DNA of 64,000 bases from Lachnospiraceae bacterium (lineage in GTDB: Bacteria > Bacillota > Clostridia > Lachnospirales > Lachnospiraceae), in NCBI GenBank assembly GCA_018056425.1, contig JAGPFR010000004.1:31394-95393 (forward strand). Direction: 5' to 3'. The notes below the pieces were generated by a model. It worked only from the letters and a program-made list of their open reading frames with translations, searched no databases and was not told the origin of the DNA. The first letter of the stretch is position 1; every line of letters starts with the position of its first letter. Both the position numbers and the translations under genes were made by a program. Of this stretch, positions 1 through 64,000 are shown one piece after another.

Positions 1-168
1 AGCGGTCTGAACCTCTTTGAACTTCTCCTCAGCCATCTTCTTCTCCGCTTCAGACTTGTTCATGTTGGAGTCCGGATGATACATGCGGCTGAGTTTTCTG
101 TATGCTTTTTTGATCTCATCCTCGGAAGCTGTGGGAGCAACCCCGAGAACCCTGTACGGATCCGTCAT
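1..168 (-). CDS. J-domain (DnaJ-like) protein, N-terminal part only
   Basis: The reverse strand from 168 encodes [10 protein letters not shown], a [14 protein letters not shown] stretch and then a charged helix. This is a canonical J domain: helix II is basic and the HPD tripeptide that stimulates the Hsp70 ATPase is intact. The gene runs off the left edge, so the rest of the protein is unseen and it cannot be called DnaJ itself. A co-chaperone that recruits DnaK to membrane or substrate proteins is equally possible. The ATG overlaps the stop of the DUF5685 gene as ATGA, so the two are translationally coupled. The J domain at the very N-terminus is seen directly; the chaperone role is family knowledge. 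Confidence 0.85.
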
Positions 169-1058
169 GACTGCCCTCCTTCTTCCTTATCGTTTTTATT
201 GTCACCTGATGCTGCATTGCCGGCAGTATTTTCAGAGCCTGACCTTTTGCCTGCAGCGATGTTGAATCTTATCCATATTCCGGAATAAAGGATATTTCTG
301 AGGAAATCGACATTCTCGATAAGGGGGAGTTTTTCGAAAGCAATACATGCTTCCTCGAGATGAACGGTGATCATCTCACGTGCAAGTCCCTCAAAATCGG
401 CTCTGTCATATACATCCGAAAAAGGATTGTATCTGCCCTTTTTGATATCGGAATATACATCCTCGTAAGCATCCATGAGATATACAACTCTTCCGAGTCT
501 GTCTCCGAATACTCTCAGATACTTTTCCCACTCATCGTTTTTATATGCGTATACTTCGCTCAGCGCTTTTCCGAAAAGAAACGCCATGCCTTCGGGATCC
601 GGTCTTCCGCTCTTTTCAATCTCATTCATGTCATCGATTGCTTTGGTGATGACAGAGATCTTATCGGCATATTTATCACGAAGAGACTTTGTCTTACCGT
701 TTAAAAGGCCGGATATGATCTTCCCCGATAGCTTCTTATCGTCATGCCAGTCATCCTGACATTTAAACATGGCCATAAGTACGTTCATATCCGCAGCATA
801 ATCGGTTAAAGCATTGGTTCTTACCACATGCTTAACCCCGGGGTGAACGGCGCATCTTCTCTCGGATATCTCATCCTGTGCATCATATAGATCACACAGA
901 AGACAGCACAGAAAAGCACCGTCATAAGAAAGTGTAAATTCGCCCGTTAAGCCGAATTTCTTCTTAAGAACGCTGCACAGTCCGCAGTAGTACGAATGAT
1001 ACAGATCGTACTCCTTAAACTTCATTTCAGGTTTGTTTACGGTCGTATAGCCAAACAT
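165..1058 (-). CDS. DUF5685 family protein
   Basis: This 297-residue protein begins [18 protein letters not shown] and then has YYCGLC, a CCLLCDLY cluster and RRCAVHP. This cysteine-rich N-terminal pattern is what I recognise as DUF5685, a family common in Lachnospiraceae with no established biochemical role. The rest is predicted mostly helical and carries many acidic and aromatic residues; no membrane segment is obvious. The C-terminus is Gly/Ser/Asn/Asp-rich and probably disordered. A GAAGG ribosome binding site precedes the ATG. The stop overlaps the start of the J-domain gene, so the pair is one operon. A metal- or substrate-binding role for the cysteines is only an inference. Confidence 0.75.
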
Positions 1059-1078
1059 ACTCTAATACCTTCAGGTTT

Positions 1079-1108
1079 CTTATAGGGCGGAGTCGAATAA
1101 TTCCTCAA
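1079..1108 (-). promoter_or_regulatory. Possible sigma-A promoter for the DUF5685/J-domain operon
   Basis: On the minus strand TTGAGG (1103-1108) and TATAAG (1079-1084) are separated by 18 bases and lie about 20 bases before the start codon. The match is moderate; it is the best candidate between the pnp terminator and the gene. Confidence 0.4.
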
Positions 1109-1205
1109 CCGTTCCGTGGCTAAAATATTTGCATTTTTCCCGGTTTTTTTAGCCGCGTCTCCGGAACAGCCCGGAACCCGGGCAGAGGGTGACAAATTAA
1201 TAAAA

Positions 1206-1232
1206 AAGGACCCTGAATAGTACAGGGTCCTT
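1206..1232 (-). terminator. Rho-independent terminator after pnp
   Basis: A perfect 10-bp stem AAGGACCCTG/CAGGGTCCTT with a 7-base loop is followed on the minus strand by a T-run. It lies 15 bases past the pnp stop and closes the rpsO-pnp unit. Confidence 0.9.
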
Positions 1233-1246
1233 CCGTGAACCATAGT

Positions 1247-3337
1247 TTAGTTCTGGGCAACATCCTTCATGGAGAAGCTGATACGTCCCATCTTGTCCTT
1301 ACCGAGGCACTTAACGGTAACTACGTCACCGAGAGTGAGGTAATCCTCGACATGCTCAACTCTCTCTTTAGCAATCTTGGAGATATGAACCATGCCTTCC
1401 TTGCCGGGAGCAAACTCAACGAATGCACCGAACTCTTTGATGGAGACAACCTTTCCCTTGAGAACCTGTCCCTCTGCGAAATCGGTGGTAATGATCTGAA
1501 CCATTTCAATGGCCTTGTCCATACCCTCTTTGTCGGTTCCGCAAATATCAACTCTTCCGCTCTCATCGATGTCGATCTTAACACCGGTGCGTGCGATGAT
1601 CTCGTTGATGGTCTTTCCGCGCTGTCCGACAACATCGCCGATCTTATCGGGATCGATGTTAATGGATACGATCTTGGGAGCATACTGTCCGACCTCAGCT
1701 CTGGGAGCTGCGATAGCGGGCTTCATGCAGGTATCCATGATGAAGAGTCTTGCCTCACGGCATCTTGCGATAGCGCCTTCAACGATAGGTCTGGTAAGAC
1801 CGTGAATCTTAATATCCATCTGGATTGCGGTGATACCGTCGGTAGTACCGGTAACCTTGAAGTCCATGTCTCCGAAGAAATCCTCGAGACCCTGGATATC
1901 GGTGAGAAGAACGAAATCGTCATCGGTCTCACCGGTTACAAGTCCGCAGGAGATACCTGCAACCATCTTCTTGATGGGAACTCCGGCAGCCATGAGAGAC
2001 ATGCAGGATGCGCAGGTGGAAGCCATTGAAGTGGATCCGTTGGACTCGAAGGTCTCGGATACGCATCTGATGGCATAGGGGAACTCCTCAGGGGTGGGGA
2101 GAACGGGAAGAAGGGCACGCTCTGCAAGAGCACCGTGTCCGATCTCACGACGTCCGGGACCGCGGCTTACCTTGGTCTCACCAACCGAATATGAGGGGAA
2201 ATTGTACTGATGGATGTATCTCTTCTCGGTAACGTAAGGATCAAGTCCTTCTATGCGCTGTGCCTCTGAAAGAGGAGCAAGGGTACATACGTCACAGATC
2301 TGAGTCTGTCCTCTGGTAAACATAGCTGAACCGTGGACTCTGGGAATGATATCGACTTCAGCTGCAAGAGGTCTGATCTGAGTGATCTCACGTCCGTCGG
2401 GTCTCTTGTGATCCTTGAGGATCATCTTTCTGACGGTCTTCTTCTCGTACTGATATACTGCCTCGCCGAGAACTGCAAGATACTCTTCATTCTCTGCGAA
2501 AGCTTCCTTAAGACGCTCGGTGATCTCGGCGATGTTGCCCTCTCTGGTCTGCTTGTCATCGGTGAAGACAGCGGTCTCCATCTCAGCGGGAGGAACAATC
2601 TCCTTCATCTTCTCGAACATCTCTGCAGGAATTGCGCATGAGGTGTACTCGTGCTTAGCCTTTCCGCATTCTGCAACGATCTTATCGATGAATGCGATAA
2701 CGGTCTGGTTAACGTCATGTGCCTTGTAGATAGCCTCGAGCATCTTCTCCTCGGGAATCTCATTGGCGCCTGCCTCGATCATGATAACCTTCTGCTTGGT
2801 TGAAGCAACGGTAAGCTTAAGGTCGCCCTTGTCCCAGATCTCCTGAGAAGGGTTGATAACGAACTCTCCGTCCTTCATACCGACCTGAGTCATTGAGCAG
2901 GGGCCGTCGAAAGGAATATCGGAGATGCAGGTTGCGATAGATGCGCCGAGCATTGCAACAAGCTCGGGTCTGCACTCGGGATCAACGCTCATGACCATGC
3001 AGTCAAGAGTAACGTCGTTTCTGTAATCCTTGGGGAAAAGAGGTCTCATGGGGCGGTCGATAACACGGCTGGTGAGAATAGCGTTCTCACTTGCCTTACC
3101 CTCACGCTTATTAAAACCTCCGGGAAGTTTTCCTACTGCGTAAAACTTCTCTTCGTACTCAACAGAAAGAGGGAAGAAATCGATTCCGTCTCTGGGAGCA
3201 CTTGATGCGGTTGCGGTAGCAAGAACGGTGGTATCACCGTAGTGCATAAGAGCACAACCGTTAGCCTGTTTGCCGACTCTGTCGATATCTACGACAAGCT
3301 TTTTTCCGGCAAGGTCCAATTCATACTTCTTGTACAT
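1247..3337 (-). CDS. pnp: Polyribonucleotide nucleotidyltransferase (PNPase)
   Basis: PNPase degrades RNA 3' to 5' by phosphorolysis and can add heteropolymeric tails; it acts as a cytoplasmic homotrimer. The 696-residue length is normal. Two RNase PH domains are visible: the first has FFPLSVEYEEKFYAVGKLPGGF and RPLFP, the second has RVHGSAMFTRGQTQ, GPGRREIGHGALAERAL and the catalytic-site DGITAIQMDIK. They are followed by a KH domain (IGDVVGQRGKTINEI, with the GxxG loop) and a C-terminal S1 domain (GKVVSIKEFGAFVEFAPGKEG). An AAGGAGG site precedes ATG 3337. The gene follows rpsO, the same order as in E. coli, and is preceded by a nested stem-loop that may serve autoregulation. Confidence 0.98.
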   Translation of the reverse strand: MYKKYELDLAGKKLVVDIDRVGKQANGCALMHYGDTTVLATATASSAPRDGIDFFPLSVEYEEKFYAVGKLPGGFNKREGKASENAILTSRVIDRPMRPLFPKDYRNDVTLDCMVMSVDPECRPELVAMLGASIATCISDIPFDGPCSMTQVGMKDGEFVINPSQEIWDKGDLKLTVASTKQKVIMIEAGANEIPEEKMLEAIYKAHDVNQTVIAFIDKIVAECGKAKHEYTSCAIPAEMFEKMKEIVPPAEMETAVFTDDKQTREGNIAEITERLKEAFAENEEYLAVLGEAVYQYEKKTVRKMILKDHKRPDGREITQIRPLAAEVDIIPRVHGSAMFTRGQTQICDVCTLAPLSEAQRIEGLDPYVTEKRYIHQYNFPSYSVGETKVSRGPGRREIGHGALAERALLPVLPTPEEFPYAIRCVSETFESNGSTSMASTCASCMSLMAAGVPIKKMVAGISCGLVTGETDDDFVLLTDIQGLEDFFGDMDFKVTGTTDGITAIQMDIKIHGLTRPIVEGAIARCREARLFIMDTCMKPAIAAPRAEVGQYAPKIVSINIDPDKIGDVVGQRGKTINEIIARTGVKIDIDESGRVDICGTDKEGMDKAIEMVQIITTDFAEGQVLKGKVVSIKEFGAFVEFAPGKEGMVHISKIAKERVEHVEDYLTLGDVVTVKCLGKDKMGRISFSMKDVAQN

Positions 3338-3369
3338 AATGCCTCCTTAAAATATTTGAAATATTTTAT

Positions 3370-3454
3370 GGAACAGAGGGCACCGAAACTACTGAAAAAC
3401 CGGCGAATCGTTATTCACTTGCTTTTCAGCAATCTCGGAATAACCGTCTGTTCC
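3370..3454 (-). promoter_or_regulatory. Nested stem-loop in the pnp leader
   Basis: The RNA upstream of pnp folds as an outer stem GGAACAGA/TCTGTTCC (3447-3454 with 3370-3377), a middle stem GTTATTC/GAATAAC (3438-3444 with 3410-3416) and an apical TTGCT-GAAA-AGCAA hairpin (3419-3432). In E. coli a long pnp-leader stem is cut by RNase III and destabilised by PNPase itself. The position and shape here suggest an analogous autoregulatory element, but no sequence homology is claimed. Confidence 0.6.
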
Positions 3455-3479
3455 CTAAAAACAGGGTTTAAATACAACT

Positions 3480-3510
3480 CGAGAGGCGTGCGGAATCGCA
3501 CGGCCTCTCG
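3480..3510 (-). terminator. rpsO-pnp intergenic hairpin
   Basis: A long imperfect stem (CGAGAGGC, then GTGCG/CGCAC around a 4-base loop) starts 10 bases past the rpsO stop. The T-run after it is poor (GAGTTGTATTT). It may therefore be a leaky terminator or processing and 3'-end stabilising hairpin that allows read-through into pnp. Confidence 0.6.
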
Positions 3511-3520
3511 TTTGAATTTA

Positions 3521-3787
3521 TTATCTGCGAAGTCCGAGTTTCTCGATAAGGGAACGATATCTCTCGATGTCCTTGTCTGCAAGATAATCGAGAAGTCCAC
3601 GTCTCTGTCCGATCATCTTAAGCATTCCGCGACGTGAGTGGTTGTCCTTGGGATTAGCCTTAAGGTGCTCGGTGAGCTCTGAGATACGTGCGGTAAGAAC
3701 CGCTACCTGAACCTCGGGTGAACCGGTATCCCCAGGTGTGCGGGCATACTCGTTCATGATTGCTGTTTTCTTTTCCTTACTGATCAT
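3521..3787 (-). CDS. rpsO: 30S ribosomal protein S15
   Basis: The 88-residue protein has the full S15 signature: the four-helix fold, the rRNA-binding GDTGSPEVQ segment near residue 20, the [14 protein letters not shown] stretch and the C-terminal [23 protein letters not shown]15 binds 16S rRNA helices 20-22 early in assembly of the small-subunit platform. An exact GGAGG precedes the ATG. It has its own consensus promoter and a structured leader of about 110 bases. S15 commonly represses its own translation by binding such leaders. The downstream neighbour is pnp. Confidence 0.98.
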
Positions 3788-3795
3788 TTTATAAA

Positions 3796-3904
3796 CCTCC
3801 GTTTAAACATTTAAGATGTTCTTATGAACATCCCGCCTGCGCTTCGCCTAAGACAAAGCCCGGGTGGAGTTTTCCTCTGGGCTGCGCCTCGGTAAGACCG
3901 CATG
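3796..3904 (-). promoter_or_regulatory. Structured rpsO 5' leader (candidate S15 autoregulatory RNA)
   Basis: Between the promoter and the ribosome binding site (3796-3800) the leader holds several GC-rich pairing segments (GCCC...GGGC around a GAG-GAAAA-CTC hairpin). It also holds a perfect 7-bp hairpin GATGTTC-ATAA-GAACATC (3815-3832) some 15 bases before the SD. S15 leaders in other phyla are structurally diverse, so this one may be lineage-specific. Confidence 0.5.
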
Positions 3905-3911
3905 TTTGAAT

Positions 3912-3940
3912 AATATATCACCAAAATCCGCAAAATTCAA
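3912..3940 (-). promoter_or_regulatory. Sigma-A promoter of rpsO-pnp
   Basis: TTGAAT (3935-3940) and TATATT (3912-3917) are separated by exactly 17 bases on the minus strand, just upstream of the structured rpsO leader. Confidence 0.8.
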
Positions 3941-3966
3941 GGATTATTTGGCGAAATTCCGCTGTT

Positions 3967-4713
3967 TTACAGTACTTTTCCCAAAAACTCCTTAAGTCTG
4001 TCGTTTCTGGGATTAGCAAAGAACTCCCCGGGCTCGTTTTCTTCTATGAAATCGCCTCCGTCAAGAAACATTACGCGGCTGGCAACCTCTCTGGCAAAGC
4101 CCATCTCGTGGGTTACGACGACCATGGTCATATGCTCATCGGCAAGTTCTTTCATAACCTCGAGCACTTCTCCGACCATTTCGGGATCCAGGGCTGATGT
4201 GGGCTCATCAAAGAGCATCACCTCAGGTTTCATGCAGAGAGCTCTTACAATCGCAATCCTTTGCTGCTGGCCTCCGGACAACTGAAGAGGATAATCCAGC
4301 GCCCTGTTTTTAAGACCCACTCTTTCGAGAAGCTCATAAGCATACCCTTCGGCCTCTTCTTTGGACTTATTCTGAAGAGTCATGGGAGCAATCGTAAGAT
4401 TCTTCATGATGGACATGTGCGGGAACAGATTAAACTGCTGGAACACCATTCCCATCTTCTGCCTGTGCATATTGATGTCCGTAGAAGGATCACAGATATT
4501 GACACCGTCAAAGATGATCTCTCCGCCCGTGGGTTCGTCAAGCTTGTTGAGGCATCTTAAAAAGGTCGATTTCCCCGATCCGGAAGGACCGATGACACAT
4601 ACGACATCACCTTTATTGATATCAACGGTAATGCCTTTAAGGACCTTCATATCGCCGAAATGCTTCTCGAGATTTCTTACGCTGATAAGGGGGCTTTGAT
4701 TAACGTTTGTCAT
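3967..4713 (-). CDS. Polar amino-acid ABC transporter, ATP-binding protein (GlnQ/HisP type)
   Basis: The 248-residue ATPase has Walker [10 protein letters not shown] near residue 42, Q-loop [12 protein letters not shown], signature LSGGQQQR, Walker [13 protein letters not shown] and switch His in [10 protein letters not shown]. The FNLFPH and HEMGFA motifs are typical of the polar amino-acid (PAAT) uptake subfamily. It energises import through the permease encoded immediately upstream; the two genes overlap by 14 bases. The third gene of the operon is the binding protein. The exact amino acid (glutamine, arginine, cystine or another) cannot be told from sequence alone. Confidence 0.93.
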
Positions 4714-5395
4714 TCTTATTAAGCCTCCGTTCTATCATCTTCACAAGTCTCTCAAGTATAAGAACCATCACAAGGTAGATAAGTGCCACCGCAATAAGGG
4801 GCATGAATGCCGAGTACGTGCGGCTTCTTATGATATCTCCTCCCTTGGTCAGATCTTCGAGCGCGATATAACCCGCAACGGAAGTCTCTTTCAAAAGGGT
4901 TATGAACTCATTTAAAAGTGTTGGGATTACATTCCTGATCGCCTGGGGCATGATAACCAGTGCCATTGTCTGGAAATAAGAAAAACCGAGAGATCTTCCC
5001 GCTTCCATCTGCCCTCTGGGGATCGACTGAATGCCCGCCCTGAATATCTCCGCCTGATATGCTCCGGAATTGATACCGAATGCCAAAATAGCGGTCAGTG
5101 CCTTATCTATTCTCACGCTTCCGAAGATGACAAAATATATTATCAGAAGCTGAACTACAACCGGAGTTCCGCGAATGATCGTGAGATATACATTGCACAG
5201 GAAATTCAGGACTTTCAATTTGCCGGTATTATCGTGAACATTTCTGATGATGGCTATGGTAAAGCCGATGATCAGTCCGAGAAGTACCGCAAACAAAGTC
5301 AGCTTTAAAGTAACGAGAAGACCGTTTGCCAGATAACGCCAACGGTCCTCGCTTACAAAATTCAAAATAAATTGCTGCTTAAATTCATCAAACAT
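4700..5395 (-). CDS. Amino-acid ABC transporter permease (HisM/GlnP type)
   Basis: This 231-residue inner-membrane protein has about five hydrophobic segments. It carries the EAA loop typical of PAAT permeases ([27 protein letters not shown]) that docks on the ATPase. The motif [11 protein letters not shown] near residue 74 is diagnostic for the amino-acid branch. Only one permease gene is present, so the channel is probably a homodimer. It lies between the binding protein (3-base gap) and the ATPase (overlap), which implies a single transcript. Confidence 0.92.
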
Positions 5396-5398
5396 AGA

Positions 5399-6148
5399 TT
5401 ATTCCGCGGAAATATACTTAGCTACGATGGCATCAAGAGTTCCGTCTGCCTTGAGTTCTGCGAGTGCTGCATTGATCTGGTTAAGAAGCTCGGTGTTGCC
5501 CTTTTTAACTGCGATAGCATACTCTTCGTCAGCATATGCCTCTTCGAGAATGATAAGTCCTTCGTTCTCGGATACGAATACTCTTGCAGGCTCATTGTCG
5601 ATGATGACCGCATCGATCTTGCCCTGGGAAAGAGCCTGAACAGCTTCCATTCCCTTCGCATATCTTTCGATCTTGTCATCGCCGAATTCTTCGCTTGCAT
5701 AGATGTCTCCGGTAGTTCCCTGCTGAACACCGATGGTAAGACCCTCAAGATCGTCAAGAGAAGTGATTCCGCTGTCAGCCTTTACGATGACAACCTGACG
5801 TGCGATTGCGTAAGTGTCGGAGAAATCAACATTGGTCTTTCTGTCTTCGGTAACAGTCATTCCGGCCATACCCATATCCGCCTTGCCCGAACTTACTTCG
5901 GGGATGATTGAATCGAAAGCGATATCTTCAATCTGAAGCTCGCATCCCATCTTCTCGGCAATTGCTGCCGCAATCTCTGCATCGATTCCAACGATCGTGC
6001 TTCCCTCATGATACTCGTAAGGGGGAAACTCTGCGTTGGTAGCCATTACAAGAACACCTGCCTGTGCGGTTCCGCTTGCGCTCTTTCCGCAACCTGCAAA
6101 GCTCATTACCATAACAACGCTCATAATAAGACCTAATACTTTTTTCAT
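5399..6148 (-). CDS. Amino-acid ABC transporter substrate-binding lipoprotein
   Basis: The protein starts at ATG 6148 behind GGAGG (6154-6158); an upstream in-frame ATG at 6202 lacks an SD and would add a charged 18-residue extension. MKKVLGLIMSVVMVMSFAGC is a lipoprotein signal with a FAGC lipobox. The mature part is a type II periplasmic-binding fold: FPPYEYHEG, VGIDAEIAAAIAEKMG, FDSIIPEVSSGKADMGMAGMT, and VGVQQGTTGD-like and DAVIIDNEPA motifs. These are hallmarks of the SBP_bac_3 family for polar amino acids. The protein is tethered outside the membrane and delivers its ligand to the permease of the same operon. About 249 residues, normal for the family. Confidence 0.93.
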   Translation of the reverse strand: MKKVLGLIMSVVMVMSFAGCGKSASGTAQAGVLVMATNAEFPPYEYHEGSTIVGIDAEIAAAIAEKMGCELQIEDIAFDSIIPEVSSGKADMGMAGMTVTEDRKTNVDFSDTYAIARQVVIVKADSGITSLDDLEGLTIGVQQGTTGDIYASEEFGDDKIERYAKGMEAVQALSQGKIDAVIIDNEPARVFVSENEGLIILEEAYADEEYAIAVKKGNTELLNQINAALAELKADGTLDAIVAKYISAE

Positions 6149-6180
6149 AATTACCTCCCTGCCCTTACGGGCATATATCA

Positions 6181-6197
6181 CGGAGCGAGACGCTCCG
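6181..6197 (-). terminator. Hairpin between the Na/Pi transporter and the amino-acid ABC operon
   Basis: A perfect CGGAGCG-TCT-CGCTCCG stem starts 5 bases past the stop of the Na/Pi gene, but no T-run follows. It is a weak terminator or attenuator; a second small GCCC-GTAA-GGGC hairpin follows at 6161-6172. Confidence 0.45.
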
Positions 6198-6201
6198 ATC
6201 A

Positions 6202-7875
6202 TTACTGATTGGAAATCGGAAGAGCTCCCTGCTTTGCAGCATTGAGATTATCCTCTTCCTCTTTTATCGCAAAAGCAATATTGGTCGCGTGATCCGCAAC
6301 TCTTTCAAGTCCGGATACGATATCCGAGAAGATCATTCCGGCTTCGGGTGTACACTCACCCTTGGCAAGTCGCTCGATATGATTGGACTGAAGGATCCTT
6401 TCTTCCTGATCTATCTTCTCTTCAAGATCGATGACATCCTGGAAGTGTGTCTCATCGCTCTTTGCAAATATATCCATCGAATATCTGATGATGGTATTTA
6501 CCATATCAAGCATTTCCCCAAGTTCTCTCAGGGCATCGTGTGAAAGGACCGCACCGTTTTCTTTGCGCTGCTTTGCGGCGTCAGCGGCATTTTCCGCATG
6601 GTCGCCTATTCGCTCGATATCGTTAACAACATGGAACATTGCACCGATCGATTTCAAGTCTTCGATGGGCAGCGGCATCTGGTTGATCTGGACCAGATAT
6701 CCGGTTATGGCATGGTTCAGGAAGTTGATGTTTTCCTCAACCTTATAAACTTCTTCGATATCGTCCTCATCGAGGGTAACGAGAGCATTCATTGCGCGGT
6801 TGAGATTCTCGCTTGCAAGAGATGCCATTCGGTCAAGCTCTTTGACAACTTCGATCATAGCGGTCGCGGGGTTAAAGATAACCTTGGAACCGATGTATTT
6901 AAGCTGGAAGTTCTCGCGGTATCCGACCTTTACATCCTCTCCTCTTACGGTAGCGCTCGCCAGTTTTACGAGAGGCTTTACAAAAGGAAGAACGATGATA
7001 ACCTGCGCGATCTTCATAAGGGTATGAGCATTCGCAACGAATCTTCCGTTATCAGCGGAGAACATCTTGATAAATGCGATGACCTGATCCTGTCCGACAG
7101 CCATGATGACATACATGATCGCGGTACCGATAACGTTGAACCACAGATGTATCATTGCGGCACGCTTTGCATCCTTTTTACCGGACAGTGAAGCAAGAAC
7201 CGCGGTTGAACACGCACCGATGTTACAGCCCATGATGATATACAGACACATGGGAAGTTCAAGGAGATCCTGCTGAGCCATCAAAAGGACGATGGATACG
7301 GTAACGGATGAACTCTGAACTATGCTTGTGATGGCAAAGCCCACAAATGTTGCAAGGAATCTGTTATCAAGTGAAAGAAGGAGCGAAGCAACTCTTGCGT
7401 CCTCTTTAAGAAAGCTCATGGATGAGCTCATGGTCTGAAGTCCCATGAAAAGAATACCGAAGCCTACGATTATCTCGGCAAAATCCTTGGTTTTCTCTTT
7501 CTTAGAAAACATGAGACATACAACGCCCACAAGCAGGATCACGGGAGCGTATTTGCTTATGTTGAATGAAACGAGCTGTGAGGTAACCGTGGTACCGATG
7601 TTGGCACCGAGGATAACTCCGGCTGCCTGATAGAGATTCATGAGGCCCGCATTAACGAACGAAACGACCATCGCAGTACATGCCGAAGATGACTGGATCA
7701 CCGCCGTGAAGATCAGTCCGACGATCATGCCGGTAAAACGATTGGTCGTAAATATTTCAAGAATATGTCTAAGCTTGGCGCCCGCAACGGTCTCGATCGC
7801 CTTACTCATTATTTTCATGCCGTACAGGAAAAGGCCTAATCCCCCACACAATGCAACTATTACCGATATACTCAT
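6202..7875 (-). CDS. Na/Pi cotransporter family protein with PhoU-like domain
   Basis: The 557-residue protein has two inverted PNaS repeats in the membrane half (about residues 1-310). The first has VIQSSSACTAM and GANIGTTVTS, the second SIVQSSSVTVSIVLL and GCNIGACSTA; these QSSS and GxNIG motifs form the substrate and Na+ site of the SLC34/NptA family. The C-terminal 200 residues are a helical PhoU-like bundle (IERIGDHAENAAD, ERVADHATNIAFAI). The inferred role is sodium-coupled phosphate uptake, with the PhoU-like domain as the probable regulatory part. It has its own strong promoter with a consensus TATAAT, right at the end of ribF. Confidence 0.93.
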   Translation of the reverse strand: MSISVIVALCGGLGLFLYGMKIMSKAIETVAGAKLRHILEIFTTNRFTGMIVGLIFTAVIQSSSACTAMVVSFVNAGLMNLYQAAGVILGANIGTTVTSQLVSFNISKYAPVILLVGVVCLMFSKKEKTKDFAEIIVGFGILFMGLQTMSSSMSFLKEDARVASLLLSLDNRFLATFVGFAITSIVQSSSVTVSIVLLMAQQDLLELPMCLYIIMGCNIGACSTAVLASLSGKKDAKRAAMIHLWFNVIGTAIMYVIMAVGQDQVIAFIKMFSADNGRFVANAHTLMKIAQVIIVLPFVKPLVKLASATVRGEDVKVGYRENFQLKYIGSKVIFNPATAMIEVVKELDRMASLASENLNRAMNALVTLDEDDIEEVYKVEENINFLNHAITGYLVQINQMPLPIEDLKSIGAMFHVVNDIERIGDHAENAADAAKQRKENGAVLSHDALRELGEMLDMVNTIIRYSMDIFAKSDETHFQDVIDLEEKIDQEERILQSNHIERLAKGECTPEAGMIFSDIVSGLERVADHATNIAFAIKEEEDNLNAAKQGALPISNQ

Positions 7876-7933
7876 TACTTCCTCATTTCGTTTCCGAAAA
7901 CTCTACTCTTATATCCCTCATCGAACGCTTACG

Positions 7934-7962
7934 ATTATAATCGAATGCCGCCCAAGTCGCAA
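7934..7962 (-). promoter_or_regulatory. Sigma-A promoter of the Na/Pi cotransporter gene
   Basis: TTGCGA (7957-7962), a 17-base spacer and a perfect TATAAT (7934-7939) on the minus strand. It starts only 5 bases past the ribF stop, and I see no strong terminator between, so read-through from the rimP-ribF operon is possible. Confidence 0.8.
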
Positions 7963-7966
7963 GGTA

Positions 7967-8893
7967 CTAAGGACGATACTTCTCAATATCCGAAGCCAGA
8001 CGGTCCTTAAGAGCATCCAGGGATTCAAATTTGGTCTCAGGTCTGCAAAAATGCTTTAAATACACCTCGGCATCGCGCATGTAAACATCACCGTCAAAAT
8101 CGTAGATGTAGGTCTCAACGCCCCTGACTTCATGGTCCGAGATCGTGGGCTTCTTACCGATATTGGTCAGCCCCGCATATTTATGTCCGTCGATCAATAC
8201 ATCGGATGTATATACTCCGCTCGGGGGAAGAAGCTTTTCGGGATCCGGCACGATATTTATCGTGGGGAACCCGAGCTCACGACCCATGTGATTTCCGTGA
8301 ACTATTTTCCCGCAGACAAAATAAGGAATCCCGAGCAGTTCTTCGGCTTTTTCCATCTCCGCTTCCGAAACCATCTGTCTGATAAGTGTTGAACTGACTT
8401 CATATTCCTTATCGAGGTTTACGGTGAGCTTGTCTATGATCCTTACTTCTATATCGTTCTCTTTTCCGTAGGACTTCAGGAGATCTGCATTTCCCAGGCC
8501 TTTTTTACCGAAAGAAAGATCCGACCCCGCGGCCATCATCACCGCGCCGATCCTGCCGACTATAAGATTATTCAAAAAATCCAGGGGCTCGGTATCCGCG
8601 GTAGCTTTGTCGAAAGGATATTCTATCAGTATGTCGATACCCTTTCTTTCGAAAAGAATACGCTTCTCTGCCGGGGTTGTAAGAACTCCGCTCTCGCCTC
8701 CGAAGAAAGATTCGGGTGCGGGATCGAATGTAAAAACAACGGACTTGAAATCTTCATCCGCATGGCTTTTTGCATACTGAGTGATCTCCATCAGAAGGCT
8801 CTGGTGTCCGATGTGCACGCCGTCAAACTTGCCGATTGCCACGCATGAAGGTCCGTTTATGTATATGTCTTTTGTTCCGGATATTATTTCCAT
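7967..8893 (-). CDS. ribF: Bifunctional riboflavin kinase / FAD synthetase
   Basis: RibF phosphorylates riboflavin to FMN and adenylates FMN to FAD. The N-terminal adenylyltransferase has AIGKFDGVHIGHQSLL (HxGH-like) and VSSTLIRQMVSEAEMEKAEELLG. The C-terminal kinase has GKIVHGNHMGRELGFPTINI (with the PTAN-like nucleotide motif as PTIN), GVYTSDVLIDG and LTNIGKKPT. Length about 308 residues is typical. I place the start at ATG 8893; an in-frame TTG at 8899 overlaps the truB stop (TGA 8898-8896) and is the alternative. It is the last gene of the rimP operon; the truB-ribF order is conserved in many Firmicutes. Confidence 0.95.
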   Translation of the reverse strand: MEIISGTKDIYINGPSCVAIGKFDGVHIGHQSLLMEITQYAKSHADEDFKSVVFTFDPAPESFFGGESGVLTTPAEKRILFERKGIDILIEYPFDKATADTEPLDFLNNLIVGRIGAVMMAAGSDLSFGKKGLGNADLLKSYGKENDIEVRIIDKLTVNLDKEYEVSSTLIRQMVSEAEMEKAEELLGIPYFVCGKIVHGNHMGRELGFPTINIVPDPEKLLPPSGVYTSDVLIDGHKYAGLTNIGKKPTISDHEVRGVETYIYDFDGDVYMRDAEVYLKHFCRPETKFESLDALKDRLASDIEKYRP

Positions 8894-8895
8894 AT

Positions 8896-9837
8896 TCAAA
8901 ACATCTTTACGGGTGAAAGTAATCTCTGTGCAGGATCCGATTCGTAAACTGCGGCGAAAGACTTATCGCTGTGATAGATCCTGAACTCTTTTTTACCGGA
9001 TCCGGTTAATGCAATGGCTGCGGATGCATCTTCCGCAAAATCCTCAAAAAGAAGTTTGTTTCCGTTTGAAAGTTTCTTCTGAGCTTCCTCCTTAACGGTA
9101 AGCGCAGGAAGATCTTCGAATACGGTATCAACGCTCATAAGATAATCCATGAGTTTATCTTCATGGCCTTCATCTCTTAAATGTCTTATCTCGTCAAGAC
9201 TTACCGCATTATCCAGAGTAAAGGGGCCCACTTTGCTCCTTATAAGTGACTGCATGCATCCGCCGCAACCAAGGTCTCTTCCGATATCGTCGCAAAGAGA
9301 TCTGATATATGTTCCCTTCGAACAAAGGACTTTGATCCTGACGACGGGAAGTGATATGTCCAGTACTTCAATCCTGTGGATCGTTACTTTTCTCGCTTCC
9401 CTTTCGACGGTCTGACCGCTTCTTGCGATGTCGTAAAGTCTTCTTCCGTCTTTTTTTAACGCAGAATACATGGGAGGAATCTGCTCTATCTCGCCGGCAT
9501 AGCGGCTGACAGCTTCGGTGATCTGCTCTTCGGAAAGAGCATTTACGGCATCCGGATCTCCTCCTGTCACTTCACCTGTTGTATCAAGCGTATCCGTAGT
9601 CCTGCCCAGAAGAAGTTCTGCGATATATTCCTTATCCCAGTCTGTTATCAGTCCGCAAACCTTAGTGGCTTTTCCGAGAGCCACCGGAAGGACTCCGGTC
9701 GCCATGGGATCAAGGGTTCCTGTATGTCCGCTTTTTCTCTGGCGATATACGCCGCGAACAACCGCTACAACATCAAAGGAGGTGTATCCCGCCTCCTTTG
9801 ATATGTTAAGTATTCCGTTAATTCCCGAATCAGGCAT
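8896..9837 (-). CDS. truB: tRNA pseudouridine(55) synthase
   Basis: TruB isomerises U55 in the T loop of tRNAs. Visible motifs are GILNISKEAGYTSFDVV at the N-terminus, GHTGTLDPMATGVLPV with the catalytic Asp, KEYIAELLLGRTTDTLDTTGE, IPPMYSALKKDGRRLYDIARSG and CSKGTYIRSLCDDIGRDLG. I choose ATG 9837: GAAGGAG lies 9 bases upstream, whereas ATG 9867 lies deep in nrnA without an SD. The start overlaps the nrnA stop by 8 bases. About 313 residues; the C-terminal end has a short PUA-like extension. Part of the rimP-infB-truB-ribF translation operon. Confidence 0.95.
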   Translation of the reverse strand: MPDSGINGILNISKEAGYTSFDVVAVVRGVYRQRKSGHTGTLDPMATGVLPVALGKATKVCGLITDWDKEYIAELLLGRTTDTLDTTGEVTGGDPDAVNALSEEQITEAVSRYAGEIEQIPPMYSALKKDGRRLYDIARSGQTVEREARKVTIHRIEVLDISLPVVRIKVLCSKGTYIRSLCDDIGRDLGCGGCMQSLIRSKVGPFTLDNAVSLDEIRHLRDEGHEDKLMDYLMSVDTVFEDLPALTVKEEAQKKLSNGNKLLFEDFAEDASAAIALTGSGKKEFRIYHSDKSFAAVYESDPAQRLLSPVKMF

Positions 9838-10813
9838 CCTGCTCTTCTCCTTCAGGGGAAGCATCAAGCTGCTTTTCGATGTACTTGGACAGATTGTTTA
9901 CACAGTCATATACGTTACCGCTCATGTTGCATCCGGCCGCTCTCGCATGTCCGCCGCCGCCGAAATTCTCTGCGATCTTGGCAACATTTACTTTCTCGGA
10001 AGATCTCAGCGATACCTTGTATTCCTGGTTGCCGACCTCATACATGAAGATTGAAACCTCGGCACCTCTGATATTCCTGAGCTGTGATACGATGCCTTCA
10101 AAATCTTTGCTGACTACACCGTAGAAATCCTGGGTTCTCTTATCGAGCCAGCTGACAACACATCTGTCGTCCATGAACCTTACGCTCTCCATGAGACATC
10201 TTCCGAGGATCTGTGACTGAAGATAAGTCTTCTCGTAGAAGCATCTCTGGATAAGTGAAGGAAAATCAAAACCATACTCCATCAGCTCTGCGGCTCTTCT
10301 CATGGTATCGGGTGAAGTGCATGAATACTGGAAGACACCGGTATCGGTTACCATTCCGGTATAGATGCATTTAGCAACTTCTATATCCACATACTTCTTA
10401 TCGAAAAGAGTATAGAGCAGTTCACAGGTGGAACTGATATCGGGATCGATCTCATTGAGATCTCCCGCTCCCGTTTTATTGCTCTCATGATGATCGATGT
10501 TGATGGTTTTGACAGCGGCATCAAAATATTTACCGGGCTCGCCGAGTCTATCCCTGTTGCAGTCAAGCACGAAATATACATCGTAGGGAGCAACATCCGG
10601 AAACTCTCTCCTGATCTCAGAATAACCGATCTCACCGTCAAAGATGGTGGGGATGGGATTTTCGAGATATACATCAACAGTCAGCCCGGGCAATGCATTA
10701 AGCAGATACCGTCTGAGAGCAAGGCATGAAGAAATGGCATCACCGTCAGGTCTTATATGACCGCTGATGCCTATTCTCTCAGCTCCTTCACATTCTTTTA
10801 AAATATCAAGCAT
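9830..10813 (-). CDS. nrnA: DHH-family oligoribonuclease / pAp phosphatase (NrnA)
   Basis: NrnA removes nucleotides from nano-RNAs and dephosphorylates pAp in organisms that lack Orn. The sequence shows the DHH core, GHIRPDGDAISSCLAL, then VLDCNRDRLG, INIDHHESNKTGAGD (the DHH motif with metal ligands), ATGMVTDTG-like YTGMVTDTGVFQYS, and a C-terminal DHHA1 domain ending NFGGGGHARAAGC. Length 327 residues is typical. It sits between rbfA and truB, the common Firmicutes arrangement. Manganese-dependent cytoplasmic exonuclease activity is family knowledge. Confidence 0.93.
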   Translation of the reverse strand: MLDILKECEGAERIGISGHIRPDGDAISSCLALRRYLLNALPGLTVDVYLENPIPTIFDGEIGYSEIRREFPDVAPYDVYFVLDCNRDRLGEPGKYFDAAVKTINIDHHESNKTGAGDLNEIDPDISSTCELLYTLFDKKYVDIEVAKCIYTGMVTDTGVFQYSCTSPDTMRRAAELMEYGFDFPSLIQRCFYEKTYLQSQILGRCLMESVRFMDDRCVVSWLDKRTQDFYGVVSKDFEGIVSQLRNIRGAEVSIFMYEVGNQEYKVSLRSSEKVNVAKIAENFGGGGHARAAGCNMSGNVYDCVNNLSKYIEKQLDASPEGEEQDA

Positions 10814-10840
10814 TAAAAAAACCTCTAATTTGGCGGAAGA

Positions 10841-11230
10841 TCACTCTTCTTCCGTACCATCGTCAACATGTCTTGCTTCATCGTCCGCAACGATCTCATC
10901 GATCTTATGGATCATATCCACACCGTATTCAACGGTTGAATCGGATATGAATGTGAGAAGCGGAGTGTTTCTCATGTTCATACGCATCGCAAGTTCATGT
11001 CTGATATAACCCGAAGCCGACTCAAGCCCCTTGATGGTATTGTCCCTGTCCTCATCGGAACCGAGAACGGATATCCATACTTTACAGGTCTTAAGATCGG
11101 GAGCTACGTATACATCGATGATGCTGGTCCAGGGACTGACCCTGGGATCCTTAACATCACGAATGATGGACGCAAGTTCCTTCTGAACTTCGGAATTAAG
11201 TCTTATATTTTTTATACTGTTTTTTCTCAC
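10841..11230 (-). CDS. rbfA: 30S ribosome-binding factor A
   Basis: RbfA is a KH-fold assembly factor that binds the 30S neck and helps mature the 5' end of 16S rRNA. The 129-residue sequence has the expected [20 protein letters not shown] start, [18 protein letters not shown] and the helix-kink-helix segment [26 protein letters not shown]. The tail is acidic. The start codon overlaps the infB stop (ATGA-type), so it is translated with infB, as in many genomes. Confidence 0.95.
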
Positions 11231-14196
11231 GTTCTGGGAACCTCTACCATAATGTAGGCTTCTACCATGTCTTCTTCCTTGATGGCATCGAAACCGTCAA
11301 ATACAAGTCCGCATTCGAAACCTTCTTTAACTTCCTTGACGTCATCCTTGAATCTCTTAAGTGATGAAAGAACTCCTTCGTAAACGGTGTCCTCTCCTCT
11401 GGTAATACGAACCTTGCAGCCTCTCTGCATGATACCGTCGAGCACATAGGAACCTGCAATATTTCCGATAGCGGATGCTTTGAAGATCTGTCTGATCTGC
11501 GCATGTCCGAGAATCTTCTCTTCGAATACGGGATCGAGCATTCCCTTCATAGCACGCTCAACATCCTCGATTGCCTTATAGATGACATCGTAGCATCTGA
11601 CATCGACGTTCTCCTGCTCAGCCTTATCTCCGGCTGCGCTGTCGGGCTTAACGTTGAATCCGATGATGATCGCGTTGGATGCACCTGCAAGAGTGACGTC
11701 GGATTCATTGATGGCACCAACGCCGCTGTGGATGACCTTAACAACAACTTCTTCATTGGAAAGCTTGAGGAGTGACTCCTTGAGTGCCTCAACAGAACCC
11801 TGTACATCGGCCTTGATGATGATATCAAGTTCCTTGAGGTTCTCCTCCTTGATCTTGGAGAAGAGATCTTCAAGGCTCATGCGGCCCTGGGTCTCTGCAA
11901 GCTTCTGCTTCTTATTCTCTGCGGTGTAGGTATCAGCGTAGGACTTAGCTTCCTTATCGGATGCATGTGCAAGGAATACCTCACCTGCTTCGGGTACGGA
12001 ACTTAAGCCCAGGATCTCTACGGGAGTAGAAGGACCTGCGGTCTTAACATTCTCACCCTTATCGCTGATCATTGCTCTTACCTTACCGTGTGCGGCACCG
12101 GCAGAAATGAAATCTCCGATGTGAAGAGTACCCTTCTGTACAAGAACGGTAGCAACAGGACCTCTTCCCTTATCAAGCTGTGCCTCGATAACGACACCTC
12201 TTGCTTTTCTGTCGGGATCGGCCTTGAGCTCAAGTACGTCTGCTGTAAGAAGGATCATATCAAGCAGGTTGTCGAGTCCTTCACCGGTCTTGGCGGATAC
12301 GGGAGCAAATACGGTTGATCCACCCCAATCCTCGGAGATGAGTTCATACTCTGAAAGTTCCTGCTTTACTCTGTCGATATTTGCCGAAGGCTTATCGATC
12401 TTGTTTACCGCAACAATGATCTCTACGCCTGCTGCCTTGGCATGGTTAATAGCCTCAACGGTCTGGGGCATTACACCGTCGTCTGCAGCGACAACGAGAA
12501 TTGCGATATCTGTCGAATTGGCACCACGCATACGCATTGCGGTGAATGCTTCATGTCCGGGAGTGTCAAGGAAGGTAATGGACTTGCCCTTAACATCAAC
12601 GGTATAAGCACCGATGGCCTGGGTAATACCGCCGGCCTCGCGCTGGGTTACGTGAGTCTTTCTGATGGCATCGAGGAGCGAAGTCTTACCATGGTCAACA
12701 TGACCCATTACGCAGACTACGGGAGGTCTCTCCTTCATCTTGCTGGTATCTTCCTCGTCCTCTTTAAGGAGCTCTTCGATGACATTGATCTTAACTTCAT
12801 GCTCACAGAGGATCTCATACTCCATAGCGATGTTCTCTGCATCTTCGTAAGAGATCTCCTGGTTAACGGTAACGATCTTACCGGTGAGGAAAAGCTTCTT
12901 GATGATATCGGAAGCCTTCATCTTCATCTTGGCAGCAAGATCACCGATGGTAATGGTATCGGGAAGAGTGATAACCTTGATCTGCTCTTCTACTACCTCT
13001 TCCACCTTCTTCTCGGGCTTGATGAAACGTCCTGCCTTCTTGCTGCGAGACAGTTCTTCCTCGTTATAATTTATATCCTTGTGCTTGCTGTTTCTTTCTT
13101 CGTTCCTGCGTCTTGCGTCGCGGCCGCCTTTGTTCGATGTAGGACCGTCTGAGGTAAAGATCTTACCTCCGCCAGCACCTTTGCCGTTTCCGAATCCGGC
13201 TCCCGGTCTGCCATTTGGTCTTTGATTTCCAGCGCCACCAGAAAAGCCCCTGCCAGGAGCTCCAGCATTAAAACCGCCCCTCTGAGGGTTCTGCGCGCCC
13301 TGGAAAGAGTTCGTGCGCCCTGTCTGATTCTGCCTGAAATTCCCGCCGTTTTGGCCTTTTTCCGCATTGTTCTGGCCATATCCGTTTCCTCCGCGATATC
13401 CGCCTTTTGAACGCTGTCCGGGTCTGTCGTTGATGCTGATGGAACGGTTTGCATCACGATTTCCCTGGTTCTGCTTCTGATCGTTATTTGCAGGACGATT
13501 GCTCTCGGAAGGTGCGGGCTTATTCTCAGCCTTTACTTCGGGAGCCTGGGTATTTGCATGTGCATTCTGCTCCTGAGTCTTCTGAACGGGCTGCTCATTA
13601 ACCTCGGGCTTAGGCTTCCTGGGATTCTGAACAGTCTTGGGATCCTGAACCATATTTACGGAAGGGGTATCCGAAGGAGCGGTCAGAGGCTTGATGATCC
13701 TTCTGACTTCGGGTCTTCCTGACTGCATGCCCGGGCGATTGTTTGTCTGCACTCCGGGTCTTGCCTGATTATATCCCGCACCCTGCTGGGGTTTTGCGGC
13801 CTGTCCGGTATAAGCCCTTGCAGGCTGGCTTGCAGAGCTCTGAGCCTGAGGCTTACCGTTCTTATTGTTTACGATTATGATCTTCTTTCTGGGCTGAGAA
13901 GAATCACCTGAACCATGAGCGGGTTTAGCTTCCTGCTTCTTCTCGGAAGATACATTCTCCTTAACCTCTTCGGGCTTTTTCTCTTCCTTGCTCTCTGCAG
14001 GAGCCGGCTTAGGTGCTTCCGCAGCCTTTGCTGAATTTTTTGCACCGAATTTGGCTCTGAGTTTATCGGCCTCTTCTTCGGAAACCGAACTCTGATGGGA
14101 CTTTACTTCCATTCCCATCTCAACAGCAGCAGCTACAACATCACTGCTCTTAATGCCTAATTCTTTTGCAATTTCATGTAATCTGGGTTTTGCCAT
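11227..14196 (-). CDS. infB: Translation initiation factor IF-2
   Basis: IF-2 is the GTPase that brings fMet-tRNA to the 30S P site and promotes subunit joining. The 989-residue protein has an N-terminal IF2_N helix domain ([19 protein letters not shown]). A roughly 330-residue low-complexity linker rich in Gly, Asn, Gln, Pro and Arg follows, and then a second IF2_N domain. The G domain follows ([33 protein letters not shown]), then beta-barrels and the C-terminal C2 domain. The long linker is expected to be disordered; its length varies between species. An AGGAGG lies upstream of ATG 14196. It is the core of the rimP-to-ribF operon. Confidence 0.97.
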
Positions 14197-14199
14197 TAA

Positions 14200-14523
14200 T
14201 TAACATTCCTCCTCAAAAAGCTCAGGTGCCGCCTTCATTATCGCACGACACAATCCTTCATCTTTTACCGCAAGAGCACTTCGCAGATCTTTGCCCACAG
14301 CCCTGCCGAGAGATTCCCGGTCAGCGTAATATGCATACGGAACTTCATAATATTTGCATTTATCCGTATACATTTTCTTAGAGCCGTCGGATGCATCACC
14401 TGCTATCACAACGCACATTGCCGTTCCGTCCCGAATACTTTCGAGCACCTGCGTTTCACCGCCGGCAATGTTGCCGCTCTTTTGTGCGATTCCAAGAAGT
14501 GATAATACTTTGTCCTGCGTAAT
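14200..14523 (-). CDS. YlxQ-like L7Ae-family ribosomal/RNA-binding protein, non-ATG start
   Basis: The gene lies between rnpM and infB, where a YlxQ L7Ae-type protein is expected. An ORF read only from GTG 14448 gives 82 residues and lacks the first helix. The frame is open further up and encodes QDKVLSLLGIAQKSGNIAGGE, which is exactly the missing N-terminus of the L7Ae fold. No ATG, GTG or TTG precedes it in frame. An AAGGAG lies directly before ATT 14523 and ACG 14520, so translation probably starts at a rare codon there. The rest (VIAGDASDGSKKM, YEVPYAYYADRESLGRAVG) is typical. I infer kink-turn RNA binding from the family. The start is uncertain. Confidence 0.75.
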   Translation of the reverse strand: MTQDKVLSLLGIAQKSGNIAGGETQVLESIRDGTAMCVVIAGDASDGSKKMYTDKCKYYEVPYAYYADRESLGRAVGKDLRSALAVKDEGLCRAIMKAAPELFEEEC

Positions 14524-14537
14524 AACTCCTTCGGCGG

Positions 14538-14810
14538 TCAGCTTTCCGCCAGTCTTTTTCTGATATACTCGGATACTTCCGATACGGTATCCTTCGAAAC
14601 CTGCATCTTGAATGCTTTGTTGAGAGCCTGTTTTTTTACGGCCTTTTCAAGGCAGTCTTCATTTAAGCATATGTATGCTCCGCGGCCGTTTGCACGTCCG
14701 GTGTCATCTGCCTTAATAATGCCCTGCGGATCTTTGACGATCCTTATCATCGTCTTCTTGTCATGAATATCTCCGCAGCCGATGCATGTTCTCGAAACTT
14801 CGGATGCCAT
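14538..14810 (-). CDS. rnpM: RNase P modulator RnpM (YlxR family)
   Basis: This 90-residue protein has the YlxR signature SRTCIGCGDIHDKKTMIRIV near the N-terminus and ANGRGAYICLNEDCLEKAVKKQAL in the middle. YlxR/RnpM proteins bind the RNase P RNA and modulate its activity in Firmicutes. Its start codon overlaps the nusA stop as TAATG, so it is translationally coupled to nusA. The basic surface helices suit RNA binding. The order nusA-rnpM-ylxQ-infB is strongly conserved and supports the call. Confidence 0.92.
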   Translation of the reverse strand: MASEVSRTCIGCGDIHDKKTMIRIVKDPQGIIKADDTGRANGRGAYICLNEDCLEKAVKKQALNKAFKMQVSKDTVSEVSEYIRKRLAES

Positions 14811-15964
14811 TATTCCTGTACTTCCTCTTCGGATACTTCCTCAGTTGCTTCGTTGAATGCTTCATCCTCATCATCCGAATACTCGTAGTCCTCGTAACGG
14901 AATCCGGGAGCATCCTTAGCCTGGGACTCTGACTTGATATCGATCTTATAGCCGGTAAGACGTGCTGCAAGGCGGGCGTTCTGTCCCTCTTTACCGATTG
15001 CAAGAGAAAGCTGGTCATTGGGAACGACAACCTTGGCGGTCTTCTCATAAGGATCTGCAAATACGGCATTTACCGATGCGGGTGAAAGTGCATTCTGAAC
15101 AAGGTTTCCGGGGTTGTCATCCCAGCAAACGATGTCAATCTTCTCGTCGTTGAGTTCGCTTACGACAGCGCCTACTCTGTCTCCGTTCATACCTACGCAT
15201 GCGCCTACGGGATCGACGTCGGGATTGTTGCTCCATACGGCGATCTTGGAACGGCTGCCGGGCTCACGTGCAATGCTTCTGATCTCTACGATACCGTCGG
15301 AAATCTCGGTTACTTCGTTTTCGAAGAGACATCTTACAAGCTCGGGATGAGTACGGCTTACGCTGATGCGGGGTCCCTTGGGAGTGGACTTGACATCGAG
15401 AACATAAACCTTGAGTCTGTCTCCGTTTCTGTATCTCTCGCCGGGGATCATCTCTGACTCAGCAAGGATTCCGTCTGCCTTACCGAGGTTGAGGCTTACA
15501 TTGCCTCCTACATAATGATTAACGGTACCGGTAACAACATTCTTTCTTCTGCCTGAGAACTGATCGAATACGGCATGTCTCTCCTCCTCACGGATCTTCT
15601 GGAGAATGACGTTCTTCGCGCTCATTGCAGCGATACGGGTAAGTTCATCTGACTTGATATCAACCTGTACAACGTCTCCGATCTGTGCATCGGGCGCAAT
15701 TGCCTGTGCATCTTCAAGAGAGATATCCTCAAGAGGGTCCATAACATCATCAGCGGTCTCAACAACGGTCTTCTCCGCATAGATGCGGTGATCGCCGGTC
15801 TCACGATTGACCTCTGCACGTATGTTCTTGATGTTCTCATTTCTGCCATACAGCTGACGGCAACCTGCAACAAGAGCATTCTCGATAGCATCGAAAATAG
15901 CTTCTCTGTCTATGCCTTTTTCCTTTGCAAGCAGATTAAGACTCTCAATAAGTTCGCTGTTCAT
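14810..15964 (-). CDS. nusA: Transcription termination/antitermination factor NusA
   Basis: NusA binds RNA polymerase and nascent RNA, and affects pausing, termination and rRNA antitermination. The start is ATG 15964 ([18 protein letters not shown]); a longer frame up to 16030 adds a basic non-conserved extension with no family match. Domains in order: NusA_N (1-125, with SRTHPELV-preceding S1), S1 (about 130-200: [18 protein letters not shown]), KH1 ([30 protein letters not shown]) and KH2 ([18 protein letters not shown]). After KH2 is only a short acidic tail; the AR repeats of proteobacterial NusA are absent, as usual in Firmicutes. Follows rimP. Confidence 0.96.
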
Positions 15965-15992
15965 TTTGTTTTTCCCTTTTCCCTTTCTGTTA

Positions 15993-16490
15993 TTAAAAAT
16001 CCAAAGACAGCTTGATCTGCGCGATATCATTTCGCTGCCAGACCGATGTGATTTCAGTTTCGGAATCTTCTATGGTGACCGTGTCCTTGTCGAAGGATTT
16101 AAGAATACCTGCGATGGATTTGGATTTGATGGAACTTGCTTCATCCTCGCGGATCACCATTTGTTTGTAGAAGGAGATCTCAACGGACTGCCCGATCGAT
16201 TTCTCGAGATGTCTGTCCTTCGAAAGTGTTCTTCCGAGGCCCGGACTTGAAACCTCCAAAATGTACTGTTCTTCGATCAGTCCGGATTCATCCAGTTTTG
16301 TTTCAAATGCACGACTGACGTTTTCGCAGTCATCGATGGTTACTCCGCCCTCCTTATCGATATATGCGCGAAGGTATTTTTCGTTATTCTCCGTGACATA
16401 TTCGACATCGTATACCGATACGCCGTAGCTTTCGGTAACGGGAACGAGGAGCTCTTCAGCTTTATTAGCTATCTGTTCGGCTCTGCCCAT
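15993..16490 (-). CDS. rimP: Ribosome maturation factor RimP
   Basis: RimP is needed for 30S maturation and binds S12. I choose ATG 16490 because GGGAGG sits 6 bases upstream; the ATG at 16511 would lie upstream of that SD. The 165-residue sequence has VYDVEYVTENNEKYLRAYIDKEGGVTIDDCENVSR and YILEVSSPGLGRTLSKDRHLEKSIGQSVEI, the family signature with the PGLxRxL motif. It is the first gene of the long operon, 28 bases before nusA, and is preceded by a promoter and a 12-bp leader hairpin. Confidence 0.95.
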   Translation of the reverse strand: MGRAEQIANKAEELLVPVTESYGVSVYDVEYVTENNEKYLRAYIDKEGGVTIDDCENVSRAFETKLDESGLIEEQYILEVSSPGLGRTLSKDRHLEKSIGQSVEISFYKQMVIREDEASSIKSKSIAGILKSFDKDTVTIEDSETEITSVWQRNDIAQIKLSLDF

Positions 16491-16511
16491 AAGCACCCTC
16501 CCAACAAACAA

Positions 16512-16539
16512 GTAAGAGTGGCCGCATGGCCACTCTTAC
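16512..16539 (-). promoter_or_regulatory. 12-bp leader hairpin before rimP (candidate attenuator)
   Basis: GTAAGAGTGGCC/GGCCACTCTTAC is a perfect 12-bp stem with a 4-base loop. On the minus strand it is followed by TTGTTTGTT and then at once by the rimP SD. It lies between the predicted transcription start and the first gene, so it can act as a leaky terminator, an RNA-stability cap or a site for NusA feedback. Confidence 0.65.
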
Positions 16540-16555
16540 ATCAACTACTTAACAT

Positions 16556-16584
16556 AATGTATACCGAATACCGATGATTGTCAA
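16556..16584 (-). promoter_or_regulatory. Sigma-A promoter of the rimP-nusA-infB operon
   Basis: A perfect TTGACA (16579-16584), a 17-base spacer and TACATT (16556-16561) on the minus strand, about 60 bases before rimP. Confidence 0.75.
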
Positions 16585-16599
16585 GGGGGGGTGACAGTA

Positions 16600-16820
16600 T
16601 GGACGCTTCATTTTGTCATTTTCTAATGTGGAAGGTTTCTGCATTCCGCGGGGTGACACGGATGCATGATTTTCGAGACTTCGATGGTCTGCGGCATGAG
16701 ATATAACTATCATTGTTCTATGGCCGCCTGATCCCGAAAAGCGAGAAAATTATGCACCGTGGCAGGCCCCCAGGAATGCAGAAAACTTCTAAGAATATGG
16801 ATGACAAAATGAAGCGTCCA
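16600..16820 (+). repeat. Foldback element B: 20-bp perfect terminal inverted repeats, structured-RNA-like core
   Basis: TGGACGCTTCATTTTGTCAT at 16600-16619 is repeated perfectly inverted at 16801-16820. The interior continues to pair: TTTCTGCATTCC with GGAATGCAGAAA, GGGG with CCCC, CACGG (16657-16661) with CCGTG (16757-16761), and GCATGATTTTC (16664-16674) with GAAAATTATGC (16745-16755). Between these helices sit GAGAC (16675-16679) opposite AAGCGA (16739-16744), and TGA opposite GCAGG (16762-16766). The same loops recur in element A at 30017-30286. It has no coding capacity and no clear target-site duplication. It could be a MITE or a non-coding RNA; the strand given is the one matching element A reversed. 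Confidence 0.8.
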
Positions 16821-16892
16821 GGACAGATCTATACCTCCGAAAAGTCCGGTTGATACAATAGGACCAAGCACCTGTCCGAAGCTTCCATAAAA

Positions 16893-16920
16893 AAATGCAC
16901 CGGAGATTTCCGGTGCATTT
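16893..16920 (-). terminator. Rho-independent terminator after pepF
   Basis: AAATGCACCGGA pairs with TCCGGTGCATTT around a 4-base loop and is followed on the minus strand by seven T. It closes the opp-pepF operon. The remaining bases 16821-16892 hold no gene that I can support. Confidence 0.9.
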
Positions 16921-16944
16921 ATAATACCATATCGGGCCTTTATA

Positions 16945-18618
16945 TCAGATTTTCTTTTTAAGTGCTTCAACAAGTTCTTCTATGCAACCGTCTTCAAAGG
17001 GACTTCTTAAGCCGCACTCCTTAAGCATGGGCTCATAGAATTTGGTAGCCGAGAGCTTGCAGAGCTTAAGGTAATCCTCGAATGCTCCTCTGAAGTCCTC
17101 ATCCATTCTGACCTTAAACTGCATTGCACAGATGCTCGCAAGTACATAGTCGATGTAATAGAAAGGATTCTGGAAGATGTGTCCCTGTCTCTGCCAGTAA
17201 CCGCCCTCTCCGAAGAAAGGATCTCCGTCATAATCAAGGTGAGGTCTGTAAGTCTTCTCAAGTTCTTTCCAGACCTGCTTTCTCTCTGCGGGAGTCATTG
17301 AAGGGTTCTCGTATACGATGTGCTGGAACTCATCAACCATACATCCGTAGGGAACGAAGATGATGGAATCCTCAAGGTGCATGGTAAGATAGTCGTCTTT
17401 TCTGTCACCGAAGAACTTCTCCATCCATCCGTAGGTGAAATATTCCATTGACATGGAGTGGATTTCTGCGGTCTCCATGGTGATCTCATTATGCTCTGGG
17501 ATAGGATCGTTTCTGGTAACAAATCCCTGGAATGCATGTCCGCACTCGTGAGTGATAACATCAACATCTCCGCTGGTTCCGTTGAAGTTAGCAAAAATGA
17601 AAGGTGCCTTGTAATCGGGAAGGAATGTCATGTATCCTCCCTGGGTCTTGGTTTTTCTGCCGAGTACATCAAAGAGGTCATACTCTCTCATAAAGTCCAT
17701 GAACTCTCCGGTTTCGGGTGAGAGCTCTCTGTACATCTCCTGACCTGCTGCAAGGATCTCTTCGGGAGTTCCTACGGGTGCAGGATTTCCCTGAGTGAAA
17801 TGCACTTCGTTGTCGTAGTGCTTAAGTGAGTCAACGCCGATACGCTGACGTCTCTTCTCATGGATCATGGTAGCAAGGGGAACGAATGCTTCCTTAACCT
17901 GCTTCCTGAAATTCTCAACCTGCTCACGTCCGTAGCTGTTTCTGTTCATACGCATGTAGGCTAGAGGAATGTAATTCTCATATCCGAGCTCCTTTGCCTG
18001 CTTGGTACGGTTGGCAACCATCTTATCGTAGATCTCGTCGATTTCGCTGGTTTTGCTTTGGAAGAATTCGCTGATTGCCTTCCAGGCTTTCTTTCTTACT
18101 TCTCTGTCCGAGTCGATAGCGAACTTTCTCATGAGGCTGAGGTTATATACTTCACCCTCGAAAGGAATCTTTGCGGTAGCGATGAGCTTGGTATAACGGC
18201 TGATAAGCTCATTCTCTTCCTGAGCAAGCTTAATGATCTTCTCATCAAATGATTTGATGGAAAGCTCCATGCTCTTAAATGCGACGGGGCCGAGCTTTTC
18301 TTCGAACTCAGCTCTGAAAGGTGAATTATAAAGAACCTTGATATATTTGTTGTTACAGTTTGAAAACAGCGGAGTTACTTCATCGTAATAATCATTCTCC
18401 GCATCATAGAACTTATCCGTGGTGTCAACATCGTGACGGATATGAGCTATGGTAAATTCGGTAAAAAAGTGATTGGAAAGCTCGGTTACTTTCTCATGAA
18501 CCGCCCAGGCTTCTTCAAAGCTCTTCGCATTCTTAAGCGCCTCGGTAAGTTCGGTATATTCTTTTACCGCCTTATCGGAATCGATTCTCTCATAAGGGAG
18601 ATCTTTAAACTTCTGCAT
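16945..18618 (-). CDS. pepF: M3-family oligoendopeptidase (PepF-like)
   Basis: A zinc metallopeptidase of 557 residues that cuts short peptides in the cytoplasm. The active-site motif DVITHECGHAFQGFV (HExxH) lies near residue 350, with the third ligand Glu in ETAEIHSMSMEYFTYGW about 25 residues on. The family segments LARKxxxY-like GRKTKTQGGYMTFLPDYKAPFIFANFNGT are also visible. Length fits the pepF branch of M3. The gene starts 3 bases past the stop of the oligopeptide ABC ATPase and ends in a terminator. Imported peptides are therefore presumably hydrolysed by a co-expressed enzyme. Its exact size preference cannot be read from sequence. Confidence 0.95.
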   Translation of the reverse strand: MQKFKDLPYERIDSDKAVKEYTELTEALKNAKSFEEAWAVHEKVTELSNHFFTEFTIAHIRHDVDTTDKFYDAENDYYDEVTPLFSNCNNKYIKVLYNSPFRAEFEEKLGPVAFKSMELSIKSFDEKIIKLAQEENELISRYTKLIATAKIPFEGEVYNLSLMRKFAIDSDREVRKKAWKAISEFFQSKTSEIDEIYDKMVANRTKQAKELGYENYIPLAYMRMNRNSYGREQVENFRKQVKEAFVPLATMIHEKRRQRIGVDSLKHYDNEVHFTQGNPAPVGTPEEILAAGQEMYRELSPETGEFMDFMREYDLFDVLGRKTKTQGGYMTFLPDYKAPFIFANFNGTSGDVDVITHECGHAFQGFVTRNDPIPEHNEITMETAEIHSMSMEYFTYGWMEKFFGDRKDDYLTMHLEDSIIFVPYGCMVDEFQHIVYENPSMTPAERKQVWKELEKTYRPHLDYDGDPFFGEGGYWQRQGHIFQNPFYYIDYVLASICAMQFKVRMDEDFRGAFEDYLKLCKLSATKFYEPMLKECGLRSPFEDGCIEELVEALKKKI

Positions 18619-18621
18619 TAA

Positions 18622-19674
18622 TTAATTCTCCTTAGTCTCCTTGTTTTCCGCAGAGATAGTTTTATCATACAAATGGCAGGCACAGAAATGGCCGGGCTCT
18701 ACTTCCATCATTTCGGGTGCTTTGTTTTTACATATCTCCATACACTTATCGCATCTTGTATGGAATTTACATCCCGAAGGAGGATTTGCGGGTGAAGGGA
18801 TGTTGCCCTGAAGGACGATCCTGTTCATCTTGTAATCCGGATCGGGGACGGGAATCGCGGAAAAGAGTGCGGTTGTGTAAGGGTGAAGAGGATTTGAATA
18901 AATCTTCTCGGTCTCCGCATACTCAACCATGTTTCCGAGATACATAACACCTACGGTGTCGGATATATGTTCTACAACGGAAAGATCATGTGAGATAAAC
19001 AGATATGTCAGTCCGAACTCTTTCTGAAGTTCTCTGAGCAGGTTGATGATCTGAGCCTGAATGGATACATCAAGTGCAGATACGGGCTCGTCACAGAGAA
19101 TGAAATCCGGATTGAGTGCAAGTGCTCTTGCGATACAGATTCTCTGACGCTGTCCGCCGGAGAACTCGTGAGGGTAGCGGTTCTTGTGCCACTCCTGAAG
19201 TCCGCAGGCTTCCATTACTCTGGTAACGTAATCGTCAAGCTCTTCCTTGGGAACAATGCCGTGCTCTCTTACTGCCTCTGCAATGATCTCGCCGATGGGA
19301 AGTCTTGGAGAAAGGCTTGAATAGGGATCCTGGAAAATGATCTGGATCCTGGGACGGAGTTTTCTCAACTCTTCTTTGGATAACTTGAAGATATCCTGTC
19401 CGTCAAAATAAACCTCTCCGTCGGTTTTATCCTGAAGTCTTAAGATAGTTCTTCCGGTTGTTGACTTACCGCATCCGGACTCACCTACAAGGCCCATGGT
19501 GGTTCCCTTCTTGATAACAAAAGAAACACCGTCGACTGCCTTTACATTACCTATGTTCATCTTAAAGAAGCTTGATTTGATGGGGAAGTACTTCTTCAGA
19601 TTCTTGACTACAAGAAGATTCTCACTGTCTTTTTCAGCGCCTTCAAACGGCATCTGATCTTTTACTTCGCTCAT
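18622..19674 (-). CDS. oppF: Oligopeptide ABC transporter ATP-binding protein (OppF-like)
   Basis: The 350-residue ATPase has Walker [22 protein letters not shown]-loop IIFQDPYSSLSPRLPIGEI, signature EFSGGQRQRICIARAL and Walker B FILCDEPVSALDVSIQAQ. The C-terminal oligopeptide-type extension has SGCKFHTRCDKCMEICKNKAP; four cysteines in that pattern commonly bind an iron-sulfur cluster in Opp/Dpp ATPases. HPYTTALFSAIPVPDP is a family hallmark. The start overlaps the oppD stop by 4 bases, so the two ATPases are coupled and probably form the heterodimer energising the OppBC channel. Confidence 0.95.
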   Translation of the reverse strand: MSEVKDQMPFEGAEKDSENLLVVKNLKKYFPIKSSFFKMNIGNVKAVDGVSFVIKKGTTMGLVGESGCGKSTTGRTILRLQDKTDGEVYFDGQDIFKLSKEELRKLRPRIQIIFQDPYSSLSPRLPIGEIIAEAVREHGIVPKEELDDYVTRVMEACGLQEWHKNRYPHEFSGGQRQRICIARALALNPDFILCDEPVSALDVSIQAQIINLLRELQKEFGLTYLFISHDLSVVEHISDTVGVMYLGNMVEYAETEKIYSNPLHPYTTALFSAIPVPDPDYKMNRIVLQGNIPSPANPPSGCKFHTRCDKCMEICKNKAPEMMEVEPGHFCACHLYDKTISAENKETKEN

Positions 19675-20909
19675 TTTAAAAGCTCCTCCGCATTTACGGT
19701 CTTGGGGTATCCGATAACTTCGCCTTCATCAAAAAATCTGTAGCATGATACGAAGTGGGTATCGGAGATCTTGATCTCAGGGGGATAATCTCCTCCTGCT
19801 TCGCCTACCTTTGCTTTACATCTTTCGCACTGCATTTCGCAGCGGTCACGGAAGTAGCAATAGTCCGGCATATCTACGGGGTTGGGAACGCTTCCTTCGA
19901 TGTTATAAAGCGCATCAACCTTCTTACCTACAACAGGCTTGGACTTCATAAGTCCGATGGTATAAGGATGTGCGGGATGATGGAATATATCATCCGCGGT
20001 TCCTTTTTCGATAACGCGTCCCGCATACATAACAACAACATAATCAGCCATGCTGGCAACAACACCCAGGTCATGGGTGATGAGCATAATGGATGAATTG
20101 ATCTTGTTCTTAAGGTCTGCAAGAAGATCAAGGATCTGTGCCTGAATGGTAACATCGAGAGCTGTGGTGGGCTCGTCTGCGATGATAAGCTCGGGGCTGC
20201 ATGCAAGAGCTATCGCGATCATTACACGCTGTCTCATACCGCCGGAAAGCTCGTGAGGATACATCTCATATACGCCCTCTTTATTGGCGATACCTACCAT
20301 CTCAAGCATCTCGAGAGTACGGGCCTTTATCTGCTCCTTGGTCATCTCGGGATGGTGAAGTTCGAGAACTTCGTTAACCTGCATTCCGATCTTAAAGACG
20401 GGATTAAGGCTTGTCATGGGCTCCTGGAAGATCATTGAGATTCTGTTTCCGCGGATCTCCTGCATTTTGGCAGTAGGAGTATTTACGATATTGTATGCGG
20501 TTCCGTCGCCGAGATTAAAACGGATCTCTCCGCCCACGGTCTGTCCGCTGGGTCTCTGGAGAAGCTGCATGAGCGAAAGGCTGGTTACGGACTTTCCGCA
20601 TCCCGACTCTCCTACGACTCCTACGGTCGAACACTTGGGAATATTAAAGTTGATCCCGTCAACCGCTTTTACGACACCAACGTCGGAAAAAAAGTAAGTG
20701 CAGACATTATCGAACTCGACAACGTTGTTCTCATCCTTCATCTTGGTCGTATAAAGTGAAGGATCCTTCTTGGCATTTGCTCTGTCCGCTTCAAGTTTCT
20801 TGGTAACCTTACGGTTAAACTTGGATATCTTTCTGGATTCTTTAGCGGATATATAAGAAGATGACTTTTTTTCTTCTTTCTTTTCTACTTTATCTTTGTT
20901 ATCAGCCAT
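19671..20909 (-). CDS. oppD: Oligopeptide ABC transporter ATP-binding protein (OppD-like)
   Basis: At 412 residues it is longer than the usual 330 or so because of a lysine-rich, probably disordered N-terminus ([11 protein letters not shown]) of about 65 residues. The ATPase core follows: [55 protein letters not shown] and [18 protein letters not shown]. The C-terminal Opp extension is [19 protein letters not shown], again cysteine-rich. [15 protein letters not shown] is typical of OppD/DppD. It pairs with the downstream OppF. The peptide importer is the natural substrate system from the neighbours. Confidence 0.94.
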
Positions 20910-20938
20910 GATAAACCTCTTACTAAAGCTTATTACTG

Positions 20939-22972
20939 TTATCTCTTGGACTTGGGATCGTATGCATCTCTTAATCCGTCACCTACGAAGTTAAATGCAA
21001 TGACCGTAAGGCAGATAAGAAGACCAACGGGTATCCAGATGTGCTGGTAGTGAGCCATTGCGGTTGCGGATGAAACCGAGTTGATGATCGTTCCCCATGT
21101 TGCCAAAGGATGCTTAACACCAAGACCCAGGAACGAAAGCGTGGATTCTGTAAGAATGACAGAACCCATACCCATGGTCGCTATGACGATCAGCTGTGGC
21201 ATTACGTTGGGAATAAGATGTCTGAAGATCCTCTTACGGACTCTGATTCCGGTTGCCTCTGCAGCGGTCATGAATTCCTGTTCACGAAGTGAGAGGATCT
21301 GTCCGCGCACCATACGTGCAACGCTTGCCCATCCGAGGAATCCCAGTGTAGCCATCATGATCAGCAGTCTTACGTATGTATCCATTCTCAGTGAATCCAT
21401 CGTTGCACCGAGGATGATCATAATGGGAAGTGAAGGCAGGCAGTAGAAAATATCTACCAGTCTCATGATAAGGTTATCAACCCATCCGCCGTAGTATCCT
21501 GCAAGACCGCCCATGATTACTCCAAGGATGATCTCAAGGAAGACAACTACGAAACCTACCATAAGTGATACACGTCCGCCGTACATGATTCTTGCAAGAA
21601 CATCGAATCCATCGCCGTCTGTTCCGAGAACATGTTCTTTGGATGATGAAGCAAACATATCGATGACGTAGATCACCTGATCACAGTTGATGACATATTC
21701 TCCTGTATCTTTCTTGGTGATCTTCAGTTCAGCTTCGGAATACTGAAGATTTCCGTCCTCATCATATACATAAAGACCGTTTTCATCCTGATAAGGGAGA
21801 TTATATACAAGGGTCTCGTTCTTGGAACCTGTCTCAGCCATTTCGGTAACAAGAGCTTCAAGTTCCTTTTTCAATGCATATTCAATACTGTCTTCACCTG
21901 TATATCTTCTAACGGAGAAATTGGAAAGCTCGGCTACTTCATTTCCGTCACCGTCCTGAAGTATAAGGATTCCTTCGGATTCAGTTACTTTGTAAGACTT
22001 GCCGTCAACATCAAAAGTTTTTCCGTCAGTGATATGAAGAAGTGTATTTGCTTTAAGAGAATCGGTTACTTTAACGTCTGATGAAATGGCGTTGAATGTA
22101 AGCTTGGTATAGATCATCGCATCGGATGCACTGCCTGCCGAATATGCATCGTATCCGGAATTGGTTCCGACGAGATAATAGGTCTTACCGCTTACCGCAA
22201 AAGAATAAGCTTTATTCTCGGCAGCCTTTTCAAACGCATCCGCAAAAGACTCGGGAAGCGAATTATCAAACAGAACCACACCATCCAGTTCGGAATAGAT
22301 GTTGTATGATTTGGCAACATCCTTCTCATACAAATATCTGACTCCTTCATATGTGAATGATCCGCCGGTGCGGCTGAAATTATTCGTGAGTGCTTCGAGC
22401 AGGCCTTCAATCTCCTGTCCGGCAAAACTGATGCTTCCGCCCAACATATCATAGACACCGACCAGAGAGCTTCCTTCACCGACGGATGCAATCTTGGATG
22501 CATCTACGGAAGAAAGAACGAAGACATCATCGTTAACTCTGCTGAGAAGAAATGATCCTTCATCGGAAGTGATGATCGCAGCATCTTCCCCTGAAGCAAT
22601 GAGACTCTTTGCCACACTGTTAACGGAAGTGGTTATAGATCTGGGAACGGTAATATCAGCAGATACCGAATAACCGGTGTAGGTGGTCACTTCCTTGGCC
22701 AGAGCATAATTAATATTCTGAGAATCGTATTTATAGAAGATCTCTTTCTGGCCGCAGTGATAAAAAATAGGTCCCAGGAAAGAGAATACGAACATTATGA
22801 TCAGAAGAACGCTTCCGAATACGGCAAGACGGTTTCTGATAAATCTCTTGAAGACCTGTCTGCCGGGAGAGAGAACCTTAACACGGGCAACGTCGTCAAG
22901 TCTGGCAGCGACCTGATTACCGGTGCGTCCGGCCTTCGCTTTTAATATTTCATTTAAATTATATGAAGCCAT
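20939..22972 (-). CDS. oppC: Oligopeptide ABC transporter permease (OppC-like) with a large inserted domain
   Basis: The permease core is typical: cytoplasmic N-terminus ending FKRFIRNRLAVFGSVLLIIMF (first membrane segment, about residues 42-70) and a C-terminal half from about residue 450 with LGTDGDGFDVLARIMYGGRVSLMVGF. It also has the EAA loop FMTAAEATGIRVRKRIFRHLIPNVMP and FLGLGVKHPLATWG. Between them lie about 370 extra residues, hydrophilic and without membrane segments, that should face outside. Ordinary OppC is near 300 residues. The insert may contact the long binding protein. It follows oppB and precedes oppD. Confidence 0.92.
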   Translation of the reverse strand: MASYNLNEILKAKAGRTGNQVAARLDDVARVKVLSPGRQVFKRFIRNRLAVFGSVLLIIMFVFSFLGPIFYHCGQKEIFYKYDSQNINYALAKEVTTYTGYSVSADITVPRSITTSVNSVAKSLIASGEDAAIITSDEGSFLLSRVNDDVFVLSSVDASKIASVGEGSSLVGVYDMLGGSISFAGQEIEGLLEALTNNFSRTGGSFTYEGVRYLYEKDVAKSYNIYSELDGVVLFDNSLPESFADAFEKAAENKAYSFAVSGKTYYLVGTNSGYDAYSAGSASDAMIYTKLTFNAISSDVKVTDSLKANTLLHITDGKTFDVDGKSYKVTESEGILILQDGDGNEVAELSNFSVRRYTGEDSIEYALKKELEALVTEMAETGSKNETLVYNLPYQDENGLYVYDEDGNLQYSEAELKITKKDTGEYVINCDQVIYVIDMFASSSKEHVLGTDGDGFDVLARIMYGGRVSLMVGFVVVFLEIILGVIMGGLAGYYGGWVDNLIMRLVDIFYCLPSLPIMIILGATMDSLRMDTYVRLLIMMATLGFLGWASVARMVRGQILSLREQEFMTAAEATGIRVRKRIFRHLIPNVMPQLIVIATMGMGSVILTESTLSFLGLGVKHPLATWGTIINSVSSATAMAHYQHIWIPVGLLICLTVIAFNFVGDGLRDAYDPKSKR

Positions 22973-23005
22973 GTCTCTTATTATTCCTTTTCTATTCTAT
23001 ATATA

Positions 23006-23995
23006 TCAGCTCAGGCGCACTCTGGGATCAACCGCTGCATAAAGCAGATCGGAGATCAGGTTTCCGAGAAGTGTCAGAACCGAGATAAATGCGAGATAGA
23101 ACATAATAAACGGAATGTCCGCCTGTGTCATTGAATAGTATGAAGCATAGCCGATTCCTCTGATACCGAAGAGCGTTTCGGTAATGAGAGCTCCGGCGAA
23201 GAGGCTGGGAAGCATTCCGCCAAGCATGGTTACAAGAGGAATAAGTGTATTTCTGAAAGCATGCTTTCCGATAACCTTTTTCTCAGGAACGCCCTTTGCA
23301 CGGGCAGTCCTGATGTAATCGGAGTTAAGAACTTCCAGCATATTTGTACGGGTATAGCGCATCAGGCTTCCGATTCCGATAACCGTAAGAGTTACGGCAG
23401 GAAGGATGAAGTGTTTCGCTAAATCCAGGAATTTTCCAAAAGTAGATAAGAACTGATAATCACGGCCCTGCATACCGGTTAGATCCACCCACCCGAGTTT
23501 GACCGCAAATACATATTTAAGAAGTGTCGCCAGGAAGAATGTAGGTAACGAAATACTTACCATGGCGACGACGGTAGTAAAGTAATCCGTGAAACTGTAT
23601 TGCTTTTTGGCCGCTGTTATTCCAAGCGGTATTGCAATTATAACTTCAAAGATAAAAGAAACAAGTCCGAGAGCAAAACTGTACCAAACGGTATCGTTGA
23701 ACTTATCGAGAACAGGGATGGTCCACTGCCAGCTGTCTCCCCAGTTTCCGCGAACCGCACTGCTAAGCCAAACGAAGTAACCCTGTACTACGCCCTTATC
23801 CATTCCGTATTGCGCATTAAGATCCGCAAGCCACTCGGTATAGCTCTTGGTAGCACCGGGACGGGATGCGAGTTCTCTTGCCTTCGTCTCGACAAAGCTC
23901 ATGGGCATGTTATACATCAGCACATAGATGAGGAACATGACGAAGAAAAGAATGAGTACGCTGTACAATAATCGTTTGATTATAAACTTAGCCAT
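23006..23995 (-). CDS. oppB: Oligopeptide ABC transporter permease (OppB-like)
   Basis: Start chosen at ATG 23995 (MAKFIIKRLLYSVLILF), which puts the first membrane helix at the usual place; the ORF extension to 24037 adds 14 non-conserved residues. Roughly 329 residues with six membrane segments. A periplasmic loop carries YGMDKGVVQGYFVWLSSAVRGNWGDS, as in all OppB/DppB proteins. The EAA loop is NSDYIRTARAKGVPEKKVIGKHAFRNTLIPLVTML, and FGIRGIGYASYYSMTQADIPFIM is near the end. It forms the channel heterodimer with OppC. Confidence 0.95.
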   Translation of the reverse strand: MAKFIIKRLLYSVLILFFVMFLIYVLMYNMPMSFVETKARELASRPGATKSYTEWLADLNAQYGMDKGVVQGYFVWLSSAVRGNWGDSWQWTIPVLDKFNDTVWYSFALGLVSFIFEVIIAIPLGITAAKKQYSFTDYFTTVVAMVSISLPTFFLATLLKYVFAVKLGWVDLTGMQGRDYQFLSTFGKFLDLAKHFILPAVTLTVIGIGSLMRYTRTNMLEVLNSDYIRTARAKGVPEKKVIGKHAFRNTLIPLVTMLGGMLPSLFAGALITETLFGIRGIGYASYYSMTQADIPFIMFYLAFISVLTLLGNLISDLLYAAVDPRVRLS

Positions 23996-24079
23996 TTTAA
24001 AAATCCTGCTTTCTAAAACCGGCCCGGAGAGGAGCATGAGCTCCTCTCCAACCGGATGAATGATTAGATTTAGAACTGA

Positions 24080-26398
24080 TTATTTGGTAGCCATGGTGTG
24101 GATCTCAGCATGCCATACCCAGTAAGGAGTCATATCCTGAGCGATGGTATCGATATCGATACGCTCAGTGGAGAAGGTGGTGCAATCCTTTCTCTGATAA
24201 AGAGGAAGCTCGCAGCCCCAATCCATGATGAGTTCCATTGCCTCTTTGTAGATAGCCTTTCTCTCTTCGGTATCAGCGCTTGCACGTCCTGCAGCGATGA
24301 GTTCGTCGAGCTCTGCATCGTCTACTGCATAGTGGTTGGAATTGGTTCCGTTTCCGTGAGCATTCTCACTTGAGTATACCTGAGTCATATCAGGATCCTG
24401 AGTAGCCTGCCAAGCTGCAGCCCACATCATAGCGGTGTTGGACTCAAGTGCATTGTTCCAAACTGAAGTTCCTACGTCGTTAACCTGAAGCTTGATTCCC
24501 ATACTCTCAAGAACTTCGGATGCTGCTACTGCAACACCGTATGCAGGGTGATCCTGCTGTCCCTGTCCGGGGATCATTACTTCATAAGTCTCGGTGAAAT
24601 CGGTGAACTGGCCGGTAGCTTCATCATAGTTGAATCCTGCTGCCTTGAAGAAACCGATTGCAGCTTCCTTAGCTGCTTCATAACGCTGCTCTTCGTTCAT
24701 TGATGCGTCATAGATTGCATTTCCGTCAACGTCTACAGAGTAAGCGGTAACATATCCTTCATCTGCAGGCTGAGGTGCTGCCCATGAAGTGTTGGAGATA
24801 GGATACTGGATAACACCGGCACGATCTCCGTAGTAAGAATTGATAACGGTATCACGATAAACTGAGAAGAGGGTCATGAATCCCTTACGAAGATTCTTGG
24901 AAGCCTCTGAACCGGGCTCACCGTTTACATTAACAAGATCAGCGTTAATTCCGAGATATCCGTATCCACGATAGTCTACAAGAACGGTGGTAATGGTGTC
25001 TCCTACAAGATCTCCGCTGTTAGCGTCCTTGATAGCCTTAACAACATCATCGCTGATGGAAGGAACTGCAATATCGAAGGATCCGGTTACAATACCGGGA
25101 ACATAGTCAGAATCAACAGACTCCTGGAAAAGGAGGTAGTCGGTCTTAGGCTGTCCCTGATAGTAATAAGGGTTAGCCTTAAGAGTAACAACGCCATTTG
25201 AATATCCTTCGAAGGAATAAGCACCGCATCCGAGGGGCTCGCTGTTCTTTGCCTTGATTCCGGAAAGGTCACCCTTTACGAAGCCGAAGCTGTTGTTGTC
25301 GTAATCGTAAAGAGAAGGATCTCCGTAATAGTGAATGGGAGTGATGAAAGCACCGGCGATCTGATAGATAGCGGGAGCATCATACTCGGTCATGTGAATG
25401 GTAAGGCTGTAGTCACCGGTCTTAATAATACCTGAAATGTGATCGGCGGTCTCACCGGTAGATACACCGGTCTCATACTCTGCACCGAGTGCAGCGATGG
25501 TAAGCTGAAGTCTGGTAGAACCTGCAGACTCAACAGACTCAGCTTCTTCAGCAGAATCATAAGAAGCTACGATGGTGTCCCAGAAATCCTGAGCGGTAGC
25601 ATCATCCTCAAGCTCGAAGCCCCAGTTTGCAGCACAAGCAGCTACTGAATCGGAAGCATCGTTGTATCCGTTAGCGATACAGTAATCAACGATCTCCTGA
25701 GCAAAGTCAGCGCCTGCGTTGTTGTTGTAATAATCCCAGAAAGCATTGTACTGATCTTCGGTGTAAAGGTCGGTCTCTTCATATCCCTCTTCACCTGCTG
25801 CGAAAATAACGTTTCCTCTGGAATCCATACCTCCGCGGTAGTCAGCCATTCCCTCGATGGGAAGTGCATAAAGAGTAGCTGATCCGTCGTAAGTAGGATC
25901 GCTTACTACATACATATAGAAAATAAGATCATCGATAGTTGCGGGAGTTCCGTCAGAGAACTTAACATCATCTCTCATGGTGATGTTGTAATCAACTGAT
26001 CCGTCAGCGTTCTGAACAACCTCGATGTCGCCGAGTCCCTTATAGTTATAAGTAGTTCCGTTGTAAACAACGTCCTGTCCTTCGATACCGTCATTGATAA
26101 CAGCTCCGCCACGGTCGGTAGCGCAGATGGTTCCCTGAGTGAGATCTACGATCTCCTGGTCGTAAGCAGTGGTAACGAAGAAAGGGCTGAACTTCTGACC
26201 GAATGTTGATGTTGCATAAACAATGGTAGTGTCCCCCTCAGCGGTCTGAACAGGCTCGGTCACTTCACCTTCCTGTCCCTGCTCCTGCTCGGTTTCAGTA
26301 TCGGGAACGTCCACATTCGCATTGTTCTGACAACCTGCGATCATGGAAAGCGTCATTCCGGCTGAAAGAAGCAGAGCCAATAATTTCTTGCTTTTCAT
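24080..26398 (-). CDS. oppA: Oligopeptide ABC transporter substrate-binding lipoprotein (OppA-like)
   Basis: First gene of the opp-pepF operon, behind AGGAGG. The N-terminus is a lipoprotein signal with lipobox SMIAGC, followed by an acidic Glu/Gln/Thr linker (TEQEQGQEGEV). The SBP_bac_5 fold is seen in DGSVDYNITMRDDVKFSDGTPATIDD, PLGCGAYSFEGYSNGVVTLKANPYYYQG and WNNALESNTAMMWAAAWQATQDPD. At 772 residues it is about 200 longer than standard OppA; extra sequence lies around residues 190-330. It would bind peptides outside the membrane and pass them to OppBC. The 36-base gap to oppB fits one transcript. Confidence 0.94.
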   Translation of the reverse strand: MKSKKLLALLLSAGMTLSMIAGCQNNANVDVPDTETEQEQGQEGEVTEPVQTAEGDTTIVYATSTFGQKFSPFFVTTAYDQEIVDLTQGTICATDRGGAVINDGIEGQDVVYNGTTYNYKGLGDIEVVQNADGSVDYNITMRDDVKFSDGTPATIDDLIFYMYVVSDPTYDGSATLYALPIEGMADYRGGMDSRGNVIFAAGEEGYEETDLYTEDQYNAFWDYYNNNAGADFAQEIVDYCIANGYNDASDSVAACAANWGFELEDDATAQDFWDTIVASYDSAEEAESVESAGSTRLQLTIAALGAEYETGVSTGETADHISGIIKTGDYSLTIHMTEYDAPAIYQIAGAFITPIHYYGDPSLYDYDNNSFGFVKGDLSGIKAKNSEPLGCGAYSFEGYSNGVVTLKANPYYYQGQPKTDYLLFQESVDSDYVPGIVTGSFDIAVPSISDDVVKAIKDANSGDLVGDTITTVLVDYRGYGYLGINADLVNVNGEPGSEASKNLRKGFMTLFSVYRDTVINSYYGDRAGVIQYPISNTSWAAPQPADEGYVTAYSVDVDGNAIYDASMNEEQRYEAAKEAAIGFFKAAGFNYDEATGQFTDFTETYEVMIPGQGQQDHPAYGVAVAASEVLESMGIKLQVNDVGTSVWNNALESNTAMMWAAAWQATQDPDMTQVYSSENAHGNGTNSNHYAVDDAELDELIAAGRASADTEERKAIYKEAMELIMDWGCELPLYQRKDCTTFSTERIDIDTIAQDMTPYWVWHAEIHTMATK

Positions 26399-26470
26399 TT
26401 TTTCTAATCCTCCTAATAAGCATTTCTTTCGACATAAGATCGAAAATATAACACACCTCTGCGGTGAATG

Positions 26471-27013
26471 TTATCCGTTTTCCTTTGCCTCGGCGCATCC
26501 CTTGGCCTTGCCGGCAAGTACGGCAAAAACAAACAAAAATGCGCAGCTTACGGTTATTACGGTATTACGGATCTCAAAACCGTTCCTGACATGCCATACG
26601 ATCTGGCAGACAAGTGATATAAAAGAAAACATCGTATTAAGGAACGCCCAGATAGCTATTCTCTCAAAACCGTGCTTTGTATCTTCCCTCTTCAAAGGTT
26701 CCTTTGCGGTAAGAAATGTGACAAAACCCATGATCAGATGTACATCTCCGAGCAGACACATGATCAGCGGCGCGGATGTATACCATTTATGCATGAGCGG
26801 ATCGGGTATCAAAAGAGGGATCATCGTAAATACGATCTCCATTAATATGAATACGCCGAGAATATTACGGGCTTTTTTTCTGACATCCTCGGGGAGGACA
26901 TAATAAAAGTCAGGGCCTTTGTAACGGGCCGATTTCTTAAGACGTCCCTTCTCATCCCTGATATATTCGACATCATAATCGGAAGTCCGTTCGTTTATCC
27001 TCTCTGAGTCCAT
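26471..27013 (-). CDS. Four-TM membrane protein of unknown function
   Basis: I do not recognise this 180-residue protein. The first 45 residues are hydrophilic and charged (SDYDVEYIRDEKGRLKKSARYKGPDFYYVLPEDVRKKAR). Four hydrophobic segments follow at about residues 50-70, 80-100, 120-140 and 150-170. The cytoplasmic-looking N-terminus with RDEKGRLKK is reminiscent of small Clostridia membrane proteins with no assigned role. The stop is 72 bases upstream of oppA on the same strand. A read-through relation with the opp operon is possible, but no direct functional link is visible. Confidence 0.7.
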   Translation of the reverse strand: MDSERINERTSDYDVEYIRDEKGRLKKSARYKGPDFYYVLPEDVRKKARNILGVFILMEIVFTMIPLLIPDPLMHKWYTSAPLIMCLLGDVHLIMGFVTFLTAKEPLKREDTKHGFERIAIWAFLNTMFSFISLVCQIVWHVRNGFEIRNTVITVSCAFLFVFAVLAGKAKGCAEAKENG

Positions 27014-27213
27014 AACATTAAGACTATATCACAAAAAAATTTACAGAAAAGCCGAAAAAATGCTTATTTGTAGGATTTTGGAAACCTCAGAAAACGTTTT
27101 GTATAAAAATTCATTTTTACCCCTGAAATAACGGGCATTATTCAGTTTTCCGTGGAAACTATGATTAAATTAAAATTTTTTAAATTTCCTGAATATATCG
27201 CATATATGCAAAC

Positions 27214-27243
27214 GGGGACAGTATTCCTGTGGAAACTGTCCCC
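27214..27243 (-). terminator. Hairpin after the FMN-dependent dehydrogenase gene
   Basis: GGGGACAGT/ACTGTCCCC with an extra TTCC/GGAA pair forms a strong stem 20 bases past the stop. The following T content is low (GTTTGCATATATG). Bases 27014-27213 are AT-rich, gene-free spacer. Confidence 0.55.
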
Positions 27244-27262
27244 ATTGACTTTTTGCATGAAA

Positions 27263-28153
27263 TTAATATAACGCAGAATCGTCGATATTGCAAACCTTGT
27301 CAAAGCCCGTGCAGCTCATGACAAAGCGAAGCTCACTCTTAACCTTATTAAGGAATTTCTCCACTCCGGGAGCTCCTTCTTTTTCAAGAGAGGGCATCAT
27401 CGATCTTCCGACAGCCGCGCCGTCGGCACCAAGTGCCAGAGCCTTATATACATCAGCTCCGCTTTCGATTCCGCAATCTGCAAATATCTTAACATCCTTG
27501 CCTTCGAGAGCATCCTTTATCTCGGGAAGGATCATCATGGGAGGCACCGCATAGGGAAGTCTTCCGTGATGGTGGCTTACGATTATTCCCTTAGCACCTA
27601 TCTCCGCACATTTAAGAGCATCGGATACGCTTAAAACCCCTTTTACGACAAATGGAAGCTTTGTGGACTCCACATAGGATCTGAGCATATCGGTTGTCTG
27701 AACAGCCATCTCCTCTCCGACTACGACATCGAGGCCGTTTTCTCCGAAGATGTGGTCTATATCCATTCCGATTCCGAATGCTCCCACGCTCTCTGCATAT
27801 GCAAACTGATCCCGGACTTTACCGTTATCGGCATAGGGCTTAACGATACGTACTGTTTTCGCACCGGTATCTGCGATTTTCTTAAACATGTCGTTTTCCA
27901 TCATTCCGCAGAAATTCAAAATATTGCAGTTTTTAGCGGCGATGGAATATTCTTCAAGTCCCGTAAGTTCCCTTCCCTCCAGCTGACCTATATGTGAAAA
28001 TGCGGGAGTAAGAACGGGGCTGTCAAAGGTCTCTCCCCAGATTTCGGTTGATGTATCCGCAACTGCGGAATCGATCAGTCTTTGTTCGAAGAGAATGGAA
28101 TCCATGTACTTGGCAGTGATCTCATTTGCATCAGATATCCTTGTATAAGCCAT
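27263..28153 (-). CDS. FMN-dependent alpha-hydroxy-acid dehydrogenase family protein
   Basis: This 296-residue TIM-barrel protein resembles the lactate dehydrogenase (LldD)/glycolate oxidase family but is short and lacks most of the usual N-terminal region. The FMN-binding second half is clear: LPFVVKGVLSVSDALKCAEIGAKGIIVSHHHGR (catalytic His and Arg region; the usual form is SNHGGR), IFADCGIESGADVYKALALGADGAAVGR (phosphate site). An AAGGAGG lies 6 bases from the ATG. The gene overlaps the sugar isomerase-like gene by 23 bases. Its substrate is unknown; the neighbours suggest a sugar-derived hydroxy acid. Other FMN TIM-barrel oxidoreductases remain possible. Confidence 0.8.
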   Translation of the reverse strand: MAYTRISDANEITAKYMDSILFEQRLIDSAVADTSTEIWGETFDSPVLTPAFSHIGQLEGRELTGLEEYSIAAKNCNILNFCGMMENDMFKKIADTGAKTVRIVKPYADNGKVRDQFAYAESVGAFGIGMDIDHIFGENGLDVVVGEEMAVQTTDMLRSYVESTKLPFVVKGVLSVSDALKCAEIGAKGIIVSHHHGRLPYAVPPMMILPEIKDALEGKDVKIFADCGIESGADVYKALALGADGAAVGRSMMPSLEKEGAPGVEKFLNKVKSELRFVMSCTGFDKVCNIDDSALY

Positions 28154-28964
28154 TTAATTCCTCCTTAAGATAACCCATGAACATGATATATTTTTCATCG
28201 GAATCAAGGTGCTCTAAGATGACGGGCATATCGTGGTCAATCTCATCCATCCTCTCTGCATAATGTCTTAAGGGAAACTCGCCGTCACCCGGTCCGCACT
28301 CTTCAAGTCTGAGAGTATATGCACTGCCGAGGTGAACATCCTTGATATGGCAGCTTCTGATACGGTCTCCGAGAAGATCCGCACACTCATCTATGAATTC
28401 ATCCGCATGGAAATATCTGTCCGCGGAATTTATCATGTTGATAACATCCATGTGAACCGCAAATCTGTCGCGGTCAACCGCATCTATCAGCTTAAGGTAA
28501 TCACGCGGTCCCGTCGGGATCATCCACGGCATGGGCTCAAGGGTAAACCAGGTATTTTTAGGATCTGCTCTGTCAATAACATCCCTTACCATGGCAACGG
28601 TCTTATCCCACGCATCCTGTGTGAAATTTTCTTTATATCCTCCGTCCCATATCCGTCCGAAAGAACCTGCCACGTTAACCGCACATCTTGCTCCGAGGAA
28701 ATCGGCAAGGCGAAGCTGTTCTACGCAGTAATCCATATTTGCTTTGCGCTCATCCGGATCTGCGGCAAGAGCATTTCTCCATATTCCGACTTCGGCAATC
28801 GAAAGCCCTGCTTTTTCCGCAGCTTCCTTATATGCGATTATCTTCTTTTCCGGTTCATTACTCTGAACAGGAAAAACAACCGCAGAGCAGCCTAGTCCGA
28901 TCTGCTTTTGGACCCACTCTTCGGGAGAATTATGTCTTAAAGGAGATGATGTTCCAAGTCTCAT
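28131..28964 (-). CDS. Sugar phosphate isomerase/epimerase-like TIM barrel (xylose isomerase-like)
   Basis: A 277-residue AP-endonuclease-2-type TIM barrel. Visible family features are MRLGTSSPL at the first strand, AGLSIAEVGIWRN, TWFTLEPMPWMIPTGP (metal-ligand Glu), FAVHMDVINMINS (Asp/His ligands), IRSCHIKDVHLGSAYT (His ligand) and PVILEHLDSDEKY (final Glu). The expected metal-binding Glu, Asp, His and Glu are thus present. These enzymes interconvert keto- and aldo-sugars or epimerise them; the actual substrate cannot be read. The start overlaps the downstream stop of the epimerase gene by 4 bases, which implies tight coupling with it. Confidence 0.85.
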   Translation of the reverse strand: MRLGTSSPLRHNSPEEWVQKQIGLGCSAVVFPVQSNEPEKKIIAYKEAAEKAGLSIAEVGIWRNALAADPDERKANMDYCVEQLRLADFLGARCAVNVAGSFGRIWDGGYKENFTQDAWDKTVAMVRDVIDRADPKNTWFTLEPMPWMIPTGPRDYLKLIDAVDRDRFAVHMDVINMINSADRYFHADEFIDECADLLGDRIRSCHIKDVHLGSAYTLRLEECGPGDGEFPLRHYAERMDEIDHDMPVILEHLDSDEKYIMFMGYLKEELNGLYKDI

Positions 28965-29989
28965 ACCGACTCCTTTGCCTTCTCAACCGCAGCGATCACG
29001 CGGTCACACCACTCATCGAATTCGGGATCTTCTACCTGACATTCGGGATGGGACAATACATAATCAAGCGCGATCTTTACACCCATATCGAATCTGACGT
29101 TGGTAGCCATATCGGGAACAACTCTCTTTAGCTTACTGTTATCGAAAATAACAGATACCGACTTATCTCCAAGGAGTGATCCGGTAAAATCAAATCCGTA
29201 TTTATCTCCGACAGCACGCAGGAAATCTGTGGATACATGATAAGCATTCAGCTTAACTCCGAGTACATCAGCAATGGTCTTATATATCTGATCCCAGGTA
29301 AGTGCTTCATCGGAAGTTATCTGGAATGCTTCACCGATCGCATGTCTGTTTCCCATAAGTCCGGTATATCCGATTGCAAAGTCAGCGTTCCATGTAAGGG
29401 TCCAGAGGCTGGATCCGTCTCCCTGAATGATGACAGGTTTTCCTTCCTGCATTCTCTTAATAACCTGCCAGAAACCTTTCTTTCCGTGAACTCCGAGAGG
29501 AACATTTCTCTCACCATATGTATGGCTCGGACGAACTATGGTCACGGGGAAGCCTTCCTCTTTGTATTTTTTCATGAGGAATTCTTCGCACTCAATCTTG
29601 TCTCTTGAATATTGCCAATAGGGATTAGCGAGGGATGTTCCCTCGGTGATGATATAGTTCGCAGCCGGCTTATGATAAGCGGATGCGGAACTGATATAGA
29701 TATACTGATTTGTTTTATCTTTAAAGATCCGATAGTCTCTTTCAACCTGCGATACATGGAATCCGATGAATTCGCACACACAGTCAAAAGTCATATCGCC
29801 GATCTTTTCAAGCACGGCACTCTCATCGTTCACATCACATACAATGCTGTGAACGCTTGCGGGAAGGACATCGTTTCTGTTTCCCCTGTTTAAAACCCAT
29901 ACCTCCCAGTCAAGTTCGTTGACAAGTCTCTTAACGACTGCCGTACTGATAGTGCCTGTTCCCCCAATAAACAGCGCCTTTTTCTTCAT
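28961..29989 (-). CDS. NAD-dependent epimerase/dehydratase family protein
   Basis: Start at ATG 29989 (MKKKALFIGGTGTISTAVV) behind AAGGAGG; a frame to 30040 would run into the foldback element. The Rossmann motif GGTGTIS is at residue 9. YISSASAYHKPAA gives the conserved Ser, and YSRDKIECE supplies the catalytic YxxxK pair near residue 135. HTYGERNVPLG and FQITSDEALTWDQI follow. About 342 residues, typical of extended short-chain dehydrogenases acting on nucleotide sugars or free sugars. The substrate is unknown. Its neighbours are an oxidoreductase of the Gfo/Idh/MocA class upstream and the isomerase downstream. Confidence 0.88.
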   Translation of the reverse strand: MKKKALFIGGTGTISTAVVKRLVNELDWEVWVLNRGNRNDVLPASVHSIVCDVNDESAVLEKIGDMTFDCVCEFIGFHVSQVERDYRIFKDKTNQYIYISSASAYHKPAANYIITEGTSLANPYWQYSRDKIECEEFLMKKYKEEGFPVTIVRPSHTYGERNVPLGVHGKKGFWQVIKRMQEGKPVIIQGDGSSLWTLTWNADFAIGYTGLMGNRHAIGEAFQITSDEALTWDQIYKTIADVLGVKLNAYHVSTDFLRAVGDKYGFDFTGSLLGDKSVSVIFDNSKLKRVVPDMATNVRFDMGVKIALDYVLSHPECQVEDPEFDEWCDRVIAAVEKAKESV

Positions 29990-30016
29990 GGAAATACCCT
30001 CCTTAGTTATAAAACT

Positions 30017-30286
30017 CGCAGGGACTTGCATCTGTCCCACGGGTCCTGCCGCGACGCATAACTGTCTCGCTTTTCGATTTCAGGCGGAAATGCTTCACAA
30101 GGCACGTTTCGGCTCATGACGCGAGGCCACTCACTTCGTTCGGGCCGGGCGGCCGCATTTTTTCGCAGAAATCGAAGTCTCGACAGCTTATGCATTCGCA
30201 GACAGGAAGTCTGAAAGACATGGTCGCAAGTACACGGATGTACTTGCATGTCCACGCCACCCCTTGGACATATGTAAGTCCCTGCG
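30017..30286 (-). repeat. Foldback element A: terminal inverted repeats, second copy of the structured-RNA-like family
   Basis: CGCAGGGACTT at 30017-30027 is repeated inverted at 30276-30286, extended by CAT/ATG and TGTCC/GGACA pairs. On the minus strand the core has GCATAAGCTGTC-GAGAC-TTCGATTTC opposite GAAATCGAA-AAGCGA-GACAGTTATGC. The loop sequences are identical to element B and the helices are different but still paired. GCAGG (30045-30049) is also conserved. Further hairpins are GCAAGTACA/TGTACTTGC, CAGAC/GTCTG and AAATGC/GCATTT. It starts 5 bases past the stop of the upstream oxidoreductase gene and ends before the epimerase SD, so it probably lies within a transcript. No coding capacity. 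RNA family not recognised. Confidence 0.8.
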
Positions 30287-30291
30287 TTAAA

Positions 30292-31266
30292 TTAAAAGCC
30301 GATTTCTTTTAATACCGTATCGATAAGGCGTGCGTTCTTAAGTGAAAACTCGGGTGTGATGTGGGGCTTTTCGCCGTCCGTTATGCATCTTCCGAGCTGC
30401 TCTATTTCAAGTTTGTAGTTATGAGGAACATTCAGTTTTCTCTCAAAACATCCGTCGCCGTTGCAGACAAAATATCCTACGCATCCTTCCTGATTGTATT
30501 CGACTTCGGATCTGATACATCCTTTGCTTCCGTGGATATAGAGTCTGTCATATCTTGAGTTTGTATTTTCTCCGAGGATCATTCCGATGTTGAAAGAAGC
30601 TCTTACTCCGTTCTTAAATCTCATGATCGCTGAGGTATTCAGATCAACCCCGAGATCCGAGAACTCCGCAACGGCTTTGACCATTTCGGGGTCGGAATTT
30701 ATGAGGGTTAATATCATGGTAGTGCAATAGCAGCCGAGGTCGTACATTGCACCGCCTCCGAATTCTTTGTGAAGGCGGAAATCTTCCTTGTACCCCTGAG
30801 TGATGAATGCGGATTCTATGTAATCCACATCACCTATGATCCCGCTTTCGATATCTTTTTTCAGACTCTCCACATAAGGACTGTGGAGATATGCATAAGC
30901 CTCCATGAGATATACGCCGTTTTCCTCAGCGGTCTTATACATCTCTTCTGCTTCCCCGGCATTGAGCGCAAGAGGCTTTTCACAGAGAACATGTTTCTTG
31001 TTCTTAAGTGCCTCAGTCACCCACTTAAGATGCAGATCGTTTGGAAGGGGAATATAAACAGCCTGTACATCCGGATCTGCAATGAGCTCGTCATAGCTTC
31101 CGTAAGCTTTCTCAAATCCGAACTCTTCCCTGTATTTAGCGGCCTTGTCCGGATTTCTGCCCGCTATCGCATAAAGCTCGGCGTTCTCAGCCTGCTTTAT
31201 TCCGGGTATGGTTGCCCATCTTGCGATATTTGCGGTTCCTAAAATTCCCCATTTTATCTTATCCAT
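30292..31266 (-). CDS. Gfo/Idh/MocA family oxidoreductase
   Basis: The 324-residue protein has the N-terminal NAD(P) fold (KIKWGILGTANIARWATIPG), the family signature HVLCEKPLALN (Lys in EKP is catalytic) and the substrate domain with FGGGAMYDLGCYCTTMILTL near residue 170. These enzymes oxidise or reduce hydroxyl groups on sugars, cyclitols and glycosides. It is the first of four sugar-related genes on this strand, separated from the epimerase only by foldback element A. The combination oxidoreductase + isomerase + epimerase is consistent with a keto-sugar pathway, an inference. Confidence 0.9.
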   Translation of the reverse strand: MDKIKWGILGTANIARWATIPGIKQAENAELYAIAGRNPDKAAKYREEFGFEKAYGSYDELIADPDVQAVYIPLPNDLHLKWVTEALKNKKHVLCEKPLALNAGEAEEMYKTAEENGVYLMEAYAYLHSPYVESLKKDIESGIIGDVDYIESAFITQGYKEDFRLHKEFGGGAMYDLGCYCTTMILTLINSDPEMVKAVAEFSDLGVDLNTSAIMRFKNGVRASFNIGMILGENTNSRYDRLYIHGSKGCIRSEVEYNQEGCVGYFVCNGDGCFERKLNVPHNYKLEIEQLGRCITDGEKPHITPEFSLKNARLIDTVLKEIGF

Positions 31267-31295
31267 GTTTTCCCCTTCCTGATCTGTGCAAATAA

Positions 31296-31844
31296 TTATC
31301 CGAGAAGATCTTCGACCGCTTTTCTGACATCGCCCATATCAACGGTGGGCTCGAATCTAGCGATAACATTGCCTTCCCTGTCTACAAGGAACTTGGTAAA
31401 GTTCCACTTGATATATGCCTTATCTCCGAATGCCTTATTGTTCATCTCGGTAAACTTGGAGAGTGCTGCATTCTTGATTCCCTTGCCGAATCCCGCAAAA
31501 GGCTTCTGGGTTGCGAGATAAACGAAAAGAGGATCTGCCTCTTCACCGTTAACATTAAGCTTTGCAAACTGAGGGAATTCGGTTCCGAATTTCATGGTGC
31601 AGAACTGATGGATCTCCTCCTCATCCCCGGGTGCCTGATTTGCAAACTGGTTGCAGGGGAAGTCGAGAATCTCAAATCCCTTGTCCTTCAGATCTTTGTA
31701 CATAGCCTCAAGGGGCTCATAGTGAGGAGTAAAGCCGCATCCTGTTGCGGTATTTACAATAAGAAGTACCTTTCCTGCATAATCGCTTAAACTTACTTCA
31801 TTGCCGGACCTGTCTTTTACTTTGTAATCATATACGTTTGCCAT
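31296..31844 (-). CDS. Glutathione peroxidase family protein (cysteine type)
   Basis: This 182-residue thioredoxin-fold peroxidase has the three GPx signatures: VNTATGCGFTPHY with the peroxidatic Cys (not selenocysteine), ILDFPCNQFANQAPG with the catalytic Gln, and KWNFTKFLVDREG with the Trp. Bacterial Cys-GPx proteins usually reduce organic hydroperoxides using thioredoxin rather than glutathione. The second cysteine in FPCNQ may take part. It lies 20 bases after an OhrR-like repressor gene and shares its promoter, so it is presumably induced by organic peroxide. Cytoplasmic; no signal peptide. Confidence 0.95.
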   Translation of the reverse strand: MANVYDYKVKDRSGNEVSLSDYAGKVLLIVNTATGCGFTPHYEPLEAMYKDLKDKGFEILDFPCNQFANQAPGDEEEIHQFCTMKFGTEFPQFAKLNVNGEEADPLFVYLATQKPFAGFGKGIKNAALSKFTEMNNKAFGDKAYIKWNFTKFLVDREGNVIARFEPTVDMGDVRKAVEDLLG

Positions 31845-31864
31845 ATTCTTTCCTCCAATGCCGC

Positions 31865-32314
31865 TTAGTTGATAGATTCCATGTTCGCAAGTGCTTTGTA
31901 AGTGAGTACATAAAGAGTCTTAAACTCTTCTTCTGTAAGGCCAACCTTCCGGGCAATCTCTCCGGGTATATTTACGGCCCTTGATTTGAGTTTCTTTCCA
32001 TCCTTGGTAAGCCTGAGTATAAGAAGTCTCTCGTCTTCATCGGAACGTTCCCTTGATATGTATCCGGCAAGCTCCAGTCTCTTTAAGACGGGAGTCAGCG
32101 TACCGTAATCAAGATGCGTACATTCGGCCAGTTCTCTCGATGTAGCCACCTCTTTCTCCCACATAACCATCATTACCACGTACTGGGTATATGTAAGGTC
32201 GAGCCGCTTCAGATAAGGGCCATACTGTCTTACCAGTTCCTTTGAGCAGGCATAAAGTGGAAAACAAACCTGGTTGCAAAGCTTTAATGCGTCAAATTCA
32301 TTACCGTTCTTCAT
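31865..32314 (-). CDS. MarR-family transcriptional regulator, OhrR-like
   Basis: This 149-residue winged-helix protein opens with FDALKLCNQVCFPLYACSKELVRQY. The N-terminal cysteine followed by FPLYACS matches the peroxide-sensing Cys region of OhrR (LCFALYxxS). The DNA-binding part is TSRELAECTHLDYGTLTPVLKRLELAGYISRERSDEDERLLILRLT. On oxidation OhrR leaves its operator. Here the operator candidate at 32332-32360 lies directly over the start of transcription of this gene and of the peroxidase after it, so autorepression and joint induction are likely. Exact ligand not shown by sequence. Confidence 0.9.
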   Translation of the reverse strand: MKNGNEFDALKLCNQVCFPLYACSKELVRQYGPYLKRLDLTYTQYVVMMVMWEKEVATSRELAECTHLDYGTLTPVLKRLELAGYISRERSDEDERLLILRLTKDGKKLKSRAVNIPGEIARKVGLTEEEFKTLYVLTYKALANMESIN

Positions 32315-32331
32315 TTCACTTACTCCATATC

Positions 32332-32360
32332 ACTTTTGAACAATTTACTTGTACAAAAGT
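32332..32360 (-). promoter_or_regulatory. Palindromic operator, OhrR-box-like
   Basis: The 29-base palindrome ACTTTTG-(A/T)-ACAA...TTGT-(A/T)-CAAAAGT has 12 of 14 matched positions. Its centre ACAATTTACTTGT resembles the OhrR box (TACAATT-AATTGTA). It lies just downstream of the -10, where a bound repressor would block initiation. Confidence 0.75.
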
Positions 32361-32389
32361 ATTCTATAAAAATTCTCAAAATGAGTCAA
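32361..32389 (-). promoter_or_regulatory. Sigma-A promoter of ohrR-gpx
   Basis: TTGACT (32384-32389), 17 bases and TAGAAT (32361-32366) on the minus strand, next to the operator palindrome. Confidence 0.85.
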
Positions 32390-32406
32390 CCGGCAATTTG
32401 ATTTTT

Positions 32407-34158
32407 TTACTCTTTTGTAACTTTGAATTCGTAGAACTCGCCGGGATTTAAAACAACTTCACCCGTCATTTCGGTAACCCGCTTAAGATCGTAGCGCATA
32501 GACTTCGCGGTAAGTTCGATCTCTTTTTCGCCGGAAGGCGTCCAGGGGGCGAAGTACTGAAGAAGCTTAGCATTTTCGCTTTGAATGTGGATCGTGGCAC
32601 GAACGGGATGAGCATGCCCCGTCACATGCGCATAGAGAATGAAGGTTCCGTTGTCATAATGGAAGATCGATACATTGGGAGCAGTGACATAGATGCCGTC
32701 ATAATTAAACTCCTGCTTTACCGCATCCATTGCCCAGCCCGGGATCTTTGAAAGGTCCGAAGGATTCTCAGGCACGTTGACAAGGAACATCTTTCCCTTT
32801 CCGTAAGTATCCTTCAGGAAAAGGGTGGAATGATACTCTCCCGCACCTCCGTTAAGAAGCGACCAGGAAAGATTGTTTGAATGCTGAATATCCGCAAAAG
32901 AAACCGGAGAAACATCTTCAAGATATCCTGCGGGATCGTCGGTCTTATAGTATCTGGTTACGGAAAGCTTTCTTCCGGTCAGATATGCGCTGCTTATCTC
33001 CCTCCACTCTTCAGCGGGAGCTTTCGCCATAAATCCGGGAGTAACAAATACCTTTCCGCCGGCCATCATGAATGACTTAAGTTTTCCGAATATCTCCTTA
33101 TCATAAAGAGAACTCTCGGTTACAAGAACGCTTCCCTCCCTGAGAAATACGGTGGTAGGGTAAAGGGCTATTCCCTGCATTCCGAGGAAATCCTCGACAT
33201 GGTTTTCACCCTGCGATGCATAGGGAATATATGCGGGAATTCCGACGGGCTTTCCGGTCTTGTCCAGCATTTTATCTATTCTCGAAAACTGAAGTCCGAG
33301 AGGCGTTACGAGTTTGTTGTCGATCAGATCCGTCCACTGGAAAAGAGTGATCTCTTCCGGCTTTGCAAAAGCGGACAGATATCCCTGCTCGAGATAATCG
33401 TCGATGGGCCAGCACTGATAGGTATCAAACCAGGTTCCCTGATTGCGGTTATCCGAAGCATCGTCCATCCATCTTACCAGGCTGTAGCTGAGATATGTGG
33501 GAAGGTGCTGATCCTGATATGCGCTTGCTCTTGTCTCGGTTCCAGTATAAACCTTATCGAAGATGTCCTTTTCCACATCGGGTCTGTATCCGGTCGCATG
33601 ATAGGATTCACGCCAGTTGGGGTACTTGATGATCATCCTGATACCAGGATTGATCTTCTTAGCAGGCCCTACGATCAGGTTTTCGGATACGTCCTTCATG
33701 AGATCTTTCCTGAAATCAACCCATGATCTGTCACCCTTTGCTTTTATGCACTCTTCGCAGGTACAGTTTGTGAAATAGAAGTCATCGAGAATAACTTCAT
33801 CGAAAAGCTCTGCACAGTATTCCGATACCTTCTTAACATGCTCACGCATCTTGGGATTCGTGTAGCAGAATGTATCAAAGAGTCTCTGCTTATCTTTGTC
33901 TTCATCGGAAAGATCGGGAACAACCGTGGTAAGACCGCCGGATACTTCCACATTTCTGTCTTTGAAAAACTTCGCAATCTCCCTGATCTTATCTTTCTCA
34001 ACCCAATGGGATCCTCTGTAAGGCTCGAGATAAACCTTGTCGAGACCCACATATTTTTCTATAAATTCGTACTGTTTTTCCAGAGTTTCGAGATCCATGT
34101 TCTGAAGGATCGACGAAACGCAGTATACGGTTACCTTGAAATTATTGAAGTGTCCCAT
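32407..34158 (-). CDS. Putative glycoside-hydrolase-like TIM-barrel protein
   Basis: I do not recognise a named family with certainty. The 583-residue protein is soluble, has no signal peptide, and its first 350 residues read like a (beta/alpha)8 barrel: LDKVYLEPYRG, FDEVILDDFYFTNCTCEEC (acidic strand-end pair), MIIKYPNWRES, FDKVYTGTETR, LFQWTDLID. A middle alpha/beta part (LYPTTVFLREGSVLVTESS, GGKVFVTPGFM) resembles the beta-galactosidase trimerisation fold. The C-terminus is beta-rich, ending LNPGEFYEFKVTKE. These are features of cytoplasmic glycosidases. It starts within the last 17 bases of the MATE gene and lies beside an AraC regulator, as carbohydrate loci often do. Confidence 0.6.
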   Translation of the reverse strand: MGHFNNFKVTVYCVSSILQNMDLETLEKQYEFIEKYVGLDKVYLEPYRGSHWVEKDKIREIAKFFKDRNVEVSGGLTTVVPDLSDEDKDKQRLFDTFCYTNPKMREHVKKVSEYCAELFDEVILDDFYFTNCTCEECIKAKGDRSWVDFRKDLMKDVSENLIVGPAKKINPGIRMIIKYPNWRESYHATGYRPDVEKDIFDKVYTGTETRASAYQDQHLPTYLSYSLVRWMDDASDNRNQGTWFDTYQCWPIDDYLEQGYLSAFAKPEEITLFQWTDLIDNKLVTPLGLQFSRIDKMLDKTGKPVGIPAYIPYASQGENHVEDFLGMQGIALYPTTVFLREGSVLVTESSLYDKEIFGKLKSFMMAGGKVFVTPGFMAKAPAEEWREISSAYLTGRKLSVTRYYKTDDPAGYLEDVSPVSFADIQHSNNLSWSLLNGGAGEYHSTLFLKDTYGKGKMFLVNVPENPSDLSKIPGWAMDAVKQEFNYDGIYVTAPNVSIFHYDNGTFILYAHVTGHAHPVRATIHIQSENAKLLQYFAPWTPSGEKEIELTAKSMRYDLKRVTEMTGEVVLNPGEFYEFKVTKE

Positions 34159-35545
34159 GCAGTTTACCTCTCAGTTTTGTAAGAAAAACATTTTCGTTTT
34201 CTTCCGGATCTGTGTCTGATGCAACAAGCGGAGCCAGGTATTTATGAAGGGCTGTACCGTTTACCATAAGTGCGCCTATCCATGCACTGATCTCGGCATA
34301 AGCGGTAGCCTTAAATCCGAGTCTGCTCATCAAAAATGATATCACAAATATCCTCAGGATCATTTCAAGTATTCCGGATGCCATGGGGAGCATCGGCTTA
34401 CCCATTCCCTGTACACAGTTTCTGACTACGAAGAGAACATCGACAAAGATCATCATTATTCCGCATCTGGGCAGGAATATGCAGGCCAGACGGATCTGTG
34501 CATTTCCCTGTAAAAGAATACGTGCCAGAAATCCGGGGAAGAATACCATGAGTGAACCCAGAAGAAGATACGATACGGCAGAAATGGACAAAGCCACATA
34601 AAGGCCGTCCCTTATCCTTTTGAACTTGCCGGCACCGTAATTCTGAGAAGTATAGGCGCTCATGGCATTTCCCGCAGTGGAGGCAGGATTCATGAAGAGA
34701 TTTAGGTATTTACTGCAGGCTGCATAAGCTGCGGTATAAACGACGCCGTAGCCGTTTACGAAATACTGGACAACCATGCATCCGACCGCAGTGATGGAAT
34801 TCATAAAAGCCATGGGAAGGCCGTTGGCAAGCAGTTCAAAGAAAACCCTGTATTCATTCTTAAAATGTTCTTTTTTCAGATGAATAACGGGAATCTTGCC
34901 GAGTCTGTAGATACAAAATGCCGCGGAAAAAACCTGTGCTACGATCGTTGCGATCGCAACCCCCTCAACTCCCATTCCCATCCCGAAGATGAAAAAGCAG
35001 TTAAGGCTTACGTTGAGCACGGATGAAATGACGATTGCCTTAAGAGGAGTCTTACTGTCTCCCAGTGCCCTGAGCACCGCTGCCGAGATGTTATAACAGA
35101 TACCTGTGGAAAGACCTCCAAAGATGATATATCCGTATTTGAGGCTGTCTGCCATGATGATCTCATCTGTCTGAAGAAGTCTGAGCGCATGCGGAAGGAA
35201 CGCTACGCTGAATCCGGACAAAAGCACGGATATCACGATTCCGAGCTCTATTACTCCTGCCATTCTGTGCTTAAGAGCCTCCATATTTCCCGCACCGTAG
35301 CTCTGTGCTATCAAAACCCCGAATCCGTTTGCGATCCCGAATGAAAAACCGACTATCAGAAAAAAGAGTGAGCCCATGTTTCCGACTGCGGCAAGTGCAT
35401 TGTCCCCGAGTCCCTGACCAACGATCCAGGTGTCGGCAAAATTATAAAACTGCTGAAGCATACTGGTCATAAGAAGGGGCCAGTAGAACTGCAGTATCAG
35501 GCTTGAAGGCTTTCCGGTTGTAAAATCAGTCTCACGGCTTCTCAT
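34142..35545 (-). CDS. MATE family efflux transporter
   Basis: The 467-residue protein has about 12 membrane helices in two homologous halves. MATE motifs are LPLLMTSMLQQFYNFADTWIVG-like near residue 20, GNMGSLFFLIVGFSFGIANGFGVLIAQSYGAGN in half one, and AMSAYTSQNYGAGKFKRIRDG in half two. MATE proteins export cations, drugs or metabolites by Na+ or H+ antiport. It starts 72 bases from the divergent AraC promoter and overlaps the glycosidase-like gene. The substrate is unknown. Confidence 0.93.
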   Translation of the reverse strand: MRSRETDFTTGKPSSLILQFYWPLLMTSMLQQFYNFADTWIVGQGLGDNALAAVGNMGSLFFLIVGFSFGIANGFGVLIAQSYGAGNMEALKHRMAGVIELGIVISVLLSGFSVAFLPHALRLLQTDEIIMADSLKYGYIIFGGLSTGICYNISAAVLRALGDSKTPLKAIVISSVLNVSLNCFFIFGMGMGVEGVAIATIVAQVFSAAFCIYRLGKIPVIHLKKEHFKNEYRVFFELLANGLPMAFMNSITAVGCMVVQYFVNGYGVVYTAAYAACSKYLNLFMNPASTAGNAMSAYTSQNYGAGKFKRIRDGLYVALSISAVSYLLLGSLMVFFPGFLARILLQGNAQIRLACIFLPRCGIMMIFVDVLFVVRNCVQGMGKPMLPMASGILEMILRIFVISFLMSRLGFKATAYAEISAWIGALMVNGTALHKYLAPLVASDTDPEENENVFLTKLRGKLHGTLQ

Positions 35546-35609
35546 TTTTGTTCATCCTTTCATGACCTCATTCTATTCCGACAGCCTGTTTTATAGAATT
35601 ACTTATTTG

Positions 35610-35637
35610 TTGAGTTTTGCCCGTTTTTTGTTATTAT
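35610..35637 (+). promoter_or_regulatory. Promoter of the AraC-family gene
   Basis: TTGAGT (35610-35615), 16 bases and TATTAT (35632-35637) on the plus strand. The -10 ends only 6 bases before ATG 35644, so transcription would begin at or next to the start codon. Confidence 0.6.
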
Positions 35638-35643
35638 TTAGGT

Positions 35644-36489
35644 ATGAATAAAAACACTCAGGAAACAATACATTTTGAAACCCCGACTTCCATCTCCATC
35701 ACCAATGACGAGATACCGGAGATTTATCCTCCTCATTGGCATAATGCTGCGGAGTTTACCGTCGCTCTCAAAGACGGATGCAAATACAAGATTGGGGATA
35801 CTATCTATAAATTAAATGCCGGAGATGTTCTTCTGATATGGCCCAGGCAGATCCACGAAACAGTCAAGATTCCCAAAAACGGAGCGATATTCATCCAGTT
35901 TTCTTCTCTGATCCTGGAGAACAACATGGATCTTTTATCCGTGTCCAGATTTCTCTATGATTGCAAGCACATATCCGTCAAAGAAGAACCGGTCCTTGCC
36001 GAATTCATAGCAGACAGAATATTTGAGATCGAGAGGATCAAAAAATCCAGAGATATGTTTGCAGAGTCAAGAAGCAAGGGATGTGTTTATGAGATACTGG
36101 TAAGTATCGGTGAGCATGTCATGTCGGACAACAGCTCTCTTATCGATTCCGAAGACACCTCCAGGATAGGATGGCAATACATACATGCTGCATGCAATTA
36201 TATCTCCGAGAATTCATCCAATCCCATCACACAGACGGAGGTTGCGAATCATATCGGAATAAGCACCTTCTATTTCTCGAAACTGTTTAAGCAGTACATG
36301 CACATATCATTCCCGGCCTACCTGGCCAATATCAGGGTAAAGAGCGCCACATCTCTTCTGCTCGATAAGGGATTATCCATCACAGATTGTGCGTTCATGG
36401 CAGGATTCCAGTCCACTACCACCTTCAATAAGGTGTTCAGAGAGATCACAGGATACTCACCAAGGAATTACAGAAAACTGTACAGATAA
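35644..36489 (+). CDS. AraC family transcriptional regulator
   Basis: One of only two plus-strand genes. I choose ATG 35644 (MNKNTQETIHFETP) over TTG 35617, which would lie within the promoter. The N-terminal cupin-like sensor (IYPPHWHNAAEFTVALKDGCKYKIGD, LNAGDVLLIWPRQIHE) carries the His/Glu pattern of sugar sensors. The C-terminal two helix-turn-helix domains are ITQTEVANHIGISTFYFSKLFKQYM and ITDCAFMAGFQSTTTFNKVFREITGYSPRNYRK. About 281 residues. It is divergent from the MATE/glycosidase-like operon and is the obvious candidate regulator of it. No SD is visible. Confidence 0.93.
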   Translation: MNKNTQETIHFETPTSISITNDEIPEIYPPHWHNAAEFTVALKDGCKYKIGDTIYKLNAGDVLLIWPRQIHETVKIPKNGAIFIQFSSLILENNMDLLSVSRFLYDCKHISVKEEPVLAEFIADRIFEIERIKKSRDMFAESRSKGCVYEILVSIGEHVMSDNSSLIDSEDTSRIGWQYIHAACNYISENSSNPITQTEVANHIGISTFYFSKLFKQYMHISFPAYLANIRVKSATSLLLDKGLSITDCAFMAGFQSTTTFNKVFREITGYSPRNYRKLYR

Positions 36490-36494
36490 AACCC

Positions 36495-36522
36495 AAGCGT
36501 CCGCAATCTGCGGACGCTTTTT
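36495..36522 (+). terminator. Rho-independent terminator after the AraC gene
   Basis: AAGCGTCCGCA/TGCGGACGCTT, 11 bp with a 3-base loop, followed by T's. It separates the AraC gene from the convergent membrane-protein gene. Confidence 0.92.
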
Positions 36523-36525
36523 GAA

Positions 36526-37590
36526 TTAATACTCAGAATCTGACGGAATATATCCCAGATCATAATTTTCTCCGTTTGAATCCGTCACCCTGACAGCATA
36601 GAGTTCTCCCACCTCAGATATCAGATCAAATATTCCGTTTTGACTTATGGTATATGTAAATCTGCCGGTTCCGTGCTCATAATCAAATTCATCACAGGTA
36701 TAGGTAACGGTTCCATTCAATCCAATTACAGTTATTTCTTCTGCATCCGGTATTTCAAGATTAGTGTTCATGGATGATGCATATATGACCGCTGTTTTTT
36801 CCGTAAGTTCTGCGGAAGGGCGGTGGCCCCATCCGTCAGCTTTCACATAAGACAGTTCGGGCCAATAAGATAAAATATCCGTACCGGAATCCAGTGTGTT
36901 CGCCAACGTTTCACAGGATCCGTGATATTCGACTATTCCCTTTATGGGCAAAAAAGAGGAAAGATCCTTTATCACACCATTCCGCAGCATATCTGTCTGA
37001 CCCGTATAAATACTTACTATATGATCATATGTTTCATCATCAGTATAGTTATCCAGCCCAAAAACACCGCCAAAGGACCCGTGATCAATATAACCCTCCA
37101 CCGAAATGCCGATTTTTTCGGTTTTATCTATTCCATCACATGAATTAAACGCTTCAGCCATAAGAGACGGATAGGAGATACCATCGCTGCTTACTAAATA
37201 ATCATAAGATGTACTTCCATTGTATTCATGATATTCCTGTCCCTCATAAATCAGGTCATCTCCCCTGAATTCTTCTATGCTTTCCGAAAGCGGATCATCA
37301 GGAGCCTGCGTTCTCGGATCATTTGATCTTTCAAGAGTACCCGTGATAACAAGGATCAGTATTATTGTGAGCACTGCAATAAATATATAACCGAATATAC
37401 TGTTGATAAACTTGATGAATATGCGTAAAACTCCTGTTTCCATTTTTCCAGGATGTAATTCTTTCCACATGACAAGAGCATGTCTTAACAGAAGATTTAA
37501 ACCTGACACGATAAACAGCGCTCCGGTAATACCGAAGATAAGATACAGGAGATTGGCTATTCCGACATTCATTAAAATATAATAATTCAT
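36526..37590 (-). CDS. Membrane-anchored protein with large extracellular-type domain, unknown function
   Basis: I do not recognise this 354-residue protein. Two hydrophobic segments (about 10-35 and 62-84) are separated by a basic stretch (RHALVMWKELHPGKM). After the second segment come about 270 hydrophilic residues, rich in Asp, Glu, Tyr and Ser. They start with an acidic linker and include DHIVSIYTGQTDMLRNGVIKDLSSFLP and a beta-rich end (ITVIGLNGTVTYTCDEFDYEHGTGRFTYTISQNGIFD). It is predicted to be anchored with the C-terminus outside. Its base composition looks AT-richer than its neighbours. It follows a four-TM gene by 11 bases, so the two are a pair. Possibly lineage-specific. Confidence 0.7.
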   Translation of the reverse strand: MNYYILMNVGIANLLYLIFGITGALFIVSGLNLLLRHALVMWKELHPGKMETGVLRIFIKFINSIFGYIFIAVLTIILILVITGTLERSNDPRTQAPDDPLSESIEEFRGDDLIYEGQEYHEYNGSTSYDYLVSSDGISYPSLMAEAFNSCDGIDKTEKIGISVEGYIDHGSFGGVFGLDNYTDDETYDHIVSIYTGQTDMLRNGVIKDLSSFLPIKGIVEYHGSCETLANTLDSGTDILSYWPELSYVKADGWGHRPSAELTEKTAVIYASSMNTNLEIPDAEEITVIGLNGTVTYTCDEFDYEHGTGRFTYTISQNGIFDLISEVGELYAVRVTDSNGENYDLGYIPSDSEY

Positions 37591-37601
37591 AGTCCCTCCT
37601 G

Positions 37602-38048
37602 TCAGCAGATTCCAAATTCAAGTCCTAAAACTTCGTACACTATTTTTCCGATAAAGCCAAACACAACAAAGCCCAGTGAGAAGGAAAGAAAATTGGCAAG
37701 ATAGGTAAAAAGCACAATATGTGAAAGGCTTTTATCGGACACGTTCCGGTAAAAATGTATTTCGCAGAAAGGAATTATTATTATCTCGGCAACGGCAGTC
37801 CACAGATACGCCGGTAATTTATAGTCCGTGTAAAAAACAAACTGACACAGATAAAAGATCAAAACCGTACACATATTGAATGAAACATTGGTGCAGATAT
37901 TAAGTGACTTCACAAAGCGCTTATTATCAGTAATACTGGACCTGACAATCACCGGCTTTTCAATAAGCACCGTAAAGTAAGCCACCGAATATACAAGAAG
38001 TGGCCCCAAGGTAATAGTGAGCAAAAACATACAACCCATATATCCCAT
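37602..38048 (-). CDS. Small four-TM membrane protein, unknown function
   Basis: This 148-residue protein has four hydrophobic segments (about 8-28, 48-70, 80-96 and 110-140) joined by short loops and no recognisable motif. It is the first gene of a two-gene unit with the 354-residue membrane protein. The unit lies between two terminators and is AT-rich relative to the flanking housekeeping genes, which suggests acquired or fast-evolving genes. The start is ATG 38048; MGCMFLL at 38039 is an alternative. Gene-free bases 38049-38240 are AT-rich and hold nothing I can support. Confidence 0.65.
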   Translation of the reverse strand: MGYMGCMFLLTITLGPLLVYSVAYFTVLIEKPVIVRSSITDNKRFVKSLNICTNVSFNMCTVLIFYLCQFVFYTDYKLPAYLWTAVAEIIIIPFCEIHFYRNVSDKSLSHIVLFTYLANFLSFSLGFVVFGFIGKIVYEVLGLEFGIC

Positions 38049-38240
38049 AACACTATCCCCTTTCGATCAAGAAAGCACCGGCATCACACATCATCCGGTC
38101 ATGAAAGGAACAGAGAATATCAGAATAAAACTCAGATTTCAGAAATAAAAAAGGATAACTTTTTTAAAGAGTTTTTCATAATTATTCCCCTAAAAAGCCC
38201 CCTATGGACATATTAACACAGGGCTTATATAAACACAAAA

Positions 38241-38277
38241 AAAGTCCCTGCATTGTGCAAGCACATGCAGGGACTTT
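38241..38277 (-). terminator. Rho-independent terminator after groEL
   Basis: AAAGTCCCTGCA/TGCAGGGACTTT with a 13-base loop and a run of T on the minus strand, 33 bases past the groEL stop. Confidence 0.9.
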
Positions 38278-38310
38278 TCAATATTAATATCTGTGGCAGT
38301 AATCCGTGAA

Positions 38311-39951
<1,641 letters not shown>

Positions 39952-40242
39952 TTATTTTACAATTGCGAGGATATCGTTCTGCTTAACAACAATGTACTCC
40001 TCGTCATCTTCAAGTTTAACTTCTGTTCCGGCATATTTCTGATAGATTACTCTGTCGCCCTTTTTAACTTCCATCTTGACTTCCTTGCCGTCAGCGGTGA
40101 TTCCGGGGCCTACAGCAACTACATCACCCTGTGAGGGCTTTTCTTTTCCTGCTGCTCCTGCAAGGATGATTCCGGACTTGGTGGTCTCTTCGGCAGCTAC
40201 TGCCTTAAGGACTACTCTGTCACCTAAAGGTACTAACTTCAT
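39952..40242 (-). CDS. groES: Co-chaperonin GroES (Hsp10)
   Basis: Start at ATG 40242 (MKLVPLGDRVVLK) behind GGAGG; the frame upstream to 40299 reaches into the CIRCE and is not conserved. The 96-residue protein has KTKSGIILAGAAGKEKPSQGDVVAVGPG-like mobile-loop sequence (ETTKSGIILAGAAGKEKP) and VIYQKYAGTEVKLEDDEEYIVVKQNDILAIV. GroES caps the GroEL ring. Heat-shock control by HrcA follows from the perfect CIRCE upstream. Confidence 0.98.
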   Translation of the reverse strand: MKLVPLGDRVVLKAVAAEETTKSGIILAGAAGKEKPSQGDVVAVGPGITADGKEVKMEVKKGDRVIYQKYAGTEVKLEDDEEYIVVKQNDILAIVK

Positions 40243-40292
40243 ATTATTGCCTCCTTCTTGACGCATATATATGCGTTGCTCGTTTTCTTTTG

Positions 40293-40319
40293 TTAGCACT
40301 CAATTAATTTGAGTGCTAA
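40293..40319 (-). promoter_or_regulatory. CIRCE operator (HrcA binding site)
   Basis: TTAGCACTC-N9-GAGTGCTAA is a perfect match to the CIRCE consensus and lies between the promoter and groES. It marks groESL as HrcA-repressed; hrcA itself is not in the window. Confidence 0.98.
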
Positions 40320-40331
40320 TCGACATTACCT

Positions 40332-40360
40332 ATATTAGTATTTCCTATTTTGAAATGCAA
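40332..40360 (-). promoter_or_regulatory. Sigma-A promoter of groESL
   Basis: TTGCAT (40355-40360), 17 bases and TAATAT (40332-40337), with the CIRCE directly downstream. Confidence 0.85.
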
Positions 40361-40398
40361 GCATAAAGACGAGATTTTTGAGATTTTTTATAAAATTC

Positions 40399-41904
40399 TT
40401 AATTGCCGTAATATTCGTCCCTGGGAACGGTTCTGAGATCATCGATACCGAAGTATTCGGACATGATCCTGTTTTCCTCTTCATTACAGTCCGCCGATAT
40501 ATCCCTGTTGATCAAAAACCAGGGTTTATAGGCATATTCCGGCACTACGACGTCATGCCTGTCGGAGTTTTCTATTATACTGACCCTTTCCAGAAACTCC
40601 TCATGGAATGCATAAGCTTCACCGGAGTGGATATAGTAATATGCCCCGAACGAAGATACCGCACCGATCTTGTCTGCGGTTATGTGAAAAGAAAACAGGA
40701 GCATTACCAAAGCCGAGACATAGTAAAGCACATAATGCCTGAACCTGAGGGAGGTCATTGAATAAACCTTATCCGCGATTCCGCTGCGTCTCAGATATCC
40801 TATCCAGTAAATCTCATTTGCAAACAGCAGTATCTGGAATGTAAAACAGACCGGTATCCATGTTCTGGACAATCCCGCACTTCCCATCGAATAGAAACTG
40901 GAAGTATATCCGGTGCAATAGAAACAATAAGATAAAAGGGTAAATAAAGCCGGATATCTGAAACCGAATGAAGTCTTTCTGACCATCCTCCCGATAACGG
41001 GGATTGCTATGACCATAAGTAAGAGAACGAAAGGACCGCTGAATTTCCAGGTATTTACCACGCCTTCCTTAAGTGAATCGACAATTGCCGCGATCGCGCC
41101 CTCGCCCTGATATGAAGCCTGGCGGTGAAGGTTTCCGGGCGCAGTCAGGTTAAGCTTAAGTCCGAATGCATAGACTAAGATCGCGGGGATGTACCAAAGA
41201 GCTTTCCGTTTGTCTCTGATAAATGCTATCACCGTATATCCGAAGAGAAGTAAAAGTCCCTGTATGCAGGTTACAAAATTTGCTCCCGCACAGACGAATG
41301 CAAGAAAAGTGAGTGTGAGACACAAAATGATACGTACCGCGGTAATCTTCTCACTGAAAAGAAGTACCATAACCGCCGTCATCGTAAACATCACGCTGTG
41401 CATAAATACATAATGAACACCGCTGTTATACCAGTAAAAGCCCTGCTGCGCGGTATAGATGCATTCGGTAAGCGTAAGGGTAACTATTACGGAAAAGATG
41501 ACCCTCTTACTCCTGTCAGCCTTCAGAAATTCCCTTGTAAGGATCATGGACATGAACATGACGGACATGGCAAGCGATGTTATGAGCAGCACAGGTCCAA
41601 GAAAATAATACTTATAGCCCAGAGCAGCCGGCATCTGAGCCATCATAAAGATGGATGAATATGTTCCCTGCCACGAATAATAATAGCTGACGACAGTTTC
41701 AAATCCTGCCTTGATCGCAGTCATTAAACCGTAGCCGTATCTCTGCTCTTTCCACAGATTGAGGCCATAGCTGAAATCGTCATATCGGGGAACGGCATAA
41801 AAAGCGAGCCTGTACAGCGGAATAAGTGCGACGATAAGCGCTGCAACAGATAAGACGGCAAGAACCTTTTCAGAAAATCTGATCTTAAATATTTTACCGA
41901 TCAT
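40399..41904 (-). CDS. DUF6056-type polytopic membrane protein
   Basis: Start at ATG 41904 (MIGKIFKIRFSEKV) behind AAGGAG; an upstream ATG at 41970 would begin inside the previous terminator. About 501 residues with some 12 hydrophobic segments. The first outer loop has YDDFSYGLNLWKEQRYG, followed by SWQGTYSSIFMMAQMPAALG. This layout matches the DUF6056 family, which resembles GT-C-type glycosyltransferases with an acidic YDDF/DDxxY first loop. I infer a possible role in surface glycan or lipid-linked sugar transfer. The DUF name is recalled from sequence pattern and needs a profile check. Confidence 0.7.
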   Translation of the reverse strand: MIGKIFKIRFSEKVLAVLSVAALIVALIPLYRLAFYAVPRYDDFSYGLNLWKEQRYGYGLMTAIKAGFETVVSYYYSWQGTYSSIFMMAQMPAALGYKYYFLGPVLLITSLAMSVMFMSMILTREFLKADRSKRVIFSVIVTLTLTECIYTAQQGFYWYNSGVHYVFMHSVMFTMTAVMVLLFSEKITAVRIILCLTLTFLAFVCAGANFVTCIQGLLLLFGYTVIAFIRDKRKALWYIPAILVYAFGLKLNLTAPGNLHRQASYQGEGAIAAIVDSLKEGVVNTWKFSGPFVLLLMVIAIPVIGRMVRKTSFGFRYPALFTLLSYCFYCTGYTSSFYSMGSAGLSRTWIPVCFTFQILLFANEIYWIGYLRRSGIADKVYSMTSLRFRHYVLYYVSALVMLLFSFHITADKIGAVSSFGAYYYIHSGEAYAFHEEFLERVSIIENSDRHDVVVPEYAYKPWFLINRDISADCNEEENRIMSEYFGIDDLRTVPRDEYYGN

Positions 41905-41930
41905 TTCTGTACTCCTTTTTAAAATAAAAA

Positions 41931-41959
41931 AGACTCCGGGAAACTTTTCCCCGGAGTCT
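41931..41959 (-). terminator. Rho-independent terminator between the C39-like gene and the DUF6056 gene
   Basis: AGACTCCGGG/CCCGGAGTCT with a T-run on the minus strand. The next gene's SD follows closely, so partial read-through is possible. Confidence 0.88.
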
Positions 41960-41980
41960 GACGTTTTCAAACCTTACATA

Positions 41981-42652
41981 TTAAATCTGGATCTCAAGAT
42001 ACCCCACAAGTTTAGTCATGTCGTACTCATCCATGATACCGAGATTGGGATCATAGAACTTGCCGTTAAAGTAAAGAAGATAATGACTGAATCTTCCCAT
42101 CTTCTCCATAAGGATCGCACATTTGGGAAGGACGACATTGTCCCCTTCTCCGGGATAAACAATGACATTGCTGTGGTTTATTCCGTAATAGTTGAGAGCA
42201 GAGATAAGTCTGCCCATTGTTCCCTGCCACTCACGGCAATCCATTACGGAAACGACATCCGCGATGGTAACCCCCGCTAACATCGCTATACATGCCTGTC
42301 CGCAAAGTCCGTCTCCGGGCTGGATTATAAGGTTGATGGAATCGATCTTCCTGATGGGATTATCCACACTGTAGGGAGAATTCTGATCCATTCTGATAAG
42401 TGTATCCGTGATATGAAGAAGGAATTTGTGATTCACGTTCATATCCAGATTGAGCTCTGTTCCCGCAGGGATCATGAGCTTATACATACCCTTTTCAAGA
42501 GGTACAAGGTTACACTTGATAAACTGGTTGTCGATTATAAGCTCTGCGCTTATCTCATCACGGTGTTTGCAAACCTCCCAGATATTGAAAGGAATGTTGA
42601 TCTTAACTTCATCGTTTTCTTTTTCGATCTTGGAAGTAAAAAAGTATTTCAT
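41981..42652 (-). CDS. DUF1905-like / papain-like (C39-type) cysteine peptidase fusion
   Basis: The first 90 residues (YFFTSKIEKENDEVKINIPFNIW, AELIIDNQFIKCNLVPLEKGMYKLMIPAG) resemble the DUF1905 beta-barrel. Then GDGLCGQACIAMLAGVTIADVV has a Cys positioned like a papain/C39 nucleophile, with a preceding Gln-like oxyanion position. HYLLYFNGKFYDPNLG supplies a His and an Asp in the right order. No signal peptide, so a cytoplasmic or inactive peptidase is possible. 223 residues. The linkage of the two domains is an inference from motif layout, and no neighbour explains it. It has its own promoter. Confidence 0.6.
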   Translation of the reverse strand: MKYFFTSKIEKENDEVKINIPFNIWEVCKHRDEISAELIIDNQFIKCNLVPLEKGMYKLMIPAGTELNLDMNVNHKFLLHITDTLIRMDQNSPYSVDNPIRKIDSINLIIQPGDGLCGQACIAMLAGVTIADVVSVMDCREWQGTMGRLISALNYYGINHSNVIVYPGEGDNVVLPKCAILMEKMGRFSHYLLYFNGKFYDPNLGIMDEYDMTKLVGYLEIQI

Positions 42653-42731
42653 AAGTCTTTCCCTTTAATGACATGCACGGGGCTTATATATCCCAATACA
42701 TTGTAAGCAGTTTCACTGCTTTGACCTGTAA

Positions 42732-42761
42732 AGTATATTATAGAGCAAAAAGATTTGTCAA
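42732..42761 (-). promoter_or_regulatory. Promoter of the C39-like gene
   Basis: TTGACA (42756-42761), 18 bases and TATACT (42732-42737) on the minus strand. A leader hairpin AAGCAGT/ACTGCTT follows at 42705-42721. Confidence 0.7.
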
Positions 42762-42786
42762 TTTAGGCATTTTGCAGTTTTATTCG

Positions 42787-43416
42787 TCAGTAATAAATGC
42801 TTTCACCGGCCTTTGGAATAACTCTTCCGCCGGTCATATCCGTTATCCTGCTCATAAGAGCCTGCGCTTTTTCCTCGGGGCCGAGCACGGTTATTGTGAC
42901 CTTATCGGTATAACCGGAATCCGTGATGGTATAATCCTCACTTTCAAGAAGCCTTCTGATGCCGCCCTCATCCGGATAATCGCACACAAAGGTTATATAC
43001 ACGCCGCGTCTTATAGGAGAAACATTTGCATTTTCAAGAGCCTGTGACGCAGCATCCGAATATGCCCTGACCAGACCGCCCGTTCCGAGCAGAACCCCGC
43101 CGAAGTACCTGGTCACGGTGCAGACCGCATTCACTAGACCCGCTCCTTCCATAATGCTCAGGATAGGTCTTCCCGCAGTCCCCGAAGGTTCGCCGTCGTC
43201 GGAACACTTATTAATGATCTGCCCGCCTTCCATAACGATGTAAGCCCAGCAGTTATGCCTTGCGTCGTTATACTTTTTGCGGACGGTATTAATGAATTCT
43301 TCCGCTTCCGAAGCGCTCGATATGCTCACGAGATTTCCGATGAATCTGGATTTGGTCACCACGATCTCGCTGCTTCCGTTTTCTTTTATAACATTGTATG
43401 AATCATTTAATGCCAA
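42787..43416 (-). CDS. YigZ/IMPACT family protein (UPF0029)
   Basis: This 209-residue protein has the IMPACT N-terminal domain: VVTKSRFIGNLVSISSASEAEEFINTVRKKYNDARHNCWAY, SDDGEPSGTAGRPILSIM and VTRYFGGVLLGTGGLVRAYSDAA. A C-terminal DUF1949 ferredoxin-like half (YITFVCDYPDEGGIRRLLESEDY) completes the usual YigZ layout. Its molecular role is unsettled; links to translation control and peptidase-like activity are reported for relatives. It stands alone, divergent from the small coiled-coil gene with an overlap of their 5' regions only in spurious frame extensions. Confidence 0.93.
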   Translation of the reverse strand: MALNDSYNVIKENGSSEIVVTKSRFIGNLVSISSASEAEEFINTVRKKYNDARHNCWAYIVMEGGQIINKCSDDGEPSGTAGRPILSIMEGAGLVNAVCTVTRYFGGVLLGTGGLVRAYSDAASQALENANVSPIRRGVYITFVCDYPDEGGIRRLLESEDYTITDSGYTDKVTITVLGPEEKAQALMSRITDMTGGRVIPKAGESIYY

Positions 43417-43487
43417 GTTTATTCCTTTTCAAAAGCCCGAACAGATGCTATAGTAAATGGGCAATATCAATTAAGGGGGCAGAATCT

Positions 43488-43820
43488 ATGGATGTTTTTG
43501 AAAAAATCGGCGAATCGGTATATATGGCAGGCCTTCAGGTCAAAAACAAAGCCAAAGAGGTTGCTGACATCGCCAGCCTTAAAACCCAGGTAACAACCTG
43601 CGATGAAGTAATACGCAAGAATTTCATAGCAATCGGTAAAGCTTATTATGAGAAAAATAAGGATAATCCGGATGCCGAATATATCAAGCATATCACGGCC
43701 ATCAAAAATGCCGAGTCAGGTAAGGAAAGACTTCTTGATGAAATAGAGGCCAGAAAAAACGGTCTCGATCCCGAAGCCGAAACCGACTCGGATCCCGATG
43801 ACGAATACAAATACAAATAA
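43488..43820 (+). CDS. Small coiled-coil protein, unknown function
   Basis: Start at ATG 43488 (MDVFEKIGESVYMAG) behind AGGGGG; the longer frame from 43398 would overlap YigZ. About 110 residues, nearly all helical: KVKNKAKEVADIASLKTQ-type coiled coil, then YYEKNKDNPDAEYIKHITAIKNAESGKERLLDEIEAR, and an acidic tail (ETDSDPDDEYKYK). Similar N-terminal helices occur in Lachnospiraceae proteins that carry a zinc ribbon, but none is present here. It has a weak promoter (TTTTCA-17-TATAGT) and its own terminator. Function unknown. Confidence 0.75.
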   Translation: MDVFEKIGESVYMAGLQVKNKAKEVADIASLKTQVTTCDEVIRKNFIAIGKAYYEKNKDNPDAEYIKHITAIKNAESGKERLLDEIEARKNGLDPEAETDSDPDDEYKYK

Positions 43821-43832
43821 TATCTTAATCTT

Positions 43833-43860
43833 AAACGGCGGAAGATTTCTTCCGCCGTTT
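43833..43860. terminator. Bidirectional terminator between the coiled-coil gene and the PBP gene
   Basis: AAACGGCGGAAGA/TCTTCCGCCGTTT, a 13-bp stem with A-run on one side and T-run on the other, lies between the two convergent genes and can serve both. Confidence 0.9.
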
Positions 43861-43894
43861 TATTATGTCCAGATCAGGTGAAGCGCTTTGCGGA

Positions 43895-46633
43895 TCAACC
43901 GTCCTGCGAAGCAACCGCCGCATTCTGCAATGCCGCCATCTCGGCTTCATGTTGCTGCCTTGCCGCTTCTATCGCAGCCATTTCCTGTGCAAGTATGTTT
44001 TCACTTCCCGGTATCGCAAGCCATTCATCCGTATGGTGACACATATGGTCCATATCGGGAATGTTTATCGTCTGCGTGCCGTCGCCGTTATCAACGATTA
44101 CCGTATTACCGGTTTGAAGTGAAGGATCTCCCATGTACAGATCCGGATGATATCCGTCGACCTTGGGAAGTACGGTAACACCTTCATATGCGAAAGGACA
44201 GCCCGGACATGCGATCTTATTGTCATATGCACAGATCAGTCCGGCATAGTGGAGATCACATGAGTACTGAGGCTCGGTGCCTTCCGCGAACCACTCGGTG
44301 ATAACACTTCCGTCGCATAGACCTTCTATCGGAAGCAGTCCCGATTCCGCACATACGGGAACCGAAACGAGTCCTTCAGGCATGGTGAATTCTTTATACT
44401 CAAGATCCTCGTGGATCCTGCTCATGATGGCTTTCCAGAGCTGCTCGGAAGTGTGCATCTCATCCCAGTTCTGCTCGGTATTGTCATCATATCCCGTCCA
44501 TACACCTGCGGTGTAATAAGGAGTCATTCCTACAAACCAGTGATCCCATCCGTCCGATGTGGTACCTGTCTTGCCTGCGATATCAGCTCCGTAGAAATTA
44601 ACTCTGTTACCGGTACCGTAAGCTACGCAGGATCTCATTGCATCGATAAGAAGCCATGCGGTGGTCTCTTTAAATACACGCTTCCTCTGAGGATTTCTGT
44701 TATCAAGTATTATGTTTCCGTATGAATCGGTAACGGTGGTATAAAGATGGGGCTTAATAAACTCACCGCCGTTTGCGATGCACGCATATGCTCCGGTAAC
44801 CTCTTCGTTGGTAACGCCGTATGTAAGTCCGCCGAGTGCGAGGGACTGGGTGATATCGGAATAAACCATTCCGCCGATTTCTTTTCCTGCGGTAAGGTGT
44901 GAGAATCCGAGTTCCTGAAGATAGGAAAATCCGGTTATGGGTCCTATATAAGTCAGGTTCTTAACCGCAACGATATTCATCGAATATGCGATGCAGTATC
45001 TGAGCGAAAGGTTCTTGTAGCTGCAGGATCTGGATGTATTCTGAACCGCAGTTCCCGTATCGTAATTGAAAGGTGCGTCGGCATAGGTGGTAGCAAGAGT
45101 TACCATTCCGGTATCAAGACCGGGGCCGATCGAAGCAAGAACCTTGAATACGGATCCTGGTGATCTTGTTGAGGAAGTTGCTCTGTTGAGAGTACGTCTT
45201 CCGACCTTATCTCCTCGTCCTCCGGCAACCGCAACTACTTCACCGGTCGTCTGGTTGATGATGACCATGGACATCTGAGGCTGAACGGTAAGGGATATGC
45301 TCTCGTCGTAATTATCTTCGCTTTCTACAAGTCCGAGTTCCTCAAAGCAGCCTGCCCTGTACTCATCAATGGCTGCCTGGGCATTCTCGGGCGAGCTGTA
45401 GAGAAGCTTATATTTGCTGTAACCGTACTTGGTCTTGTACCAGGTTACCATGTTCTCCTTGGAGAAATTATGAGGGGTTCCTTCCTCGTCATAGATGGTA
45501 AGTGCATAGTTAAGTAAATACTTGTCACTGAACCTGAAATTCTCGGGATTGGAAAATTCCTCATCAACGATCTGCTGGATATAAGGATCCATGGTTGACT
45601 GAATTCTGAGTCCGCCGCTGGAAATCATGTGCTCTGCCTGAGCCCTGTCATATCCGGCAACATTGATCAGATCGTCGAGAACATCGTCATAAAGCGAATC
45701 GGAGAAATAGTTTCCCTCAAGCGTATCAGCTTCGGCAATGTAAGTGTCGTGATACTGGATCCTGTCATAAACGTCTGCAGTATCCGCGATTGCCTCGTCA
45801 TACTCTTCCTGGGTAATGAACCCGAGCTCGAGCATCTTATCGAGACAGTTCTTACGACGCTTAACATTATTCTCGGGATGTTTGATGGGATTGTACCAGG
45901 AAGGATTCTGGGTGATCGAAGCAAGAACCGCACATTCGGAAAGATTCAGCTCTATCGCCGATTTTCCGAAATATCTCTGGGAAGCGGACTCTACACCGAG
46001 AGTGTTCTGACCCATGTTTATCGCATTGAGGTATCTTAAGAGAACCTCATCCTTAGTAGTGGACTTGGTAACCTCAATGGCGAGATACTGCTCCTGGATC
46101 TTACGCTTGAGCTTCTTGATCATGTTGTCACCCTCTTCCGTCCAGTCGACGAAGATGGTGTTCTTGAGAAGCTGCTGGGTAATGGTAGATGCACCCTGGG
46201 TTTCCTCACCGCCCGAACGGATAAACCAGTAAAGAGCTCTGGCCATTCCACGGTAGTCGACACCGTTGTGCTCATAGAATCTTTCATCCTCACTTGCAAC
46301 AAATGCAAGTGCAAGCTGTCTGGGAATTCCGTCCCAGGTAACTTCTATTCTGTTTGCATCCTTGCCTACATAGTGGTCGAACTCATTGCCCATTGAGTCA
46401 TATACAATGGTGGCCTGACCGTTTGCTATGATATCCGAGATATGGATGACAGGGGTACCCGCAAGGATTGATTTAAATAATCCTATTCCGCCTGCCGCAA
46501 GGCATATGAAAACCGCGATGATGGCGGCAAGTACGATCTTAACGACAAACAGAAGGATCTTTCTGACGATCTTGTCTCCGTATGAATTTAACTGACGTCT
46601 TCTTGCTACGACGCCTTTTCTGCTGTAGTCCAT
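43895..46633 (-). CDS. Class A penicillin-binding protein (PBP1A family)
   Basis: Bifunctional peptidoglycan synthase of 912 residues, anchored by one membrane helix (about 23-50). The GT51 glycosyltransferase has ASEDERFYEHNGVDYRGMARA with catalytic Glu near 115, and GASTITQQLLKN. The transpeptidase has SPGSVFKVLASIG (SxxK serine), and GKTGTTSDGWDHWFVGMTPYY (KTGT). A cysteine-containing region follows (PVCAESGLLPIEGLC, CPGCPFAYEG). The C-terminus is a helical tail rich in Ala, Glu and Gln. It adds glycan strands and cross-links during growth. No obvious operon partner; the next gene upstream is a short hypothetical. Confidence 0.95.
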   Translation of the reverse strand: MDYSRKGVVARRRQLNSYGDKIVRKILLFVVKIVLAAIIAVFICLAAGGIGLFKSILAGTPVIHISDIIANGQATIVYDSMGNEFDHYVGKDANRIEVTWDGIPRQLALAFVASEDERFYEHNGVDYRGMARALYWFIRSGGEETQGASTITQQLLKNTIFVDWTEEGDNMIKKLKRKIQEQYLAIEVTKSTTKDEVLLRYLNAINMGQNTLGVESASQRYFGKSAIELNLSECAVLASITQNPSWYNPIKHPENNVKRRKNCLDKMLELGFITQEEYDEAIADTADVYDRIQYHDTYIAEADTLEGNYFSDSLYDDVLDDLINVAGYDRAQAEHMISSGGLRIQSTMDPYIQQIVDEEFSNPENFRFSDKYLLNYALTIYDEEGTPHNFSKENMVTWYKTKYGYSKYKLLYSSPENAQAAIDEYRAGCFEELGLVESEDNYDESISLTVQPQMSMVIINQTTGEVVAVAGGRGDKVGRRTLNRATSSTRSPGSVFKVLASIGPGLDTGMVTLATTYADAPFNYDTGTAVQNTSRSCSYKNLSLRYCIAYSMNIVAVKNLTYIGPITGFSYLQELGFSHLTAGKEIGGMVYSDITQSLALGGLTYGVTNEEVTGAYACIANGGEFIKPHLYTTVTDSYGNIILDNRNPQRKRVFKETTAWLLIDAMRSCVAYGTGNRVNFYGADIAGKTGTTSDGWDHWFVGMTPYYTAGVWTGYDDNTEQNWDEMHTSEQLWKAIMSRIHEDLEYKEFTMPEGLVSVPVCAESGLLPIEGLCDGSVITEWFAEGTEPQYSCDLHYAGLICAYDNKIACPGCPFAYEGVTVLPKVDGYHPDLYMGDPSLQTGNTVIVDNGDGTQTINIPDMDHMCHHTDEWLAIPGSENILAQEMAAIEAARQQHEAEMAALQNAAVASQDG

Positions 46634-46673
46634 TTCTTACTCCGTAAAATCTTAAACAGGTCCGAGCCTTTTC

Positions 46674-46961
46674 TTACAGATAATCCACGGGATTTTTCTG
46701 CGAGATCATTTTGATGACCGGATCTTCTTCTCCGAAAAGCTCGTAAACGATCTCCTCGGCTTCCGCCAGATTGTTCTCATTTACACAGAAAATGCAATTA
46801 AACTTGTGACGGTCAAAAAGTCTCTTTCTGGGATAGTTCATATAATAAGAGATCCTTGCTTTGAGAAGTGCCTGCTCGAGAAGATTCTTCGCCTCCTCGG
46901 AATAAACATTACAAAGTTCGAACTCATTATTAACCTTAAGCGATGAATAAATTGTCTCCAT
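46674..46961 (-). CDS. Conserved small hypothetical protein
   Basis: This 95-residue protein reads as a small alpha/beta domain (SEEAKNLLEQALLKARISYYM; FNCIFCVNENNLAEAEEIVYELF). The pattern of a helix, a strand and a final helix is reminiscent of the DUF2007-like signal-transducing proteins, but I cannot assign it. It lies between the last gene of the glycan operon (63 bases upstream) and the PBP gene (40 bases downstream), all on the same strand. No promoter of its own was found. Real gene is likely; function unknown. Confidence 0.6.
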   Translation of the reverse strand: METIYSSLKVNNEFELCNVYSEEAKNLLEQALLKARISYYMNYPRKRLFDRHKFNCIFCVNENNLAEAEEIVYELFGEEDPVIKMISQKNPVDYL

Positions 46962-47024
46962 TATTCTCTTCCTGCCATATTAAAATCTAACTTCTGCCAA
47001 ACGTATATTATACACCAAACGGGC

Positions 47025-48761
47025 TTACTTTGAAAGCAGACAGACCCTGTCTCCGAACACTCCGTCCTCCATCAAAACAGCCACCGAAGAATAGCCGTAC
47101 ATATCCCCGAGAGTAGTCAGAACCTCGTCCCTGTTCACCCCTGCTCCCTCGATCACGATGATCTTGTCATGGGATGCCAGTTTTTCGTCATATACGGGCA
47201 GTTCATCCTTATTGACCAAAAGACAATTATTATAATTCATCAATTCGGGAACGTTCTGATAGAAACTGGTTCCCTGATATACGACCACCGCATCCAGACT
47301 TTCGTACACTTCCGAGATCTTAAGCTGAGCGGTATATCCCTTGTACAGATACCCGGGATCATTCATGAATACGAACGCTGTGCAGACGCCGCAGATAAGA
47401 ACACCAAGGCAGACTCCTATCGTATTACGGCTCTTTTCGGACGAAATGAATTTATCCGTAAGCTGCCTTATGACAAAAGAAACCGCGATCACAAAGCTGA
47501 TGATCACAACGCCCAGAACCGGCATAAGATATCTGTCCACGGTATAAGGTGCGATCTTTGATACGACAAGATAATACATTGCCGCAGAAAGTGCGGGTGA
47601 GACCGCCCAGACCTTTACCTTACCCGTTTTGACGGAGATGATAAGCGCTATGATCATTACCGCGATCATCACAAAAAGTGAAACCGTGCATCCTGCGCAC
47701 TCTTTTGCGATGATCCCGCCGAAGAGGATGAGCTTTTCAAAGTATCCGCTGATTCCGGACATGTTTTCCATTACGGAATTTCCAATCGTCGTTCCAAAGA
47801 GATCATGATATACGAACGGATACGTGATAAGACCGATCACTGCCGATATCACAAGGGACTTGACCGTTCCCTTAAGAACCCCTTTCTTCTTCATGCGGAT
47901 CAGATATACAAGAACGCACAAAGTCAGGAAGAAATAATAAATACAGACAAAATACTGTGTAAGGAAACCCAGCACCGTGATCAGGGTAAGAAGCCTGTTC
48001 TTGTTGCGGGGCTCGTCTTCATGCTGCAGCTTCAGGAAAAGGACATAAGTAAATGCAAGGCAGAAAAATGATGTCATGCAATACATCCTGATAAGAAGTA
48101 CCGTATTAAGTCCCGCGGGTGAAAGTCCGTAGACGATCGAGGCAAGAGGTCCCAGGTACGGCCTGCCCGCAATATTTTTAAAAAATGCACAGATCACAAG
48201 AAGCGACCCTGCCATGAATATCATATTGAGGATTATTCCCGGCCAAACCGATAATCTGCCATAGGCAAAAAGAGACCAAAGTGCCGATAAAATATTTATC
48301 AGCATGAAATAAAGCGGAGGGTGATTGTCAGTTGTTGAATTGTAATACGCAGAAAGTGCGATGACGGAATCACTTCCATAGAATGTAACATACTTTGTTA
48401 TATCGTCTTCTGTCATCCATTGAGGGTTTTCGTACACATCCGCGGTATAGGATGCGGCAACGGAACCTCCTCTTTTTACGGCAATGTCATAAACCTGTGT
48501 GAGCAGGTTGGATACGGTTCTTGAAAATCTGTCGTCGTGAATTTCATTGCGATAGTATTTCTCAAGCCTTCCCTCGGGCTGTGTAGGTGTTATCCAGGGA
48601 GTAAATTCCGAATTCGAAAGCTCGTAGCTTAAGATCTCATCCATGTGATAGCCCTCTTTTTGTAACGCAAAAAAGACATCGAAGGCAAGGACGATGATTA
48701 CGGAAAGAGCCGTGAGCAGATGAAGTTTAAGATTATTCTCAGATTTCATATTCAAAGCCAT
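47025..48761 (-). CDS. GT-C-type membrane glycosyltransferase-like protein
   Basis: The 578-residue protein has about 12 membrane segments. The first outer loop holds GYHMDEILSYELS, with the acidic DE motif typical of GT39/ArnT-like enzymes that use lipid-linked sugars, and a later TTDNHPPLYFMLIN loop matches their HPPLYY signature. The C-terminal 120 residues form a soluble extracytoplasmic domain (YQGTSFYQNVPELMNYNNCLLV). It follows a second membrane protein by 20 bases and ends the manC-gmd operon, which supports a role in surface glycan assembly. The acceptor and donor are unknown. Start may be ATG 48749 instead of 48761. Confidence 0.78.
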   Translation of the reverse strand: MALNMKSENNLKLHLLTALSVIIVLAFDVFFALQKEGYHMDEILSYELSNSEFTPWITPTQPEGRLEKYYRNEIHDDRFSRTVSNLLTQVYDIAVKRGGSVAASYTADVYENPQWMTEDDITKYVTFYGSDSVIALSAYYNSTTDNHPPLYFMLINILSALWSLFAYGRLSVWPGIILNMIFMAGSLLVICAFFKNIAGRPYLGPLASIVYGLSPAGLNTVLLIRMYCMTSFFCLAFTYVLFLKLQHEDEPRNKNRLLTLITVLGFLTQYFVCIYYFFLTLCVLVYLIRMKKKGVLKGTVKSLVISAVIGLITYPFVYHDLFGTTIGNSVMENMSGISGYFEKLILFGGIIAKECAGCTVSLFVMIAVMIIALIISVKTGKVKVWAVSPALSAAMYYLVVSKIAPYTVDRYLMPVLGVVIISFVIAVSFVIRQLTDKFISSEKSRNTIGVCLGVLICGVCTAFVFMNDPGYLYKGYTAQLKISEVYESLDAVVVYQGTSFYQNVPELMNYNNCLLVNKDELPVYDEKLASHDKIIVIEGAGVNRDEVLTTLGDMYGYSSVAVLMEDGVFGDRVCLLSK

Positions 48762-48781
48762 GCCGCATTACGGGCAGGCTG

Positions 48782-50428
48782 TTAATTCGTAATAATTTCG
48801 CGGGGATAGATATACCCGGTGTAAATATCATATCCGGCAACGCTTCCGGCGAAATACAGATTTCCTTCCACTCCCGTAACATCAGTTCCGAAAGGAAAAA
48901 CATAGAAATATCTCGGCAGGGAATCCATGATCATCAGTTCGGGTTCTCCGCCAAAACGCACCGCAGTCGACCATCTGAAGATATCAAAATCCTTGGTAAG
49001 TCCTGTAACGGTGAGTGTTCCGTCGGACAGTTCCATGAGCACATTGGAATCCTCAAAGAATGAGTAGCCGCGATATCCGAATTTACCGGGATCGCTCATA
49101 ATGTACTCGGCAACCTCCCGTCTTGCTTCATTCTTATCATTTGTCGCAAGGGAAAAAGTGATCTTAAGAGTGCTGAGCATGAGGCATCCGGAAAAAATGA
49201 TCACAAATACCTGTCTTACCGCCTGCTCACTTTCCCTTCCGAGCCAGATTACAAGGACGGGTAAAGCCATATAGATACATGTCGAGAAATATCTCGGGGT
49301 CAGCGTGGTATCGGTAAATGTAAGGAAGAATGCCATAATGGCAAATCCGGCAACAAAGTAATGAATGAAGAACATATCCTCGGTATCTTCAGGCGTATAT
49401 ACGTCGTCTCTTCCGAGCGCTCCCGTTCCTCCGAATACATCTGCCGAAGTACGTCTGACAAGAAGATACATCAAAAAGATCATTACAAATGCAACCATTG
49501 TGACAACGCCGCGAAGAGACAACACACTTCCGCCGGGAATATATCCGAAAATCTCGAGAAGACATCCTAAAACGGACGCGGCTCTCTCATACCAGATACC
49601 GTTGTTTATCGTTGCAAAAGAAAGAGTTTCGTAAGTCGTAAAATTATAAGATGCTCTTATGATAACGGCATTATACAAATATCCCACAAAGGCAGCACCT
49701 GACGAAATGACGGCGATAAACATAAGTCTTGATTCGCCTCTCCATTTCTTTAAAGCACCTTCTTTGATGCCGCACTTTACATATGCTCTTAAGAATGCAG
49801 TGACAAGAAGCGGTGCATAGATTATAAGAAAATATCTGACTCCCGATGCCCCGCAGATAATGCTGAGCACGATCAGAAGGATCCACCATAAAGGCTTGAG
49901 ATTTCCGACCTCCTCTGCGTCAAGTCTCCTTACAAGTCCTACCGCAAGGAACATAAGGATCATATGAGGCATGTATGTATTTCCGAGCTGCACATGCTGT
50001 GCGATCGCTTCGGAAACAGGAAGGAGCAAAACTGAAGCCGTAAGTGCGGTGTATTTTTTCTCATATCCCTTCATCATGAAGAAATATGAAAGAACAAGTA
50101 TCACATAAGTAATTATGTTCGTAATGATACGGACAACGGCCCAGCTCGGAATTATCTTAAGCAGAGGAACAAAGATAAGCTGAGTATAGAGGATCCTGAA
50201 CTCGGTCGAATAATACCAGTCGGTGCTTGCGATATAATGTCCGGTTTTTCCGAGAAGATCGGAAAAAACCATCTCAGCGGACATATCGGAATCGATCCAG
50301 TTCTGTCCCCACAAAATGTTAATGACAATGAGAAGAAGAAACGCAAGTACCAAAGGAATGCAGAACTTTATCTTCTCTCTGTCGTCCGACATAAGTCTTG
50401 TTTTATTTTTCTTCAAAATCGTACTCAT
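48782..50428 (-). CDS. Large polytopic membrane protein in the glycan operon
   Basis: This 548-residue protein has about 11 hydrophobic segments. Early outer loop NWIDSDMSAEMVFSDLLGK carries acidic residues as in GT-C transferases, and the C-terminal part (GYSFFEDSNVLMELSDGTLTVTGL) is soluble. No known family is certain, and a flippase-like or polymerase-like role cannot be excluded. The start at 50428 overlaps manC by 26 bases with GGAG 12 bases upstream; ATG 50392 (MSDDREKIKF) is an alternative without clear SD. It lies between manC and the GT39-like gene on one transcript. Confidence 0.72.
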   Translation of the reverse strand: MSTILKKNKTRLMSDDREKIKFCIPLVLAFLLLIVINILWGQNWIDSDMSAEMVFSDLLGKTGHYIASTDWYYSTEFRILYTQLIFVPLLKIIPSWAVVRIITNIITYVILVLSYFFMMKGYEKKYTALTASVLLLPVSEAIAQHVQLGNTYMPHMILMFLAVGLVRRLDAEEVGNLKPLWWILLIVLSIICGASGVRYFLIIYAPLLVTAFLRAYVKCGIKEGALKKWRGESRLMFIAVISSGAAFVGYLYNAVIIRASYNFTTYETLSFATINNGIWYERAASVLGCLLEIFGYIPGGSVLSLRGVVTMVAFVMIFLMYLLVRRTSADVFGGTGALGRDDVYTPEDTEDMFFIHYFVAGFAIMAFFLTFTDTTLTPRYFSTCIYMALPVLVIWLGRESEQAVRQVFVIIFSGCLMLSTLKITFSLATNDKNEARREVAEYIMSDPGKFGYRGYSFFEDSNVLMELSDGTLTVTGLTKDFDIFRWSTAVRFGGEPELMIMDSLPRYFYVFPFGTDVTGVEGNLYFAGSVAGYDIYTGYIYPREIITN

Positions 50429-51725
50429 ACTTAATCTTATCTCCGACGCTGATATCGCTTCCGGTCTGAACCTCGATAAGTTCGAGTCTGGTCTTTGCGA
50501 TTATCGTGTGTTTGCATCCGGCGGGAAGATCTATAACATCTCCGGGTTTGACATCCCTTTTTATTCCGTCAACAACTGAAGTGCCCTCTCCCTCAACAAC
50601 GGTCCATACCTCATCACGTCTGTCGTGTGAATGGTAATACATGTGGTGTCCGGGAAGAAGTGTTACTTTTATTGTCAGCGACTTTTCGGTCGAATCTATT
50701 ACCTTAAAAGAGCCCCAGCTTTTTTCGGAGTATCTTACATCCCCCGAAACCTTATCGACGACGGGTTTGATGTAACTTGACTGATGCTTGTCCGAAACGA
50801 GTATTCCGTCGGGACCAGCCGCCACGATCACATCCTTAAGTCCCATGCATATAACGGGAACATCAAGGTCATTAACCGCGGTGGTATTTACGCATTCTCC
50901 TCCGAATACAACATTCCCGAATGATTCGGAATCCATGGTCTCCGCCATCGTATTCCAGGTTCCTACATCCTTCCACTCTCCGGAGAATCTGAGAACCCTG
51001 ATATTCTTTTCTTTTTCGAGAACCGCAAAGTCAAAACTGATGCCTTCAAGGGAGTCGTATCTGCTCAGAAGATCCCCGTATCCCTTATAACCTATAAGGT
51101 CTTCGGCAATTTTAAGAATATATCCTGCTCTTACGCCGAATACTCCGGCATTCCAGAGCGCGCCTTTTTCAATAAGCTTCCTTGCATCGCTTTCCGAAGG
51201 TTTTTCTTTGAAATAAGATACCGTACTGATCTTCTCTTTATCTTCGGGAATGATGTATCCGTATTTTGCGGTCGGGAAAGTGGGATCTATTCCGAGCAGG
51301 CAGATGCCTTCCTTTTCCGAAACCATCTTCTCAAGAGTTATCAATGCCTTGAAATAATCCGCCTCAACATAAGGATCGACGGGGCATATGATAACAGGTT
51401 CATCCGGCGATATCCCCTTAACATCCGTCAGATAGGAAAGTGCAAGGACAATTGCAGGGAATGTATCTTTTCTCGAAGGTTCGGGAGAAATGCTTACGGT
51501 TTCGCCGAGCTGGTTTTTAATGGATGACAGCTGTCTTTTCGATGATGCGATGGTAATATCCGCATCCGGAATCTGAGAGACGATCTGGCGATATACTCTC
51601 TGTACCATCGACTCGGGCTCACCCGAAGGCGACTTGAAAACCTTGATAAATTGTTTGCTTCTTACTTCATTCGAAAGCGGCCAGAGTCTTCTTCCCGAAC
51701 CGCCCGAAAGCAAAATTATATTCAT
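50403..51725 (-). CDS. manC: Mannose-1-phosphate guanylyltransferase / mannose-6-phosphate isomerase-like protein
   Basis: The 440-residue bifunctional-type protein opens with LSGGSGRRLWPLSNEVRSKQF, the nucleotidyl-transferase signature. It continues with PVIICPVDPYV, FKEKPSESDARKLIEKGALWNAGVF and the C-terminal cupin HHMYYHSHDRRDEVWTVVEGEGTSVVDG, the AlgA/ManC isomerase part. It makes GDP-mannose, the substrate of Gmd encoded just upstream; the two genes overlap by one base. GDP-mannose supply suits a surface polysaccharide. The N-terminal half lies in the cytoplasm with no signal. Confidence 0.93.
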   Translation of the reverse strand: MNIILLSGGSGRRLWPLSNEVRSKQFIKVFKSPSGEPESMVQRVYRQIVSQIPDADITIASSKRQLSSIKNQLGETVSISPEPSRKDTFPAIVLALSYLTDVKGISPDEPVIICPVDPYVEADYFKALITLEKMVSEKEGICLLGIDPTFPTAKYGYIIPEDKEKISTVSYFKEKPSESDARKLIEKGALWNAGVFGVRAGYILKIAEDLIGYKGYGDLLSRYDSLEGISFDFAVLEKEKNIRVLRFSGEWKDVGTWNTMAETMDSESFGNVVFGGECVNTTAVNDLDVPVICMGLKDVIVAAGPDGILVSDKHQSSYIKPVVDKVSGDVRYSEKSWGSFKVIDSTEKSLTIKVTLLPGHHMYYHSHDRRDEVWTVVEGEGTSVVDGIKRDVKPGDVIDLPAGCKHTIIAKTRLELIEVQTGSDISVGDKIKYEYDFEEK

Positions 51726-52765
51726 TATCTGTTTTTAGCCTCAAATGAAACTTTCTTCATATCGGACTCGGTCATAAGCTTTACGAGTTCTTCAAAAGAA
51801 GTCTCGGTGGGATCCCATCCGAGCTGATTCTGAGCCTTTGAAGGATCTCCGAGCAGATTTACAACATCCGTGGGTCTGAAAAAGTCAGGGCTTACTTCTA
51901 CAAGCACATTGCCCGTAGCTTTGTCATATCCCTTTTCGTCAACTCCTTCGCCCTTGAATTCAAGTTCGATTCCGGCATAGTGGAAGGCAAGTGTGCAGAA
52001 CTCTCTTACGGAATGCTGAACGCCCGTTGCGATAACGAAATCGTCGGGCTTATCATTCTGAAGCATGAGATACATGCACTTTACATAGTCCTTCGCATAA
52101 CCCCAGTCACGAAGCGATGAAAGATTTCCGAGATACAGTTTATCCTGAAGTCCTGCAGCGATCCTTGCTGCCGCAAGTGTGATCTTACGTGTTACGAATG
52201 TCTCTCCGCGTCTTTCCGATTCGTGATTGAACAGGATTCCGGAGCATGCAAACATGTTATATGCTTCACGGTATTCTTTTACGATCCAGTATCCGTACTG
52301 TTTTGCGACAGCGTAGGGAGAATAAGGATGGAAAGGAGTCTTCTCGCTCTGGGGAACTTCCTCAACTTTACCGTAAAGTTCCGAAGTGGATGCCTGATAG
52401 ATACGGCAGGTATCCGAAAGCCCTGCGATCCTTACAGCTTCCAGCACTCTGAGTACTCCGACAGCATCGACATCTGCAGTAAACTCGGGCACATCAAAAG
52501 AAACCTGAACGTGGCTCTGAGCCGCAAGGTTATAGATCTCATCGGGTCTTACCTTGCTGATAAGGCTTACCAGGCTGAGAGAATCGGTCAGGTCGCCGTA
52601 GTGAAGGAAGAAATTCTCAGTACCTTCAAGATGTGCGATCCTTTCTCTGAATTCAACGGAAGATCTTCTGATGATGCCGTGAACCTCGTATCCTTTCTCA
52701 AGGAGAAACTCGGAAAGATAACTTCCGTCCTGTCCGGTCACGCCGGTAATAAGTGCTTTTTTCAT
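51725..52765 (-). CDS. gmd: GDP-mannose 4,6-dehydratase
   Basis: The 346-residue extended SDR has [29 protein letters not shown] at the N-terminus, as in all Gmd, then [51 protein letters not shown] and [22 protein letters not shown] with the YxxxK pair. The C-terminus has [26 protein letters not shown]. It converts GDP-mannose to GDP-4-keto-6-deoxymannose, the precursor of GDP-fucose, rhamnose and perosamine. No downstream fucose synthase (Fcl) is in the window, while an aminotransferase is adjacent. Confidence 0.95.
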
Positions 52766-52870
52766 ATCCTTATCCTTTACTTATATGTATGACAAAAGCC
52801 GCGTAGAAAAGAATCTTTTACTCTTTATCGCAAAAGTCCCCCCGCCGGCTTTTATGTCTGCTTCTCTTTT

Positions 52871-54067
52871 TTATTTGGCATAATATGTCGCAAGCTTTGT
52901 TACGGCTGCGATCGTATCCTCGACATCCTTATCGGTCATTTTCGGATAAAGAGGAATACTCATGATACCCTTATAAATCTCCTCGGCATTGGGACAAAGA
53001 CCCTTTTCGTATCCGAGATGTCTGTAATAAGGGAACCAGTAGACGGGAACGTAATGGATCTGGCACTGAACGTTCTCCGCACTCATTGCATCGAAGAATT
53101 CTCTTCTGGTGCAGGTGAGTTTATCTAGGTCGAGTCTGATGATATACAAATGTCTGGAAGTATCGGACTCGGGAATGTTCTTCTGAACTATGATGCCGGG
53201 CACATTTGCAAAAGCTTCGTCGTATCTCTTAACGATCTCTTTGCGGCGTGCCACAAACTCATCGATCCTCTTCATCTGGCTCATAAGAAGGGCTGCCTGG
53301 AAATCCGTCATGCGGTAGTTATATCCGAGGCTGATCTCTTCGTAGTACCAAATGCCTTCGTGAGGCGCATCCTCCATCATGCTCTCGTCATGGGTGATGC
53401 CATGTGCATGTGCGAGCACAAGCTTTTTGTAATAATCCTCATTATTGGTAAGGATTGCACCGCCCTCTCCCGCTGTTACGGTCTTGACGGGATGGAAAGA
53501 AAAACAGGTCATGTCGGCGATGTTTCCGACATATTTTCCGTTGTATCTGGATCCTATCGAATGAGCCGCATCTTCGATGAAAACAAGACCGAATTCATCA
53601 CAGATAGCTCTTATCTCGTCAGCTTTGACAACCTGTCCGGTAAAATCGACCGCAATGACCGCCTTGGTCTTATCGGTGATGCATTTTCTGATGCTGTCCG
53701 GATCGATGTTGTATGTCTCGGGATCGATATCGGCAAATACGGGTTTTGCTCCGCAATAAAGAGCACAGTTGGCTGATGCCGCAAATGTTATCGGAGTGGT
53801 AATGACTTCATCGCCTTCTCCCACGCCTGCTGCGATACATGCACAGTGAAGTGCGCTCGTTCCGCTGTTAACGACTACCGCATGCTTCGCGCCTGTATAG
53901 CTCTCAAGCATTCTCTCCGCTTCGGTAACCTTGGGGCCGCAGGTGATGTACGGTCCTCTCAGAACATCGGCAACTGCAGCGATATCCTCTTCACTCACCC
54001 ACTGACGTCCGTAATAAATCTTATCTTCCCTCACCGGCTTACCGCCGAGAATTGCGGGCTTTTCCAT
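52871..54067 (-). CDS. DegT/DnrJ/EryC1/StrS aminotransferase (PseC-like)
   Basis: The 398-residue PLP enzyme has YYGRQWVSEEDIAAVADVLRGPYITCGPKV, VVVNSGTSALHCACIAAGVGEGDEVITTPITFAASANCALYCGAKPVFADIDPETYNID and CFSFHPVKTVTAGEGGAILTN, in which Lys of HPVKT binds PLP. The close match to PseC segments suggests transamination of a 4-keto-6-deoxy sugar. PseC proper uses UDP-linked sugars, but the partner PseB is absent here and Gmd is adjacent. The enzyme may therefore act on GDP-4-keto-6-deoxymannose, as a perosamine-type synthase. That is inference. A pairing of AAAAGCCG with CGGCTTTT in 52792-52855 lies downstream. Confidence 0.85.
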   Translation of the reverse strand: MEKPAILGGKPVREDKIYYGRQWVSEEDIAAVADVLRGPYITCGPKVTEAERMLESYTGAKHAVVVNSGTSALHCACIAAGVGEGDEVITTPITFAASANCALYCGAKPVFADIDPETYNIDPDSIRKCITDKTKAVIAVDFTGQVVKADEIRAICDEFGLVFIEDAAHSIGSRYNGKYVGNIADMTCFSFHPVKTVTAGEGGAILTNNEDYYKKLVLAHAHGITHDESMMEDAPHEGIWYYEEISLGYNYRMTDFQAALLMSQMKRIDEFVARRKEIVKRYDEAFANVPGIIVQKNIPESDTSRHLYIIRLDLDKLTCTRREFFDAMSAENVQCQIHYVPVYWFPYYRHLGYEKGLCPNAEEIYKGIMSIPLYPKMTDKDVEDTIAAVTKLATYYAK

Positions 54068-54089
54068 TTATAAATCCTCCGACGGGCAG

Positions 54090-54851
54090 TTATTCCTGCT
54101 CGTACTTTCTTCTATCGTGATGTCTGATCCTGTTGTATCTCCTGATTGCCCTCTTCTCCTGCATGCGGGCAAAGAAATACGGTTTTGTTTTGAGATTGCA
54201 TGCTTCCTCAAAGCTGATGACGTTGTAGAGATTTTCTCTTAAGAACTCAAATATGGTCTCTCTGCCGTCAAGATTCTCGGTGCTGCAATTTACACACATG
54301 GTAAGGACGCCGCTCTTATGATGCTTCCATGAAGGTGATGCGGGTATGCACTTTACTCCCTCAAGCATATAAGGGGATTTGCTCATTCCGTCGGATATAT
54401 ATCTGAGTCCGAGCTTCCTGCAGGCCTTCAGCGTCTCTCTGTCATATGAGTGATGAGGAGCCACAAATACTTCCGTATCAAGTCCATTCTGGGAAAGGAG
54501 ATGCTTTCCTTCCCTGAGCATCTTGAGCTGTGATTCGTATGATCTTCCAGCAAACTCGGTGGGAACATCACCCGACAATATGCCTATACTCTTTCCTGTA
54601 GAAAGATGATGGTTTCCGTGCATCGCAATGGTCCATCCGTCTTCCTTAAGTCTTCTCATGAGTCCCCAGAAATCCCTGTTGAACGTACCCTTTACGAGCT
54701 TGGGATCCTTATTATCCGGAACTATACAAAGAAGCGGCTTGATACCGGTCTCATCAAAGAAATTCTTGAACAGTATAAACTTATCCAGATCCATGGTGGG
54801 ACAGATGTCCTCAAGCCTTACAACTATAGGATAATTAACCTTTTTACGCAT
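54090..54851 (-). CDS. DUF2334-type polysaccharide deacetylase-like protein
   Basis: First gene of the glycan operon. The 253-residue sequence has VVRLEDICPTMDLDKF at strand one, MHGNHHLSTGKS, an EFAGRSYESQLKMLREGKHLL helix and VFVAPHHSYDRETLKACRKLGLRYISDG. This is the DUF2334 pattern, related to carbohydrate esterase 4 (metal-binding Asp and His pairs). It may remove acetyl groups from a sugar or peptidoglycan precursor. No signal peptide, so a cytoplasmic place of action is likely. It lies 22 bases before the aminotransferase. Confidence 0.82.
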   Translation of the reverse strand: MRKKVNYPIVVRLEDICPTMDLDKFILFKNFFDETGIKPLLCIVPDNKDPKLVKGTFNRDFWGLMRRLKEDGWTIAMHGNHHLSTGKSIGILSGDVPTEFAGRSYESQLKMLREGKHLLSQNGLDTEVFVAPHHSYDRETLKACRKLGLRYISDGMSKSPYMLEGVKCIPASPSWKHHKSGVLTMCVNCSTENLDGRETIFEFLRENLYNVISFEEACNLKTKPYFFARMQEKRAIRRYNRIRHHDRRKYEQE

Positions 54852-54926
54852 GTCCCCATCCTTTCCGTTCTATCCCCATAAAACAGCTTTAGCGATACAA
54901 GGAAATATTTAACCAAAGTTAGTTAT

Positions 54927-54955
54927 ATTTTATGATATTTTGGCTTTTATGGCAA
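54927..54955 (-). promoter_or_regulatory. Sigma-A promoter of the glycan operon
   Basis: TTGCCA (54950-54955), 17 bases and TAAAAT (54927-54932) on the minus strand, about 75 bases before the DUF2334 gene. The -35 is next to the stop of the small upstream ORF. Confidence 0.75.
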
Positions 54956-54957
54956 CT

Positions 54958-55266
54958 TTACGGGGTGCCAAGGTCCCAATCTTCCCAAACCTCTTCCAGC
55001 GCACTGTGATACCCGCTGAGCTTCTCATACTCATCCCTGCCTTCGGGATCATCGCAGTCTTCGATATCATACTTTTCGAAGAACTCCTCACAATCTTCGA
55101 TAAGTTGTTCATAATCTTCCAATACGGTTTTCACATCCGTATTTTCCGTATAAAAGACCATTTCAACAGGTTCCGGAAGTTCCATCGTGGTATAGGTTCC
55201 ATTGACCTCCGGAAGCGTAAAGTCCGTCGAGGGTTTGCTATGCTGCGCGGCTGCCCACTTGCACAT
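54958..55266 (-). CDS. Acidic hypothetical protein, possibly truncated
   Basis: This 102-residue frame is strongly acidic (DYEQLIEDCEEFFEKYDIEDCDDPEGRDEYEKL). Start ATG 55266 has no SD, and an internal ATG 55185 has its nearest GGAGG 18 bases away. The frame is open upstream into the tRNA terminator, so this may be the C-terminal remnant of a longer gene or a gene with an odd start. No homologue is recognised. The sequence composition (regular acidic heptads, no stop) argues that it is or was coding. Confidence 0.45.
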   Translation of the reverse strand: MCKWAAAQHSKPSTDFTLPEVNGTYTTMELPEPVEMVFYTENTDVKTVLEDYEQLIEDCEEFFEKYDIEDCDDPEGRDEYEKLSGYHSALEEVWEDWDLGTP

Positions 55267-55297
55267 AACAATAAACAGTCTAAAGTATTTCGGAGTA

Positions 55298-55330
55298 AAA
55301 AAAAGCCCGAAACCTGTTCAGGTTTCGGGC
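55298..55330 (-). terminator. Rho-independent terminator of the tRNA cluster
   Basis: GCCCGAAACCTG/CAGGTTTCGGGC, 12 bp, with a run of eight T on the minus strand directly behind tRNA-Thr. Confidence 0.95.
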
Positions 55331-55333
55331 AAG

Positions 55334-55406
55334 AGCTGATGACCAGAATCGAACTGGTGACCTCCGCCTTACCAAGGCGACGCTCTACCGACTGAGCCAC
55401 ATCAGC
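55334..55406 (-). tRNA. tRNA-Thr (GGT anticodon)
   Basis: The minus strand has acceptor stem GCTGATG/CATCAGC, a D arm with GGCTCAGTCGGTAGAGC, anticodon loop TTGGTAA (anticodon GGT) and T loop GTTCGATTC. The CCA is not encoded. Third of three tRNAs. Confidence 0.93.
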
Positions 55407-55407
55407 G

Positions 55408-55481
55408 TAGCGAGGGGGAGATTCGAACTCTCGACACCGCGGGTATGAACCGCGTGCTCTAGCCAACTGAGCTACCTCGCC
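55408..55481 (-). tRNA. tRNA-Met (CAT anticodon), elongator type
   Basis: Acceptor stem GGCGAGG with CCTCGCT, D arm with AGCTCAGTTGGCTAGAGC, anticodon loop TTCATAC (CAT), T loop GTTCGAATC. The paired first position (G-U) and GGTAGCTCAG type argue for the elongator rather than the initiator. CCA not encoded. Confidence 0.9.
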
Positions 55482-55491
55482 TCAAAAAAAA

Positions 55492-55564
55492 TGGAACCTA
55501 TAGGGCTCGAACCTATGACCCTCTGCTTGTAAGGCAGATGCTCTCCCAGCTGAGCTAAGATTCC
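55492..55564 (-). tRNA. tRNA-Val (TAC anticodon)
   Basis: Acceptor stem GGAATCT with AGGTTCC, D arm with AGCTCAGCTGGGAGAGC, anticodon loop CTTACAA (TAC) and T loop GTTCGAGCC. First tRNA of the cluster, nearest to the promoter. Confidence 0.93.
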
Positions 55565-55601
55565 ATTTTGTTGTCAGCTATTTCGCTGACCGACAAAGGC
55601 T

Positions 55602-55630
55602 ATTTTACATATATGGGGGCATCTTGTCAA
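55602..55630 (-). promoter_or_regulatory. Strong promoter of the tRNA cluster
   Basis: Perfect TTGACA (55625-55630), 17 bases and TAAAAT (55602-55607), about 40 bases before tRNA-Val. Confidence 0.88.
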
Positions 55631-55694
55631 CAAAAAATTTTACTTTTTTTTGAAAAAAAATTTGCCCCCGTAAAATGCAGTGTTTATGCGGTTT

Positions 55695-57458
55695 TTACAT
55701 TCTGTCGGGTGCGGAAAATCCGAGCATGTCGATACATGTCTCGAGCATCTCTTTGGTGAAATTGATCAAAGCGATGTACTCTCCCTTTTTAACTTCATCT
55801 TCCTCGGAAAGGATCTTGGTCTCGTGATAGAACGAGTTGAGCGCATTTGCAAGATCATAAACAAATGCACAGATCCTGTGAGGTGCAAGTTCAGCCTCTG
55901 CTCCTTCCATAACCTGTGAGAAGGTTGAGAGTGCCTTCATAAGATCTTTCTCGGAAGCATTTACGGGTACACCGATCTTAAGGCCTTCGAGCTTTCCTCC
56001 CTGAGCCTCAAACTTTGCGATAATGGACTTGATACGAACGATCGTATAAAGGATGTAAGGGCCGGTGTTTCCTTCGAAGGATATAAATCTCTCCATATCG
56101 AAGATATAGTCCTTAACAGCCTGATTTGAGAGGTCTCCGTATAAAAGCGCGGAAAGTCCGACAATGTCAGCGGTCTGTCTTGCCTCTGCATCGTCGATGT
56201 CCTTGTTTTCTTTTATCTTGTTATACATCTCATTCTGAATATCTCCTATGAGATCTTCGAGACGCATTACTCCGCCGTCACGGGTCTTGAAAGGCTTGCC
56301 GTCCTTGCCGTTCATGGTACCGAAACCGATATGTGAAAGAGTTACCTTATCGGAAACAAGACCTGCCTTGACCGCAGCCCTGAATACCTGCTCGAAGTAA
56401 AGATCCTGACGCTTATCGGTGATGTAGATCATCTGTGCGGGATCGTACTTGGCAACACGCTCTTTGATGGTAGCAAGATCGGTTGTGTTATAAAGGCTTG
56501 CTCCGTCGGATTTAAGAACTATGCAGGGAGGGATCTCCTTGGTATCAGTATCTTTCTTGACATCGATAACTATCGCACCGTCGCTCTCATAAGCTACGCC
56601 GCTTTCCTGCATTTCCTTAACCATATCGGGGATGAGATACTGAACGGTACTTTCACCGTTCCAAAGATCGAAATTAACATGGAGCTTTTCATAGATGCGC
56701 TTCATATCGGATACGGATACATTGATGATGTGATCCCAGAGTGCGCGATATCCCCTCACACCCGACTGAAGCTTAAGAGTTGCTTCAAGCGCACGTGCAT
56801 TGTAATCGGGATCTTCCTTACTCTTAGCGGAAGCGGTAGGATAGATCTCCTCGAGATCTCTTACGGTAAAAGGAGGCTCCTTGGGATACTCTCCTGTGTA
56901 GCTTTCGTCAAAATAAGGAAGGTCGGGCTGGCGGCACTGAATCTCGGTCATAACAAGACCCATGGGCTTACCCCAGTCTCCCATGTGAACGTCACCGATA
57001 ACATTATGTCCCATGTACTTAAGGATACGCTTGATACTCTCTCCGATGATCGCAGGACGAAGATGTCCTACATGAAGAGCCTTTGCTACATTAGGCCCGC
57101 CGTAGTCCACGATGATAGTCCTGGACTCGGGAAGTTCAACTCCATACTTGGCATCCTCTGCCATCTCGGCTACATACTTGGCAAGATACTCGGAGCTGAG
57201 ATTCATGTTGATGAATCCGGGCATAACCGCTTCTGCTGATTCAAAAACAGAACTCTCTTTAAGAGCCTCCGCTACGGCATTGGCAATGTTTATGGGAGCA
57301 CACTTGCACTCCTTGGCAAGTGCCATCGCACCGTTACACTGATATTCACACAGGTCGGGACGGTTTGAAACCGATACCCTTCCCGCTTCTTTCTTATATC
57401 CGGCTTTTTCAAACGCAGAGCCGACTTCTTCGGTTAACAGATCAAGTAATTTCTTCAT
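55695..57458 (-). CDS. argS: Arginyl-tRNA synthetase
   Basis: Class I synthetase of 587 residues that charges tRNA-Arg. The N-terminal additional domain (residues 1-110) has VSNRPDLCEYQCNGAMALAK. The catalytic core has DYGGPNVAKALHVGHLRPAIIGESIKR with HVGH in place of HIGH. IGDVHMGDWGKPMGLVMTEI follows, and MIYITDKRQDLYFEQVFRAA. The C-terminal anticodon-binding DALR domain has ELAPHRICAFVYDLANALNSFYHETKIL. No clear KMSK, as usual in ArgS. It is 22 bases downstream of the frameshifted zinc-ribbon gene. No convincing terminator was found after it. Confidence 0.97.
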   Translation of the reverse strand: MKKLLDLLTEEVGSAFEKAGYKKEAGRVSVSNRPDLCEYQCNGAMALAKECKCAPINIANAVAEALKESSVFESAEAVMPGFINMNLSSEYLAKYVAEMAEDAKYGVELPESRTIIVDYGGPNVAKALHVGHLRPAIIGESIKRILKYMGHNVIGDVHMGDWGKPMGLVMTEIQCRQPDLPYFDESYTGEYPKEPPFTVRDLEEIYPTASAKSKEDPDYNARALEATLKLQSGVRGYRALWDHIINVSVSDMKRIYEKLHVNFDLWNGESTVQYLIPDMVKEMQESGVAYESDGAIVIDVKKDTDTKEIPPCIVLKSDGASLYNTTDLATIKERVAKYDPAQMIYITDKRQDLYFEQVFRAAVKAGLVSDKVTLSHIGFGTMNGKDGKPFKTRDGGVMRLEDLIGDIQNEMYNKIKENKDIDDAEARQTADIVGLSALLYGDLSNQAVKDYIFDMERFISFEGNTGPYILYTIVRIKSIIAKFEAQGGKLEGLKIGVPVNASEKDLMKALSTFSQVMEGAEAELAPHRICAFVYDLANALNSFYHETKILSEEDEVKKGEYIALINFTKEMLETCIDMLGFSAPDRM

Positions 57459-57480
57459 TATAAAATCTCCAAATCATTTT

Positions 57481-57849
57481 CTATCTAAGCATCGAACCGT
57501 AAAGCGTAAAAATCATGATCAAAATGGAAAGACCTATCCTGACACCGGACAATACAAGTGCAGCGGTGGTCAGGGAGCTTTGCTTTTTTCCCTGGGATTT
57601 ACATCTTGCCATATCGATGATCGCAAGAATAAGTCCGACGAAAGGCATCAATATACTGAAAATAAGCGCCATTATCGGAATCATCTTATCGGGAGGAACA
57701 CTTCTCGTTCCGGTTCCCGAACCATTTCCGTATCTGTCCGTTCCGCCGGGTTCGTCAATCCTGATACTGATTCCCATGACAGCACGGCTTACATAGACCT
57801 TGGTCGCTTTTCCATCCGATGGAATAAATACGGATCTGTACTCGGTCAT
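57481..57849 (-). CDS. C-terminal half of a frameshifted zinc-ribbon membrane protein
   Basis: This frame (MTEYRSVFIPSDGKATKVYV...) has two membrane segments near the C-terminus (IPIMALIFSILMPFVGLILAII and VRIGLSILIMIFTLYG). It is not an independent gene in my view: the frame before its ATG continues as PPGYHTIVVTCEG directly onto the zinc-ribbon ORF if one C is removed from the seven-C tract at 57883-57889. The joined protein would have an N-terminal zinc ribbon, a small beta domain and two C-terminal membrane helices. A sequencing or assembly error, or phase variation, explains the break. Confidence 0.7.
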   Translation of the reverse strand: MTEYRSVFIPSDGKATKVYVSRAVMGISIRIDEPGGTDRYGNGSGTGTRSVPPDKMIPIMALIFSILMPFVGLILAIIDMARCKSQGKKQSSLTTAALVLSGVRIGLSILIMIFTLYGSMLR

Positions 57850-57853
57850 TCCC

Positions 57854-58111
57854 TCACAGGTTACGACTATTGTGTGATACCCGGGGGGGAATATCCTTCG
57901 CGATAACCTCTCCCGCTTTTATGATGAATCCGATGTTACACTCCGGGATCGAGATGGTGATCGTATCATTACCCACCGATTCGTTGGAGACTATCATGTT
58001 GTAAAAGTCATCCTTATTCTCATCGTTAATGAGATGCTCGTATCCGCAGTATTCACATACAGCCTTGTTATTCTGAATTTTTAAACCTGCACCGCAATTA
58101 GGACAATTCAT
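57854..58111 (-). CDS. N-terminal zinc-ribbon half of the same frameshifted gene
   Basis: Start at ATG 58111 (MNCPNCGAGLKIQNNKAVCEYCGYEHLIND) behind AAAGGA. The CxxC...CxxC pairs make a zinc ribbon; then comes a beta-rich part with ITISIPECNIGFIIKAGEVIAKDIPP. The frame then fails in the run of seven C and ends at 57854 after a short unrelated tail (RVSHNSRNL). With one C fewer the next frame reads on as GYHTIVVTCEGMTEYRSV into the downstream ORF. The repeat-like IPPGYHTI segment resembles PEGA-type surface domains. Lies 60 bases after queH on the same strand. Confidence 0.75.
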   Translation of the reverse strand: MNCPNCGAGLKIQNNKAVCEYCGYEHLINDENKDDFYNMIVSNESVGNDTITISIPECNIGFIIKAGEVIAKDIPPRVSHNSRNL

Positions 58112-58171
58112 AGCTTGTTCCTTTCTGTGTGTAGTGACCGGTAAATACATTAATACAGATTATACATAAAA

Positions 58172-58819
58172 CTATTCTTCATCGCAATTTCCGCATTTTT
58201 CGCACTGTCGCGAGACCTTGGAATATACGCAGCCGCAGTAATCCTGCCTGTAGAGATCATATTCTTTGGAAAGCTCTATGGATCTTAAATACCCGTTTCT
58301 CTTCTTGAAATCGGACGGAAGATATTTCATGCCGGTCTCCGCTTCTATCTTCATTCCTATCGTATTGATCGCTTCGGAATCTTTAAGCGGTGACAAGGTA
58401 AGTGTCGTAGCATAATAATCAAAGCATCCTGCGGAAAGTGCAGCTTCGGCGGTCCTTCTCATTCTGAGTTCATAACATTTATGACATCTTTCGCCCCGTT
58501 CCGGACACTTCTCGAGGCCTTTTGCAATATTGTAAAAAGAATCCGGATCGTACTGCGCATCCAGGATCTTAATCTCGCATTTACCCTTTTTTTCTGCGTT
58601 GTAGGCGTTTATGAGCCTTATCTGCTCTTCTTTTCTCTTAAGATATTCGGGCTCTTCGCCGATGTTTGGATTGTAGTAATAAACCGTGACATCGCATCTG
58701 TCTGCGAGCCTTTCGATACAGGCACTCGAGCAGGGAGCACAGCATGAATGAAGGAGAACGCGCCCGGCATTCTCCGACAACATGTCCTCCATCAGTTTGT
58801 CATAATTTATCTTGTTCAT
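58172..58819 (-). CDS. queH: Epoxyqueuosine reductase QueH
   Basis: QueH reduces epoxyqueuosine to queuosine in tRNA, using iron-sulfur clusters in place of QueG. The 215-residue sequence has VLLHSCCAPCSSACIERL at the N-terminus, KGLEKCPERGERCHKCYELRMRRTAEAA and DLYRQDYCGCVYS. These cysteine clusters and the DSEAINTIG segment match the family formerly called DUF208. The gene lies between the purL terminator and the frameshifted zinc-ribbon gene. Start at 58819 fits; the purL terminator ends 16 bases upstream. Confidence 0.92.
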   Translation of the reverse strand: MNKINYDKLMEDMLSENAGRVLLHSCCAPCSSACIERLADRCDVTVYYYNPNIGEEPEYLKRKEEQIRLINAYNAEKKGKCEIKILDAQYDPDSFYNIAKGLEKCPERGERCHKCYELRMRRTAEAALSAGCFDYYATTLTLSPLKDSEAINTIGMKIEAETGMKYLPSDFKKRNGYLRSIELSKEYDLYRQDYCGCVYSKVSRQCEKCGNCDEE

Positions 58820-58834
58820 GGATAATAAAGTTAC

Positions 58835-58855
58835 GGGCCGATGAAGTATCGGCCC
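58835..58855 (-). terminator. Terminator after purL
   Basis: GGGCCGAT/ATCGGCCC, 8 bp with a 5-base loop, 11 bases after the purL stop. The following TAACTTTATT is a poor T-run, so leakage into queH is possible. Confidence 0.75.
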
Positions 58856-58866
58856 GCCAGCATTTT

Positions 58867-61800
58867 TTATTTGAAGTACTTAACACCGGATTCAAAGATC
58901 TTAAGATCCTGCTCTCCGTATATGTTGATCGCAACGCCGTTTCCTATACGCTCTGAGTGACACATCTTACCGAAGACTCTTCCGTCGGGTGATGTGATAC
59001 CTTCGACGCATCTGAACGAACCGTTGATGTTGTAATACTCATCCATGGAAGTATTTCCTTCGGGATCTGAGTATACCGTCGCGATCTGACCGTTCTTAAA
59101 GAGCTCATCGAGAACTCCCTCGGGTGCAATGAAACGGCCTTCACCGTGTGATGCAGGGTTTGCATATACATTACCGAGTCCTGCCTCCTGCAGCCAGGGG
59201 CTCTTATCGGATACGACCTTAATGTATGCCATCTTGGAGATATGTCTGCCGATGGTATTGAAGGTCAGGGTAGGTGAATCAGCGGTCTGACCGGTTATCT
59301 TGCCGTTAGGTACAAGTCCGAGCTTGATGATAGCCTGGAATCCGTTACAGATACCGAGGACAAGTCCGTCCCTCTTATCGAGCATTTCTTCAACAGCTTC
59401 CTTGATGGATGCGTTTCTGAATGCGGTAGCGAAGAACTTTGCAGATCCGTCGGGCTCATCACCTGCGGAGAATCCGCCGGGGAACATGATCATCTGAGCC
59501 TGTGAGATTGCCTTCTTAAACTCGGAAACAGATTCTCTGATATCTTCTGCGGTAAGGTTTCTGAAGATCCTTATATCCGCATTTGCACCTGCTCTTTCGA
59601 ATGCCTTTGCGGAATCGTACTCACAGTTGGTTCCGGGGAATACGGGGATGAATACGGTGGGCTTAGCTACCTTATTCTTGCAAACGTATACTTCGGGAGC
59701 CTTGTACTCGGGAATCTCTACTTTATCCTTCTCGTCAGTTGATACTGAGTGGAATACGCCTTCAAGAGTTCCGCACCATGCACTCTTGATATCATCATAA
59801 GAAACTTTGGCTCCTGCATATTCGAATCCGGATGCGGTTACCTCACCTGCAACTTCGAACTCATCCGCATCAAGAAGTGCGGATACTGCAGAAAGCTTGT
59901 CTGCGGGAATCTCGGCTACGATATTACCGAGGCCGTTACCGAATACATCCTTCTCAGATACTGAAGCCTCGATCTTAGCTCCGAGTCCGCAGCCCATTCC
60001 CATCTTGCAGGCGGCTGCTGCAAGTCCCTTTGAATCAAGCGCATATGCGCTGACGATCGCCTTATCGGAAATAAGCTTATAAACGGCGTCGTAGAGCTTA
60101 AGAACCTGTGCATACTCAGGCTTGAAGTCCTTGTCCTTCTTGATCTTGAAGAGAACAAGCTTGTTGCCTGCCGCTTTAAGTTCTGGAGTGATAACTGTCT
60201 TAAGGCTTGAGATATCAACAGCAAATGACACAAGTGTCGGAGGAACATCGATATCTCCGAAGGTTCCGGACATGGAGTCCTTACCGCCGATGGAAGGAAG
60301 TCCATAACCGATCTGCGCATCAAATGATCCGAGGAGTGCGGCAAAAGGCTGGCTCCAGCGGGTCGGTCTTTCATCCATACGTCTGAAGTATTCCTGGAAG
60401 GTAAGTCTTACCTTGCTTACATCACCGCCGTTTGCAGCGATACGTGCAAGGGACTCTGTTACAGCATAAATAGCTCCGTGATAAGGTGACCAGCTTGAAA
60501 GGAAAGGATCAAAGCCGTAGCTCATCATGGTTACGGTATCGGTCTTACCCTCAAGAACGGGGAGCTTCGCGATCATTGCCTGTTCCTCGGTAAGCTGGTA
60601 TTTACCGCCGTAAGGCATTACAACACTTCCTGCACCGATGGATGAGTCAAACATCTCAACAAGGCCTTTCTGTGAGCACTCGTTAAGATCTGAAAGTGTA
60701 TCGATAAGTGCCTTGGAGTAATCCTTGTTCTTAACATCCTCAGCTACGTTATCGAGAGCATACTTATCAAAGTAGGAATCTGCTGAAGGGGATTCAACCT
60801 CAACCTGAGTCTCCTGATGAGCTCCGTTGGTATCGAGAAATGCTCTTGAGATATTAACAACATCCTTGCCTCTCCACTGAAGAACAAGTCTGGGCTCTTC
60901 TGTAACAACGGCAACTTCAACAGCCTCAAGGTTCTCCTCTCCGGCATACTTAAGGAATTCCTGTACATCCCCCGGAGCAACAACTACTGCCATTCTCTCC
61001 TGGGACTCGGAAATTGCAAGCTCGGTTCCGTCAAGACCTGCATACTTCTTGGGAACCTTATCCATATTAACTACAAGACCGTCTGCGAGCTCACCGATAG
61101 CAACGCTGACACCGCCCGCGCCGAAGTCATTACACTTCTTGATGAGCTTTGTTACCTCGGGACGTCTGAACAGTCTCTGGATCTTTCTTTCGGTAGGTGC
61201 ATTACCCTTCTGAACCTCGGCACCGCAGGTATCGATGGACTTTACATTGTGTGCCTTTGATGAACCGGTAGCTCCGCCGATTCCGTCACGTCCGGTTCTT
61301 CCTCCGAGAAGGATGATGATATCACCGGGATCGGAATTTTCCCTGATAACGTTCTTTCTGGGAGCGGCACCCATAACGGCACCAATCTCCATACGCTTTG
61401 CCACATAGTTGGGATGATATATTTCCTTGACATATCCGGTAGCAAGACCGATCTGGTTACCGTATGATGAATATCCGCTTGCAGCGGTTCTTACAAGTTT
61501 CTTCTGAGGAAGCTTTCCGGGAAGAGTCTCGGATACGGGCCCCGTGGGATCGGCAGCACCGGTCACACGCATTGCCTGATATACATATCCTCTTCCTGAA
61601 AGGGGATCTCTTATAGCTCCGCCGAGACATGTAGCGGCGCCTCCGAAAGGCTCGATCTCGGTGGGATGGTTATGGGTCTCGTTCTTGAAGAATACAAGCC
61701 ACTCTTCTGTCTCTTTCTTACCGTCTTTTTCGATCTCAACGGGAACTACGATCGAGCATGCATTGATCTCGTCAGACTTTTCTTCGTCCTCAAGCTTTCC

Positions 61801-62661
61801 TTCTTTTCTCAGACGCTTTGCGGCGATGGTTCCGAGATCCATAAGGCATGAGAACTTGTCGGGGCGGCCCTCGAAGAGGTCCTTTCTGGTGTTCATGTAC
61901 TCTTCAAAAGACTTCTCGAATGCAGCCTTGTATGCACCATCGTCAAACTTAACTCCGGTAAGCTCGGTGGAGAAAGTTGTATGACGGCAGTGATCCGACC
62001 AGTATGTATCAAGCACTCTGATCTCGGTAACGGTGGGATCTCTGTGCTCATCATTCTTGAAATAATTCTGAATGTGAAGGAAATCCTTGAAGGTCATCGC
62101 AAGTCCGAGTGAATCATAGAGCTTCTTAAGCTCTGCCTCGGAGCTGTCTGCAAAACCGTCAAAGGTCTTAACATCCTCGGGCTCGGGATAATTTACGACA
62201 AGAGTGTCAGGTTTATCCATTCCCGCTTCTCTCGAATCAACGGGGTTGATGAGATATCCCTTGATACGCCCAAACTCCTCATCGGTAATATCTCCGATAA
62301 CAGCATATGCAACCGATGTACGGATGATGGGATCTTCGTTCTCGTTAAGGAACTTTATACACTGAACGGCTGAGTCCGCTCTCTGGTCGAACTGTCCGGG
62401 AAGGAATTCAACCGAAAATACTCTTACATTCTCATCAAGAGGAAGTTTCTCCTGATAGATATCATCAACGGGAGGCTCCGAAAAAACCGTCTTGCAGGCA
62501 GTTTCGAAAGTTGCATCCGAAATATTCTCGGAATCGTATCTGATGAACACTCTAATGTCATCGATCTTAATACCGAGGAAATTCCTGACATCATGTCTTA
62601 AGTGTTTTGCCTGTACAGCATAAGGTTTTTTCTTTTCTACATAGACTCTTCTGACGCTCAT
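58867..62661 (-). CDS. purL: Phosphoribosylformylglycinamidine synthase, single-chain (PurL type)
   Basis: FGAM synthase of purine synthesis, ATP- and glutamine-dependent, 1264 residues. Domain order as in proteobacterial PurL: an N-terminal PurS-like region (1-150), a linker, two ATP-grasp-like AIRS halves with TYWSDHCRHTTFSTELTGV, FKNETHNHPTEIEPFGGAATC and SPSADSYFDKYALDNVAED, and a C-terminal glutaminase. In the glutaminase FPGGFSAGDEPDGSA and LGICNGFQAIIKLGL with the Cys nucleophile, then ASHGEGRFIAPEG with the His are visible. Many Firmicutes instead use separate PurS, PurL and PurQ. It is not in a pur operon here. Confidence 0.97.
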   Translation of the reverse strand: MSVRRVYVEKKKPYAVQAKHLRHDVRNFLGIKIDDIRVFIRYDSENISDATFETACKTVFSEPPVDDIYQEKLPLDENVRVFSVEFLPGQFDQRADSAVQCIKFLNENEDPIIRTSVAYAVIGDITDEEFGRIKGYLINPVDSREAGMDKPDTLVVNYPEPEDVKTFDGFADSSEAELKKLYDSLGLAMTFKDFLHIQNYFKNDEHRDPTVTEIRVLDTYWSDHCRHTTFSTELTGVKFDDGAYKAAFEKSFEEYMNTRKDLFEGRPDKFSCLMDLGTIAAKRLRKEGKLEDEEKSDEINACSIVVPVEIEKDGKKETEEWLVFFKNETHNHPTEIEPFGGAATCLGGAIRDPLSGRGYVYQAMRVTGAADPTGPVSETLPGKLPQKKLVRTAASGYSSYGNQIGLATGYVKEIYHPNYVAKRMEIGAVMGAAPRKNVIRENSDPGDIIILLGGRTGRDGIGGATGSSKAHNVKSIDTCGAEVQKGNAPTERKIQRLFRRPEVTKLIKKCNDFGAGGVSVAIGELADGLVVNMDKVPKKYAGLDGTELAISESQERMAVVVAPGDVQEFLKYAGEENLEAVEVAVVTEEPRLVLQWRGKDVVNISRAFLDTNGAHQETQVEVESPSADSYFDKYALDNVAEDVKNKDYSKALIDTLSDLNECSQKGLVEMFDSSIGAGSVVMPYGGKYQLTEEQAMIAKLPVLEGKTDTVTMMSYGFDPFLSSWSPYHGAIYAVTESLARIAANGGDVSKVRLTFQEYFRRMDERPTRWSQPFAALLGSFDAQIGYGLPSIGGKDSMSGTFGDIDVPPTLVSFAVDISSLKTVITPELKAAGNKLVLFKIKKDKDFKPEYAQVLKLYDAVYKLISDKAIVSAYALDSKGLAAAACKMGMGCGLGAKIEASVSEKDVFGNGLGNIVAEIPADKLSAVSALLDADEFEVAGEVTASGFEYAGAKVSYDDIKSAWCGTLEGVFHSVSTDEKDKVEIPEYKAPEVYVCKNKVAKPTVFIPVFPGTNCEYDSAKAFERAGANADIRIFRNLTAEDIRESVSEFKKAISQAQMIMFPGGFSAGDEPDGSAKFFATAFRNASIKEAVEEMLDKRDGLVLGICNGFQAIIKLGLVPNGKITGQTADSPTLTFNTIGRHISKMAYIKVVSDKSPWLQEAGLGNVYANPASHGEGRFIAPEGVLDELFKNGQIATVYSDPEGNTSMDEYYNINGSFRCVEGITSPDGRVFGKMCHSERIGNGVAINIYGEQDLKIFESGVKYFK

Positions 62662-62679
62662 TTTGTATCCTTCTTTCTT

Positions 62680-62717
62680 AAAAAAGGCCTCAGAAAAGAT
62701 TTTCCCTTCTGAAGCCT
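62680..62717 (-). terminator. Rho-independent terminator after the TetR gene
   Basis: AGGCTTCAGAA/TTCTGAGGCCT pairs with one mismatch around an 11-base loop and is followed on the minus strand by a run of T. The purL SD follows, so it may also be an attenuator of purL. Confidence 0.85.
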
Positions 62718-62741
62718 CCTTGTTTCATATAGTGATCATGT

Positions 62742-63323
62742 TCAAGCTTCGACTCCGAGTGACTCCAGTATGAAAAGGATCTGTCTGTCATAGGAATCGG
62801 ATGATATACCGAGTGTAAGCGCGGTGGTTTTCATACCCTCGATCAGATACACAATGTTGAAGGCTGCGGTGAGAGGATCTTCACAAGTAAACTCTCCGCT
62901 TTCAACACCGATCTCGATAAGCTTACCGATCATCTTGATATTTGAATCGAACTTCTTCTTAAGAACATTGTCTGCCTTGGAAGGTTTCTCATCAAAATAA
63001 AACTCATAATATGCACGATTCAGATTGTTCTTCTTCTTGAAAAGGTCTTTTTTCTCCTCCTGAAGGAAAAGAAGAAGAATGTCCGCAGCAGTGGCATCGT
63101 CACTGATAAGGGAAGTAAAATCGCCTCCTGCCTCTGCCTGAGACTTCATAACATCGATGAACAGCTGAGCGGTGCTCTCGTAGTAAAGGTAAAGACCGCC
63201 TCTTGAGATATCACAGGCTTCAACAACATCCTTCATGGTTACGTTCTTGTAGCCCATCTCGGCAAAAACCTTAGCCGCTACATCGATAATGTACTGCTTT
63301 TTCTGAATTGACTTGTCACCCAT
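62742..63323 (-). CDS. TetR family transcriptional regulator
   Basis: The 193-residue repressor has the DNA-binding helix-turn-helix VFAEMGYKNVTMKDVVEACDISRGGLYLYYEST near residues 17-48 and a helical ligand-binding half (FNIVYLIEGMKTTALTLGI). The target genes are not shown; no obvious efflux pump is adjacent, and the DUF6508 gene 37 bases upstream is the only likely co-transcribed partner. A small-molecule ligand is presumed. Normal length. Confidence 0.9.
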   Translation of the reverse strand: MGDKSIQKKQYIIDVAAKVFAEMGYKNVTMKDVVEACDISRGGLYLYYESTAQLFIDVMKSQAEAGGDFTSLISDDATAADILLLFLQEEKKDLFKKKNNLNRAYYEFYFDEKPSKADNVLKKKFDSNIKMIGKLIEIGVESGEFTCEDPLTAAFNIVYLIEGMKTTALTLGISSDSYDRQILFILESLGVEA

Positions 63324-63360
63324 CTGAACTCTCCCGTTCCTCCGCGAAGATATCCCCGCA

Positions 63361-63831
63361 TTAGTTACTTGTATTACCGTCCCAGAAGTCGGTTATCTCT
63401 CTCATCTTGCTGACCGTCAGATAGAAAATCTGCTCGGTGATTCCTTCTCTCCAGAAAGAAGATCTGGTCTGACCTCCGAGAACATACTTGCTTAATATTC
63501 CGCACAATACATCCCATTCTTTCCAGGTCGCACTGACGATGAGTCTGCGCTCCTGTTCATGAGTCTTGATGGCTCTTCTGGAATATACGTAAGGATAATT
63601 GCGGTCCATCAGTCCGGATATCTTACACGCTTTGATAAAGCCCATAAGTTCCGAAGAATACACGGGAAAAGAAATACTCGCATCGGTAACTCCGTTCCCG
63701 GAATAATTACTGACGGCACTTTCCGTGGCCTGTCCGAGCCAGGGAAGGAACTCTGTCAGAGGACCTATTTTCATTTTGTAATCCTGCATCAGAGCACGCA
63801 GGTATTCAGATGAATCTGTAGTATTCCCCAT
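63361..63831 (-). CDS. DUF6508 family protein
   Basis: The 156-residue protein has SFPVYSSELMGFIKACKISGLMDRNYPYVYSR and CGILSKYVLGGQTRSSFWREGITEQIFYLTVSKMREI. This matches my memory of the DUF6508 pattern: a Tyr-rich middle, then a Cys/Gly/Trp-containing C-terminus. No function is established. No signal peptide or membrane segment. It is followed at 37 bases by a TetR gene and probably shares its promoter. Start at ATG 63831 behind GGGGA. Confidence 0.75.
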   Translation of the reverse strand: MGNTTDSSEYLRALMQDYKMKIGPLTEFLPWLGQATESAVSNYSGNGVTDASISFPVYSSELMGFIKACKISGLMDRNYPYVYSRRAIKTHEQERRLIVSATWKEWDVLCGILSKYVLGGQTRSSFWREGITEQIFYLTVSKMREITDFWDGNTSN

Positions 63832-63888
63832 ATTCGTATCCCCGCTTTTTACGTCCGCCCAAGCGTAAGGGCAGTCACCTAATATCTT

Positions 63889-63918
63889 AACATATTTTTA
63901 ATATGATACAAGTGTCAA
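63889..63918 (-). promoter_or_regulatory. Promoter of the DUF6508-tetR unit
   Basis: Perfect TTGACA (63913-63918), 18 bases and TATGTT (63889-63894), about 60 bases before the DUF6508 gene; the spacing and -10 are only moderate. Confidence 0.6.
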
Positions 63919-63956
63919 AAAACAAAAAAGAGGTTTTTTCACAGCCGTAAATGCTT

Positions 63957-64000
63957 TCACACATCCTCTCTGTCAGTGCCCGATTCACCGTTTTCTCCGG
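63957..64000 (-). CDS. Possible C-terminal end of an upstream gene
   Basis: Reading from the right edge, one minus frame gives GENGESGTDREDV then a stop at 63957-63959. This is a plausible hydrophilic C-terminus, but too little is visible to name it. Confidence 0.3.
   Translation of the reverse strand, partial: GENGESGTDREDV

Follow-up and report, generated by a model that had tools for sequence, protein, structure and literature searches.

Elements A and B, two sequences on opposite strands of the 64-kb window (the whole stretch of Lachnospiraceae DNA that was analysed), raise the question of what is conserved when helices are rewritten and their pairing is kept. A preliminary description based on these two copies regarded them as the best candidate in the window for an undescribed RNA family. 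We favour a different answer, to which we assign a probability of about one half: A and B are copies of a dispersed, non-autonomous, REP/MITE-like folded repeat of approximately 125-230 bp, which would be recognised by its fold and which inverts in place.

Two elements that share a fold

The two cores were scored with R1, a covariance model of eight copies, and with R2, a broader model. The features of both elements are as follows.

16600..16621, plus strand: left outer arm of B; the fold pairs it with 16799-16820
16629..16647, plus strand: left inner arm of B; pairs with 16773-16791
16646..16770, plus strand: element B, short-form core (CCGCGGGGTGACACGG ... CCGTGGCAGGCCCC); R1 79.7 bits at 16647-16770, R2 82.0 bits
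16674..16679, plus strand: CGAGAC, 5' side of the tandem G-A internal loop of B
16739..16744, plus strand: AAGCGA, 3' side of the tandem G-A internal loop of B
16773..16791, plus strand: right inner arm of B; pairs with 16629-16647
16799..16820, plus strand: right outer arm of B; the fold pairs it with 16600-16621
30018..30040, minus strand: 3' outer arm of A as read on this strand; the fold pairs it with 30264-30285
30041..30210, minus strand: element A, long-form core; R1 170.6 bits at 30041-30209, R2 156.6 bits
30067..30072, minus strand: AAGCGA in A
30177..30182, minus strand: CGAGAC in A
30200..30255, minus strand: 56 additional nt with a hairpin, inserted between GGGGTGGC and GCGAATGCAT on the 5' side of A, from comparison with other copies
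30256..30263, minus strand: GGGGTGGC, displaced 5' end of core A
30264..30285, minus strand: 5' outer arm of A as read on this strand; the fold pairs it with 30018-30040

B is a short form of about 125 nt, and A is a long form of about 170 nt with an additional apical domain. The compensatory changes proposed in the preliminary description are present for two of the three helices that it named. The outer helix reads AUUUUC/GAAAAU in B and CUGUC/GACAG in A, and the inner helix around CGAGAC/AAGCGA, formed by UUCGAUGGUC with GAUCCCGAA in B (plus strand) and by UUCGAUUUC/GAAAUCGAA in A (minus strand), differs yet pairs in both. For the third helix the proposal holds on one side: CACGG/CCGUG does lie beside GCAGG in B, but the CGUG/CGCG cited for A is not at the homologous position. 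According to the model alignment, the counterpart in A is UGCG at 30197-30200, and the helix is disturbed there because of the 56-nt stretch with its hairpin (30200-30255). Chance had been called an unlikely explanation, and comparison with shuffled sequences agrees (z of -10.9 for the fold of B and -7.9 for that of A, with none of 200 shuffles equal to either). Both strands of each element fold strongly, at -117 and -103 kcal/mol for B and -131 and -129 kcal/mol for A. The AAGCGA motif by itself is uninformative, given that it occurs 30 times in the window versus 39.9 expected.

A repeat family of one genus and its genomic setting

A search with B, followed by R1, yields 11 copies in the genome that carries the window (G000), A and B included. 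Seventeen of the 31 species examined from one Lachnospiraceae genus carry the element, at 1 to 16 copies each, and R2 again finds 17 carriers. Under strict filters, matches among 397 genomes sampled from the family are confined to two genomes, both of the same genus, and among 391 sampled from the class the own genome alone matches. These two scans scored seven candidates per genome and recovered 7 of the 11 own copies, so they could overlook distant copies that are weak or single. In named genomes, a pattern scan picked out 44 stretches, of which R1 confirms 32, from eight genomes that are all titled Lachnospiraceae, five of them with rumen or omasum in their names. The 12 stretches that R1 leaves unconfirmed include every one from other groups, and in two of the 12 (L042 and L051) R2 found nothing.

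The gene beside B codes for an M3 peptidase (labelled pepF) and has a match in 13 of the 31 genomes. All seven genomes with a match of at least 83% identity are carriers, none of the five at 75% is, and the one genome with fragments only has no element. Judged from these sequences, element presence follows relatedness among the 13.

Neither A nor B matches any of 4227 Rfam families at the gathering threshold, and E-value scans of A, B and nine loci of relatives gave weak matches only (for example MicX, at 21 bits versus a cut-off of 75). A blastn comparison of one long-form core with plasmids and phages gave no match, and we found no description of the repeat in the open-access literature. Carriage by phages, plasmids or viruses was considered and rejected, as of three pattern scans of viral contigs one gave L210, one L211 and one nothing, and R2 recognises neither of the two stretches. 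The family is apparently an undescribed, strongly folded repeat of one gut and rumen bacterial group. As a side result, the Rfam scan of the window at gathering thresholds matched a cluster of three tRNAs at 55334-55564 (minus strand) and nothing else.

With the elements masked, the neighbours of 108 copies are convergent in 35 cases, tandem in 55 (25 in one orientation and 30 in the other) and divergent in 5, with one neighbour missing in 13. Without masking, half of the core falls within a mechanically called open reading frame of at least 60 aa in 64 of the 108 copies, and in 15 of the 108 a frame spans the core plus 30 nt on each side. Frames of at least 150 aa cover half of the core in 12 copies; these are 13 frames, comprising 6 neighbour frames whose first start codon lies upstream, in or beyond the core, and 7 other frames. 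We read the frames over cores as chance frames rather than interrupted genes, and none is clearly interrupted. Of the 22 genes next to the 11 copies in the own genome, 2 lack a Pfam match and the others code for ordinary proteins; no transposase is among them. A riboswitch or leader function is not favoured, because these neighbours have no common function and the orientation of the element is random. Replication-strand bias is likewise absent (50 of 108 copies have positive skew). Several copies occupy short gaps between closely spaced genes; one of them (L135) is 20 and 26 bp from its flanking genes. The element is therefore multicopy, intergenic and patchy among close relatives, as MITE-like intergenic repeats are.

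Patchiness is evident at individual sites. The relative G200 lacks both copies that the own genome carries on contig C43; one of the two empty sites retains a 12-bp stretch that resembles a leftover element end, the other a small GGGGACGG palindrome, and neither presents a clean target-site duplication. Beside pepF, where the own genome has B, there is no core in G200, G213, G214 or G224. A coreless palindrome in G213 and G214 precedes the pepF terminator, whereas B follows the terminator, and hence the palindrome is a near neighbour only. At about 16820-16890 (minus strand), beside B and preceding it, we also noted by eye a truncated remnant, apparently of the gene that lies downstream of pepF in G200, G213, G214 and G224.

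A promoter-like site at 16549-16578 (plus strand, 9 of 12 positions matching) is directed into B on B's own strand. It is weaker than the promoter-like site that precedes rimP on the minus strand; on that strand B is flanked by this site and by the terminator-like hairpin that follows pepF. Ahead of rimP-nusA there is also a GTAAGAGTGGCC..GGCCACTCTTAC hairpin with a T-rich tail (16512-16539, minus strand), similar to ones in G221 and G227, which from its sequence looks like a leader terminator or attenuator. In one group of species (G205, G209, G212 and G215; L087, L101, L102, L104 and others) the element has its own GTCAGGAGA..TCTCCTGAC terminator-like hairpin on each side, so that the core is enclosed by the two hairpins as inverted repeats.

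Covarying helices and copies that turn in place

Alignment A6 contains 108 copies and was fitted to the structure model, and its covariation counts consequently lean towards the structure. In it, 91.7% of 5336 cells are standard pairs, and double changes occur in 46 of 55 pairs; there are 847 double-change cells, whereas shuffling gives 224 and sliding the partners 68-108. Pairing is weak in the apical helices, at 78.5% for H11 and 67.0% for H12. The preliminary description predicted significant covarying pairs at the three helices that it named in an alignment of 20 or more homologues, and we examined this with a home-made substitute for R-scape. For tree-aware tests the 108 copies were reduced to 80, by removal of copies listed as odd or truncated and of any not within 155-180 nt, and then to 68 with less than 95% identity, a set of long forms from which short forms such as B are absent. 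Against a tree-aware null, 17 pairs are significant in this set, 14 of them in the structure, and a two-set test gives 23 of 55. A structure-blind alignment of the same 68 copies retains six significant pairs, five of them at least 75% canonical. The family thus exhibits the covariation of a structured RNA family, more weakly when the alignment is structure-blind.

The further claim that the loops stay fixed did not survive. Across the 68 copies the mean majority frequency is 0.770 at unpaired positions and 0.761 at paired ones, and only the tandem G-A/G-A is near-invariant, its four positions being retained in 99, 99, 100 and 105 of 108 copies. Such tandem G-A motifs would be expected to form sheared pairs. 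The pair that closes the motif itself covaries (G-C in 69 copies, C-G in 24, A-T in 5), and at columns 12/351 an A-G/G-A swap is seen, with 62 and 23 copies.

Whether these patterns reflect RNA depends partly on how helices pass from one pair to another. Within H3-H8, G-U accounts for 2.6% of cells (93) versus 1.2% for A-C (43), and H4 alone has 47 G-U cells versus 9 A-C. Reconstructed changes on the tree comprise about 139 double Watson-Crick changes, 34 single changes to G-U, 18 to A-C and 45 to other mismatches. A strand-specific RNA is expected to favour G-U over A-C more strongly; here the preference is strong in H4 and less so in the whole element. The tRNA control for G-U (7 in 135 pairs) comes from six tRNAs and is too small a control. 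Double changes at adjacent pairs are not clustered (13 versus 9.3, s.d. 2.7, with 115 of 1000 shuffles as high), which speaks against wholesale copying of one arm onto the other.

In the 45 nt outside the elements, opposite flanks pair at an average of -28.8 kcal/mol, versus -14.7 kcal/mol for mismatched partners and -17.6 kcal/mol for same-genome copies, and 15 of 100 pass a 1% null threshold. Given the random orientation to genes, the turning of copies in place described below, the rarity of G-U intermediates and the fact that both strands fold strongly, a DNA palindrome or two-strand hairpin fits at least as well as an RNA. Thus, the part of the preliminary proposal that stands is a structurally conserved family with no Rfam fit; that it acts as an RNA does not follow.

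When both neighbours of an element are matched between genomes, 18 pairs have the same orientation, 27 are opposite and one (L094/L177) is ambiguous. Stricter neighbour matching defines 78 sites, 20 of them common to more than one species, and both orientations are found at 15 of these 20, the L094/L177 site included. Nine junction alignments contain a reversed core between colinear flanks. The best reading is that the element works, or spreads, independently of orientation.

Reciprocal-best element matches make up 7 of the 27 flipped and 6 of the 18 unflipped ortholog pairs. In 8 of these 13 the elements are 0.94-0.99 identical, above both flanks (84-94%), where flank identity omits the nearest 60 bp and element identity scores gaps as differences; in the other 5 they are not. 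Flipped copies can be 97-99% identical between flanks of 84-91%, as with L186/L119 (element identity 0.988, flanks 90 and 87%). Such high element identity could result from recent gene conversion or transfer instead of constraint. Some shared sites hold very different elements, with identity down to 0.25 and partly short versus long forms, so replacement or re-insertion probably occurs there too. On average, element identity is 0.641 within genomes, 0.667 at shared sites in the same orientation, 0.655 at flipped sites and 0.510 otherwise. The excess over other copies of the same genome pair is small, at +0.077 for same orientation (11 of 18 positive) and +0.078 for flipped (18 of 27 positive).

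Competing explanations and known systems

An obvious competitor is a structured non-coding RNA family, either a trans-acting RNA or an RNA-protein scaffold, whose genes are multicopy and whose covariation reflects selection on the RNA. Covariation in excess of a tree-based null, a tandem G-A loop with covarying closing pairs, the A-G/G-A swap, G-U above A-C in H3-H8 and the promoter-like site directed into B are all as such a family would have them, and the unclustered double changes are those expected of pair-by-pair compensation. However, tandem contexts are split nearly evenly in orientation and copies turn in place, so that such an RNA would need a promoter inside the element or read-through from either side; B also has, on the minus strand, a terminator-like hairpin on one side and a promoter-like site on the other, and there is no Rfam match. 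We consider an RNA family doubtful on this evidence. We rate as unlikely a simpler role as a bidirectional 3'-end hairpin, which would end transcription or protect mRNA 3' ends on both sides in either orientation. Contexts that are mostly convergent or tandem and rarely divergent, the folding strength of each strand, the resemblance of the flanking GTCAGGAGA hairpins to terminators and the T tracts after some copies agree with this role, but TTTT occurs in only 23 of 100 3' flanks and is missing from the other 77. Moreover, termination within tight gene pairs such as that at L135 would cut an operon, and the apical domain and the G-A motif are superfluous for a plain terminator.

Mutation alone must also be considered, because template switching between inverted arms can yield such patterns, which means that covariation by itself is no proof of RNA. 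As described in two papers (PMC8604942, PMC8794818), this process homogenises arms and inverts spacers by mutation, and it could keep helices complementary with no selection on the fold. The ratio of double changes to G-U changes on the tree and the frequency of inversion are in accord with it. Yet the near-invariant unpaired G-A loop, which this process should have erased, is still there; runs of double changes at adjacent pairs are without significant excess; and dispersion to 78 sites is left unexplained. Mutation as the whole explanation therefore seems quite improbable to us.

The reading that we prefer, a dispersed folded repeat, would take the conserved object to be a folded single strand, namely a long, interrupted hairpin whose helices covary and which includes the tandem G-A internal loop and an apical domain. 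The element lies mostly at gene 3' ends, in many cases within or flanked by palindromic sequences that resemble terminators. A putative trans-acting enzyme may spread the element by recognising this fold, and recombination or template switching between the inverted arms may invert it in place. Several points count against this reading: most carriers have no Y1 or reverse-transcriptase partner, no target-site duplication is definable, the G-U tolerance of H4 favours one strand, a promoter-like site points into B, high element identity may stem from gene conversion or transfer, and the elements at some shared sites are very dissimilar.

The search for such an enzyme covered two candidates, in draft genomes. 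The Y1 transposase domain PF01797 is found in 4 of the 17 carriers (G116, G200, G214 and G222) and in 5 of the 14 element-free genomes; it has no match in 13 of the 17 carriers, among them G000, G205 and G212, and a RAYT (Y1) partner is consequently unsupported. The reverse-transcriptase domain PF00078 is found in 3 of 17 carriers (G213, G220 and G226) versus 5 of 14 others, and it is absent from 14 of 17, among them G000, G200, G205 and G212, which leaves a group II intron or reverse-transcriptase partner likewise unsupported. Leaving aside a few partial matches, several of them located at contig ends, the genus searches revealed neither a gene-bearing version nor a copy split around a gene in the 31 genomes.

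Each of the known systems considered here resembles the element in part. Stem-loop repeat families are treated in a survey (PMC2267715). REP/BIME, ERIC and BOX repeats are similarly dispersed and intergenic, with stem-loop folds mostly at the 3' ends of genes, but here the multi-helix fold is larger, 13 of 17 carriers lack the Y1 transposase, helices are rewritten by compensatory change and copies invert at shared sites. MITEs such as Correia and RUP are also short, non-autonomous, patchy between close species and bounded by inverted repeats. In contrast to them, the present element has an internal covarying structure, and neither a parental transposase (Y1 was searched) nor a target-site duplication (at the two G200 sites) was found. 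With Rfam structured RNA families it shares covariation, conserved non-canonical pairs and an apical domain, whereas it matches no family and is oriented at random to its neighbours. Integron attC and other folded single-strand sites likewise keep structure over sequence and have conserved unpaired bases; unlike attC arrays, the copies here stand singly between housekeeping genes, and the comparison concerns features of the fold.

More speculatively, the element could represent a new class of mobile nucleic acid, specific to one genus and recognised by shape, through the tandem G-A loop and the apical domain, by an undiscovered enzyme. Such an element could rewrite its helices freely and invert in place, and at several sites it would be held above gene identity as if the host depended on it. 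We regard this as a tentative idea, and on balance a doubtful one. If the element is mobile, an enzyme that reads shape and not sequence is implied. In any case, textbook compensatory base changes in a freely inverting chromosomal element offer a test bed for separating RNA selection from DNA-palindrome selection or mutation, and the poorly studied rumen bacterial group gains a new countable repeat family.

Other small repeats and palindromes came to light as well. The stretch inserted in A (30200-30255, minus strand) is itself a hairpin repeat, GACAGGAAGTC..GAAAGACATG..TGCAAGTACA..TGTACTTGCATGTCCACG, and a similar small hairpin abuts the 3' end of three copies (L155, L156 and L158) and lies in or beside copies of several species, on either side. 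Coreless intergenic palindromes were encountered downstream of pepF (L196, L197), near the second C43 site (L213) and at L208 and L209. Several have GGGGACG..CGTCCCC arms, for which a narrow pattern finds two places in the own genome, and by their sequences they are likely a separate palindrome family.
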